A stretch of 41,276 nt of DNA from Candidatus Bathyarchaeota archaeon (lineage in GTDB: Archaea > Thermoproteota > Bathyarchaeia > 40CM-2-53-6), in NCBI GenBank assembly GCA_005882895.1, contig VBBD01000027.1, positions 1-41,276 of the forward strand. The letters run 5' to 3'. Shown here piece after piece: positions 1 to 41,276 of this stretch. The notes under the pieces were generated by a model that saw only the letters and a list, made by a program, of their open reading frames with translations, was not told where the DNA came from and searched no databases. Position numbers and translations under genes: made by a program. Each line of letters opens with the position of its first letter. Within the stretch, counting starts at the first letter, position 1.

Positions 1-1125
1 ACCATCACCCTAAGCTTCGTCATAATGCTGGGCGGAATCCAAGGAGGGATCCAGACCGCCCTCGACCAGGGAATCCAAGAAGCCCTCGGAGCAGACATAA
101 TCCTCGTCGCGAACCAATCTCTGCCAATCAGCTTCACCAACAATCTCACCAGCTTTTCACAAGTCTCTCTTGCGACTCCCCTCGGACCCAGCCTCCTTCC
201 ATTCAACCCAAAAGCGCTCGGACCTAAGGGTAACAGCACATCGGTAGGAGTCCTAGCCGTCGACCCTACAACATTCCCCCAGATCATAAACTACCAGTTC
301 GTAAATTCTCCCCCCCAACAACAAGTCTACGCCGAGCTAGCGAATAATTCCCGAACGGTCCTGCTTCCCGATTCTCTAGCGTCGAGACTCGATGTCTCAG
401 TAGGTGAAAGCATAGACATTACGACGTTCAATGGAACCTTGCCATTTCATGTGGCGGGAACATTCACCGGCCCAGTCCTACAGTACATCCAGTTTGGAAA
501 CAGCTTTGCCAGCGACTCGATAGTTGTGTCCTTCAATTCACAAAAAGAATTCTTCGGAGGCAGCAACAGTGCTCCTCTCTTCCTCATCAACCTCAAGCCC
601 CAGTTCAAACAAGCAGCATCTACTATCGCTCGCGACATTGCAGCCTCATATCCGAAGTATGATTTTGCCGAAAACTCGCTGACCCTTGGACAACTTCTCT
701 CTCTCGTTCGAGATACCATAAACCGGATATTCACGATAATCTTGTTGGTTCTCTACTTCGCCCTCCTCATCGCCACCCTTGGAATAACCGCCACAATGAT
801 CATGAACGTGACCGATAGGAAGCGAGAGATCGGGCTCTTGCGATCACAGGGAATGAGCAGGAGACAGATAGCAGGGCTCTTTCTCAGCGAAGGAATTCTC
901 CTGGGACTTTTTGGCTTCCTGCTTGCGGTTCCCGCAGGTCTACTGCTATTGGAGGGGGCGACTAACAGCACAACTCTAGCAGGCTTCTACCTCCCATTCG
1001 TCGTCCCCATCGGTGCGATGGTTCAAGCATTTGGATTGTCGATTCTGGCCGTAGTCGCTGGGTCATTGTATCCTGCTCTTCGTGCTTCGAGAATGGAAAT
1101 CACGAAGGCTCTCGAACAAGCATAA
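1..1125 (+). CDS. FtsX/MacB-type ABC transporter permease (5' end cut by window)
   Basis: The reading frame is open from the first base, so the real start lies outside the window; the first ATG at 25 is probably internal. The residues at the left edge are hydrophobic, as in the first membrane helix of this family. A long polar extracytoplasmic region (about residues 20-225) follows, then three C-terminal membrane segments. The loop after the first of these contains DRKREIGLLRSQGMSRRQI, the typical FtsX-domain cytoplasmic loop. Such permeases pair with an ABC ATPase to move lipoproteins, peptides or drugs, or act as mechanotransmitters; the ATPase is not in view and may lie upstream. Family confidence is high; substrate unknown. 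Confidence 0.85.
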   Translation, partial: TITLSFVIMLGGIQGGIQTALDQGIQEALGADIILVANQSLPISFTNNLTSFSQVSLATPLGPSLLPFNPKALGPKGNSTSVGVLAVDPTTFPQIINYQFVNSPPQQQVYAELANNSRTVLLPDSLASRLDVSVGESIDITTFNGTLPFHVAGTFTGPVLQYIQFGNSFASDSIVVSFNSQKEFFGGSNSAPLFLINLKPQFKQAASTIARDIAASYPKYDFAENSLTLGQLLSLVRDTINRIFTIILLVLYFALLIATLGITATMIMNVTDRKREIGLLRSQGMSRRQIAGLFLSEGILLGLFGFLLAVPAGLLLLEGATNSTTLAGFYLPFVVPIGAMVQAFGLSILAVVAGSLYPALRASRMEITKALEQA

Positions 1126-1212
1126 CGAGCGGGTAACCGTTACTAGTGGGAAATGGAGTAGGGTACGGCGGGCTTAGTTCTGGCTTAGATCGAATGATCA
1201 TCTTGAGCCGGC

Positions 1213-1764
1213 ATGCCCAAGTTCAGCCAGCGTCAACGGTACACTCTCGCCATTCTTTGCAGCTTGCTAATTGCTGGCCTAGTACTGTTATCCTTCCCTG
1301 CACCTGCCGAACAGGATACCGCGACCTATTCGACACCAACCGGCTATTCTGCTAGTGCACTACAAACGGTGATCGGATATGCGCTTTCGGGCTATTACGC
1401 GTCAGCACACATAACGACCGGAAACACGGCTACTGTAACACTGACGCTCGTTGAGAGGGACCTGGTAATCTTCACAAGCACTTTTCCCGCGGGAACATTC
1501 GACATTCCAAGCACTCCTATCACCGCCGCCAACGGAGGAACCGTATTCTTGACAATAACGTCCCACAACCAGGTCTTCACCCAGATGAACGTAGCGGCGA
1601 AAATATTCCACATAGTCACAGCGCTTCCATTCTTCTGGGCAGGAGCAGGGATCTTGGGCTTGACCGGCCTCCTAACCCTCGCGATTTTCTACCAGCATAC
1701 AGCAGCTGGAAAACTCGCGAGAAGAATCCTGCCCGTGGAAAAAGCAGGCCTCGGCTGGCCCTAG
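1213..1764 (+). CDS. membrane-anchored hypothetical protein
   Basis: A 183-residue protein not recognised as a known family. It has an N-terminal hydrophobic segment (about residues 11-27, signal anchor or signal peptide), a Thr/Ser-rich beta-type middle likely outside the membrane, and a second hydrophobic helix (about 135-160) followed by a short basic tail. It starts at ATG 87 nt after the FtsX permease on the same strand, so it may be an accessory extracytoplasmic component of that transporter. That link rests on neighbourhood only. No enzymatic motif is visible. Confidence 0.6.
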   Translation: MPKFSQRQRYTLAILCSLLIAGLVLLSFPAPAEQDTATYSTPTGYSASALQTVIGYALSGYYASAHITTGNTATVTLTLVERDLVIFTSTFPAGTFDIPSTPITAANGGTVFLTITSHNQVFTQMNVAAKIFHIVTALPFFWAGAGILGLTGLLTLAIFYQHTAAGKLARRILPVEKAGLGWP

Positions 1765-1792
1765 AGGCGCCGCGGGATCATCTGCGAAACCA

Positions 1793-1805
1793 GATTAAAT
1801 AATAC
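1793..1805 (+). promoter_or_regulatory. TATA-box promoter of the split purH genes
   Basis: The AT-rich box GATTAAATAATAC stands out in GC-rich surroundings and ends about 31 nt before the TTG start at 1837. This spacing suits an archaeal TATA box driving a leaderless or near-leaderless transcript. Confidence 0.55.
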
Positions 1806-1836
1806 GCCAGACTCGGGAAGGTTCTGCGCGAAATCC

Positions 1837-2433
1837 TTGACTGGCAACGCTCTGATCTCGGTATATGACAAGTCCAGGCTGGAACACATAGTCGGAGCGT
1901 TTGCAAGACACAAGATCAAAGTGATCAGCTCAGGTGGCACAGCCCAAGCGATCCGAAAACTCAGACACGAGGTCGTAGAGGTCTCAACTTACACCGGGTT
2001 TCCCGAGATGCCTGGTGGATTGGTGAAAACTCTACATCCCAAGATTCACGCGGGGATTCTAGGTGATTGGAAAGACCCAGTACAAGAAAAATATCTTCGC
2101 GAGAACGGGATTGAACCGATGGATTTTGTCGTGGTGAGCTTGTACCCGTTTCGCGAGGTTGTGAAGAGCTACCCTGTGAACTTGCGAAGGGCGATCGATA
2201 ATATCGATATTGGAGGTGTCACGTTGATCCGTGCTGCCGCGAAGGGAGCGTTTCTAAACAATAGAGTCGTGCCGTTGACCAGACCTGCCCAGTATGATGT
2301 CTTGATACGGGAGCTGGACAAACATGAATCGATCAAAGATGAGTTGAGGCGCAAGCTTGCTCGTGAGGCCTTCGCGGTGACAGCAGAGTACGATGCTGCG
2401 ATAGAGAGTTATTTGGGCAAGGTGAAGGGATGA
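1837..2433 (+). CDS. purH: IMP cyclohydrolase (N-terminal half of PurH as a separate protein)
   Basis: This 198-residue protein is the MGS-like IMP cyclohydrolase domain, which closes FAICAR to IMP in the last step of purine synthesis. Family motifs visible are ALISVYDK near the N-terminus, the SSGGTA loop, TGFPEMPGG and VKTLHPKIHAGIL. Its length matches the first domain of bacterial PurH, which is normally fused to AICAR formyltransferase. Translation starts at TTG, supported by a TATA box about 32 nt upstream. Its stop overlaps the ATG of the formyltransferase gene by 4 nt (ATGA), so the two are probably coupled in translation and may form one complex. Confidence 0.93.
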   Translation: MTGNALISVYDKSRLEHIVGAFARHKIKVISSGGTAQAIRKLRHEVVEVSTYTGFPEMPGGLVKTLHPKIHAGILGDWKDPVQEKYLRENGIEPMDFVVVSLYPFREVVKSYPVNLRRAIDNIDIGGVTLIRAAAKGAFLNNRVVPLTRPAQYDVLIRELDKHESIKDELRRKLAREAFAVTAEYDAAIESYLGKVKG

Positions 2434-3515
2434 GCGGGCAAGAGATCCGTCGGATCTACCGTACTGCTCGAGATGAGAATCTACCATTATCGCTGAAGTT
2501 AACGATCGGGGAGAAGGTGTTCGAGTACTCAAAGGTTCAGTGGAGGGTGGAAGGCCGGATGCGGGGGCTGCGGTATGGGACCAACCCGCATCAGAAAGCC
2601 GCTTTGTACAAACCGAAATCATCGAACAGCGGGATGGGAAATGTCAACTGGGTAAAGTGGGGAAAAGATGGTCCTTCAGCAACGAACATCGAAGATGGTA
2701 GTCATGGGCTACGGATCACGAGCTACTTCAAAGAGCCCGCCGTGGCAGTGATGAAACATCTCAACCCATCAGGCGTGGCCGTTTCAATAGGAGAGGAAAG
2801 TCTTGCTCAGGTGTACGCGCATGCTAGGGACTCTGACAGCCGGGCCGCCTTTGGAAGCGTCGTAGTATTCAATAGTCCTGTTGACCGAAAGACTGCGGAG
2901 GAGATCATGAAGACGTTTGTCGAAGTTGTCTATGCGCCGGGATATGGTTCTGATGCTCTTAGGGTTTTCGAATCCAAGAGGGACATACGAGTTGGAGAAG
3001 TCCCAGTTCAACAAGCGAGAGATGGGGCCATGCCCCCAGATGTGGTAGTGCTGGAAGACGGGTCACTGATCATCGAGGACCCGTACCGAACTAGTATATT
3101 GTCCCTAGAGGAGATGAAAAACCTCGAGGTGCCTACTGAGAAGAAGCCGTCGGATCAGGAGTATTTGGATCTGTTGCATGCATGGTGGGTGGCATGCGAA
3201 GTTCGGTCAAACGCAGTGGTCTTCTGGAAAAATGGAACTTCACTGGCGATCGGGACCGGCCAGCAAGACAGGATTGGGGCCATCGAGAATTCCATCGACA
3301 AGGCGCACAAGCTCGGCCACAGGTTCCAAGGAAGCGTGCTGGCTTCCGACGGGTTCCTTCCAAAGCTGGATAATGTAGAAGCGCTGGCGAAGGAGCGCGT
3401 CTCGGCCATTGTCCAACCAGGCGGGTCAGTGGAGGACCCAGGGATCGTCAAGGCGTGCAACGGGCACGGGATGAAGATGGTATTTACTGGTGAACGGTCC
3501 TTCAGGCATTTCTAA
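2430..3515 (+). CDS. purH: AICAR formyltransferase (C-terminal half of PurH as a separate protein)
   Basis: A 361-residue AICAR transformylase that moves a formyl group from 10-formyl-THF to AICAR to give FAICAR. The start region matches the opening of the AICARFT domain (RYGTNPHQKAALY). The catalytic Lys-His pair is present in VAVMKHLNPSGVAV, and the C-terminus has GGSVEDPGIVKACNGHGM as in the family. It overlaps the cyclohydrolase gene by ATGA. The split falls at the natural domain boundary and both halves look intact, so it is not a frameshift artefact. Many archaea use PurP/PurO instead, so this lineage uses the folate-dependent bacterial-type route. Confidence 0.93.
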   Translation: MSGQEIRRIYRTARDENLPLSLKLTIGEKVFEYSKVQWRVEGRMRGLRYGTNPHQKAALYKPKSSNSGMGNVNWVKWGKDGPSATNIEDGSHGLRITSYFKEPAVAVMKHLNPSGVAVSIGEESLAQVYAHARDSDSRAAFGSVVVFNSPVDRKTAEEIMKTFVEVVYAPGYGSDALRVFESKRDIRVGEVPVQQARDGAMPPDVVVLEDGSLIIEDPYRTSILSLEEMKNLEVPTEKKPSDQEYLDLLHAWWVACEVRSNAVVFWKNGTSLAIGTGQQDRIGAIENSIDKAHKLGHRFQGSVLASDGFLPKLDNVEALAKERVSAIVQPGGSVEDPGIVKACNGHGMKMVFTGERSFRHF

Positions 3516-3561
3516 AAAGAACTGAACCCCGTTTCCAAACCTGTTTCGTTCGTATTGATTG

Positions 3562-3569
3562 TTTATATC
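3562..3569 (+). promoter_or_regulatory. TATA box for the small membrane protein
   Basis: TTTATATC lies about 31 nt ahead of a TTG codon at 3600. A longer reading starting at TTG 3555 would include the box itself, which argues for the start at 3600. Confidence 0.5.
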
Positions 3570-3599
3570 TCACTTCCGACTTTAAGGGGTGGTTTCTTC

Positions 3600-3785
3600 T
3601 TGGAATCCGATGACATTGATTCTGCGTCGGCAATCGAGAGGAGCTACGAATCTTTCCAAGTGAAATCCTTCGGTGAAAACTTGGCTGTTAACTTTGGAAT
3701 GATATTTGTGACCATCACGGCTTTGATTCTCAGTATGTTACTCCTACCGCATCTGCTGGTCGGGGTGACGTGGAACGGAGGATAA
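3600..3785 (+). CDS. small single-pass membrane protein
   Basis: A predicted protein of about 61 residues with an acidic N-terminus (MESDDIDS) and one strongly hydrophobic segment at about residues 33-54, ending close to the stop. It is not recognised. The start at TTG 3600 was chosen because a TATA box sits at 3562-3569; an in-frame TTG at 3555 lies upstream of that box. It is followed by the SHOCT-domain gene, which has its own promoter, so the two need not be co-transcribed. Confidence 0.45.
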   Translation: MESDDIDSASAIERSYESFQVKSFGENLAVNFGMIFVTITALILSMLLLPHLLVGVTWNGG

Positions 3786-3810
3786 ATCCTGCCAGATTAG
3801 GAAAATCCTT

Positions 3811-3844
3811 ATATCGGATATCCGATATCGTTATACCGATATCG
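3811..3844. promoter_or_regulatory. palindromic operator overlapping the SHOCT gene promoter
   Basis: Bases 3811-3828 form a perfect 18-bp palindrome (ATATCGGATATCCGATAT). Its right half-site, CCGATATCG (3822-3830), recurs exactly at 3836-3844. The palindrome overlaps a TATA-like CTTATAT at about 3808-3815, some 60 nt before the ATG at 3871, so a bound dimer would block TBP or the transcription start. The layout fits a winged-helix repressor such as PadR or ArsR type; the protein is not identified. Confidence 0.6.
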
Positions 3845-3870
3845 AAGCATTAGAAAAGGAGGCGAAACGT

Positions 3871-4257
3871 ATGAGCGAACATGAATGGAATCGTCCCAAA
3901 CACTTCTTCGCCTGGGGCATATTCGCGCTAGTCGCCGTTGTCGTGGCATCAATCGCAGTCTCAGCATTGCTATTCGCAACACGCCCTGCACCTGTCGCAG
4001 GCATGTACTATCCGTACTTCTTCTTCCCATTCCCGCTATTCTTCATCTTCGGAATATTCGCATTCTTCTGGCTAGCCAGATGGCTAATCTTCCCATGGAG
4101 AGGAGGATGGGGCTACCGAGGAAGATACTGGCGCTACCAAGACGAATCCTACTACATCATCCGCGCACGATACGCAAAGGGAGAGATCACCAAAGAACAA
4201 TTCGAACAAATGATGCGCGACCTACAACAACATGCCACTAACCAACCACAGTCCTAG
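3871..4257 (+). CDS. two-helix membrane protein with C-terminal SHOCT domain
   Basis: A 128-residue protein with two membrane helices (about residues 12-36 and 48-74), an aromatic and Arg-rich stretch, and a C-terminal SHOCT-like domain with RARYAKGEITKEQFEQMMRDL-type sequence at about 97-118. SHOCT domains are short oligomerisation modules at the ends of many membrane and secreted proteins. Unusually for this window, the ATG has a strong Shine-Dalgarno, AAAGGAGG, about 9 nt upstream, so the transcript carries a leader. The upstream palindrome suggests tight repression and induction. Function unknown. Confidence 0.75.
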   Translation: MSEHEWNRPKHFFAWGIFALVAVVVASIAVSALLFATRPAPVAGMYYPYFFFPFPLFFIFGIFAFFWLARWLIFPWRGGWGYRGRYWRYQDESYYIIRARYAKGEITKEQFEQMMRDLQQHATNQPQS

Positions 4258-4283
4258 ACTGACAACAAGCCAAACCTCACCCA

Positions 4284-4302
4284 TTTTTCAAGTCTTTTTT
4301 TT
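4284..4302 (+). terminator. poly-T terminator after the SHOCT gene
   Basis: Two T-runs, T5 at 4284-4288 and T8 at 4295-4302, lie 27-45 nt after the stop codon on the coding strand. This is typical of archaeal U-rich intrinsic termination. No strong hairpin precedes them, as is usual in archaea. Confidence 0.5.
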
Positions 4303-4400
4303 CTGCATTACGACACGACTGGACAGCCGAAGAAGCCCAATTCCATGAATCCTCGGGAGCACGAGCAATCTAGATTCCTTGCACATCATTCGCTGTCTGT

Positions 4401-5126
4401 CTAACTCAGCAAGTCGAAGCGAACGAGAGACTCTTTCTGATGCTGCGTGACATCGTCTGTGAGCTCCGCCCCGACGCGGTAGTAGTCTTCCACATCAACG
4501 TCTTTCAGCTCGAAAAAACCCGCAACATTTCTAAAGTCAGCTTCCAAAAGGCCCGCGGCTTCTGGGTGACTGACTAAGACGGCTTGCGAGACATCGATGA
4601 TGTAGGGCTTCTTGTCCCAGACAACGATATTGTAGGGGCTAAGGTCTCCGTGTACCAGATGAGCCCGAGAGACAAGCGTCTCCATTGCCGCAAGAACCAT
4701 CCTCGAAAGAGCCGCATAATCCCCGCCTTCTAACTCATTGAGTTGTGGGGCAGCTATCCCATTGCAGCCGAGTAGGGTCATCACGACAATATTTTCCTCA
4801 AACCCGACCGGACGAGGCGCTGGGATCCGTATCTTTTCCAACCTTGCCAGATTACGGTATTCCTTCTCAGTCCACATTGCCTCAGTCCGCAATGTAACAT
4901 GGCGTTTGGCGTGACGATAGCGCCAGTCGCCGAAGAGATACTGCTTTCTCTCTCTTTTTCCAAAAACCTTAGAGGTGTGGATCTTGACTGCTAGTTCCCG
5001 GCCGTCGGGGGCGACCCCGTGGACAACGAGACTTTCCTTACCTTGCCTGATCGGCCGCCCAAGCCGAGCTATCACACCGTGATTCATAAGCCGGTACAGG
5101 GCCATCTGTGAACACTCGTCGAACAA
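4401..5126 (-). CDS. rio1: RIO1-type serine/threonine protein kinase
   Basis: A 241-residue atypical kinase of the RIO1 family, which acts in late maturation of the small ribosomal subunit. Visible features are a glycine-poor nucleotide loop RQGKES (about 27-32), the ATP-binding Lys in AVKIH (48), the catalytic loop HGDLSPYN (159-166, Asp161, Asn166) and the metal-binding Asp178 in IIDVSQ, the RIO1 equivalent of DFG. The chosen start is TTG at 5126, since MFDE matches the family N-terminus; an in-frame ATG at 5105 is the alternative. It is divergent from the CDGSH gene. Confidence 0.92.
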   Translation of the reverse strand: MFDECSQMALYRLMNHGVIARLGRPIRQGKESLVVHGVAPDGRELAVKIHTSKVFGKRERKQYLFGDWRYRHAKRHVTLRTEAMWTEKEYRNLARLEKIRIPAPRPVGFEENIVVMTLLGCNGIAAPQLNELEGGDYAALSRMVLAAMETLVSRAHLVHGDLSPYNIVVWDKKPYIIDVSQAVLVSHPEAAGLLEADFRNVAGFFELKDVDVEDYYRVGAELTDDVTQHQKESLVRFDLLS

Positions 5127-5263
5127 TCCCTGCCAAATACCTCCACTCCAAACTCGGCAAGATTGAGATTGAGATTCAAACGAATCTAAGGATTGCGGTT
5201 ACTCGCTCGAAGTCAAGCATACCTTGCCCTGTTCAAATAGAATCCATTGAATCATCCTTAACC

Positions 5264-5461
5264 ATGCACACAGTAGAAATCAAGTCTACTGAAAACGGTC
5301 CAAACCTCGTCTACCTTGATGGGAAGGTGTTCACTGCCTTGTGCAGATGCGGCGGCTCCAGCAACAAACCCTTCTGCGATGGGACCCACGCAAAGATCGC
5401 GTTCCACGCCAAACCTGCAGACCTCAAAGTCCTCACCGAACATTCCAAGGTAGAAGCGTAG
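5264..5461 (+). CDS. CDGSH iron-sulfur protein
   Basis: A small protein of 65 residues with the full CDGSH signature, CRCGGSSNKPFCDGTH, whose three Cys and one His ligate a redox-active [2Fe-2S] cluster. There is one CDGSH motif and no membrane anchor, unlike mitoNEET. The ATG at 5264 is preferred over an in-frame start at 5108: homology begins near here, the upstream part is low-quality sequence, and an AT-rich TATA-like CAAATAGA lies about 24-30 nt upstream. An inverted repeat (AGATTC-AAAC-GAATCT, 5172-5187) lies between this gene and divergent rio1. Confidence 0.88.
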   Translation: MHTVEIKSTENGPNLVYLDGKVFTALCRCGGSSNKPFCDGTHAKIAFHAKPADLKVLTEHSKVEA

Positions 5462-5493
5462 CTTAGAGAACTGAAACTCATCATAGTAATCCT

Positions 5494-6528
5494 TCAGCTG
5501 ATGAATTTGTCTTTAACTCGAATTCCTCTCTTTTTCTGCACTCGTCCGAGACCGAATGCGTTGTGTCCGTGTCTCAAGAAGAGTCGGATTACAGCGTCCT
5601 CTGCTCTCTGAGGACAGATTACGACGAAGCCTACTCCCATGTTGAAAGTCCGGTACATTTCCCTGTCTGAGACTCTTCCACGCTTCTGAATAATCCGGAA
5701 TATTCCAGGTGTAGGAGGCGGTTGTTCGATGTCTGCTCCGAGTCTTGCCTGTCCGACAATCCTATCGAGTTTTGCAAATGCTCCCCCCGTTATGTGAGCG
5801 AGCCCGTGAACCTCCAGTCTTCTTGTCACCTCTAGAACCGGCTTGACATAGATTTGAGTAGGTTCCAGCAGTTCCTCACCGAAGCTTCGGCCAAGTTCCG
5901 GAACATTCTCCTTCAGCTTGTACTCTCTTAGGAGAATTTTCCTGGCGAGCGTTAGACCGTTCGAGTGTATTCCCGAACTGGCAACTCCGACCAGCGCGTC
6001 GCCATTTCGAATCTCATCTCCGAGGACGAGATCTTTCCTCTTGCATATCCCTGCAGCCATCCCCACGAGGTCTAGCCCAGGGTCTCTAGAGAGAAGGTCT
6101 GGGACGATAGCTGTCTCACCGCCAACTATAGCCATTCCGGCCTGTTTTGCTCCTTCTACCAGCCCGACGGCGATTTGGTCGACAATACGGCGATCGTGTT
6201 TGGCCATGGCGAGGTAGTCGAGGAAACTGATGGGTTCGGCGCCTGTGCAGATCAGATCATTCGCGCACATCGCGACACAATCTATCCCGACGGTGTCGTA
6301 CTTGCGCATCATCTGAGCAATGATGACCTTGGTCCCGACGTTATCGGTATGAAGGCTCAGGACCCGGCCATCGTTGAGATCAACGAGACCTGCATAATGG
6401 CCGATCGGGAAAACAGGATGCCCTAACTTCCCCTTACGGGTCTTGAATGTAGATTCCAGCAGTCGTGCAAGAGCCTCGTGGGATTTTCTGACTTGAGAAA
6501 CGTCGACACCCGCTCTGGCGTAGGTCAT
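5494..6528 (-). CDS. purM: phosphoribosylformylglycinamidine cyclo-ligase (AIR synthetase)
   Basis: PurM converts FGAM to AIR with ATP. The sequence begins with the family pattern MTYARAGVDV and contains DNVGTKV, GIDCVAMCANDLICTGAEPI and ASSGIHSNG, all typical of PurM. Length (about 344 residues) is normal. The ATG at 6528 is chosen for its match to the family start; an in-frame TTG at 6543 lies only 2 nt after the purC stop and is possible, adding five residues. It is the last gene of the large minus-strand purine operon. Confidence 0.95.
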   Translation of the reverse strand: MTYARAGVDVSQVRKSHEALARLLESTFKTRKGKLGHPVFPIGHYAGLVDLNDGRVLSLHTDNVGTKVIIAQMMRKYDTVGIDCVAMCANDLICTGAEPISFLDYLAMAKHDRRIVDQIAVGLVEGAKQAGMAIVGGETAIVPDLLSRDPGLDLVGMAAGICKRKDLVLGDEIRNGDALVGVASSGIHSNGLTLARKILLREYKLKENVPELGRSFGEELLEPTQIYVKPVLEVTRRLEVHGLAHITGGAFAKLDRIVGQARLGADIEQPPPTPGIFRIIQKRGRVSDREMYRTFNMGVGFVVICPQRAEDAVIRLFLRHGHNAFGLGRVQKKRGIRVKDKFIS

Positions 6529-6545
6529 GCGGGGCCGAGGCAAGC

Positions 6546-7412
6546 CTAGAGCTTCAGTCCCGTCAAGCGCTCGTAAGCGATAACATACCGCTTGCTCGTC
6601 TCGTCGATCAGATCCTTGGGAAGTCCAGGAGGTCTCGGGGTTGGCTGTCCAGCTTTTCGCGCGTCATCGAGCGTCTTCTTGTAACCAACCTTGGAAAGCC
6701 AGTCTCGAATTAACTGCTTATCATAACTCTCCTGGTTCTTGCCTGGAGAATAGTTCTCTTTCGGCCAGAGACGAAACTCGTCGGGCCCAATCGAGTCCGC
6801 TAGAACAATATTGCTTTCATCATCTAAACCAAACTCTAGTTTGAGATCTGCGAGGATGAAGCCGGCCTTGTCCGCGCGCTCGGACATTTTCTTGTAGGTA
6901 CTGACACTATTATCTTTGAGCGCGGTGATCTCTTCCGCGTCCAACCAGCCCTCATCGACAATCTGATCAACCGTGACAGGCTCATCTTTCACGTCAGACT
7001 TGGTAGTCGGATCGAAGTAGGGTTCAGGAAGCTTGGCAGCATTGATCGGCTTCACGGGAAGATTCACCTCTCCCTTGACAAGTCTCTCGTAGAGGCTGCC
7101 ATAGAGGTAACCACGGACAACACACTCTACCGGAATCATCTTCAGCTTCCGGACAATCATCCGGTTCGCGTTCTCCACCCGGACCATATGATGAGGAACT
7201 TTCAGGTAGTTGAACCAGTAAGCAGCAAGCTTGCAGAGCACTTCTCCCTTTCGAGGAATAGTGGAGGGAAGGACAACATCGTAGGCAGAGACTCTATCGG
7301 TGAAAATGAACAAGAGTTCCTCGTTGGTAAGCTCGTAGATGTCCTTTACCTTCCCACGTTTGAACGGCACAGACGACAATTCGTTCTCGGGCTTGAGAAC
7401 GTGTTCTTGCAT
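6546..7412 (-). CDS. purC: SAICAR synthase
   Basis: PurC (288 residues) joins aspartate to CAIR using ATP to give SAICAR. Recognisable parts are GKVKDIYEL near the N-terminus (nucleotide loop), FTDRVSAYDVVLPSTIPRKG, and the VECVVRGYLYGS motif. Its ATG directly abuts the TAG of purE (no spacer), consistent with one operon and translational coupling. The length fits the longer PurC variant also seen in many archaea and fungi. Confidence 0.95.
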   Translation of the reverse strand: MQEHVLKPENELSSVPFKRGKVKDIYELTNEELLFIFTDRVSAYDVVLPSTIPRKGEVLCKLAAYWFNYLKVPHHMVRVENANRMIVRKLKMIPVECVVRGYLYGSLYERLVKGEVNLPVKPINAAKLPEPYFDPTTKSDVKDEPVTVDQIVDEGWLDAEEITALKDNSVSTYKKMSERADKAGFILADLKLEFGLDDESNIVLADSIGPDEFRLWPKENYSPGKNQESYDKQLIRDWLSKVGYKKTLDDARKAGQPTPRPPGLPKDLIDETSKRYVIAYERLTGLKL

Positions 7413-7847
7413 CTAGACACGTCCCCCTCGGTACTGTTGGACATTCCTTGCGAGTTCTGAGTCGGAGAGCGCCAGAATCTCAGCGGCGAGGAGTGCCGCA
7501 TTCGTTCCATTGTCCAGGCCGACAGTTCCAACGGGGACACCTGATGGAAGCTGAACTATCGATAGGATGGAGTCGAGGTTGAGCTTGCCTGAGACCGGGA
7601 CTCCAATTACCGGCTTGTTTGTCAGAGACGCTACGAAGCCAGGTAGGGCGGCGCTGAGACCAGCGATGGCAATGAAAACATCAGACTTCGAGTTCTCGAC
7701 GTACTTGTCAAGCTCTTTGTGGTTGCGGTGACTCGAGAGAACCTTCGTCTCGAAGGAAATGCCAAGCTTCTCAAGAATGGTTTCCGCTTTCTTAGCGATC
7801 TCCCGATCGCTCTCCGAACCCATGACGATGCTAACGCTTCTGGTCAA
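7413..7847 (-). CDS. purE: N5-CAIR mutase / AIR carboxylase catalytic subunit
   Basis: A 144-residue PurE with the family motifs VMGSESD, LSSHRNH and AGLSAALPGFVAS. No purK is present in the window, so either purK lies elsewhere or this PurE carboxylates AIR directly with CO2 (class II behaviour); sequence inspection alone does not decide. The start is TTG, overlapping the upstream TGA of the cyclo-ligase gene as TTGA. It is followed without gap by purC, giving consecutive pathway steps. Confidence 0.93.
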   Translation of the reverse strand: MTRSVSIVMGSESDREIAKKAETILEKLGISFETKVLSSHRNHKELDKYVENSKSDVFIAIAGLSAALPGFVASLTNKPVIGVPVSGKLNLDSILSIVQLPSGVPVGTVGLDNGTNAALLAAEILALSDSELARNVQQYRGGRV

Positions 7848-8440
7848 CTATGACACCGCACAACGCGAGATTCTGTGACTACCGCTTTCACTGGTAAATC
7901 AAACTGATCCCGAGGAACGCGACTGACAAGCTGTAGATTGAACGATAGACCGATCGAACGAACATGGTCTGGAAGCGTTTTGAGAACACGGTCAAAATAT
8001 CCTCTGCCCCAGCCGAGACGGTAGCCTTCCTTGTCCCACACGATCCCGGGAACGAACAGCACATCGATAGCGTCGAGGCTCTCGGGCCGAATAAACTCCG
8101 GCCGGGGTTCCGGAATGTTGAAATTTCCAGGCGCAAGCTCTTTCCCGAGGTCTTTGAGCTCAGAGAAGAAAAGGTCAATGTCTCCTTTCTTCACAACGGG
8201 AACAAGAACTCGCTTGTTGCTATCCAAGGCTTTCCGAATGAGCGGACGAGTGTCAACCTCGCTTCCCTTGCTGACGTAGCAAGCAATACCTCTCGCCCGA
8301 ACATACTCGTGAAGATGCAGAACCTGATCCATGACCTCCACACTCTTCTGCTCTATATCTCGCGTAGACTGTCGATCTCTGAGTCGCAAAATGTATCCTC
8401 TAAATTGCTCTTTCTCGACAGCAGTCTTTGCTTCGGTCAA
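7844..8440 (-). CDS. 5-formyltetrahydrofolate cyclo-ligase (MTHFS)
   Basis: This enzyme converts 5-formyl-THF to 5,10-methenyl-THF with ATP, rescuing a dead-end folate into the one-carbon pool that feeds PurN and PurH. The signature GWGRGYFDRVL (nucleotide/substrate loop) and FVPGIVWDKEGYRLGWG are present. An ATG at 8494 would force a 58-bp overlap with folD; the TTG at 8440, which overlaps the folD stop as TTGA, gives a 198-residue protein starting just before the family's first helix and matches the two neighbouring junctions, so it is preferred. Confidence 0.9.
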   Translation of the reverse strand: MTEAKTAVEKEQFRGYILRLRDRQSTRDIEQKSVEVMDQVLHLHEYVRARGIACYVSKGSEVDTRPLIRKALDSNKRVLVPVVKKGDIDLFFSELKDLGKELAPGNFNIPEPRPEFIRPESLDAIDVLFVPGIVWDKEGYRLGWGRGYFDRVLKTLPDHVRSIGLSFNLQLVSRVPRDQFDLPVKAVVTESRVVRCHS

Positions 8441-9297
8441 ACTTTCAAGCCAATCTGGATACTTGAGGCCAGTATAGTGTTCTCTAGCAGACATGCTATT
8501 GTCATGGGTCCAACACCTCCCGGGACCGGTGTAATATAACCGGCTACTCTGTTCACCTTCTCAAAATCCACATCCCCCCGGAGCTTTCCGTCGACCCTTG
8601 TCAAGCCAACATCGACTACAGTCGAGTTAGGCTTCACGTGTTCGGCGCGAATCTGGAAGACTTCTTTTCCAACTGCGCTTACTAGAATATCAGCGGTCCG
8701 GGTCATCCCTGAAAGGTTGGGCGTCTTGGAGTGGCAGACCGTAACAGTCGCATCTCGATTGAGGAGGAGGTTGGCCAATGGTCTGCCCACCAGATTACTT
8801 CGGTTGATGATAACTGCCCTGGATCCAGCGACCGGAACTTTGTAGTAGTTTAGCAGTTTGATGACGCCTTTCGGCGTGCCCGGAACCAGTTCCTCATGGC
8901 CAGCGGCCAGTTTGCCAGCGTTGATGGGGTGTAATCCGTCAACATCCTTGTAGGGGATGATTCTCTCAATTACCCTTTCCTCGTTGAAGCCCGGAGGTAG
9001 TGGTAGCTGAACGAGTATTCCGTTGACCTTGGGGTTGGTGTTGAGCTGGCCGAGCAAAGCTTCGAGCTTGTCCTGGGAAGTATCAGCAGGTAGGTGGTGG
9101 CTCTCAGACCTTATTCCAACCTCATCAGCAGCCTTGTGCTTGGCTTTGAGATAGGAGGCGCTAGCAGCGTCGTCGCCGACCTGAATTGTGACGAGGAAAG
9201 GTACAGTCCCGTGTTTTTCCAGTTGTTGGACGTGTACGGCAACTTGTTTCTTGACCTCTCCAGCTACCAGTTTACCGTCCATGAGGATGGCTGTCAA
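8437..9297 (-). CDS. folD: methylene-THF dehydrogenase / methenyl-THF cyclohydrolase
   Basis: FolD (286 residues) interconverts methylene-, methenyl- and 10-formyl-THF, supplying the formyl donor for purine synthesis. Visible are SYLKAKHK with the catalytic Lys of YxxxK, GILVQLPLP, KDVDGLHP, the Rossmann-type VIINRSNLVGRPLANLLL and the C-terminal PVPGGVGPMT. The usual PCTP is PGTP here. Translation starts at TTG within TTGA, overlapping the purN stop by 4 nt, and its own stop overlaps the next gene in the same way. Confidence 0.95.
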   Translation of the reverse strand: MTAILMDGKLVAGEVKKQVAVHVQQLEKHGTVPFLVTIQVGDDAASASYLKAKHKAADEVGIRSESHHLPADTSQDKLEALLGQLNTNPKVNGILVQLPLPPGFNEERVIERIIPYKDVDGLHPINAGKLAAGHEELVPGTPKGVIKLLNYYKVPVAGSRAVIINRSNLVGRPLANLLLNRDATVTVCHSKTPNLSGMTRTADILVSAVGKEVFQIRAEHVKPNSTVVDVGLTRVDGKLRGDVDFEKVNRVAGYITPVPGGVGPMTIACLLENTILASSIQIGLKV

Positions 9298-9917
9298 TTT
9301 TTGAAAAGCACTCTCCTTCCTTCAAACCTCAATTGATCCTCTGTGAGGAGTCTGATTGCTTCGGGAAGAATTCTGTGCTCTTCTCTGAGGATTCGGCTGG
9401 AAAGAGTTTCTACAGTGTCGTCGTCGCGGATCGCGACTGCTGTTTGAAGGATTATTGGGCCGTGGTCGACCTCTCTGTCGACAAGGTGGACAGTGCAGCC
9501 AGTAATCTTGACACCGTGGTCGAGGGCTTGCTTCTGCGCTTCCAAACCGGGAAAGGACGGAAGTAGAGCAGGGTGTACGTTGATGATTCTGCGAGGGTAC
9601 AGATCGACGAACTGTTCGCTGAGAATCCGGAGATACCCTGCCAGTACAATCAGCCCGTTTTTCGATACCACCCCGCATGACTGGAGAGCGGCGATAGTTT
9701 TCTGGTCGTAGTCCCAGCTTTTCTTGGGGACACCCTTGTCGTCCAGGGTGATTGTTTGGACATGATGTTTCTTGGCTATGTCGAGAGCTGGCGCGTTTGG
9801 TCTGTTGCTGATTACAATCTTGACCTCGCACTCGGTGAGGTAGTGATTATCTACCGCGTCCAGTATGGAATCAAGGTTTGAACCTCGTCCTGACGCCAAG
9901 ATGCCGATCGGGACCAT
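9294..9917 (-). CDS. purN: phosphoribosylglycinamide formyltransferase (folate-dependent)
   Basis: PurN (207 residues) transfers a formyl group from 10-formyl-THF to GAR. The N-terminal ILASGRGSNLDSI binds phosphate, and the catalytic set is visible in INVHPALLPSFPG (Asn and His) and HLVDREVDHGPII (Asp). Its ATG abuts the purD stop (TGAATG). Presence of PurN rather than formate-dependent PurT shows that this organism commits folate carbon to purines. Confidence 0.95.
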   Translation of the reverse strand: MVPIGILASGRGSNLDSILDAVDNHYLTECEVKIVISNRPNAPALDIAKKHHVQTITLDDKGVPKKSWDYDQKTIAALQSCGVVSKNGLIVLAGYLRILSEQFVDLYPRRIINVHPALLPSFPGLEAQKQALDHGVKITGCTVHLVDREVDHGPIILQTAVAIRDDDTVETLSSRILREEHRILPEAIRLLTEDQLRFEGRRVLFKN

Positions 9918-11453
9918 TCATATAGGCCTTTCTGGTCCATGCATTTCTTTCAGCAACTGTTGTGAAGTGTCAATCTTGCCGAGCTTTGGAACCCATTCCA
10001 TTCTACTTCCAAGCATCCCGTGTTCTTCCCTGTGCTTGTAGAGTCGACGGACTCTTTCAGCTGCATCACGTCGCTTCGCGAGGAGTCGTTCTGTGCCTAT
10101 GTCGCTTCGATGGTAAAGTCCCCATCCATCGGTGAGCTGGACACTCGACACGGTTTTCTCGATCCTGGCACTGGCTGGGGGTAGAGTATGGTCCATCGCC
10201 ATTAGCGCGAGAAGGCGGGAACCTCCCGTGACAACTTGCTGATCTTCTTGGAGGTCAGCACTTCCCCAGAACAGGTAGCACCCATTTCGTTTGATGTTTG
10301 TCTCGAAAACCTGAACCGGGTGACCCTTGGCTTTCTCCCGTTTTTCGGGATATCCACTAGGAGCGACGACCTTTACGACCACGGCGTCCTCATTGGTGAA
10401 TTCGAGCTTCAGCTTAGACAGCTGTCTTTCAACTATGGCTTGGAAGACGTCGACGATGTCTGTTTTGAGCATCGCAAGCATGTTGATAGCTTCGGGATCG
10501 CCCAGCCGAGAGTACATTTCTATGACGGTGGGTCCCTCGTTTTCCGTGAGCATCATCTGCCCACCGACCATGCCGTGGTAGGCTTTGCCGGTTTTTTTCT
10601 GGATGGCCTCAACAATTCCCTCGACGATCTTGAGCGACTTGTCATACTCTTCCCTGGTAATGAATGGGAGAATCATGTCGGGACCTGAGATGCTGCCCAT
10701 TCCGCCTGTCTCGGGTCCGCTGTCGAAGTCGTGGGCGCTCTTGTTGTCTTGGACGAGAGGGGTCCCAAGAACGGTTTTGCCATCTGTGAAGCATTGCAGG
10801 GAATACTCTGGACCCCAAGCCTTCTCTTCAACTAGAATCTTGTCTTCGATGTCGGAGTAGGCAGCCATGCTGGCCTGGAGAGAATCGAAGTAGGCTTCTT
10901 TGAAACGCTCCTTCTCATCGTGCAGATAGATCTGCCGGTCTTCAATCAGCTTAACACCCTTACCGCCGGACTGACGGGCAGGCTTGATGACAATGTTTTG
11001 GAGCCAGGGTTGAGTGTCGATGTTTTTCCGGATGTGGTCTGAGGCTTCTTGTGCGTTCTTGAAGGTTCGGAAGAGAAGTTTGCCTGGGAGATTGTTCTCC
11101 CACTGTAGGCGTCGGAGGTCTGCTTTGGAACGTTCCATGACTGAGAGTTCTTGGCTAGCACCGATGCATTGGATGCCTTCCTTTTCGAGTGCATCTGGTA
11201 TACCGTGAAAACCAGGCTCCTCGGGTCCGACTACCACTATGTCGATTCCCCAGCCGCGAGCAGACCTGACTATCGTCTTCGGGTCTGTTGTTCTGCCGAT
11301 ACGAAGGTCTCCCTGGTTGTCCTTGCAGATCTTGTGAATACCCGGATTCCGATTTTCAGCGATCCAGAATATCTCGGGTTTCTGATCGCTGAGACTCAAC
11401 TTCCAAGCAAGGGCATGTTCGCGTGCACCTCCGCCTACACCCATTACTCTCAT
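9918..11453 (-). CDS. purD: phosphoribosylamine-glycine ligase
   Basis: PurD, an ATP-grasp enzyme, joins glycine to phosphoribosylamine. N-terminal VMGVGGGAREHALAWKL, the ATP-grasp part IVIKPARQSGGKGVKL, SGPETGGMGSISG and YSRLGDPEAINML are recognisable. At 511 residues it is longer than the usual 420-440, with extra sequence in the ATP-grasp B subdomain and a charged C-terminal tail (about residues 455-511). Its ATG overlaps the stop of the second purF as ATGA, placing it directly after the enzymes that make its labile substrate. Confidence 0.94.
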   Translation of the reverse strand: MRVMGVGGGAREHALAWKLSLSDQKPEIFWIAENRNPGIHKICKDNQGDLRIGRTTDPKTIVRSARGWGIDIVVVGPEEPGFHGIPDALEKEGIQCIGASQELSVMERSKADLRRLQWENNLPGKLLFRTFKNAQEASDHIRKNIDTQPWLQNIVIKPARQSGGKGVKLIEDRQIYLHDEKERFKEAYFDSLQASMAAYSDIEDKILVEEKAWGPEYSLQCFTDGKTVLGTPLVQDNKSAHDFDSGPETGGMGSISGPDMILPFITREEYDKSLKIVEGIVEAIQKKTGKAYHGMVGGQMMLTENEGPTVIEMYSRLGDPEAINMLAMLKTDIVDVFQAIVERQLSKLKLEFTNEDAVVVKVVAPSGYPEKREKAKGHPVQVFETNIKRNGCYLFWGSADLQEDQQVVTGGSRLLALMAMDHTLPPASARIEKTVSSVQLTDGWGLYHRSDIGTERLLAKRRDAAERVRRLYKHREEHGMLGSRMEWVPKLGKIDTSQQLLKEMHGPERPI

Positions 11454-12751
11454 CGTGTCGTGACTCCGTTCTCGAAGCAGCGCATGCAGAGATTCTGTCT
11501 TGGAAGCCCGATGGCGTGCTGGAGTTCTTCAACGGTCATGAACGATATACTGTCAGCCCCGACATTACTCGCGAGTTCTTTCTCGCTCAGGCTCCCTGAA
11601 ATCAGTTCGTCTCTTGGCGGGATCTCGACTCCGTAGGGACATGGTGAGACGAGTGCTGGGCTTCCAATTCGAACGTGTATTCGTTGGGCGCCGTTGCGCT
11701 TGAGATTCAGAACAGTGTTTCGTAGAGTATTTCCCCTGACGACACTATCGTCCACCAATACAACGTCTTTGCCTTCGACCGCGCTCTTGATGGGGTTGAG
11801 CTTGAGCTGGACTCCTACAAGACGTTCTTTCTGCGTTGGTTCAAGCGCCGCACGAATGTTCTCTCCAGTTCGCATAAAACCGAGTTCCTGGGGAAGACCG
11901 GACTCTTGACTGTATCCGTTCGCAATCGGGAGCGCTGTCTCCGGAACGCCAATTACGACGTCGGCTTTGACCGAGTGAGTCTTGGCTAGCTCTCTACCGA
12001 TGCTGCTTCTGACCTTGGCTACTGGAAGAGAATTGACTTGACTGTCGAGCCTTGCGAGGAAAACGTATTCGTAGCTGCAGAAGTTGCCGGCGTCGGTTGA
12101 AGGCGTATTTCCGCGAATATCCTCGGGGGTGAACATGATGACCTCTCCTGTTTCAACGGGTCCAGTGTGGTCAATGCCCATTACGTCGAGGGCGCAGGTC
12201 TCGGATGCGACGGCTCCGATGTCAAAACCCACGCTCCCTGTTTCGAGTGGCTTTACCCCGAGTGGGTTTCTTCCTGTGATGAGTTCTTGTTTGTGGGTGA
12301 GTGCGACGAAGGAGTATCCGCCTCCTATCTTATTGATGAGCATCGAGGTTGCTTTGAGCGATTCTCTCTCGCTGTGGAGGAGCTGTGAGAGTTGGCGTGC
12401 GAAAAGTTTGGTGGCTTCGCCGCGGTTTTCGTGAAGATCTGTTTTGCCGTCAAGTGCAAGAACCATCTCGTAGGGCGCTTTAACGTGGACGAGATAGTCA
12501 TCTAGGTAGGAGGATGTCTGTCCGATTCCGATGAAGCCTTTCGGAATACTTGTCCTGTTTTTCTGGAAGAATTGTTCAACACCTCCTCTTCCTGCGAGGG
12601 TGCGTAGAGTGTTTCCCTGTCCGATTGTTGCCAGGCTGACGGATTCTTGTCCACGTCCTTGGAGTGCGCTGAGCCCGTAGTGAATGAAGTGGGACGCGTT
12701 CCAGTTTTCTCGTCCTTCGCCAAAGGAGTAGAATCCTATCAGACCCGGCAT
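11450..12751 (-). CDS. PurF paralogue with inactivated glutaminase domain
   Basis: This 433-residue protein is clearly a PurF homologue: LSALQGRGQESVS in the glutaminase fold and a phosphoribosyltransferase PRPP loop VVLVDDSVVRGNT at about 330-342. The protein begins MPGLIGFY, so the N-terminal nucleophile Cys is replaced by Pro; the family's HVRYST arginine motif is GQTSSY and the oxyanion-hole Asn-Gly is Asp-Gly. All four cysteines corresponding to the iron-sulfur ligands of Bacillus PurF appear kept (FCSYEY, SPCPYG, CMRC). It starts 7 nt after the active-looking purF. It may be an ammonia-using or regulatory partner of PurF; this is inference. Confidence 0.88.
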   Translation of the reverse strand: MPGLIGFYSFGEGRENWNASHFIHYGLSALQGRGQESVSLATIGQGNTLRTLAGRGGVEQFFQKNRTSIPKGFIGIGQTSSYLDDYLVHVKAPYEMVLALDGKTDLHENRGEATKLFARQLSQLLHSERESLKATSMLINKIGGGYSFVALTHKQELITGRNPLGVKPLETGSVGFDIGAVASETCALDVMGIDHTGPVETGEVIMFTPEDIRGNTPSTDAGNFCSYEYVFLARLDSQVNSLPVAKVRSSIGRELAKTHSVKADVVIGVPETALPIANGYSQESGLPQELGFMRTGENIRAALEPTQKERLVGVQLKLNPIKSAVEGKDVVLVDDSVVRGNTLRNTVLNLKRNGAQRIHVRIGSPALVSPCPYGVEIPPRDELISGSLSEKELASNVGADSISFMTVEELQHAIGLPRQNLCMRCFENGVTTR

Positions 12752-12758
12752 TGCTGGG

Positions 12759-14189
12759 TTAGGCCTTCATTTCTTCTCGGGTTCGAAGCACAGGATCTTT
12801 CTTTAGACCAAGATACTCGCCAGTAACGCAGGCGAAGCACATTTCGTCCTTGCCCAGGCCGATTCCTTCGCTTAGACCGTTGATGTCGTTGTAGCCGAGA
12901 CCGTCGACGCCGATTTCACGCGCGACCTTGCTGTTGAGATCCGTTACGTTCAGTGTCTCGCCATCTGCCTTGTTCGCAAGCAATTCTTCCCTTGTTGGGA
13001 AATCGATTCCCATGTAACATGGGTGGCGGATGGGCGGGAAGGTGACGACCATGTAGACTTTCTTCGCTCCTGCGTCTCGGAGGGATTGGACGATGTTTCT
13101 GCTGCTGGTTCCGCGGACGATGCTGTCATCGACCACGATAACATCTTTGCCGTCGACGACGGGTTTGATGGTGATGATCTCGCGGACGATCTCTTCCCGG
13201 CTTTTCGCTGTTGGCTCGATAAAGCTGCGGAGGCTTCCTTTTCTGCGGTATCGGTCTTTCATCAAGCCCTCCTCCATTGGTATTCCGCTCTCCTCGGAGT
13301 AGCCGAGGGCTGCGGGTCTAGCGGAGTCGGGTACTGGAATGACTACATCGGCTTTGAACGGGTATTTTCGGGCGAGGACTCTGCCGAGCTTTCGTCGTGC
13401 GTTGTAGACGTAGTGGTCATCGATCTTGCTACTAGGATGGCCAAAGTATGTGTATTCGAATGGGCAGTGATAGTGGCGTGAAGCGGCTGCGAATTTTGTT
13501 ATTTTGAGACCGTCTTTAGTCAGACTGACAAGCTCGCCTGGTTGTACATCCCTGACAAGGTCTGCATGGAGAGCTGTGAGGGCGCAACTCTCGCTCGCCA
13601 CGATGTGAGTGTCCGTGTCAGGATCGTATCCGAGACAGAGGGGTCTGTAGCCTGCTTCGTCCCTTGCCGCTAGCACCTCGCCGTCATGGGTTATCATGAC
13701 GAAGCTGTAGGAGCCACTCAGCTCTTTGCTCAGCTTGTGAAACGCACGGGTCCAGTCGTGTTCAGCGCGATAGTGCTGGAGGAGACGGTATCCAGCGAGC
13801 TTCGTGTCTGTCGTAGAGCCTAGGATCGGAAATTCTTTCTCTACGACGGACTCGAGATCTTCTGTGTTCGCGATGGTTCCGTTCTGGGCGATGGCGAATT
13901 CGCCGCGAATGTCGAGCGGATGCGCATTCTCTAGTGTTGTCCGTCCGCGGGTCGAGTAGCGTACGTGTCCTATTCCGCGATTGCTGGTGAAGCTAAGAAT
14001 CTTCTTCGCATTAGCATCGGCACCCTGGCCTATCAGGCCTAAGCCTTTGAGGATGGGCTCGCCGGGTACGGCTATTCCCCACGACTCTTGTCCTCGGTGT
14101 TGGAGGGCCGCGAGTCCCTTGACTATACGCTCAGCGACGGGCCGGTTCTCCATAGAGTATATGGCCAGGACGCCACAGTGCTCCTTCAT
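12759..14189 (-). CDS. purF: amidophosphoribosyltransferase (active-type PurF)
   Basis: PurF makes phosphoribosylamine from PRPP and glutamine, the first committed step. The ATG at 14189 overlaps the purL stop (ATGA) and gives MKEHCGVLA, so a four-residue propeptide precedes the nucleophile Cys5. Active-site motifs GHVRYSTRG, AIAQNGTIAN and the PRPP loop VIVVDDSIVRGTS are intact. Four cysteines in the positions of [4Fe-4S] ligands are visible (HCPFEY, HPCYMG, CFAC). An in-frame start at 14228 would bury the Cys under a longer propeptide and a 43-bp overlap, so it is less likely. Confidence 0.95.
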   Translation of the reverse strand: MKEHCGVLAIYSMENRPVAERIVKGLAALQHRGQESWGIAVPGEPILKGLGLIGQGADANAKKILSFTSNRGIGHVRYSTRGRTTLENAHPLDIRGEFAIAQNGTIANTEDLESVVEKEFPILGSTTDTKLAGYRLLQHYRAEHDWTRAFHKLSKELSGSYSFVMITHDGEVLAARDEAGYRPLCLGYDPDTDTHIVASESCALTALHADLVRDVQPGELVSLTKDGLKITKFAAASRHYHCPFEYTYFGHPSSKIDDHYVYNARRKLGRVLARKYPFKADVVIPVPDSARPAALGYSEESGIPMEEGLMKDRYRRKGSLRSFIEPTAKSREEIVREIITIKPVVDGKDVIVVDDSIVRGTSSRNIVQSLRDAGAKKVYMVVTFPPIRHPCYMGIDFPTREELLANKADGETLNVTDLNSKVAREIGVDGLGYNDINGLSEGIGLGKDEMCFACVTGEYLGLKKDPVLRTREEMKA

Positions 14190-16435
14190 GGCGTCGCCTC
14201 CATTGCCCGCGGAATCGCTTCGGACCAAGCCCTTGAAGCTTCGTCGAGCGGAATCGTGATGATGACTTGTCTCTTCGAGAGGAACTCGATCCCGTTGTCT
14301 GTTACAGTTCCAACCTTTGCGGAAGGTATTCCGAGCCGTTTGAAAGAGTTGACTATACTAGCCGAGTTCTTGGGCTTTGTTTCTAGGAAGAATCGTGATC
14401 TTGATTCTGAGAATAGCAAGTTGTCCATTCTGCTTGTCTTGTTTGGAACCGTGTCGATGTCGACGGTTACGCCTTTGTGGCCTTGAACCGACATCTCGGC
14501 CAAGGCGACAGCTAATCCACCTTTCGAGATATCGTGTAAGCTTTCTACATCGCCTCTTCTCAGAGTCCTCAACAGCGCTCGCAGGAGTGTCTTCTCTTTC
14601 TTCAAGTTGACCCTTGGGACCCGGCCGCCTACGAGCTTGTGTATGTGTTCGTAGTATTCGCTTCCGCCCATCTCATCAGAAGTGTTTCCAACCACGATGA
14701 GATCGTCTCCTTCTCTACTGAGGGCTTGTAGTACCTTCGGAGTCTTGGATTCTACGAGTCCTATGGCGGCAATGACAGGCGAAGGCTTAATCGCCCTACG
14801 ATTCATGGAGTCTTCGTTGTAGAAGCTGACCTTTCCGCCGACACATGGGACTCCGACAGCGTTGAGATAGTTGGCGATGGCGCGAATAGCTTCTTTGAAT
14901 GTCCAGTACACCTCAGGGTTCCCTGGGTTTCCGAATTGTAGATGATCGACGGCCGCAACAGGTTCCGCACCCACGGCGACCAAGTTGCAGAATGCCTCCG
15001 AGACAACACCCACAGTTCCCCAGTAAGAGTCCACGTAGCATTGCTTGCTGTTGCCGCCGGTGGTGAGAGCGAGGGAGCGCTTATTGGGTAGGCGTAGTAT
15101 TGCGGAGTCGGCTTGTCCAGGTTTAACGATGGTTCGTATGCCAACCTCATGATCGTATTGGCGATAGATCCACTCCTTGCTCGCGATGTTCGGGCTGGAG
15201 AGCAGTTCGATTAGAGTCTGAGCAAGGTCTTCAGGCATAGCTGGCTCAGGTACTTCTGCGAGAGCGTCGAGATATTCAGGGCGCTTTGCTGACCTGGGTA
15301 CAGGTGGGGCTTCAGCGACAAACTTTGCTGGTGCTTTGGCCACAACCTCGTTTCCCCGTCGGATGATCAAGAGGCTGTCCCTAGTGACGTGTCCAATCTT
15401 CGCGTAGCCTATCTCCCATTTGTTGAGAATATTGACGAGTTTCCTTTCGTTTTCCTCTCGGACTAAGAGAACCATTCTCTCTTGTGATTCGGATATCATG
15501 ATCTCTGCGGGTTGCATGTTGGGCTCGCGTGTCTGGACCCTGTTCAGATCGATTTCTATCCCGGTTCCAGCTTTCGCCGCAATCTCTGACAGTCCGCAGG
15601 TTAGGCCGCCGCCGCCGAGATCTTTCATTCCCTGGATGATTTTCGCGTCGACTGCTTCTAGTATCGCTTCGATGACGAGCTTCTTAGTGAAAGGGTCCGG
15701 AACTTGGACAGCTGATCGCTCTGTATCGGATTTTTCGGCAAGTGTCTTGCTGGCGAAGCTTGCCCCGCGAATGCCGTCGCGTCCCGTTCTTCCTCCAACA
15801 AGATAGACGAGGTCACCTGGATCGCGGGCTTCGCCCAGAACGAGCTTGTCTTTTCGTCCGAGACCAACGCAAACGACATCAACGAGGCAGTTTCTCTCGA
15901 AGAACGTGTCGAACTCCACTTCTCCGCCGACTGTCGGGACGCCTATGCAGTTGCCGTAGTCAGCTATCCCCCTGACGACGTTATCGAACAACCAGCGCGT
16001 GTGAAGACTATCCATTGATCCGAACCTGAGCGGATCGAGGAGAGCGATAGGACGTGTCCCCAGACTGAGAATGTCTCGGACGACACCGCCCACGCCTGTG
16101 GCCGCTCCACCATAGGGGTCGATAGCGCTGGGGTGGTTGTGTGATTCGATGTGGAGGGTTACAACCCAGCCATCGCCGATGTAGATGACGCCGGCGTCGA
16201 ACCCTGGTCCGACTAGAACTCTTGGCCCTTTGCTGGGGAGTCGTTTGAGGAGCGGTTTGCTGGATTTGTAGCTGCAATGCTCGGACCATTGTGCCTCGAG
16301 CATAGCCCATTCGACCTCGTTAGGCTCTCGCTGGAGCTTCTTGACCGCGTATCGGATCTCCTCATCGGTGAGATTGGGCTTCTGAACCTCAACCAGGGTC
16401 CAGCTTTGAGGCTCCTCGATGACAGATCGGGTCAT
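14186..16435 (-). CDS. purL: phosphoribosylformylglycinamidine synthase, large subunit
   Basis: A 749-residue PurL of the short (three-protein) type, converting FGAR to FGAM with ATP and ammonia delivered by PurQ, with PurS as bridge. Recognisable are EAQWSEHCSYKSSKPLL near the N-terminus, HIESHNHPSAIDPYGGAATGVGG (metal/nucleotide region), DLGGGGLTCGLSE and SLHDISKGGLAVALAEM. It starts at ATG overlapping the stop of the small upstream gene by ATGA and itself overlaps purF by ATGA. The size and presence of separate purS and purQ agree with each other. Confidence 0.96.
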   Translation of the reverse strand: MTRSVIEEPQSWTLVEVQKPNLTDEEIRYAVKKLQREPNEVEWAMLEAQWSEHCSYKSSKPLLKRLPSKGPRVLVGPGFDAGVIYIGDGWVVTLHIESHNHPSAIDPYGGAATGVGGVVRDILSLGTRPIALLDPLRFGSMDSLHTRWLFDNVVRGIADYGNCIGVPTVGGEVEFDTFFERNCLVDVVCVGLGRKDKLVLGEARDPGDLVYLVGGRTGRDGIRGASFASKTLAEKSDTERSAVQVPDPFTKKLVIEAILEAVDAKIIQGMKDLGGGGLTCGLSEIAAKAGTGIEIDLNRVQTREPNMQPAEIMISESQERMVLLVREENERKLVNILNKWEIGYAKIGHVTRDSLLIIRRGNEVVAKAPAKFVAEAPPVPRSAKRPEYLDALAEVPEPAMPEDLAQTLIELLSSPNIASKEWIYRQYDHEVGIRTIVKPGQADSAILRLPNKRSLALTTGGNSKQCYVDSYWGTVGVVSEAFCNLVAVGAEPVAAVDHLQFGNPGNPEVYWTFKEAIRAIANYLNAVGVPCVGGKVSFYNEDSMNRRAIKPSPVIAAIGLVESKTPKVLQALSREGDDLIVVGNTSDEMGGSEYYEHIHKLVGGRVPRVNLKKEKTLLRALLRTLRRGDVESLHDISKGGLAVALAEMSVQGHKGVTVDIDTVPNKTSRMDNLLFSESRSRFFLETKPKNSASIVNSFKRLGIPSAKVGTVTDNGIEFLSKRQVIITIPLDEASRAWSEAIPRAMEATP

Positions 16436-16671
16436 GATGGCTGTTCTCTCGCCCGATTAACAAGAAGTGTTGCGCGCGAGGCTGTGATTGCTCCTATGAT
16501 GAAGGCTATGATGAACCCGACAAGGCCTGCGAAGAGATAGGCGATAAGCCCAGCGACAAGGCCTGCGAAGAGATAGGCGATAAGCCCAGCGACAAGGCCG
16601 GCGATAAATCCTGCCACAACAGCGGTTGCGCGGGGATACGTTCTCTTTTCCGGCGTAGATGCTTCTGGCAA
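16432..16671 (-). CDS. small glycine-zipper-like membrane protein in the purine operon
   Basis: A 79-residue protein not recognised as a family. After a polar N-terminus it is almost entirely hydrophobic with regular small residues, and the 12-residue unit FAGLVAGLIAYL occurs twice in a row, followed by a third diverged copy. It is tightly placed: TTG start 3 nt after the purQ stop, and stop overlapping the purL start by ATGA, which supports translation. The GxxxG-like spacing suggests helix-helix packing in a membrane. Its role beside FGAM synthase subunits is unknown; it could also be a filler gene that preserves coupling. Confidence 0.6.
   Translation of the reverse strand: MPEASTPEKRTYPRATAVVAGFIAGLVAGLIAYLFAGLVAGLIAYLFAGLVGFIIAFIIGAITASRATLLVNRAREQPS
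16525..16596. repeat. perfect 36-bp tandem duplication inside the small membrane gene
   Basis: Bases 16525-16560 and 16561-16596 are identical 36-bp units (12 codons, in frame), and a partly matching third unit follows. The exact identity suggests a recent slippage or unequal recombination event and a site where repeat number could vary. Confidence 0.85.
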
Positions 16672-16674
16672 ATG

Positions 16675-17400
16675 TTATCGATTCTCCCCTTCCACTGTGT
16701 TTTCGAAAGATCTGATCATAGAGTCGAAGATAAGTCGTCCATCTGGTTGATTGTTAAGCGAGAGAATTGGGAGAGAGGCCCTTTCAGGATGGGGCATTAG
16801 TCCCATGACGTTTCCTTCTTTGTTGCATATTCCAGCGATGTTGTCGAGGGATCCGTTGGGGTTAGAATCCTTTGTAGGAATATTAGTTTCGTTGACGTAT
16901 CGTAGAACGATCTGCTTGTTCCTCTCTAGTTCAGCGAGCTGGTCATTATCGAGGTAGTATCGGCCTTCGTTGTGGGCGATTGGGATCCGTAGGGTCTGTC
17001 CCTTTTTCGCCAGGTTAGTGAACGGTGTTCTAGTTGATTCTACTCGGAGGCGGGTCCATTTGCATACGAATCGAAGGCCTGCGTTTCGGAGGACGGCGCC
17101 AAGTAGGATTCCGGCCTCGACCAGAATCTGGAAGCCATTGCATATTCCAAGGACTGGCTTGCCGGCCACTGTCGCCTCTCTAATGGTTTCTAGGCTTGGG
17201 CTGGTGGCGGCTATCGCGCCGGCGCGAAGGTAGTCGCCGTACGAGAAGCCCCCTGGTAGAACGTAGGCATCATATTGATCCTCTTTCAGGTCTTTGTGCC
17301 AAACGAGGTCTGTCGGGACCTTGACAGTTTTCTGGAGAATCTCTAGCGCGTCTAGGTCGCAGTTGCTTCCGGGGAACTGTACGACGGCGACCTTTACCAT
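16675..17400 (-). CDS. purQ: phosphoribosylformylglycinamidine synthase, glutaminase subunit
   Basis: PurQ (241 residues) is the class I glutamine amidotransferase that feeds ammonia to PurL. VAVVQFPGSNCD at the start, PGGFSYGDYLRAGAIA, the nucleophile Cys in GICNGFQIL and the His-Glu of PHPER are present. It begins with ATG and is separated from purS by 154 nt containing a TATA-like element about 37 nt upstream, so it may have a promoter of its own in addition to read-through from purS. Confidence 0.95.
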   Translation of the reverse strand: MVKVAVVQFPGSNCDLDALEILQKTVKVPTDLVWHKDLKEDQYDAYVLPGGFSYGDYLRAGAIAATSPSLETIREATVAGKPVLGICNGFQILVEAGILLGAVLRNAGLRFVCKWTRLRVESTRTPFTNLAKKGQTLRIPIAHNEGRYYLDNDQLAELERNKQIVLRYVNETNIPTKDSNPNGSLDNIAGICNKEGNVMGLMPHPERASLPILSLNNQPDGRLIFDSMIRSFENTVEGENR

Positions 17401-17437
17401 TATCCGAGTTTCCTAAAGTAGTGAATTTCGATGCCTA

Positions 17438-17530
17438 TTAAGCTCTTTTTTGACAAACTCGTGTCAAGGAAGGAGATTGCTAGGAGACTTCGACAATAGC
17501 CCCCGGAGTCGACATTCTAGAATTGTCGAA
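17438..17530 (-). promoter_or_regulatory. purQ upstream region: TATA element and inverted repeats
   Basis: On the minus strand, AAAAAGAGCTTAA (17438-17450) forms a purine-rich BRE plus TATA-like box about 37 nt before the purQ ATG. Further upstream GGAGTCGACATTCTAG (17505-17520, plus-strand reading) nearly repeats a sequence found upstream of purS. A 9-bp perfect inverted repeat, TTCGACAAT/ATTGTCGAA, has arms at 17489-17497 and 17522-17530. Together these look like a promoter with a regulator-binding site. Confidence 0.5.
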
Positions 17531-17554
17531 CCAAGACCCTGATAGCACGCTTTA

Positions 17555-17818
17555 CTAGCTTACGACCCTGACCTGGCAGACGTGAGCTGCAGGATTGTAG
17601 ATCCGAAGATCATCGCAGAGCTTCCGAACAAGCTGTTCAGCCTCGCCAGGAGAGCTGGCTTCAACATTCATCCGCAGGAGCTTCCCCGCACGAACATTCG
17701 TCACCTGAGAGTACCCTCCCTTCAAGATTAGATTGTGGTGAATTGTCTCTCCCTCCGGATCCCGGGCAAGAGACTTGTTCTCTACCACAACCTCCACGGT
17801 GAAGCTTGCCGGCGACAT
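17555..17818 (-). CDS. purS: phosphoribosylformylglycinamidine synthase, PurS subunit
   Basis: PurS (87 residues) is the small subunit that assembles PurL and PurQ into the FGAM synthase complex. The fold pattern is FTVEVVVENKSLARDPEG at the N-terminus, GYSQVTNVRAGKLLRM in the middle, and NPAAHVCQVRV near the end, matching the family's length and conserved stretches. It is the first gene of the long minus-strand operon and has a promoter-like element about 28 nt upstream of its ATG. Confidence 0.93.
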   Translation of the reverse strand: MSPASFTVEVVVENKSLARDPEGETIHHNLILKGGYSQVTNVRAGKLLRMNVEASSPGEAEQLVRKLCDDLRIYNPAAHVCQVRVVS

Positions 17819-17846
17819 TGCAAATAGCTAGCTCCATGAGCCTTCC

Positions 17847-17901
17847 TTAAGCTCTTTTTCCATCCTGGCTCTACCACACGTCCGAAGAGTTGACATTCTA
17901 G
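17847..17901 (-). promoter_or_regulatory. purS upstream region: shared promoter element and repeat
   Basis: The 13-bp AAAAAGAGCTTAA (minus strand, 17847-17859) is identical to the element before purQ and lies 28 nt from the purS ATG. AGAGTTGACATTCTAG (17886-17901, plus-strand reading) matches the purQ-upstream copy at 14 of 16 bases. It also lies about 25 nt before the divergent gene at 17926 and so could control both directions. Confidence 0.5.
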
Positions 17902-17925
17902 GTAAGCAGGCCGATCGGAGTCCAG

Positions 17926-18492
17926 ATGTTGCCCAGCGAATTCTTGCCACGCGCCCATTCCAAGAGATTGGGAGAACTCGACGCGTCAAACTGGAAGAAT
18001 CTAAAGGTGGGAAAAAACGCTTCACGTGTTGACCCTGCCATCCGAGAGATTGTTTCATCATTGAACGACAAAGGATACAAGACCTTCTCGTCTTGCAGCG
18101 GAGGCCACAGAGCAAACCTTCGCCGGAGATTCGACCGACACGAGAGCGGGTACATCGCCTTCTCCCCGCCCTCGAGAATTCCTTTCGCCCTCTATCTCGC
18201 CCTCCGTGAAACGAATCAGGATTTCATGTTCGAGGCGGAAGCGGTGATACATGATGGAAACGGGGATAGAAGAGAGACAATGTACACGCAGCTAGACTGG
18301 CAGCTCGTTGATCAAAGGAAACACCGTCCGGAATACTACGAGAAGCTCTTCCTCGAGATGAAGCGAGTCATCAATCGCTTTCCTGGGCAACCAGATGATC
18401 ACAAGAAAGTCTTGACCGGCCTGCTGGGAAAGCCCAACCTGACGCTAGCCTCGAGAATTGTGAACGGTCAAATGAAACGGTTTGGCAAGTAG
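17926..18492 (+). CDS. hypothetical protein with FSSCSGGH motif
   Basis: A 188-residue soluble protein divergent from purS. The stretch IVSSLNDKGYKTFSSCSGGHR (about 42-62) followed by GYIAFSPPSRIPFALYLALRE recalls the SSCSG motif of TYW3/Taw3 (wybutosine synthesis), but the rest does not clearly match that family. A Cys-Ser-Gly-Gly-His loop after a helix is also seen in small uncharacterised proteins of phages and prokaryotes. The C-terminal half is basic and helical. No function is assigned. ATG at 17926 is the natural start. Confidence 0.6.
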   Translation: MLPSEFLPRAHSKRLGELDASNWKNLKVGKNASRVDPAIREIVSSLNDKGYKTFSSCSGGHRANLRRRFDRHESGYIAFSPPSRIPFALYLALRETNQDFMFEAEAVIHDGNGDRRETMYTQLDWQLVDQRKHRPEYYEKLFLEMKRVINRFPGQPDDHKKVLTGLLGKPNLTLASRIVNGQMKRFGK

Positions 18493-18683
18493 TAGACAAA
18501 ACAGACAAACCCATCAACGGGATGGGACTATTTCCTTAAGGCCCTCGGTCGTCTGTCCACCTGCTTCGCTCTTCTGAAAGGGTCTCTCCGTGAGGGGAAG
18601 CTCAAGATCAACAGGGCTTTCCGAAAGGCAGGTTTTGCCTTCGGCAACGACTAAAAGCGCGTTCGGTACAAGTCTTCCTTGCC

Positions 18684-19358
18684 TTGACCAGCAATGGGGT
18701 TTTGAGAGTAGCCGAGGACCTTCTGCGGAGAAGAAAGGAAGTCTTCGCCAACATCAAGACTGGCCAGAACCTTAGCAGGTTTCTTTTGAACGCGAACCTC
18801 TGCACGATACTCTTCGCGGCAATTTACGGAGCGACTATGGGAGCCTACCCTGGTGGGCTTCAGATTCTCTACAGCGTCATCAAGATACCACTTCTATTGC
18901 TAATCAGCCTCTACGTTGCATTGCCAACGTATTACGTGCTAGATGCGTTTTCAGGGGGCGACATCAGCCTCAGACAGACAGCAGCCGTGATCCTATCCAG
19001 TTTCAGTATCATGTCCATAGTGCTACTTGCCTTTGTCCCGGTGAACCTCTTCTTCATTCTAACCACGCCTGGTCAGGGTTTCCAGACTTATGCCTTCATA
19101 GTTCTCCTCAATGTCGGGATATTTGCTATCGCCGGAATCGCCGGCCTAGTCTACCAGTTCGCAGGAATGGAGAGCATCCACTCTAACAGTCGTTGGGTAG
19201 AAGGTTTCCTCGTTAGCCTCCTGGTCCAAGTGTTTGTTGGCACCCAGATGGCCTGGGTTCTCAGGCCTTATTTCGATACCGGGCCGTTCCTGAGACCGTT
19301 GGAGGGGAATTTCTACATCGCGATGTTCAAACTGCTCGCGCGGGTTCTAGGCGGATAA
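18684..19358 (+). CDS. polytopic membrane protein (Yip1-like appearance)
   Basis: A 224-residue protein with a short basic cytoplasmic N-terminus and about six hydrophobic segments (roughly residues 33-53, 60-83, 97-120, 124-147, 150-170 and 187-205). The ending WVLRPYFDTGPFLRPLEGNFY before a final amphipathic stretch looks like a conserved motif, but I cannot name the family with certainty; general architecture resembles Yip1-type proteins. TTG start at 18684 fits a TATA-like ACTAAAAGC about 26 nt upstream. The 190 bp before it hold no other gene that I can see. Confidence 0.65.
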   Translation: MTSNGVLRVAEDLLRRRKEVFANIKTGQNLSRFLLNANLCTILFAAIYGATMGAYPGGLQILYSVIKIPLLLLISLYVALPTYYVLDAFSGGDISLRQTAAVILSSFSIMSIVLLAFVPVNLFFILTTPGQGFQTYAFIVLLNVGIFAIAGIAGLVYQFAGMESIHSNSRWVEGFLVSLLVQVFVGTQMAWVLRPYFDTGPFLRPLEGNFYIAMFKLLARVLGG

Positions 19359-19427
19359 TCGATAGACTTAGCTTCGAACCTATCTGTCCTAGGCTTGCTC
19401 TCTAGCGGATCATACTCTGCGTCAGAC

Positions 19428-19440
19428 GAAAGAAAAAAGG
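19428..19440 (-). terminator. T-rich terminator after the RAM-domain gene
   Basis: Read on the minus strand this is CCTTTTTTCTTTC, about 30 nt past the stop codon of the gene ending at 19470. U-rich runs of this kind terminate archaeal transcription. Confidence 0.45.
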
Positions 19441-19469
19441 GAGCTTGGTCTTGGAGCTAACTGGTATGC

Positions 19470-19988
19470 TTACTGTTTGAAGAGCGGTGTGGGTGCGAGA
19501 AGTGTCTCGCTGCGGGCGATGCCTTGTAGTGTTGGGAACTTCTCGAAGGCGGACTTGACAATCTCGTCAGAGGTCCTGGCCTGCCAGAGTGCTACGATGT
19601 CGAACTGGCCTGGGGTTGTCCATGCCTCGATGAGGCCTGGGAAGCTCTTGAGCTGGTTGACGAATGTCTCGATTGGGCTGGTGACGTTGAAGAGGCTGAT
19701 GCCGAGTGGCATCTGGTTCTGGAAGTGGGCGCCGTTGATGCCGTTGAAACCGAATAATGTCTGAGTAGTCTGAATGCCTTGTACTTTGCGGATCTGGCTT
19801 ACGAGTTGTAGGATTTGTTCTGGGGTGTTCTGCTTTAGTCGTAGTGCAAGGTCGAATCGTCCGGTGACTGGTGCGATGAGGTCGATGTTCGGGTTGTTCT
19901 TTAGCTCCTCGACCACGTTCTTCGTCATGCCGTGATTGACGGTTGCGAAGACGTAGGCGGGATAGTTTGTGTTTTGCATAGATATCAT
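19470..19988 (-). CDS. tandem Lrp/AsnC ligand-binding (RAM) domain protein without HTH
   Basis: This 172-residue protein contains two copies of the AsnC/Lrp effector-binding domain: residues about 8-80 (YVFATVNHGMTKNVVEELK...IAPVTGRFDLALRL) and about 92-168 (GISLFNVTSPIETFVNQLK...AWTTPGQFDIVALW). Each shows the beta-alpha-beta-beta-alpha-beta pattern, with the G-x-FD motif after strand two. There is no winged-helix DNA-binding part. Stand-alone RAM domains may sense amino acids or modulate Lrp partners. It has a strong TATA box (GGTTTATATA, minus strand) 33 nt upstream and is divergent from an ACT-like gene. The ATG at 19988 was used; the second ATG, three codons on, is possible. Confidence 0.8.
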   Translation of the reverse strand: MISMQNTNYPAYVFATVNHGMTKNVVEELKNNPNIDLIAPVTGRFDLALRLKQNTPEQILQLVSQIRKVQGIQTTQTLFGFNGINGAHFQNQMPLGISLFNVTSPIETFVNQLKSFPGLIEAWTTPGQFDIVALWQARTSDEIVKSAFEKFPTLQGIARSETLLAPTPLFKQ

Positions 19989-20003
19989 CTTATTGCAATT
20001 GCG

Positions 20004-20057
20004 TAATGGACATTACATTCTATATAAACCTTTTAATCTTCGACCGGCATATATTAC
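20004..20057. promoter_or_regulatory. divergent promoter region with inverted repeat
   Basis: GGTTTATATA (minus strand, 20021-20030) serves the RAM-domain gene; CATATATTAC (20048-20057) lies 21-30 nt before ATG 20078 of the plus-strand gene. A TAATG-GA-CATTA inverted repeat (20004-20015) sits where the minus-strand transcript would start and could bind a regulator. Confidence 0.5.
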
Positions 20058-20077
20058 AGGTCGAGGCACGACTAAGA

Positions 20078-20788
20078 ATGCCGGCTCTAAATAGGAAGAA
20101 CGTGACAGTTCCAGAAGCCGTACGACAGATCCTCACCAAGAACTACCCTATCTACCAATGCCTCAAGATGAAACTCACAAACTTCCACTCGGTCGCCGAA
20201 CTAATCCAGCCACAAGTCCAACAGCTGACAGGTCGGAAGCCTACCATTAACACATTAGTCGTAGCGATCAAAAGATTCTCAGACACGCTAGCCGAACTGA
20301 AATCGCTGGACCCAGTCAGAGCCTTGGAGAACACTAGGATCTCTCTTACAAACGGAATCGCCGATGTAACCGTAAAGGCTCCCCGGGCAGAGTTTCCCAA
20401 GATACTCAACGAGCTGTCAGAAATGTCCGTCGCGCTAGCGGAGTTCCCCCACATATTCCCACTCGCGAACTCGATCAAGCTAATTCTACCTTCGGAGGAT
20501 TACGAGCTACTCCGGAAGAAATTGCGCCATCTCAACATTGTCACTGTACAGCCAAACGTGGCCAAGCTCTCACTGTATTTGCCCACAAACGCCTGGGACA
20601 CCCCAGGAATCGCATCGTACATCACGGAGCTGCTCTACCGTAACGGCGTCAACATAATCGACGCCTTCCTCGGCCACGGAGACATCATAATAGTCGTAAA
20701 CGAACCCGACGGGCACATAGCCTACGACGCGTTACGACAGGTGGCCCAAAAGGAACAGCTGCCAGAGATAGGGGCACAGAAGGCCTAG
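20078..20788 (+). CDS. ACT-domain-like archaeal protein
   Basis: A 236-residue protein with a helical, basic N-terminal part (about 1-90, MPALNRKNVTVPEAVRQIL onwards, HTH-like but not certain) and two regulatory-type domains. The last, about 165-225 (LYLPTNAWDTPGIASYITELLYRNGVNII...GDIIIVV), has the typical ACT pattern with a Pro-Gly turn before the first helix, as in amino-acid-binding regulatory modules. An in-frame ATG at 20006 lies upstream of the TATA box, so the ATG at 20078 is preferred. Divergence from the RAM-domain gene hints at a shared amino-acid sensing role; this is inference. Confidence 0.7.
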   Translation: MPALNRKNVTVPEAVRQILTKNYPIYQCLKMKLTNFHSVAELIQPQVQQLTGRKPTINTLVVAIKRFSDTLAELKSLDPVRALENTRISLTNGIADVTVKAPRAEFPKILNELSEMSVALAEFPHIFPLANSIKLILPSEDYELLRKKLRHLNIVTVQPNVAKLSLYLPTNAWDTPGIASYITELLYRNGVNIIDAFLGHGDIIIVVNEPDGHIAYDALRQVAQKEQLPEIGAQKA

Positions 20789-20856
20789 CGGTCGCAACCC
20801 AAGCTGGACTGCACGACCGAAAGTTTACCACTAACAACTTCCAGAAACAGTAGTCC

Positions 20857-21927
20857 ATGAGCGAGTCAACGGGCTCACTTTTGCTTCTGGACAAGACGTC
20901 TGAACGATTCCGCTACTTTGCTGGCAAGATCTATGCCGATCGCTCACCGCTCTACATGAATCTCGCTCTTAGAGTTGCAGAGGACCCTGAACTCCTCGGG
21001 TTAGCAGCCAGCGCTCAAGAGAAAGCCGCTGTCCCCAACCTGTTTTTTGCAGCTGTGCATCTGTTATTGCTCAAAGGCGAGCACCATCAGCTCGCGGCAT
21101 TCTACCCCAGCCTCAACAACTCCTCCCAGCACTACGACTACGTCTACCCGTACTTCCGCAGCTTCGTCACAGAGCACCGGGAGGAGATCCGCGAGATCAT
21201 GATGACTCATTCTGTCCAGACGAATGAGGTGGGACGCTGCGCTGTGCTCGTCCCAGCATTTGGACTCGTAGCGGCCCAAACAAAACGTCAGCCGTTGACC
21301 ATGATTGAGATTGGTTCTAGCGCAGGACTGACCTTGCTATGGGACCACTACCATTACCGGTATGAAGACGGCTTAGAGTGTGGAGACCCAAACTCGCCCG
21401 TAAAGATCGAGTGCTCCCTGCGCGGAAAAATGCGTCCTCCAATTCTAGGGCAATTGCCCAAGGTCACCTCTCGCACAGGCATCGACCTTTCACCCATCGA
21501 CGTTAACAACGCCGAGAACGTTCAATGGTTGCGCGCCCTCGTTTGGCCTGACAACCAGAAACGAGCTAGACAACTAGAACCTGCAATCCGGCTTGTCAAA
21601 CAAGCCCCTCCGAGAATCATCACTGGAAATGCCTTAGACCTTCTACCAAGCCTCATCGAAACGGTTCCCGAGAAAACACCATTGTGCATCTATCACTCGT
21701 TCACCCTCACCCTCGCTACCAGGGAACCACGGGAAAAACTGCACTCACTCCTAACAAAAGCCTCCGAGAAGAGAGACTTGTTCCTCGTCTGGGTAGAGTG
21801 GCCGACGGACTCAGAGACACCTCTCCTAGGTCTCGCAAAATTCAGCAATGGCGTCAAGACAGAGATAATCTTGGCCAGGTGCCACTCACACGGAGAATGG
21901 CTAGAATGGATGAACGATTTAGATTAA
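20857..21927 (+). CDS. DUF2332 family protein
   Basis: A 356-residue protein matching the DUF2332 pattern: SPLYMNLALRVAEDPELL near the N-terminus, NLFFAAVHLLLL, SVQTNEVGRCAVLVPAF in the middle and IEIGSSAGLTLLWDHYHY further on. The last resembles a class I methyltransferase glycine motif, and the fold may be SAM-binding-like, but activity is unknown. Near the C-terminus LVWVEWPTD and a conserved histidine region follow, as in the family. ATG start 68 nt after the preceding gene. The coiled-coil gene follows after 42 nt. Confidence 0.85.
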   Translation: MSESTGSLLLLDKTSERFRYFAGKIYADRSPLYMNLALRVAEDPELLGLAASAQEKAAVPNLFFAAVHLLLLKGEHHQLAAFYPSLNNSSQHYDYVYPYFRSFVTEHREEIREIMMTHSVQTNEVGRCAVLVPAFGLVAAQTKRQPLTMIEIGSSAGLTLLWDHYHYRYEDGLECGDPNSPVKIECSLRGKMRPPILGQLPKVTSRTGIDLSPIDVNNAENVQWLRALVWPDNQKRARQLEPAIRLVKQAPPRIITGNALDLLPSLIETVPEKTPLCIYHSFTLTLATREPREKLHSLLTKASEKRDLFLVWVEWPTDSETPLLGLAKFSNGVKTEIILARCHSHGEWLEWMNDLD

Positions 21928-21969
21928 CTGACCCGGGTCCATTTTGCTAGCGTATAGAACGGGATTCTG

Positions 21970-22638
21970 ATGAATGCTACTCCCACGTGCGTGCGCCTTT
22001 CTGGAGTGATACTGAACAGTGAGATTCAGAGTGACGTGTCTCTTAAGGCTCAGGCCCTTCACGCGGAATATCGACGGCTTATGCGCGAGACCGTGTTTGA
22101 CGAGTCGTACAACGTACGAGAAGTGTTGGACGATGTTATCGAGAGAGTTTCCCTCCGCGAGAAGCTCTTAGGCACTGCGAAACAATTTGCTGAGAAGAAG
22201 AGAGAAGAAAGGTTCAACCTCGCTACTCGACAGTTCGAGAGCCTTATGGTCGACTTTCTACGTCTCTACCAGCCTATTCTTGAGAGATTGCGGAGCTATC
22301 GTGAGGGAATGCAGAAAGAGATTACAGGTCTACGATCCTCGCTCGCCACCGTCAACGGAATGCTCGAAGTTTCAAAGGGAATAGAAGGACTCGCGCCCAG
22401 AGTACAGCAACTCGAAGCCGATGGTCAAGAGCTTGACGCGAGGATCAACGAGAAAATGAAGATGGCCAACAAGATCGACGACCTGTTCAACAGGGTCCGG
22501 CCCTTCCAGACCGGAGGCCCAGGACAGATGGGTCGAGATTCGCTGTCGGATGTTCTATCCGGCATGCCTAAGGACCTCTTCCCAGACTCTCCTGAGCAGG
22601 GAAACGAGAAGACTAGGAAAGCAGCAGGACGAAACTAG
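21970..22638 (+). CDS. coiled-coil protein preceding the GHKL ATPase
   Basis: A 222-residue, highly charged, almost all-helical protein. Residues about 55-110 and 105-175 show heptad-like patterns (for example SLATVNGMLEVSKGIEGLA and LEADGQELDARINEKMKM), with a Gly/Pro-rich tail. No enzymatic motif and no membrane segment. It ends 28 nt before the GHKL ATPase on the same strand, so the pair is likely an operon and the coiled coil could be an adaptor or oligomerisation partner. The start at ATG 21970 is plausible; a later start near residue 26 would remove a non-helical leader. Confidence 0.65.
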   Translation: MNATPTCVRLSGVILNSEIQSDVSLKAQALHAEYRRLMRETVFDESYNVREVLDDVIERVSLREKLLGTAKQFAEKKREERFNLATRQFESLMVDFLRLYQPILERLRSYREGMQKEITGLRSSLATVNGMLEVSKGIEGLAPRVQQLEADGQELDARINEKMKMANKIDDLFNRVRPFQTGGPGQMGRDSLSDVLSGMPKDLFPDSPEQGNEKTRKAAGRN

Positions 22639-22666
22639 AAGCGAATCGATCCTTTCCCTTTCTTAG

Positions 22667-24244
22667 ATGATAACGGTTACAGCACTCCATTATTCGGCCG
22701 ACTTTCCATACGACAATCGACCAGGACCCGTGGCAACAAGACGACAACTGCATTCAGCGAGAGCAGTGCACTCCATAATCGACGAGGATCTAAGAGTCTC
22801 AACCCACAAGAGCATCATCAAGACTCTAGGACGACAATACACCGACGCAGCACAATTCTTCGTCGAACTCGTCGTCAACTCGTGGATGTGGGGCGAAGCA
22901 ACAAAGGTCGAGGTCAAGATCGCCGACTCAGGCTCCCAGATCGAATACGAGGAATGGGGCCGCGGAATGGACCTCGACGGTCTGCGCGATTTCCTCACCA
23001 AGGGAAAAACAACCGGCGAGGGTTTCTCACCAAAATACAAACGCCCAATACGCGAATCATATGGGATGGGAAGCCTCGCCTGGCTAACTCTAGGTCGTGA
23101 GCTGGAGCTACAAGTCCACAAGGAACGCTTCGACCGAACCATCATGCTGACAGAGAACCTCATCGATCGTCACTGGGCCCCGACGGACCAGTCCACCTGG
23201 AAACCCCTACGCGTGATTCAGGCACCGTTGGACCATGACGGTTTGAGGATCAAGATTCGATCGTTGACAAAGAAGACGGATCCTGGAGAGGTCCGCAGAG
23301 CCTTACTAGCAAGGGCGAACGTCCTAGCATTGCGAGGATACGGGCCATTCGAAGTCTTCGTCAACGGGGAGGCTGTGAAGCCGGAAGAACTCCGTGGCGC
23401 AACTCTCCTCCCAGTCAACATTGCCACGGAATACGGCAAAATTACTGGCGAGGTCTTGATTCTTCCTATCTCCAAGACTAGGGCAGGAATTTCTGAGGCC
23501 GGAATGAGTGTCCAGCAGAAACACATCACCTGTCTCCAACACCAGTTCTTCGGACTCGACCAGTACCGCATTCACGGGCTCAGCAGGATACAGGGATGGG
23601 TCAACGCTGACTTCCTCCGTCGATTACCCGGCGGCAACGAGTTCGAGAGAGATAGCGCGCAGTGGAGAGTGTTCGAGAAGGCTATGCGCGGCTTTGTCCG
23701 GAACAGGGTCTACAAGTTTCTCAGACAGACCGCCAGTCGCAGAGAACTCCGCAGCATACAATATCTGAACAAGGAGATTGCTGAGAGATTGAGGCGTAGC
23801 CTCCGACGAAACATCGAGATACTATCAAGAGCCATAATCAAAACAAAGACATCGTCAAAGACAAGTCAAGCTGTACATCACGTAGCGAAGAAGGAAAACG
23901 AGTCGGGCCACCGGAAAGGGCGAAAGTCGAAGACGCATCCTCGAGATGCAACCCGCAGCGTCATACATCTAAAGGACCAGGTCCTAGCCTTCGATATTGC
24001 CCACGGTGGAGACAGGGGTCAGGCGTACGTTGAGACGGACAAGAATGGTGTCCGCACTGTCTTCGTCAACATGGACCATCCGATGTGGAACATCGAGGCG
24101 AGCATGACACCAACAAAGCTCCGATATTGCATCCGGCAGATCCTTGAACGGTCAATCGCCGAGGATATTCTTCCTGCGAATCCTTCGACGCCCGAGGAAG
24201 CCTATTCGGTATTGGACGCATTATACAACGACGCCTTGGCCTAG
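22667..24244 (+). CDS. GHKL (HSP90/MORC/topoisomerase VI-B-like) ATPase with altered G1 box
   Basis: A 525-residue protein with a Bergerat-fold ATP-binding domain in the N-terminal third: N-box FFVELVVNS (Glu67, Asn71), G1 region EEWGRGM (96-101), a lid-like segment KGKTTGEG (112-119) and G2 box YGMGSLAWL (132-140). The Asp of the usual DxGxG, which contacts adenine, is Glu96 here. A middle domain (about 215-330) and helical segment follow, then a Lys/Arg/Ser-rich linker (about 390-430) and a C-terminal domain of about 90 residues that is not recognised. Family (HSP90, MORC, MutL or topo VI-B side) cannot be fixed by eye. It follows a coiled-coil gene. Confidence 0.8.
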   Translation: MITVTALHYSADFPYDNRPGPVATRRQLHSARAVHSIIDEDLRVSTHKSIIKTLGRQYTDAAQFFVELVVNSWMWGEATKVEVKIADSGSQIEYEEWGRGMDLDGLRDFLTKGKTTGEGFSPKYKRPIRESYGMGSLAWLTLGRELELQVHKERFDRTIMLTENLIDRHWAPTDQSTWKPLRVIQAPLDHDGLRIKIRSLTKKTDPGEVRRALLARANVLALRGYGPFEVFVNGEAVKPEELRGATLLPVNIATEYGKITGEVLILPISKTRAGISEAGMSVQQKHITCLQHQFFGLDQYRIHGLSRIQGWVNADFLRRLPGGNEFERDSAQWRVFEKAMRGFVRNRVYKFLRQTASRRELRSIQYLNKEIAERLRRSLRRNIEILSRAIIKTKTSSKTSQAVHHVAKKENESGHRKGRKSKTHPRDATRSVIHLKDQVLAFDIAHGGDRGQAYVETDKNGVRTVFVNMDHPMWNIEASMTPTKLRYCIRQILERSIAEDILPANPSTPEEAYSVLDALYNDALA

Positions 24245-24355
24245 AGGATCTATTCTCGGAACCCATCCAGTCAGAATGCCGTTAATGCACGAGCGGCTAT
24301 TCGCCGATTTTCCATAACTGTTAGAAACCCACAAACTTTGCACATTGAACCGCTC

Positions 24356-25066
24356 ATGACGACTCCTGCACTCGAGAGAGGCCCTGACAAGAGATGGAGC
24401 GGGTACTACAAAGCAGGCTCAATAAGCATCGTCATAGCCGGCATCTTAGTGCTCATCACGCTGCCGCTGATACCTGTTCTTATTCCAAGCTTGGCCCCGT
24501 CATCCGTACAGTCGGGCCTTACGTCCATCCAATCTCAAAGTCTCCTCTTCGGCATGACTTGGGGAATCTACTTGGTAAGCGACCTTCTCTATCTCATAGC
24601 GTTCCCTGCCCTCTATTTCGCCCTCAGACAAGCCAATCGCACTGTCACGTTGATCGCCGCGATTTTCAATATGGTTTTCGTGGCCGTCGATGTCGGCGTT
24701 GACATTCCTCTACGTCTTTCCCTCATCGGCTTGAGCAACTCGTACCTTTCAACAAACGGCGATGCGCGAGCAGCAGCCTACTTAGCTACGGGACAACTGA
24801 CGATGGACCTGGCAAACCTTACCGCGCTTGTCGCTACGTTTCTCCAGTTTTCTGCGATAGTCCTTGCAAGCTATGCAATGTTGCAGAGCCAGACGTTCAA
24901 GAAGAGTGCAGCCTACATTGGAATGGCCAGCGGGGTACTCGGTCTCTTGTTCATCCCAACTTTCGCCCTAGGCTCCGTGCTATCAGGACTTTTCAACATA
25001 GGCGGCTTCATCTTACTCGTTATCTGGAGCATCCTCGCAGGTTACAGACTCTACAAGCTTAGCTAA
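24356..25066 (+). CDS. six-helix membrane protein, DUF4386-like
   Basis: A 236-residue integral membrane protein with about six hydrophobic helices and short loops. The N-terminus MTTPALERGPDKRWSGYYKAG followed by ISIVIAGILVLITLPL, then a helix pair with YLVSDLLYLIAFPALYFAL, fits the DUF4386 pattern, but this assignment is from general resemblance. ATG 24356 is preferred; an in-frame TTG at 24338 would add six residues. Function unknown. The genes on both sides have different promoters. Confidence 0.65.
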   Translation: MTTPALERGPDKRWSGYYKAGSISIVIAGILVLITLPLIPVLIPSLAPSSVQSGLTSIQSQSLLFGMTWGIYLVSDLLYLIAFPALYFALRQANRTVTLIAAIFNMVFVAVDVGVDIPLRLSLIGLSNSYLSTNGDARAAAYLATGQLTMDLANLTALVATFLQFSAIVLASYAMLQSQTFKKSAAYIGMASGVLGLLFIPTFALGSVLSGLFNIGGFILLVIWSILAGYRLYKLS

Positions 25067-25096
25067 GACTTACGAAACAACGCGCCTTCCAGAGAA

Positions 25097-25106
25097 CTTT
25101 ATACTT
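25097..25106 (+). promoter_or_regulatory. TATA box of a 58-residue small gene
   Basis: CTTTATACTT lies 29-38 nt ahead of the ATG at 25135, at the expected archaeal distance for a short-leader transcript. Confidence 0.55.
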
Positions 25107-25134
25107 GAGAGATGAGTAGCGAAGCTAGGTCATA

Positions 25135-25311
25135 ATGCCCCAGAAGACTGAATCCTCACCGTCCTCTCTTGCAGAGGTCTTGGAGAAAATGGCTGAGAAA
25201 GAGTATGCTTTCAATTTCGACGTGACCATGGAACTCGCAACTTCATCTCTGCGAGTCGGGACTGTGAGGGTCCATGGTAAGGTCGAGTCCGCGGCTCTGA
25301 AGAAGAAATAG
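25135..25311 (+). CDS. small hypothetical protein (58 residues)
   Basis: ATG to TAG gives a 58-residue protein: an N-terminal Ser/Pro-rich part, a helix (SLAEVLEKMAEKE), then alternating hydrophobic residues (YAFNFDVTMELATSSLRVG, TVRVHGKVES) suggesting a small beta sheet, and a Lys-rich tail. It is not recognised. Support for it being real is the well-placed TATA box and the amphipathic pattern; its shortness is the main caution. Confidence 0.5.
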   Translation: MPQKTESSPSSLAEVLEKMAEKEYAFNFDVTMELATSSLRVGTVRVHGKVESAALKKK

Positions 25312-25346
25312 GCTCGATAACAAGCCCAAATCTGCTCCAGTATTTT

Positions 25347-25508
25347 CTAGGGTGCACCCTGTCCTAGTAGAGCTTCTTTCTCGCAATCATAGCATCTATA
25401 GGTCCGCTCTCTCATCCATTTGCCAGACGAGTCAAGTATCTGCTTGTCCTGAGTGTTGAGCTCGCTGGATTCGAACTGACCGCCGCATCTATCGCAGACA
25501 TGTTCCAC
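25347..25508 (-). CDS. zinc-ribbon microprotein (53 residues)
   Basis: Read on the minus strand from GTG 25508 to TAG 25347, this gives a 53-residue protein with two CxxC knuckles, VCDRCGG at residues 4-10 and RCYDCEKE at 38-45, spaced by about 30 residues as in small zinc ribbons. Such proteins bind one zinc ion and often nucleic acid or protein. No better start exists upstream before an in-frame stop. A CTTAAT-type box 20-30 nt upstream fits a leaderless GTG start. It overlaps nothing else. Confidence 0.65.
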   Translation of the reverse strand: MEHVCDRCGGQFESSELNTQDKQILDSSGKWMRERTYRCYDCEKEALLGQGAP

Positions 25509-25525
25509 TAAGATTACCAGAAGCT

Positions 25526-25534
25526 GGATTAAGC
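25526..25534. promoter_or_regulatory. single TATA-like box between two divergent leaderless starts
   Basis: GGATTAAGC reads as GCTTAATCC on the other strand. Its centre is 22 nt from the GTG at 25508 (minus) and 30 nt from the TTG at 25560 (plus), and no other AT-rich box is present between them. It may drive transcription both ways. Confidence 0.4.
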
Positions 25535-25559
25535 ATCGCTACTGATAAACAGTCGCTAC

Positions 25560-26015
25560 TTGATCCCGCAACACATTTACCGGACGCGGTCCCTTCCATC
25601 ATCACCATTGTCAGCTAGTTCGGGTGCAGAGAAGAACAGGAGGATAGAACAGACATTTGAAGAGTTCAACGAGTCGTGGCTGGTCTACTGGAACGCGTAC
25701 ATCGAACTCCAGAACCAGTTGTATGAGAGTTTGAAGGCTGCGCGGGACGTGACCTGGCTGGGCGCCACCGACTCCTCTAAGATGAGCGAGATAAACGCGG
25801 CCCAACGACAGCTCTTCGCGACCATGCCCCGCCGCCTAGACTATGTCCCGCTGGGACAGATCAATAGAAGTATGGATTATGCACTCGGCAAGATCAATGA
25901 GCTACTTGCAGCTCTCTTCTCAGAGAAGGAAAAATGCAAGAGGCTAGAAGACGCGATAGATATCCTCACAGACAAAGCAAACATGACCAAACAGGAGTTG
26001 CAGAGCGAGTCTTAG
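25560..26015 (+). CDS. helical hypothetical protein
   Basis: A 151-residue protein starting at TTG, with a Ser-rich N-terminus and then continuous helix (FNESWLVYWNAYIELQNQLYESLKAARDV, a middle turn region with a Pro-rich DYVPLG, then a C-terminal coiled coil ALFSEKEKCKRLEDAIDIL). The general look resembles phasin- or PhaE-like helical proteins, but no PHA synthase is present here and I do not assign it. It is divergent from the zinc-ribbon microprotein and convergent with a GNAT fragment. Confidence 0.6.
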   Translation: MIPQHIYRTRSLPSSPLSASSGAEKNRRIEQTFEEFNESWLVYWNAYIELQNQLYESLKAARDVTWLGATDSSKMSEINAAQRQLFATMPRRLDYVPLGQINRSMDYALGKINELLAALFSEKEKCKRLEDAIDILTDKANMTKQELQSES

Positions 26016-26083
26016 CTCGAGGACTGGTGACCTCGCATGCGTTCACTTGTCCGGTTCGTAAAACAAATCCGCCCAACAACTGG

Positions 26084-26362
26084 CTAAGCAAGAACTTGGA
26101 GAGTCATCCCTCCATATTTTGGATAGAGATATTTCGCTGCAGGGATCCCTTGAATGGTCTCCACCTCTGCCGATGCAAGGCCTTCCCTCTTCAGGTCCAA
26201 GAGAGTCTTGTGCAGGATTAGCAATCCGATTCCTTGCCTTCGATAGCTAGGCGAGACGACTATTCCGGTTCCTATTTCGCTTTCTGATGCAAACCTGACT
26301 CGTATCTGTTCGGTCTGATTAGAATCGGGATAGTTGAACTTCGATAGATCCCATCTGAACAC
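26084..26362 (-). pseudogene. GNAT acetyltransferase fragment (C-terminal half)
   Basis: The sequence contains the core acetyl-CoA-binding part of a GNAT fold: GIVVSPSYRRQGIGLLIL, with the R/Q-x-x-G-x-G/A loop as RRQGIG, then EVETIQGIPAAKYLYPKYGG, typical of the C-terminal strands. The first 60-70 residues of the fold (strands 1-3) are missing: an in-frame TAA lies only 33 nt upstream of the GTG at 26362, and the HAD gene ends at 26408. It is most likely a 5'-truncated remnant, though a minimal active form cannot be excluded. Confidence 0.6.
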
Positions 26363-26407
26363 GCAATAGAAAGGACCGAACGGAGACGTTTGTTATTCTC
26401 TTTCTCC

Positions 26408-27070
26408 CTACTGTGAATCTCGTTCGGACATTTTTTTCTGAATAGAGGTGACCACTTCTGTGAAATCGGCAACAGTAGTCGCTTGAATCTCCTGCTCTTT
26501 GCAGAGCTCAGCAAGCTTAGAGTTCTTTATCGCGAACCTCAAGTCAGCATTTCTCAGCGCGTGAAGATCCCATCGCCCATCCCCGATGTAGGCGACTGTT
26601 TCAGCTCTCGTCTTGTAGTGCCTGACCGTGTCGTCTTTGAAGCTGATCGACCGGTTGTCCCTCAGTTTGGGAAAGTCGAATTTGATACCTTTCGGCGTGC
26701 ATTTCGCCGCTGCCGCGAACAACTCCACCTTATCATTCCAATTCTGGCGTGTTAGAAAGTGTTTGATGACGAAATCCAGACCTGCACTAACCACGACGAG
26801 CGGATAGTGGTTTGTCTTGCAGTATTCGGCTAGATTGTCGAAGCCTGGCCTGAACTTGGTGACTTGATCCAGCTCGTCCAAGAGCTGGGATTTTGACGCT
26901 CTTACCATCCCACCCTGTCTTCGGAGGCATTCCTCAAGTGTGATCTCCCCTTTGACGTACTGATCGTCAACAGCTCTCCAGTCGCCCTCAGCGAATTTCT
27001 CCGCAACATTCTCGAACGTGTCGTTGAGAGTAACTGTGCCATCAAAGTCGCTTAGTACTGCAAGCTTCAT
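26408..27070 (-). CDS. HAD-superfamily phosphatase (MtnX/phosphoserine phosphatase-like)
   Basis: A 220-residue HAD-IB phosphatase. Motif I is DFDGTVT (nucleophile Asp8, acid/base Asp10), motif II the Ser in VVVSAGL, motif III Lys in the KAK/FDFPK region, and motif IV GDGRWD. The helical cap between motifs I and II (DTFENVAEKFAEGDW...) fits the subfamily containing phosphoserine phosphatase and the methionine-salvage enzyme MtnX. Substrate cannot be set from sequence; no methionine-salvage genes are adjacent. ATG start, with a 167-nt gene-free stretch upstream. Confidence 0.85.
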   Translation of the reverse strand: MKLAVLSDFDGTVTLNDTFENVAEKFAEGDWRAVDDQYVKGEITLEECLRRQGGMVRASKSQLLDELDQVTKFRPGFDNLAEYCKTNHYPLVVVSAGLDFVIKHFLTRQNWNDKVELFAAAAKCTPKGIKFDFPKLRDNRSISFKDDTVRHYKTRAETVAYIGDGRWDLHALRNADLRFAIKNSKLAELCKEQEIQATTVADFTEVVTSIQKKMSERDSQ

Positions 27071-27237
27071 CTGAATTGGGGCCTCTTTGATTTCTATGTC
27101 TTGTAGATGTTCAAAAACAATGGGCTTTCAACTGGCGATGAGAGTAAAGGTTTCGATAGAACGCGTTACGATGTTTCCTAGGATGTCATAACTGCATTTT
27201 TGAAGAGCCTCGCATCTTCTCTCTCTTCCACAGCGGT

Positions 27238-27783
27238 TCAGCCTCCCTCTGGCACAACTTGCTCCACGCTTTTTCGATCATGAGATGGCACGATTCGGAT
27301 CTGCGCATTTGGAAAGATCACGTCAAGGGCACGATGTTCAAAGTACCAGTCGAGGAAGACCGCGAGAGCCCCGATCTCGCTCATAGGCTGAGATGTTATG
27401 CTAACATTCCAAGACGCCAATTTGAACATCTCTCCAGGCATCTTCTCGGACCCCACTACGACAAGAAGATCTCCTGAAGGCTCCCGGATTTCCTGAATCA
27501 CGTCAGGCAATGACAAGCCATAGGCCGTTAGATGGACGACCTTCCCACCGTTACGCCTCCACTCTCGAACACTCTTCCTCCAAGGCTTCCCAGACTCGAT
27601 AGAGAAGTGCCCCCCAAACCGCTTTCCAACTTCTCTGATAGTAGCTTCAACAGTCTTATCCTCCTTATCCGCTATGATAACCCCGTCAGCCCCGAGCGCA
27701 CGAGCTGTAAGACACACGTGCGTGGTAACTCTTGAATCTCTGAAGAACCGGTGCCCTATCCGAAGAACCACAATCCTTCCCAT
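27238..27783 (-). CDS. trm56: tRNA (cytidine-56 2'-O)-methyltransferase
   Basis: A 181-residue archaeal SPOUT enzyme that methylates the ribose of C56 in the T-loop of tRNAs. Family features are VLRIGHRFFRDSRVTTHV near the N-terminus, LTARALGADGVI, and the C-terminal knot with VVVGSEKMPGEMFKLA and NVSITSQPMSEIGALAVFLD. It is nearly universal in archaea and absent from bacteria, which supports the domain assignment of this window. ATG start; divergent from TFE with an AT-rich promoter region between. Confidence 0.94.
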   Translation of the reverse strand: MGRIVVLRIGHRFFRDSRVTTHVCLTARALGADGVIIADKEDKTVEATIREVGKRFGGHFSIESGKPWRKSVREWRRNGGKVVHLTAYGLSLPDVIQEIREPSGDLLVVVGSEKMPGEMFKLASWNVSITSQPMSEIGALAVFLDWYFEHRALDVIFPNAQIRIVPSHDRKSVEQVVPEGG

Positions 27784-27866
27784 AACGAGAGTGGGGTCTC
27801 TGAGGCCTAATAGATTAAATTGGAGAAGCGCACAATATAGGGTGTCAGCGAGGGATTTTTGGGAGT

Positions 27867-28394
27867 ATGGTGTCTAATCATGACGATCTTGCACGACTGG
27901 CAAGCTTCTTTGGGGGGCAGGAAGCTCTCAGCGTGGTCCAGGCACTATCCGACGCTGGAACGACTACCGATGATATTATCGCGGTCAACGCGAACGTCAA
28001 GCTGAACGCTGCCCGCAGGGTCCTCTACAAGCTCTACAATCATGCTCTGGTCACGGTTGTTCGGAGTCGGGATGAGAAGACGGGCTGGTTCATCTATCAT
28101 TGGAAGTTGCAGCCTGACCAGCTAGACGCGTTCGTCCGGAGCCGGAAGAAAAAGGCGTTGGAGAAGATGCGTTCACGCCTCGAATACGAGAAGGGACACA
28201 GCTTCTTCATGTGCAAAGGCTGCCTAACTGTTAGAGTGACTTTCGAGGAGGCTATGGAGTCGGCCTTCCGGTGCAGTAGCTGCAACGGGTCGCTAATCAG
28301 CGAGGACAACAGCAGAACTGTCCAGGTGCTAGAGGATCTTTCGAAAAAGATAGAGTCAGAACTCCAAGAAAGGCCAGCAGCGTTCGCACCCTGA
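27867..28394 (+). CDS. tfe: transcription factor E, alpha subunit
   Basis: TFE (175 residues), homologue of eukaryotic TFIIE-alpha, assists promoter opening by RNA polymerase. It has an N-terminal extended winged helix (residues about 5-95, with DDIIAVNANVKLNAARRVLYKLYNHALV and TGWFIYHWKL) and a zinc ribbon with FMCKGC and FRCSSC pairs at about 110-140, then a coiled C-terminal helix. A CAATATAG box about 27-35 nt upstream of the ATG fits a TATA element. Gene order TFE followed by DUF2110 is a familiar archaeal arrangement. Confidence 0.94.
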   Translation: MVSNHDDLARLASFFGGQEALSVVQALSDAGTTTDDIIAVNANVKLNAARRVLYKLYNHALVTVVRSRDEKTGWFIYHWKLQPDQLDAFVRSRKKKALEKMRSRLEYEKGHSFFMCKGCLTVRVTFEEAMESAFRCSSCNGSLISEDNSRTVQVLEDLSKKIESELQERPAAFAP

Positions 28395-28423
28395 TGTGAC
28401 CGGATTTTCTGGGGCATCAACAA

Positions 28424-29182
28424 GTGGTAGAGGAGTGGCAGCTCGCCACCCTCGCCGAGAAAATTCCGCCACAAGCTCTCAAGCAAGGCTCACATTTCCT
28501 GCGAAACAATCTGGTGAAGCAAGCTAAAGGCCTCAATGTAGAGTCCGAGTTCAGCCTCGAAGGATATTGGCTTCAGATCAGGGCCAAGGGTGAAGATGCG
28601 GACGCATTTCTGAATCTCCTCAAACAAGAATATGGTGAGCCGCCAATCTCCCGTTCTAGGCTAGAAAAGTGGGATGTGGTTAACGGCTTCGTAACGGGTG
28701 CTGGTCGAATTGGTTACGGGGTCTACGTCGACATTGGAATCCAGGAACCTGCGCCTAAAGATGCTCTTTACCCGCTTCACAGGATGAGAGCGCAGTTGGC
28801 TGATGGAGAGGCTAGGTCCTCTAGAGAGATTCTGGATGAAAATGCTTTGGTCGACTATGTGCCCTTGAAGATGATTGTGACGGAGCTTGAGGGTGAGAAG
28901 ATCTCGGTAGAACTGAACGATGAGGCGAGAGATCGTCTTGTTTCGTGGAGAAAATATCCCTTTGACAGGGTAATAGTGGTCGGAGCAGACAAAACACAAG
29001 CAGAGACCGCTGTGAGAGCCGCGGGACTACAGAGCGACATCGTGAAGGTGGAAAGCCTCTCCCTCTTTGTCCAATCCCTTCTGTGCAAGATTGGCACTGA
29101 TGCTCCTGGAGTGATTGCGAAGATCGGTAATCGCCTTAGAGGTATTGGCTTGAGTTCCTATCGAACTCCTGCTAAACTGTAG
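28424..29182 (+). CDS. DUF2110 family archaeal protein
   Basis: A 252-residue protein following TFE by 29 nt. The central segment GFVTGAGRIGYGVYVDIGI...KDALYPLHRMRAQL has the look of an S1/OB-type fold, which suggests nucleic-acid or RNA polymerase-linked function. The C-terminal part (about 175-252) alternates strand and helix (RVIVVGADKTQAETAVRAAGL). The assignment to DUF2110 rests on remembered family sequence and gene neighbourhood. GTG start at 28424. Role unknown; context suggests a link to transcription. Confidence 0.78.
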   Translation: MVEEWQLATLAEKIPPQALKQGSHFLRNNLVKQAKGLNVESEFSLEGYWLQIRAKGEDADAFLNLLKQEYGEPPISRSRLEKWDVVNGFVTGAGRIGYGVYVDIGIQEPAPKDALYPLHRMRAQLADGEARSSREILDENALVDYVPLKMIVTELEGEKISVELNDEARDRLVSWRKYPFDRVIVVGADKTQAETAVRAAGLQSDIVKVESLSLFVQSLLCKIGTDAPGVIAKIGNRLRGIGLSSYRTPAKL

Positions 29183-29917
29183 AAACTCATCATAGTTCGG
29201 GAGGAACCGGACCTGCCTCGTGAGATGCCCTGGACAAGATTTCATCGGATGTTTGCCTTAAGGGGAAAGGCCGAACATGCGACGCGGGAGTCGGTCGCTA
29301 AGACCTCCTATTTTCTAGAACGCTCGCTGTCTGGCCGCGATATTGGGCGAGACAGGCGATTCAGGGCACAATCCAGGCTTAGATGGCTCGGCGAAAAACG
29401 TGATTAGCCCAGTGAATCTAGGGGTGATCTTGAAGAGATCTCCCAGACCGCCAAACAGGGTTCATTCTGGGCTAATCTGGACAAGCCTCAACACGTCTTC
29501 GAGTCTTCAAGTGCCAGGATCGGTGACCCTGGTTATGTTGTCAGTGTGTTCTCTTCTATTGGGTTGCCAAGAATTGAGTTCTCTAGGGTGTCGTGAAGAT
29601 TCTCGCTGTTGATCCGACCCTCTCGAGATCCCGTTCCTCTTCCCTTGGTTAGTCTGCCTTTCAAAACTGGAATCTTCCAGAGCGATGGAACACTTCTCGG
29701 GATAATAAGCTCGTTTTCCGTGTTTTCACACCCCATTGATTTGCTGGAACGAAAGAATGAAAATTTCTTCTGCGATGCAGCCTCATCTATTCAATTGTTC
29801 CTCGTTCCACGCTAAGTCACATCGACATCGCCCGGTTTTGCGCCGGTAGAGCCGCGGGACTGGTTACTCTGTTTTTAAATCCGAGAATCCTGGCATAACT
29901 GGTTTTGTTGAGATGCG
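29183..29917. other. 735-bp stretch without a convincing protein gene
   Basis: Short open frames exist on both strands, but none has a recognisable domain, a good start with TATA box, or codon use like the neighbours. The stretch holds the structured segment at 29362-29531. Nearby smaller hairpins include GGTC-GCTAA-GACC around 29293-29307. A TATA-like GTTTTTAAATCC at 29871-29882 belongs to the next plus-strand gene. No tRNA signature (TTCGANTC T-loop) is visible. Confidence 0.6.
29362..29531. ncRNA. candidate structured RNA: 170-nt rod-like inverted repeat
   Basis: Both arms pair in order over 170 nt: CAGGG (29362-29366) with CCCTG (29527-29531), CAC with GTG (29523-29525), ATCC with GGAT (29517-29520), GGCTCG (29385-29390) with CGAGTC (29500-29505, one G-U), ACGTG (29398-29402) with CACGT (29492-29496), and ATTAGCCCAG (29403-29412) with CTGGGCTAAT (29467-29476, perfect). 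The apex contains a hairpin GATCT-TGAAG-AGATC flanked by GGG/CCC. Interruptions are small bulges. The shape recalls a rod RNA such as SRP RNA, but the helix-8 GGAAG/AGCAG signature is absent. Strand is undetermined. Confidence 0.4.
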
Positions 29918-30499
29918 TTGACAAGTGGCACGTTTGCGAGAGTAAGGCTCTTCACTGACATTGAAGACATAACACTTGAGAAATGGCTCGATGCCGAAAA
30001 TGCCGGGCAAGACGAGCTTGCGAAGAAGATCCTCGATGCCGGCCTCTTGGTGGAACATATGATAGCCGAGATCCCGCTGGACCAGAACCTTGCCGATAAC
30101 AGCGAGCTAAGACAGCTTACTGACAGTGCAAACACGACCTTCGGCCTCATAGTCTGCTTCGGATGCAACAGAGCCTTCGAAACCAAGGACGAGCGAGCAA
30201 AGAACTGCCCCAACTGCGGAGCCAAAATACCAGGCCCAGGATTGACTCCGCCCGAGACTAGGAAGAATCAGACTTTAGAAAAACCGAAGAAGACGACGAC
30301 ACCACCGTCAGAAAAGAAGACCAAGAGACAAAACAATCAGAACGAAACCGAGAAACCGGAGAAGCAGCCAGCTCGAAAGGGAAAGCATAGCACTTCAACA
30401 CCAGCCTCACCTTCACGCCCAGAAGATGAAGTGAAAGACGACTGGTTTGACGGCACCGGTCAGGACACCACGGGAAGGCACACTATAAGATCGAAATAG
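29918..30499 (+). CDS. zinc-ribbon protein with long charged tail
   Basis: A 193-residue protein starting at TTG behind a TATA box (about 36 nt upstream). Residues 1-75 form an acidic mixed helix/strand part (RLFTDIEDITLEKWLDAENAG). A zinc ribbon follows with CFGC and CPNC pairs at about 80-100. From about 105 to the end the sequence is disordered, rich in Lys, Pro, Thr, Glu and Gln, ending in an acidic DDWFDGTGQD stretch. Not recognised as a named family; the ribbon plus disordered basic tail suggests binding to nucleic acid or to a ribonucleoprotein. Confidence 0.65.
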   Translation: MTSGTFARVRLFTDIEDITLEKWLDAENAGQDELAKKILDAGLLVEHMIAEIPLDQNLADNSELRQLTDSANTTFGLIVCFGCNRAFETKDERAKNCPNCGAKIPGPGLTPPETRKNQTLEKPKKTTTPPSEKKTKRQNNQNETEKPEKQPARKGKHSTSTPASPSRPEDEVKDDWFDGTGQDTTGRHTIRSK

Positions 30500-30693
30500 C
30501 AGAAAAACTCCCATTCATTGATCAGCCCGTCCCCTTAGCCTTGGCACAGGACCTGCTAAGGGCAATGTTTGGTTATCTCTCCATTGGCTAACTAGACACT
30601 GTTCAAGTCTCTAGCCAACGGACTGCAAAATGGCCTTCAGTTATCCCCGTTGAACTTGCATCGAAGACCCCTGCTTGCTGGGGGAGCAGAGAT

Positions 30694-31293
30694 CTACATC
30701 CGGTCGGGGATGATTCTATTCGTGCTCGTGGTTTCGACCGCGGTTCCAATATAGCGGTCGCTGTATTTTTGCCGGCCATCCCCATGGGTCCCTAGACCTG
30801 CAGCCAGGTCAATGACCAGTAAGACGAAAGAGATCTTCGAGATGTTCCTGACGAACGAGGACCAGAGGTCTACACGTTTACCGTCTAGCCTTGTCACTTT
30901 CAAGCCCAGGAGCTCTTTCCCGAGGGTCCGCTCGAACACTGCCTCGGCTAGAACAAAGTAGGCTAGGATGATCAGGGATGCGATTCCGCCCAGCCAGAAC
31001 CCCCAGAACCATACAAAGGGGAATGTCTGGCCAACGAAGACTGTTGGAACAATTGGGAAGGCTACGACAAGCAGAAGAAAATAGACCACAACCGATACCG
31101 CGACTACGTCGATTACGTATGCGACGATGCGTTTCACCCATTGGTCTTGGAATTCTTTGTCGTCTTTCAGACGTTCGAACCCTGTTTGGGCTCCTATAGC
31201 GGAAGCGGGAGAGGGTTTGGCTGAGGCCCCGCAGCTATGGCAGTAGGAGGAGTTGTCGTAAAGCTGTGCACCGCACCTCCAGCAGTAAGCCAA
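30694..31293 (-). CDS. RDD-family membrane protein with N-terminal zinc ribbon
   Basis: A 199-residue protein with an N-terminal zinc ribbon (YCWRCG and YCHSCG, residues 3-22), a linker, and an RDD-type domain of three membrane segments. The RDD features are VKRIVAYVIDVVAVSVVVY (the Arg and Asp of the first helix) and, later, ERTLGKELLGLKVTRLDGKRV, the conserved loop of the family. RDD proteins may transport ions, but most are uncharacterised. TTG start at 31293. The 194 bp between this gene and the previous one (30500-30693) show no feature that I can support. Confidence 0.85.
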   Translation of the reverse strand: MAYCWRCGAQLYDNSSYCHSCGASAKPSPASAIGAQTGFERLKDDKEFQDQWVKRIVAYVIDVVAVSVVVYFLLLVVAFPIVPTVFVGQTFPFVWFWGFWLGGIASLIILAYFVLAEAVFERTLGKELLGLKVTRLDGKRVDLWSSFVRNISKISFVLLVIDLAAGLGTHGDGRQKYSDRYIGTAVETTSTNRIIPDRM

Positions 31294-31345
31294 TCCTATC
31301 AGCTATAGATGGTGAGAGTGTCTTCCTCTATATCACTGTGAGGGT

Positions 31346-32077
31346 TTAGGAGAGAACGTGTGTCTCGATGAGGTCTCGGAATTTGTGGTTCTTTGTAAGC
31401 TCGTCAGCAATTGTGTCGTCTTCTTTGCCTTCGCGGTTCCACACAATGTATCGTCTCTCTCCACCGCGAGAGAGTTTTGCAATGAAAAAGGGCATGTAGA
31501 ACAATGTCCCGTCCAAAAGCTCTAACTTGTCCAGATCGAACCTCGATGGAAGCTGTAGGCCGTCGGCAAACATCTTCCATCGCAACAACTTCGTCTTTCT
31601 CAGGAACTCAATATTCTCCTTCAGGCTTTCTCTCGCGGGACTCTCTTTCGGGAGAGCCTCATACTGTTTCAGCCTCTCTTCGGATTGCACCTCATAGTCC
31701 CTCAAGAGATTCGTGAGTTCCGCTAATCGCTCGCTCACTAAAACCGTAGAGTCAACGCCGCTAACGACCGATTTAGAGTCCTCCTCCATATCAACAAGCA
31801 TCGGAGCCAGCGCAACCAGCCTCGGGTCGAAACCGAGGTTCGCTTCTCGCAAAGCCAACATCGTTGACCGGCCTTCCGTGATCACGATCTGCTTTGACAA
31901 AAGGCCCTTTTCCGTCGGAAAGCGATAGGTAAAGTCTAGATAGGGCAGAAAGATGGTCTTGGCGAAAACGATCCTTTCCTCCGACCCGCCGAGGAGACCT
32001 TTCTTGACCCGTTTTCGATCTGTATCCCGTAAGAAAACCTCTTCAGGCACAGCTAGTGGCGCTACTCTCACTATCAT
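31346..32077 (-). CDS. hypothetical protein
   Basis: A 243-residue soluble protein, not recognised. The N-terminal third is strand-rich (IVRVAPLAVPEEVFL, FAKTIFLPYLDFTYRF, SKQIVITEGRSTML), the middle (about 115-170) a charged helical or coiled-coil segment, and the C-terminal part strand-rich again (LDGTLFYMPFFIAKLSRGGERRYIVW). This strand-helix-strand order may be a single beta domain with an inserted coiled coil. Codon use is like its neighbours and it lies alone between convergent and unrelated genes. Confidence 0.6.
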   Translation of the reverse strand: MIVRVAPLAVPEEVFLRDTDRKRVKKGLLGGSEERIVFAKTIFLPYLDFTYRFPTEKGLLSKQIVITEGRSTMLALREANLGFDPRLVALAPMLVDMEEDSKSVVSGVDSTVLVSERLAELTNLLRDYEVQSEERLKQYEALPKESPARESLKENIEFLRKTKLLRWKMFADGLQLPSRFDLDKLELLDGTLFYMPFFIAKLSRGGERRYIVWNREGKEDDTIADELTKNHKFRDLIETHVLS

Positions 32078-32174
32078 CTTTTCGGGAGCCTGCGTGTTGC
32101 GATAGGCTCCTTCCTCATAAGCCCAAAGGCGGGCTAGATGTTCTCTGCGTAAAGAGGGCGGTCCCGTAGGGATG

Positions 32175-32807
32175 CTATTGTGTCGGGCCTTGAGACGGAG
32201 GCATCGGAGCGGGCGGCGCTGGCGGTCCCCAAGTTTGCTGCGCAGGCATCGATGATGGAAGCTGTTCAGGTATTGAGAAGAACGCTACGATTTGAAGTAT
32301 CTCAGCTATGAGCAAGATCAGAAATCCAACGAGCACTATGGTCAGGGCGGCACCAATGAGGTAGACAAGGCCGGTTGTCTGAAACATGTTCACGTTCAAT
32401 CTCACGCCAATCCTCTCGTAGCTCCTCCGAAGGAAGATTGCCGACACGAGATAGAAGACCTAGACGACCACCAGTCCCACAATCAGGAGACCTATGGCTC
32501 CCAGGACACTAGGCGGAACGGATCCTGGAGTAACAGTCCCAAACTGCCTAAAGTTGAAGAACGAGAAAAACGCTACGACCACAATTACGCCGAAAACAAC
32601 TATTCCTATTATCGCCAGGACGACAGCGATGATCATATCGTTGAAGATGGCGGGCTCGTTAACAGATTCAGAGACATTCTTGACCGCTATAAGGATCAGG
32701 ATGAAGCCTACGATCGCGAGGACGAATCCTATGTTGGGAATAGCGCCGAGTAGAACAAGTATGGAGCCCACTCCGCCGAGCGTCTTTGCCTGGCTGAGGG
32801 AAGCCAT
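32175..32807 (-). pseudogene. DUF996 membrane protein interrupted by one in-frame TAG
   Basis: The first 115 codons (32807-32463) and the last part (32459-32175) are in the same frame, separated only by a TAG at 32462-32460. Together they read as one DUF996 protein of about 209 codons: MASLSQAKTLGGVGSILVLLG at the start, RRSYERIG after the stop, and YLIGAALTIVLVGFLILLIAEILQIVAFF near the end, then a Pro-rich tail. The TAG falls in a membrane helix (VVV-stop-VFYLV) where Trp (TGG) would fit by one base change. Sequencing error, recent mutation or readthrough are all possible. The downstream GTG at 32447 could also start a separate product. Confidence 0.75.
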
Positions 32808-32950
32808 GGGTAGCGACCCTATTTCATAGTAAATAATGCTTTACGAGAGAATCACCCATCACTGGACAGATGTTGTCGAGCCTGGAAAAACGGCTCATTT
32901 CGTGAAGGGCGGGGCGCGGAAAAATCGACCACCCGGGGGGTCACATAATA

Positions 32951-33066
32951 GTTACGCGAAAAGAAAAGTTACGCGGAGAAAGATAGTTACAAAAAAGAAA
33001 GATTTGCAGTAGGGGAAAGTTGTGGGAAGTGAAGTTGTAGGGTCGGCGTTACGCGGGTTATGTTAC
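32951..33066. repeat. GTTAC(GCG) direct repeats with T-rich runs after MBF1
   Basis: GTTACGCG occurs at 32951-32958, 32968-32975 and 33048-33055; shorter GTTAC copies lie at 32986-32990 and 33062-33066. The first three are 17-18 bp apart and separated by purine-only spacers. On the minus strand these spacers are T-rich (for example CTTTCTTTTTTG around 32991-33002) and follow the MBF1 stop, so they can act as terminators for that gene. Confidence 0.5.
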
Positions 33067-33593
33067 TTGTTCTCTGGTTCCCTATGCCTTACTAGCGCTA
33101 TGTCGCCGAGGGTAAGCTCTCTTGGCCCTGCCTGCCTCACCGGAACAGTTGAGACCTCAAGCTCTGCTCTCGGGGCAAGCAGTTTGACCCGTAGTATATG
33201 TTCCAGTTCCTTCGTCAGCCGCATTGTGGGCAGTATCTTGCCTAGCTCGATCTTCTGGATCACCGTCACCTTCTCCTTCGCCTTGAATGCGAGATCCGTC
33301 TGTGACAAGCCTAGCTTCTCACGACCTTCCTTCACGATCTCAGAATAATCCTCGACTAGATCCGACTCTTCTACCGCTTTCGGCAGGCTCTCTATCGGAG
33401 TTCTAGTATGGGACGGCACCGAACCGGCTCTTGCTGTACGTGGCTTTCTCTCGGGAAAACCCGGAAGCGCCTTGCCTAGGCTCGAACACTGCTGGCAAAC
33501 GATCAGGGTCGCGCCTTCCACAAGGGATCTGCCGGGCTTACCGACTATTTCGCTCCCGCGGCAAAGGAGCTGAGAGGGCCTTTCCCCCGTCAA
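33063..33593 (-). CDS. mbf1: multiprotein bridging factor 1 homologue (aMBF1)
   Basis: A 176-residue protein with the archaeal MBF1 layout: N-terminal zinc-binding region, linker, and a Cro/C1-type helix-turn-helix at about 85-140 (YSEIVKEGREKLGLSQTDLAFKAKEKVTVIQKIELGKILPT), then a strand-rich tail. The zinc part is altered: CQQC (33-36) is intact but the first knuckle has only Cys11 (LLCRGSEI), so one ligand seems lost or shifted. Archaeal MBF1 binds ribosomes or transcription complexes. TTG start at 33593; divergent from the PUA-NAC genes. Confidence 0.88.
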   Translation of the reverse strand: MTGERPSQLLCRGSEIVGKPGRSLVEGATLIVCQQCSSLGKALPGFPERKPRTARAGSVPSHTRTPIESLPKAVEESDLVEDYSEIVKEGREKLGLSQTDLAFKAKEKVTVIQKIELGKILPTMRLTKELEHILRVKLLAPRAELEVSTVPVRQAGPRELTLGDIALVRHREPENK

Positions 33594-33634
33594 TACTAAT
33601 TTTGCGATCCCCTAATACGCATAGAATACGCCAC

Positions 33635-33979
33635 GTGTACAACGACGGGAAATTACTGGCAACCTACCGTCCCAAGGATGGGCTCCTGGCATTGACAGTG
33701 AATGGAGGCCTCGCACTAAAGAGGGTGTTCAAGGCTCCGAAGCTACGGGTCAAGGTTACCCCGGGGGTAGAGGCGTTCATCAGAAAGGGTGGAAACGTGT
33801 TCGCCAAACACGTAATCGGCGTGGATCCTGAGCTCCGGCCCGAAGAAGAGGTGCTGGTAGTCGACAAGAGAGACCGGTTGTTGGCTGTCGGAAGATCCTT
33901 CTTTAACGCAATAGAAATGCAGAGCTTCAAGATTGGGATAGCTGTGAAGGTCCGGCACGGAGCAGCTGATTCTGAATAG
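33635..33979 (+). CDS. PUA-domain RNA-binding protein
   Basis: A 114-residue protein, essentially one strand-rich pre-PUA region plus a PUA domain (about 45-110: RVKVTPGVEAFIRKGGNVFAKHV, IGVDPELRPEEEVLVVD, LLAVGRSFFNA). PUA domains bind RNA in tRNA- and rRNA-modifying systems; in archaea a stand-alone PUA gene beside NAC is a familiar order. The GTG at 33635 was chosen: the frame continues upstream but would overlap the divergent mbf1, and homology begins here. NAC follows after 20 nt. Confidence 0.85.
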   Translation: MYNDGKLLATYRPKDGLLALTVNGGLALKRVFKAPKLRVKVTPGVEAFIRKGGNVFAKHVIGVDPELRPEEEVLVVDKRDRLLAVGRSFFNAIEMQSFKIGIAVKVRHGAADSE

Positions 33980-33999
33980 GCTTAACAATCACCGGACCG

Positions 34000-34374
34000 A
34001 TGGAAAGGAATGATTTCGTCATGATGCGCCGAGGAAAAGTCAACCCCCGCGAAGCAAACAGAATGATGCAACGCATGGGCATGCAAGTCCAACAACTAGA
34101 CGACGTCACAAAAGTAATCATGGAAACCCCGACCAAGAGGATTGTCATTGACAACCCTGAAGTGGCCACTGTAACAGTCCAGGGACAGACCGTCTATCAG
34201 GTAGGAGGGGGAACAATGAGAGAGGAAGGAGTAGGTGGAGGTTCGGACGACGACGTGAAACTCGTCGCCTCACAAGCAGGCGTTTCCAGTGAAGAAGCGA
34301 CGAAGGCGCTGCGACAATCAGGCGGAGACCTAGCGCAGGCTATAATCTTGCTCAAACAGAAACGCATCCCCTGA
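34000..34374 (+). CDS. nac: nascent polypeptide-associated complex protein
   Basis: Archaeal NAC (124 residues), a ribosome-associated chaperone homologous to eukaryotic alpha-NAC, working as a homodimer. It has a basic N-terminus for ribosome contact (RRGKVNPREANRMMQRMG), the NAC domain (about 30-75: TKRIVIDNPEVATVTVQGQTVYQVGGG) and a C-terminal UBA domain (about 84-124: VKLVASQAGVSSEEATKALRQSGGD). ATG 34000 is used; the in-frame ATG at 34021 is also good since a TATA-like GCTTAACA lies about 33 nt before it. Confidence 0.95.
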   Translation: MERNDFVMMRRGKVNPREANRMMQRMGMQVQQLDDVTKVIMETPTKRIVIDNPEVATVTVQGQTVYQVGGGTMREEGVGGGSDDDVKLVASQAGVSSEEATKALRQSGGDLAQAIILLKQKRIP

Positions 34375-34383
34375 ATTGTTCCG

Positions 34384-34851
34384 ATGGCGATTCAAGCGAC
34401 CCTGTGCTTCATCCTCCACGAGAACAGGGTTCTGTTGCTGAAGAAGAATCCCGGGCTCTTCGGAGCCGGCAAATGGAACGCGGCAGGCGGCAAAGTACAA
34501 CCCAATGAGACCGCAGAGCATTGTGCTATACGAGAAGTTTACGAAGAGACCGGTCTAGAGGTCCGAAAGCCAAGAAAAATTGGAACGCTCGTCTTCTTCA
34601 AGCACGACGAACACCAAGACCCTGACTGGATTGCACACGTATTCCTCACGAATGAGTTCCAGGGCACTGTCAAGGAGAGCAAAGAGGGCATTCTTCGATG
34701 GTATCCAATCGACCAGCCTCCGTTTGACGATATGTGGGAAGATGACCGATACTGGTACAGACATGCGATCGAAGGGAGAAGCTTTCGGGGGGATTTTTAT
34801 TTTAGAGGAGATTTTGAGAAACTAGTTGTTCACAGGATCGAGTTTCTCTAG
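34384..34851 (+). CDS. Nudix hydrolase (MutT/MTH1-like)
   Basis: A 155-residue Nudix protein with a complete Nudix box from Gly-Gly-Lys at about residue 36 through REVYEETG, matching GX5EX7REUXEEXGU. The NAAGGKV before the box and a C-terminal FDDMWEDDRYWY resemble 8-oxo-dGTP-cleaving MTH1-type members, so nucleotide-pool cleaning is the likely role, without proof of substrate. ATG is 9 nt after the NAC stop, suggesting co-transcription with the PUA and NAC genes. Confidence 0.9.
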   Translation: MAIQATLCFILHENRVLLLKKNPGLFGAGKWNAAGGKVQPNETAEHCAIREVYEETGLEVRKPRKIGTLVFFKHDEHQDPDWIAHVFLTNEFQGTVKESKEGILRWYPIDQPPFDDMWEDDRYWYRHAIEGRSFRGDFYFRGDFEKLVVHRIEFL

Positions 34852-34889
34852 CCCGGTTGACTATTAAAGAGACCGGAAGAGGAAGAATT

Positions 34890-36449
34890 GTGTCGGAGAC
34901 GTCCAGATTGCGGCTAGTCGAGTGTGTTCCCAATTTCAGCGAGGGTCAGAGGAGAGAGGTCATCGAATCCATCACAGACGCGATAAGAAAAACGCCTGGC
35001 GTCATGCTTCTCGATGTGGAATCCAACCCGGACCACAACCGGTCCGTGATTAGTTTCGTGGGCGAGCCTGGACCCGTGAAAGACGCTGCCCTAGCTGCTA
35101 GCCAAAAGGCGATTGAACTTATCGATCTGAGACATCACAAGGGTGAGCACCCGCGAATGGGCGCTGTCGATGTTGTTCCCTTCGTACCTTTATCCGGGGT
35201 AACGATGGATGATTGCGTGTCTCTGGCCCGTTCTTTCGGGCAAGAGTTTGCCGAGAAATTTCACGTACCTGTTTTCCTCTACGAGGAAGCGGCAGCGACT
35301 CCCGAAAGACGGAACCTCGCTGACGTTCGAGAAGGAGAGTTTGAGGGCCTTCGAGACGAAATTGGTAAGGACCCGGCGAAGAAACCGGACTTTGGTCCCG
35401 AGAAGATCCATGCCACCGCGGGGGCGACGGCTGTTGGGGCCCGGGAGATTCTGGTAGCCTACAACGTCAATCTTGGTACGAGCGACCTAGATGTCGCGAA
35501 GAAGATCGCCCATCAATTACGGGCGAAAGATGGCGGGCTAGCGTTCGTAAAAGCTCTCGGATTCGGGCTGAAAGAGCGCGGAATAGTTCAAGTGTCAATG
35601 AACCTGACGAATTATCGCAAAAGCCAATTGTTCAAAGCGTATGAGTTGGTCAAGCTTTTCGCTGATCGCTATGGGGTCCCAGTTGTTGGCAGCGAGATCG
35701 TTGGGCTTGCGCCAATGGATTCCCTTGTCGACTCGGCAGAGTTCTATTTGCGCCTCGAGAATTTCAGCCGGGATCAGGTTTTGGAAAGAAAACTCTTCGC
35801 ACCTCAGCCTTCGACGTTAACGGATCAGAGCTTGGCTTTGTTCAGCGAGGAAGTCGCTTCCAAGAAAGCGACCCCGGGAGGCGGAAGTGTCTCCGCGTAC
35901 ATTGGTGCACTTGCCGCAGGTCTCGTCTGCATGGTTGCGCGGATAACGATGGGAAAGAAAGAGGCGCCTCCAAGTGTAGAGGGGCTCAACGAGGTAGTGA
36001 AGGAGGGCAATGCTCTTCGCCAGAAACTTCTACGCCTTGTTGTGGAGGATACTGAGGCCTTTGACTTGGTGATGAAAGCATTCAAACTCTCGAAGGATCA
36101 ACCTGAGGCTCGAAAGAAAGCGATAGAAGAAGCGACTGTCAAAGCATCTGAGATCCCGCTCTCAACTCTCGACTGTTCAGTCAGAGTTTTGCGACTGGCT
36201 CACGAAGTCGCAGAGAAAGGGTCCACGAATGCGTTATCTGATGTCGTTACTGCTGTCTCCGCGGCACGTGCGGCTGTTGAGGGAGCCGCGAGCAATGTCA
36301 TGATCAACTTGAAAACGCTAGAAGATAGGAAATACGCTGACAACGTTGCGAGAAAGGTCTCCAACCTCAAGGAGGAATCGTTTATTCTCGACGAACGAAT
36401 CAAAAAAACGGTCGAATCTAGAAACCGCCTAACGGGTCTCGCTGCTTGA
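34890..36449 (+). CDS. ftcD: bifunctional formiminotransferase-cyclodeaminase
   Basis: A protein of about 519 residues joining glutamate formimidoyltransferase (residues about 10-300: CVPNFSEGQRREVIESI, DHNRSVISFVG, HPRMGAVDVVPFVP) and formimino-THF cyclodeaminase (about 315-519: ATPGGGSVSAYIGALAAGL). It moves the formimino group of formiminoglutamate to THF and releases ammonia to give methenyl-THF, linking histidine breakdown to the folate pool used by PurN and PurH. The GTG at 34890 is preferred over TTG 34857 because a CTATTAAAG TATA box lies at 34861-34869. Confidence 0.92.
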   Translation: MSETSRLRLVECVPNFSEGQRREVIESITDAIRKTPGVMLLDVESNPDHNRSVISFVGEPGPVKDAALAASQKAIELIDLRHHKGEHPRMGAVDVVPFVPLSGVTMDDCVSLARSFGQEFAEKFHVPVFLYEEAAATPERRNLADVREGEFEGLRDEIGKDPAKKPDFGPEKIHATAGATAVGAREILVAYNVNLGTSDLDVAKKIAHQLRAKDGGLAFVKALGFGLKERGIVQVSMNLTNYRKSQLFKAYELVKLFADRYGVPVVGSEIVGLAPMDSLVDSAEFYLRLENFSRDQVLERKLFAPQPSTLTDQSLALFSEEVASKKATPGGGSVSAYIGALAAGLVCMVARITMGKKEAPPSVEGLNEVVKEGNALRQKLLRLVVEDTEAFDLVMKAFKLSKDQPEARKKAIEEATVKASEIPLSTLDCSVRVLRLAHEVAEKGSTNALSDVVTAVSAARAAVEGAASNVMINLKTLEDRKYADNVARKVSNLKEESFILDERIKKTVESRNRLTGLAA

Positions 36450-36495
36450 CTGTAGATTAATAGGATACTTTACTGACGGGTTACTGGAAATATGC

Positions 36496-37296
36496 TTGCC
36501 CGATACCCTGACGCTTCCGATCCTAAGTGAAATAGTTCCAAGAGGGTTTGGTTATGGAAAGAACTACTTGGTCGAATTTGACCCTCATTCCTTATGGTAC
36601 GAAGCCTCGCTCACAATTGCTACGCATTCGCTGAAACGTGGCATTAAGACTGACTACCATACTTTCACGCATATTCCAGACGAGATCAGGGAGGCGTTCG
36701 CAAACCTCGGACTGAACGTCAAGAAACTGGAGGATGATAATACACTAAGAATCGTGGACAGCTATTCCCTTACGACCTTGCTCAAACGGTCTAAGGAGGC
36801 TGAGAAGAGCGGAATAGTCCAATCTATGGAGAGATCCCTCAACTTAAACGACTGGACAAAAGATAATTTTGATTTTGTCAAAGAAGAGATTCCAGAAATC
36901 GAGAAAAACCGATTGCACATCGACGACGATACTTCCGTACTAGTATCATACAACGACGAGAAGACTTTCATCGACCACTGGCGGACTAGTGCGATTCCTT
37001 GGGCGAGAATCTTTGGCTGGGCGATGTTGCACTCTAGTGTAACTGGGGCGTATTCTGAGAACTTTTACAGACAGTTCGAGTCTATCTGCGACGGGATTAT
37101 TGACTTTAGGAGCCGGGAAGAGAATGGGATGATCGAGCATTATATCAGATGGAGAGCGACTCGAGGCAAACCTCTCGATTCTCGATGGCGTCGCCTACGG
37201 TTATCGAACAATGGAGAAGTGACGTTGACTGCTGAGTCCCGACCGGCCGCTGAACTGGGGATCGGTAGATGGCTTAGAGGACCAAGAAAACAGTAA
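36496..37296 (+). CDS. RecA/KaiC-like protein lacking a Walker A motif
   Basis: A 266-residue protein whose N-terminal half looks like an archaeal KaiC/RAD55-type domain: IVPRGFGYGKNYLVEF where GxxxG-x-LIEG is expected, then EASLTIATHSLKRGIKTDYHTF, and DNTLRIVDSYSLTTLL matching the strand after the Walker B region. The P-loop position reads DPHSLWYE, with no GKT/S, so nucleotide hydrolysis seems lost. The C-terminal half (about 150-266) is not recognised. TTG start with a GATTAATAGG box about 33-42 nt upstream. It may be a regulatory or scaffold descendant of the ATPase family. Confidence 0.55.
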   Translation: MPDTLTLPILSEIVPRGFGYGKNYLVEFDPHSLWYEASLTIATHSLKRGIKTDYHTFTHIPDEIREAFANLGLNVKKLEDDNTLRIVDSYSLTTLLKRSKEAEKSGIVQSMERSLNLNDWTKDNFDFVKEEIPEIEKNRLHIDDDTSVLVSYNDEKTFIDHWRTSAIPWARIFGWAMLHSSVTGAYSENFYRQFESICDGIIDFRSREENGMIEHYIRWRATRGKPLDSRWRRLRLSNNGEVTLTAESRPAAELGIGRWLRGPRKQ

Positions 37297-37311
37297 CAGG
37301 ATTATCGTGTG

Positions 37312-37668
37312 CTAAGCGCCAAGTTGCACTAGCCTGGTCATCTTGTCAGCCCAGACCATCAACGGCGCCACTAGCATTGTCAACTCATTTCCTTCTTTTG
37401 TTAGATGATATTCTACTCGCGGCGGAATTTCGGCGAAGGCTTGACGCTTAACTAGCCCTGTCCGTTGAAGATCCTTCAGAACCTCTGTCAATGTCTTCGC
37501 GCTTATGCCTGGGAGTTTTTCGGCTATCTTGTTGAAGCGTAGGGTTCCATCGTTTCCTAGTAGGGCTAGTACGCAGAGGGCCCATTTTTTGCCGATGATC
37601 TCGATTATTCCTTCGCATGGGCAGGGGCAGATGCAGCATGGTTCCCCTTCTTTCGTCCTTACCATCAT
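37312..37668 (-). CDS. HxlR-family winged-helix regulator with Cys-rich N-terminus
   Basis: A 118-residue HxlR-type transcription regulator: IIGKKWALCVLALLGNDGTLRFNKI, PGISAKTLTEVLKDLQRTGLVKR and PPRVEYHLTKEGNEL are standard family parts. HxlR proteins usually carry one N-terminal Cys before the first helix; here five are packed into residues 11-18 (CCICPCPC), plus Cys32, which suggests metal or thiol-redox sensing. It is divergent from a Cys/Gly-rich peptide gene, sharing a 66-bp intergenic region with inverted repeats. ATG start at 37668. Confidence 0.9.
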   Translation of the reverse strand: MMVRTKEGEPCCICPCPCEGIIEIIGKKWALCVLALLGNDGTLRFNKIAEKLPGISAKTLTEVLKDLQRTGLVKRQAFAEIPPRVEYHLTKEGNELTMLVAPLMVWADKMTRLVQLGA

Positions 37669-37722
37669 GTAACTCCGTTACTGTTTGGGTACTTGCCTGT
37701 TTAAATACTTTAGAAAAGTAAC
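37669..37722. promoter_or_regulatory. shared divergent promoter with operator-like inverted repeats
   Basis: One palindromic TATA core, TTTAAA (37700-37705), lies 32 nt from the HxlR start and 30 nt from the GTG of the Cys-rich peptide. It is flanked by GTTACT (37677-37682) and its reverse complement AGTAAC (37717-37722). A second inverted repeat, GTAAC-TCC-GTTAC, lies at 37669-37681 next to the HxlR start. The layout fits autoregulation by HxlR and joint control of the peptide. Confidence 0.55.
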
Positions 37723-37734
37723 TGACTAACCGAG

Positions 37735-37854
37735 GTGAAGTGCGGATTGAGTTGTTGCGGCTGCGGTTGCGGCGGTGGTTGTTGCGGGCCTGGTTGCGGA
37801 TGCGGCGGTACCATGGACCGAACAACAGCTACCATTACAGACAAAAGTGCCTAG
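37735..37854 (+). CDS. metallothionein-like Cys/Gly-rich peptide (39 residues)
   Basis: Read from GTG 37735 to TAG 37852-37854, this gives a 39-residue peptide with nine Cys in its first 23 residues (positions 3, 7, 8, 10, 12, 16, 17, 21, 23). Two similar blocks, CCGCGC and CCGPGCGC, are joined by Gly, and a polar tail rich in Thr follows. CxC and CC spacing of this kind binds soft metals in metallothioneins. Support: a TATA box 30 nt upstream, GAGGTGA overlapping the start (also well placed for a TTG at 37747), and the divergent Cys-rich HxlR gene. Not recognised as a known family. Confidence 0.55.
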   Translation: MKCGLSCCGCGCGGGCCGPGCGCGGTMDRTTATITDKSA

Positions 37855-37949
37855 GCGTGAGCTTCCGTGCTCGGGTGTCCTGCCTAGTTCCACTTTTTCT
37901 AGTCCTGAGCCGTTGACTCGAACTTGCAAGACGACGTGTAGAGCGACCT

Positions 37950-38747
37950 CTAGGGCTTGAGACCGGAGATTATCGACCAATCGGGGACCTCCAGTCCTTC
38001 GCTCGCTAGCTCCACCTGGTGCGTTTTCCAGAATGTGGTCCTAACATCCCAGCTATGAAGGAAGCTCCTCGATGCATCAGACCTTATGATGAGATTGCTC
38101 TTCATCTTCTCGACGTGGAGATCTCGAAAGCCTGCTCGTCTTAGCTCTGACAATACGAGGGCAGGTTTAGGAGAGAACCATTCCTTGGGAGGCGTCTTCG
38201 TCCACTTCGGGTTGCTGTCCGCCTCTATCATCAGCTTCTGTCGCCGGTTTCGGGCTATTGGCGAGAGAAATGAGTGAACGGTTATGCCGCCGGGTCTAAC
38301 AACTCGATAGCATTCCGACAAGAGCACGGACAGCTCGTAGGAATCGATTTCTGGAAGAAACTCACTCGAAACTACCCCGGCATAACTATCAGAGTACTGA
38401 TCCCAGAGCCAGGCCAGATAGTCGGCCTTGTACACCTTAACCCGGTTTCTCAGCCTAGCTTGAAGCAATGCCTTGTTCAACAGCCTCGGAGTCCCCGTGT
38501 AGGCGCCTGCGAAAGTGTCCACCACGCGGAACCTACAGTGAGGCAGGAGCCTTGCTACAGGAATTGTAAGCTGCCCTTTCCCACATCCGATCTCCGCTAG
38601 AATGCCTCTCTTAGATTGGATAACGCGTGAGAACTCTCGCGATAGGTTCTCGTACTGTCGAGCGTAGGCCTGCTCCACTTCTCGAGGATCATCAATCACT
38701 TCTGTCAATCTCGAACTCTCGCTTTCTCGATTCCCAGTCTGTGACAA
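37950..38747 (-). CDS. class I SAM-dependent methyltransferase
   Basis: A 265-residue methyltransferase. Motif I is ILAEIGCGKGQLTIPVA (about 49-65), the acidic end of strand two is RVVDTF, motif post-I KADYLAW, and motif IV-like VVSSEFLPE, followed by VVRPGGITVHSF (motif VI region). The C-terminal third (about 190-265) is a substrate-binding part with several Arg and aromatic residues. Substrate unknown. TTG start; it is divergent from the DNA glycosylase gene across 43 bp that hold an inverted repeat. Confidence 0.85.
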   Translation of the reverse strand: MSQTGNRESESSRLTEVIDDPREVEQAYARQYENLSREFSRVIQSKRGILAEIGCGKGQLTIPVARLLPHCRFRVVDTFAGAYTGTPRLLNKALLQARLRNRVKVYKADYLAWLWDQYSDSYAGVVSSEFLPEIDSYELSVLLSECYRVVRPGGITVHSFLSPIARNRRQKLMIEADSNPKWTKTPPKEWFSPKPALVLSELRRAGFRDLHVEKMKSNLIIRSDASRSFLHSWDVRTTFWKTHQVELASEGLEVPDWSIISGLKP

Positions 38748-38750
38748 CCG

Positions 38751-38766
38751 GCCTACCTAAGTAGGC
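38751..38766. promoter_or_regulatory. inverted repeat between methyltransferase and glycosylase genes
   Basis: GCCTAC-CTAA-GTAGGC is a perfect 6-bp inverted repeat with a 4-base centre, 4 nt upstream of the methyltransferase start and 24 nt upstream of the glycosylase ATG. It could be an operator shared by both genes. Confidence 0.4.
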
Positions 38767-38790
38767 AATCATAGGATTATCTCTAGAAGA

Positions 38791-39702
38791 ATGATCCACG
38801 AACGTGGGTTATACTCTGAAGAGGGCTCTCTAAGGCCAACACCGCCTTTCGATTTCGCAAAGTCACTGGACTTTCTTGGAACGTTTCCTCCGATGCACGA
38901 AGACCAGACAGTGAGCGAAGTCTCGATGACAAAAGCGGTCCGCGTCGGCGGCCGAACGATAGTCTTCCAGCTCAACCCAACAGGAACGATCAAAATGCCA
39001 GGCTTGAGATACACTCTCTTTGACGACCATCCATTTTCTCGTGGATTAACAGACCTAGTGGTTGATCGGGTATCGTTTTTCCTCAGTCTCTCTGATAATC
39101 TGGATCAATTCTATCGGACAGCAATCAACGACCCTAATTTTGCACCGATTCTTCAGAAGCTCTACGGGCTACACCAAGTGAAGTTTCTTACTCCGTTCGA
39201 GTGTGCCTGCTGGGCAGTGCTGTCGCAGCGAAACCAGCTAAGCGCGGCGCGACGAGCGAAGCAAGCTTTGCTGGAACGCTTCGGGACAAGTCTCGGAGTG
39301 AAGGGTCATGTCTATCGTGCTTTTCCGGAGCCGGGCCAGCTTGCCGATGCATCGAAAGAAGAGTTGAAGTCGCTGATCAAGCATGAGCGTCGAGAAGAGT
39401 ATCTGGGAAATGTGATCAGAGCGTTCAATGAGGTTGATGAGAGATTTCTCAGAACTACCGAGTATGACAAAGTGGAGGAATGGCTGAAGAATATCAAAGG
39501 AATCGGCGAATGGTCAGCGAGACTAATCCTCCTGAGAGGTCTTGGGAGAATGGAGAAGGTTGCTGTAGAGAAACGTCTGATCGCTGCTGCAGCTAGAGTC
39601 TATGGAAAACCGATGACAGAACAGAGGCTTCACGTTATCGTCGAGAAGTACGGCCGCTGGAAAGGCTATTGGGCCTACTACCTAAGAACCGCGGGAGCTT
39701 AG
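38791..39702 (+). CDS. HhH-GPD DNA glycosylase (AlkA/3-methyladenine glycosylase II type)
   Basis: A 303-residue protein with an AlkA-like layout: an N-terminal strand-rich domain (about 1-100, FDFAKSLDFLGTF...) and a helical HhH-GPD domain (about 125-300) with ILSQ-like AVLSQRNQLSAARR and the hairpin IKGIGEWSARLILLRGLG. Such enzymes excise alkylated bases. After the hairpin, where AlkA has its catalytic Asp, the sequence is VEKRLI, so Glu or Lys occupies that position; some related proteins seem to carry Glu here, so activity is open. ATG start. Confidence 0.82.
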   Translation: MIHERGLYSEEGSLRPTPPFDFAKSLDFLGTFPPMHEDQTVSEVSMTKAVRVGGRTIVFQLNPTGTIKMPGLRYTLFDDHPFSRGLTDLVVDRVSFFLSLSDNLDQFYRTAINDPNFAPILQKLYGLHQVKFLTPFECACWAVLSQRNQLSAARRAKQALLERFGTSLGVKGHVYRAFPEPGQLADASKEELKSLIKHERREEYLGNVIRAFNEVDERFLRTTEYDKVEEWLKNIKGIGEWSARLILLRGLGRMEKVAVEKRLIAAAARVYGKPMTEQRLHVIVEKYGRWKGYWAYYLRTAGA

Positions 39703-39728
39703 AGTAGACAGTGTGTGTACAAACAAGT

Positions 39729-40388
39729 TTACGGAGTGTTTGAAATCGTAACACTCGTCAGGAAAGGCAGAGGAGCGCTTGGTTGACAACATACGCCCCC
39801 GGGTGGTGCAGGGTAAACTGGAACACCCCCTATCAACTTGACCACGTCCATGCCGCTAATTACATGGCCGAACACGGTGTACTTCCCGTCAAGATTAGCG
39901 CTACTATCAACAAGATTGATGAAAAACTGGGTGCTACCGCTGTTCGCGGCTCCTGTGTTCGCCATCGCCATATATCCTTCGTAGTTGTGGAGTGAACTCA
40001 CTATTTCGTCAGGTATTATTGTCCCTTGGTATTGTCCCCAAGTGTTGTTGCTGCCTCCACCATTTTTTGTATTTCCATCTCCGGTCTGGATTACGAATCC
40101 AGGCTGGATTCTGTGCCAGACAAGATTGTTGTAAAAGCCGGATTTCGCGAGGTTAACAAAGTTGTTCACGGTAATTGGAGTCTGGCTGCGATAGAGCTCA
40201 ACCTCGAAAGTACCCTTCGATGTATTGAGTGTAGCGTAGATGATGTCCGGAGGTAGCGACGAGACGTATGCGTACACTCCGACCCCCACAATAACGATGA
40301 GGACAATCGCTAGGATAAGATAGAGTAAGCCACGACTTTTCCTTTTACGCCTCCTCTCTAGGACCTTGCGTTTCTGAGCAGAAGGCAA
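39729..40388 (-). CDS. membrane-anchored cyclophilin-type peptidyl-prolyl isomerase
   Basis: A 219-residue protein with a very basic cytoplasmic N-terminus (KRKVLERRRKRKSRG), one membrane helix (about 20-42) and an extracytoplasmic cyclophilin domain (about 50-215). Visible family parts are GTFEVELYRSQTPITVNNFVNL, FYNNLVWHRIQPGFVIQTGD (catalytic Arg in HRI), STQFFINL and YTVFGHVISGMDVV. It likely folds proteins on the outer face of the membrane. TTG start with a GATTAAC TATA-like box about 24-30 nt upstream. The CC pair near the end (GGVCCQPS) is unusual for the family. Confidence 0.92.
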   Translation of the reverse strand: MPSAQKRKVLERRRKRKSRGLLYLILAIVLIVIVGVGVYAYVSSLPPDIIYATLNTSKGTFEVELYRSQTPITVNNFVNLAKSGFYNNLVWHRIQPGFVIQTGDGNTKNGGGSNNTWGQYQGTIIPDEIVSSLHNYEGYMAMANTGAANSGSTQFFINLVDSSANLDGKYTVFGHVISGMDVVKLIGGVPVYPAPPGGVCCQPSAPLPFLTSVTISNTP

Positions 40389-40462
40389 AGGGAACTCGCA
40401 GAACTCGTAGTTAATCTACCTGTTGAAATATGATTCGCTTCCATTCCCCTCAAGGACATTCC

Positions 40463-41276
40463 TCACAGCGTGATAGGCTGATACTCGGTTGAGCAGGGCG
40501 AGCCGATAGTCGCCCAGAGTCTCTTGCTGTAAAGATCCATTACTACAGAGACTGCTGTCTCGTACCTCTGATACTCGGGCAGATTCAAGTTGTTATGTCG
40601 ACAAATGGATTCCGGTTCTCCGTAATGATCTCTCAACATATTCTGAACTTCGGCTAGATCCAGCTTGTGTCCCTTTCGAACTGTTTCATTGAGAAGCTTC
40701 TGGATCCTGCGATATCGTTGAATTGTCGACAGACGCTCCTCATCCACGACCTGTTTGACCCCCAGAATTTTCGGATTAGAAAAATGGTTCGTGTGTCCTA
40801 CTGCGCCACGGTCCGGGCCGATCTCGCAGACAGCGTCGGGCGCTGATTCGATATCAACAACTTTCCCGGAGCCTTTCGCTTTCTGTTGTCCCAAGATGAA
40901 GTTCGCAGAGCAGTTTCTCTGACCCTGGGCGATTACTTTGACCGCACGTGCGAGAGTCTTCGACCTTAGGATCTCCCAGCAGCGGACGTGGAAGGGTTTC
41001 TTGAGCCGTGCCCAGTCGTCCCTGCTGGACACGATTCCGTTGATCAAGAGTCCAAGTCCATCGGAGTTAAGACCGATCTTGCCGCCGACAACGCCTGCTT
41101 CCGTGAAAGACAGAACATCAGGGCCGTTTTCGTTTCTCTCCTTGAGGAAGAGCCCCTTGACCTGGGGTATCCAGTCCCAGTTCTGCGCCATGATCAAATG
41201 CCCATTCTCGACCGTTGTCGGAAGTGTTGCGAAGGCCGTGCAACCGAAGGTCTTGGGCAATGGCTTCAACCCGATT
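40463..41276 (-). CDS. C45-type Ntn hydrolase (acyl-CoA:6-APA acyltransferase-like), 5' end cut
   Basis: The frame runs open to the window's end, so the first TTG at 41269 is probably internal and the N-terminal pro-region is outside. The Cys in KTFGCTAFATLP is the likely autocatalytic nucleophile of the C45/AAT family, followed by GHLIMAQNWDW, VVGGKIGLNSDGLGLLIN and AVGHTNHF, all in family order. Members cleave or transfer acyl groups from amides; natural substrates in archaea are unknown. The C-terminal part with RYETAVSVVMDLYSKRLWATIGSPC also fits. Confidence 0.83.
   Translation of the reverse strand, partial: IGLKPLPKTFGCTAFATLPTTVENGHLIMAQNWDWIPQVKGLFLKERNENGPDVLSFTEAGVVGGKIGLNSDGLGLLINGIVSSRDDWARLKKPFHVRCWEILRSKTLARAVKVIAQGQRNCSANFILGQQKAKGSGKVVDIESAPDAVCEIGPDRGAVGHTNHFSNPKILGVKQVVDEERLSTIQRYRRIQKLLNETVRKGHKLDLAEVQNMLRDHYGEPESICRHNNLNLPEYQRYETAVSVVMDLYSKRLWATIGSPCSTEYQPITL

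Follow-up and report, generated by a model that had tools for sequence, protein, structure and literature searches.

The window is the whole 41,276-nucleotide stretch of Candidatus Bathyarchaeota DNA analysed here, contig C74 of a 1.97-Mb draft genome that is 86.6% complete. It contains two short genes that diverge from a common intergenic region, an HxlR-family regulator and a Cys/Gly-rich peptide, with 78 bp between the proposed starts (Table 1). The regulator's closest named relatives come from soil MAGs whose titles are Candidatus Bathyarchaeota, Crenarchaeota archaeon or archaeon. A KaiC-like ATPase frame lies beside the HxlR gene (36496–37293, plus strand; 26.9 bits, cutoff 26.6) and was found in 0/16 other family loci, each reaching only about 1.5 kb from HxlR. 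A search against Rfam gave nothing at the gathering score.

Table 1. Features of the divergent regulator/peptide locus, in window coordinates
Feature	Position	Strand	Remarks
HxlR-family winged-helix regulator	37312..37668	-	PF01638, 87.5 bits (cutoff 20.8)
Putative operator GTAACTCCGTTAC	37669..37681	.	exact inverted repeat abutting the regulator start
Shared TATA-like element TTTAAATACT	37700..37709	.	TAAATACTT in 16/16 family loci
Putative second operator GTAACTGACTAAC	37718..37730	.	between TATA and Shine-Dalgarno; imperfect in the window
Shine-Dalgarno-like GAGGTGA	37732..37738	+	GAGGTGA in 15/16 loci, GGGGTGA in 1/16
Cys/Gly-rich peptide MSCCGCGCGGGCCGPGCGCGGTMDRTTATITDKSA	37747..37854	+	TTG start, 35 residues, 8 Cys; Shine-Dalgarno-led Cys frame in 16/16 readable orthologous loci
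Poly-T, possible archaeal terminator	37894..37898	+	39 nt past the peptide stop

The HxlR regulator

The earlier note on this DNA had described an HxlR protein with the motif CCICPCPC, and this is borne out: the motif occupies residues 11–18 and the PF01638 score is well above the curated cutoff. The N-terminal cluster comprises C11, C12, C14, C16 and C18, to which C32 is added. To judge by the orthologs, translation may begin at the second Met (37665). The sequence matches 7bze, 5hs7 and 4a5m, the solved winged-helix relatives HxlR, YodB and YybR, at E ≤ 1.6e-14. The structural model has a mean pLDDT of 80.8 and a secondary structure which fits the winged-helix fold; the Cys cluster is in its low-confidence N-terminus, immediately before helix 1.

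C14 and C16 are invariant across 22 regulators, which were picked by the analyst and all have CxC. Class-wide only the C16 equivalent is general, and it is the sole one kept in 8/39 class loci, where C14 is missing. The 39 class regulators have one N-terminal Cys in eight cases, two in 25 and three in six, and the usual motif outside the family is C-x-C-P-L-E/K/D. C16 aligns with Cys11 of HxlR, the sensing Cys conserved where helix 1 begins, and C18 takes the position of Lys13, the lysine of formaldehyde sensing. In HxlR a methylene bridge between Cys11 and Lys13 flips the N-terminal helix and alters DNA binding (PMC7835342). A metal bridging C16 and C18 might act in a similar manner. With the ArsR/SmtB metalloregulator profile NF033788 the regulator scores only 17 bits against a cutoff of 55.

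The Cys-rich peptide

A Cys/Gly-rich plus-strand frame that ends at 37854 is present, as the earlier note had it, but the 39-residue, nine-Cys peptide proposed there is probably not the product; the likely product is 35 aa with eight Cys, from TTG 37747. GTG 37735 was rejected as the start since it sits inside GAGGTGA and its frame breaks or shifts relative to the Cys frame in 6/16 orthologous loci (L006, L007, L012, L015, L016 and L018). GAGGTGA is read as the Shine-Dalgarno sequence of the peptide, and presumably pairs with 16S rRNA. The family loci retain GAGGTGAAG or, in L015, the variant GGGGTGAAG. In all 16 loci a start codon 5–9 nt past this site opens the Cys frame, the starts being picked by the analyst among candidates (ATG in six, TTG in eight, GTG in one and CTG in one). 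The CTG start is in L013, where a GTG further upstream shares its frame; in L007 and L012 a GTG 3 nt past the site likewise reads into the Cys frame. By a simple rule a Shine-Dalgarno-like motif precedes only six of the 41 stop-to-stop frames of at least 180 codons in the window, many of which may not be genes, and thus its use does not appear general here.

The frame is the sole one of 15–60 codons on either strand of the window with at least six Cys and at least 20% Cys. Within the first 20 codons the chosen frame has 4–8 Cys per locus and the other two frames have 0–2. In five close orthologs of 28 residues, the variable columns of codons 2–14 number 0/0/3 at codon positions 1/2/3; those of the tail number 7/7/12. 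The composition is metallothionein-like in all 16 loci, with CC and CxC motifs and 6–8 Cys in 17–35 aa. The 35-aa product has no match among the NCBIfam profiles, and the 39-aa frame that contains it has none in Pfam, profiles being weak on peptides so short. A run of five or more T is found 15–44 nt past the peptide stop in 13/16 loci, and within 70 nt was not found in L004, L005 and L012.

The shared intergenic region

The central TTTAAA palindrome noted earlier is at 37700–37705 and is more plausibly an archaeal TATA box that both genes share. Either TTTAAATAC or TTAAATACTT is present in 14/16 family loci and 23/39 class loci. The flanking GTTACT/AGTAAC elements were likewise recovered, as GTTAC/AGTAAC half-sites, and the inverted repeat reported next to the regulator proved exact. 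At the position of the second putative operator several relatives have an exact GTAAC-N3/4-GTTAC.

GTAAC/GTTAC occurs 53 times in the 16 family intergenic stretches against 2.4 after mononucleotide shuffling. The signal is weak in the class (17 against 5.8 shuffled; 13/39 loci). By eye the family and class promoter regions look similar (AACTTGA...TTAAATACTTT), which suggests that the partner positions correspond. A genome scan with GTAACN{3,4}GTTAC gave three palindromic sites, two of them outside the window (L049 and L050), and the reversed control gave the same number; no wider regulon is proposed.

Conservation in the family

The peptide/HxlR pair is real and conserved. An HxlR match at E ≤ 1e-10 is present in 19/21 family genomes and an ortholog in 17/21. 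The earlier note had asked whether the peptide frame is kept wherever relatives keep the HxlR gene; a divergent Cys peptide of 17–35 residues with 6–8 Cys is found in 16/16 family loci with readable upstream DNA. In the 17th ortholog-bearing genome (G009) a contig end cuts the locus before the HxlR start, and the upstream region is unreadable. The pattern TAAATACTTN{12,38}GGTGAAG, which spans promoter and Shine-Dalgarno, matches exactly once per genome in the same 16 of 21 family genomes, with no match in the other five or in the reversed control.

One relative, G014 (93% complete), represents a joint decay of the regulator and the promoter, Shine-Dalgarno and operator motifs. What is left of its HxlR is a remnant containing a stop, and exact copies of the motifs were not found at the locus, which keeps the FTCD and glycosylase neighbors together with a partial 43% match to the methyltransferase. 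Absence of the ortholog from G003, G008 and G020 is weak evidence, as these genomes are 67–79% complete. The methyltransferase of the window gives little clue to function: only some family loci have a tblastn match to it no further than about 1.5 kb from the pair.

Pairing in the class

A homolog at E ≤ 1e-22 is present in 54/256 class genomes. Of 43 class rows outside the family 39 were inspected, three near-identical rows and one at a contig edge (G131) being left out; the near-identical pairs L064/L065, L086/L088 and L073/L078 are counted separately. On visual inspection, HxlR is faced in 28/39 loci by a small protein whose N-terminus carries a Cys motif (2–6 Cys; only two in L063 and L075). 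Many are MC-x-EC-x-C or Cys/His-rich proteins with what looks like a coiled-coil tail, and five are tiny at 19–28 aa (L058, L063, L072, L075 and L082). The pairing is not confined to the window locus.

A fixed rule (Shine-Dalgarno-like site, start 25–170 nt away, 15–80 aa, at least two Cys in the first 16) detects a partner in 24/39 class loci, a count that includes one frame within a thioredoxin (L081) and one internal start (L089), and in 16/16 family loci. It detects none in 13 paralogous HxlR loci, a narrow control in which 12 of the 13 appear to form a single orthologous group and the real starts could be further upstream than the anchor (14 loci were taken; L003 had no blast hit and was dropped). 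Random anchors give 460/10800 (4.3%).

The partners in the other 11/39 class loci are thioredoxin-like (five), methyltransferases (three), CopD-like (two) and MFS (one). The CopD-like naming is weak (34.4 and 44.7 bits for 110-aa pieces, cutoff 195), and two of the five thioredoxin-like proteins were profile-checked. Named by resemblance, with no profile, are L087, the thioredoxins L081, L085, L088 and L103, the methyltransferases L077 and L080, and all ABC ATPases. The number of Cys in the regulator varies with the type of partner: at least two N-terminal Cys are present in 26/28 regulators facing small Cys-motif proteins versus 5/11 facing others (Fisher p=0.003, ignoring relatedness).

L073, L076, L078, L089 and L090 encode an uncharacterized 41–55 aa type with C-x3-C near the start, CS-x-x-QI-x-ECHP and HPC; neither of the two members scanned has a Pfam match. 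An ABC-type ATPase is seen by eye downstream of the small Cys-motif protein in 9/39 class loci (L053, L055, L056, L057, L070, L073, L076, L084 and L089) and could be an export route. In L061 a heavy-metal P-type ATPase (TIGR01525, 448.7 bits, cutoff 346.25) is encoded downstream of the small Cys/His protein, and a masked stretch separates the two.

Partners outside the class

Partners were inspected in 15 of 25 rows outside the class, and the inspected loci do not include the bacterial HxlR homologs L040–L048. L114 has a divergent mercuric reductase MerA (TIGR02053, 553.6 bits, cutoff 454.45) and L117 a divergent heavy-metal P-type ATPase (TIGR01525, 397.9 bits, cutoff 346.25). The partner is a DsbD_TM protein in L104 (27.7 bits, cutoff 27.1), thioredoxin-like in L103 and a small Cys/His protein in L095 and L115. 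In 8/15 inspected loci a Cys-rich or metal partner was not recognized, and these display membrane proteins of unknown role or nothing recognizable.

L116 has a divergent 35-residue frame holding DACWCGCGCC, 111 nt from HxlR, which is possibly a tiny Cys peptide. In L039 (titled Nitrosarchaeum), L109, L110, L112 and L113 a CxCP-type HxlR faces a similar membrane protein of 255–261 aa; that of L112 has a DUF6789 match below cutoff.

Proposed circuit and rival explanations

The best explanation for the locus, to which we give a probability of roughly 0.55, is a metal-responsive HxlR repressor that controls a mini-metallothionein-like peptide. The HxlR protein, presumably dimeric like other members of its family, would sit on the GTAAC/GTTAC putative operators overlapping both start sites, and both genes would be repressed. 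A soft metal ion (Cu(I), Zn, Cd or Hg) would bind the N-terminal Cys cluster before helix 1, and the metal-bound repressor would leave the DNA. The peptide would then be made and buffer the metal, and repression would return when free metal falls. What the sequences show are the conserved genes and frame, the Shine-Dalgarno-like site, the shared TATA-like element, the half-sites, the joint decay in G014, the enrichment of small Cys-motif proteins opposite related HxlR genes and metal-handling partners at three loci; repression, the metal as signal and metal binding by the peptide are the inferred parts of the scheme. The layout suits a repressor of both genes, since on the peptide side an operator-like repeat comes after the TATA-like box and before the expected start site, and on the regulator side one abuts the start codon. 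The start sites were estimated from the usual TATA-to-start spacing.

The earlier note had a wrong start codon for the peptide. Its idea of a metal or redox circuit gains support from what related HxlR genes are paired with across the class and phylum: small Cys-motif proteins, thioredoxins, a MerA at one locus and heavy-metal P-type ATPases at two. Several observations weigh against the metal reading. C14 is missing in the 8/39 class regulators, 11/39 class loci have other partners, 8/15 loci outside the class lack a recognized Cys-rich or metal partner, and the family half-sites are in only 13/39 class loci. The thioredoxin partners fit thiol stress, and the ABC-type ATPases of nine class loci, as in drug export, argue against a purely metal role. 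HxlR members of known signal sense electrophiles, oxidants or formaldehyde (PMC7835342).

The main rival, which we regard as unlikely on balance, is a thiol or electrophile switch where oxidants, quinones or aldehydes would modify C16 and the peptide would be a sacrificial thiol scavenger. C16 aligns with the electrophile-sensing Cys11 of HxlR (PMC7835342) and is kept even where C14 is lost, and the five thioredoxin-like partners in the 39 class loci and the DsbD_TM partner of L104 would suit such a role. The clearest profile-named partners, however, are MerA and heavy-metal P-type ATPases, His-rich partners (e.g. L053 and L057) fit metals better than electrophiles, and the excess of regulators with two or more Cys opposite small Cys-motif proteins (26/28 against 5/11, relatedness ignored) also speaks against it. 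The signals of YodB, HypR and QsrR are oxidants, quinones or aldehydes that modify a conserved Cys. A formaldehyde sensor like Bacillus subtilis HxlR, with a peptide that traps aldehydes, would agree with the family membership and the conserved Cys, but is very improbable because Lys13, required for the Cys-Lys crosslink (PMC7835342), aligns with C18.

The remaining rivals concern the peptide. The very short frame with its dense Cys codons might be a leader peptide (attenuator) for a downstream gene, which is the least probable reading of all: neighbors vary and poly-T is within 44 nt of the stop in 13/16 loci. A local attenuator was rejected for the window, where the next gene is convergent (37953–38747, minus strand). 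Azole-peptide precursors are Cys/Gly-rich, as is the peptide, which could make it the precursor of a thiazole or other RiPP with HxlR as the pathway regulator. There is hardly more to recommend this, as neighbors on the peptide side vary and YcaO, the only RiPP enzyme searched, is found at E ≤ 0.001 in 0/21 family genomes (several incomplete) against 5/14 control genomes. The metal-responsive repressor with its peptide remains the preferred reading.

Comparison with known systems

The cyanobacterial SmtB and SmtA genes are divergent, like the pair described here. There a small Cys-rich protein that binds metal is under the negative control of a repressor, and this protein, SmtA, is 56 aa long and coordinates Zn through eight Cys and two His (PMC12193353). 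The present peptides are 17–35 aa with almost no His and the window product has no NCBIfam match, while the regulator is an HxlR and not an ArsR protein, as its low NF033788 score indicates. If the metal circuit holds, the pair would best be explained as a functional analogue of SmtB/SmtA built from unrelated parts. HxlR/DUF24 regulators (HxlR, YodB, HypR/YybR, QsrR) often have divergent targets, and the window regulator resembles them in its winged-helix PDB relatives and N-terminal Cys. It differs in having five Cys in eight residues before helix 1 plus C32, a Cys at the Lys13 position and a Cys-dense peptide as partner.

MymT of mycobacteria and other bacterial metallothioneins are likewise small and Cys-rich with metal-induced genes (PMC12193353). 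The present peptides are archaeal, have only 17–35 aa and another regulator family, and lack a profile match. DUF5320 (PF17253) matches 4/10 scanned small or partner proteins weakly at the coiled-coil end (best 21.5 bits, cutoff 27), every score being below cutoff, and a tail of this kind is absent from the window peptide.

Archaeal metallothionein circuits seem to have been little described. A cadmium study of Thermococcus gammatolerans reports an absence of orthologs for metallothionein biosynthesis (PMC3407056), and another paper treats metallothioneins in general terms (PMC3600143). Searches of open-licence papers gave none with the phrase "archaeal metallothionein" and no description of an HxlR/Cys-peptide pairing.

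Significance

The conserved pair suggests a miniature defense against toxic metals or thiol stress. A broader proposal, offered tentatively and at less than even odds, is that the CxCP-type HxlR proteins are an unrecognized phylum-wide family of metal sensors wired to metallothionein-like effectors, which in the soil lineage have shrunk to Cys-dense peptides of 17–35 residues. This would be the first archaeal metallothionein circuit, with some of the smallest genetically encoded metallothioneins.

Gene callers that impose a minimum length can easily overlook so small a conserved unit. With two short genes and a 78-bp region the locus lends itself to testing as an archaeal metal or thiol switch. 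Should the signal be a metal, the HxlR family would extend from electrophiles to metals, and a Cys-rich effector would be reduced to as few as 17 residues, the length of the L015 ortholog.
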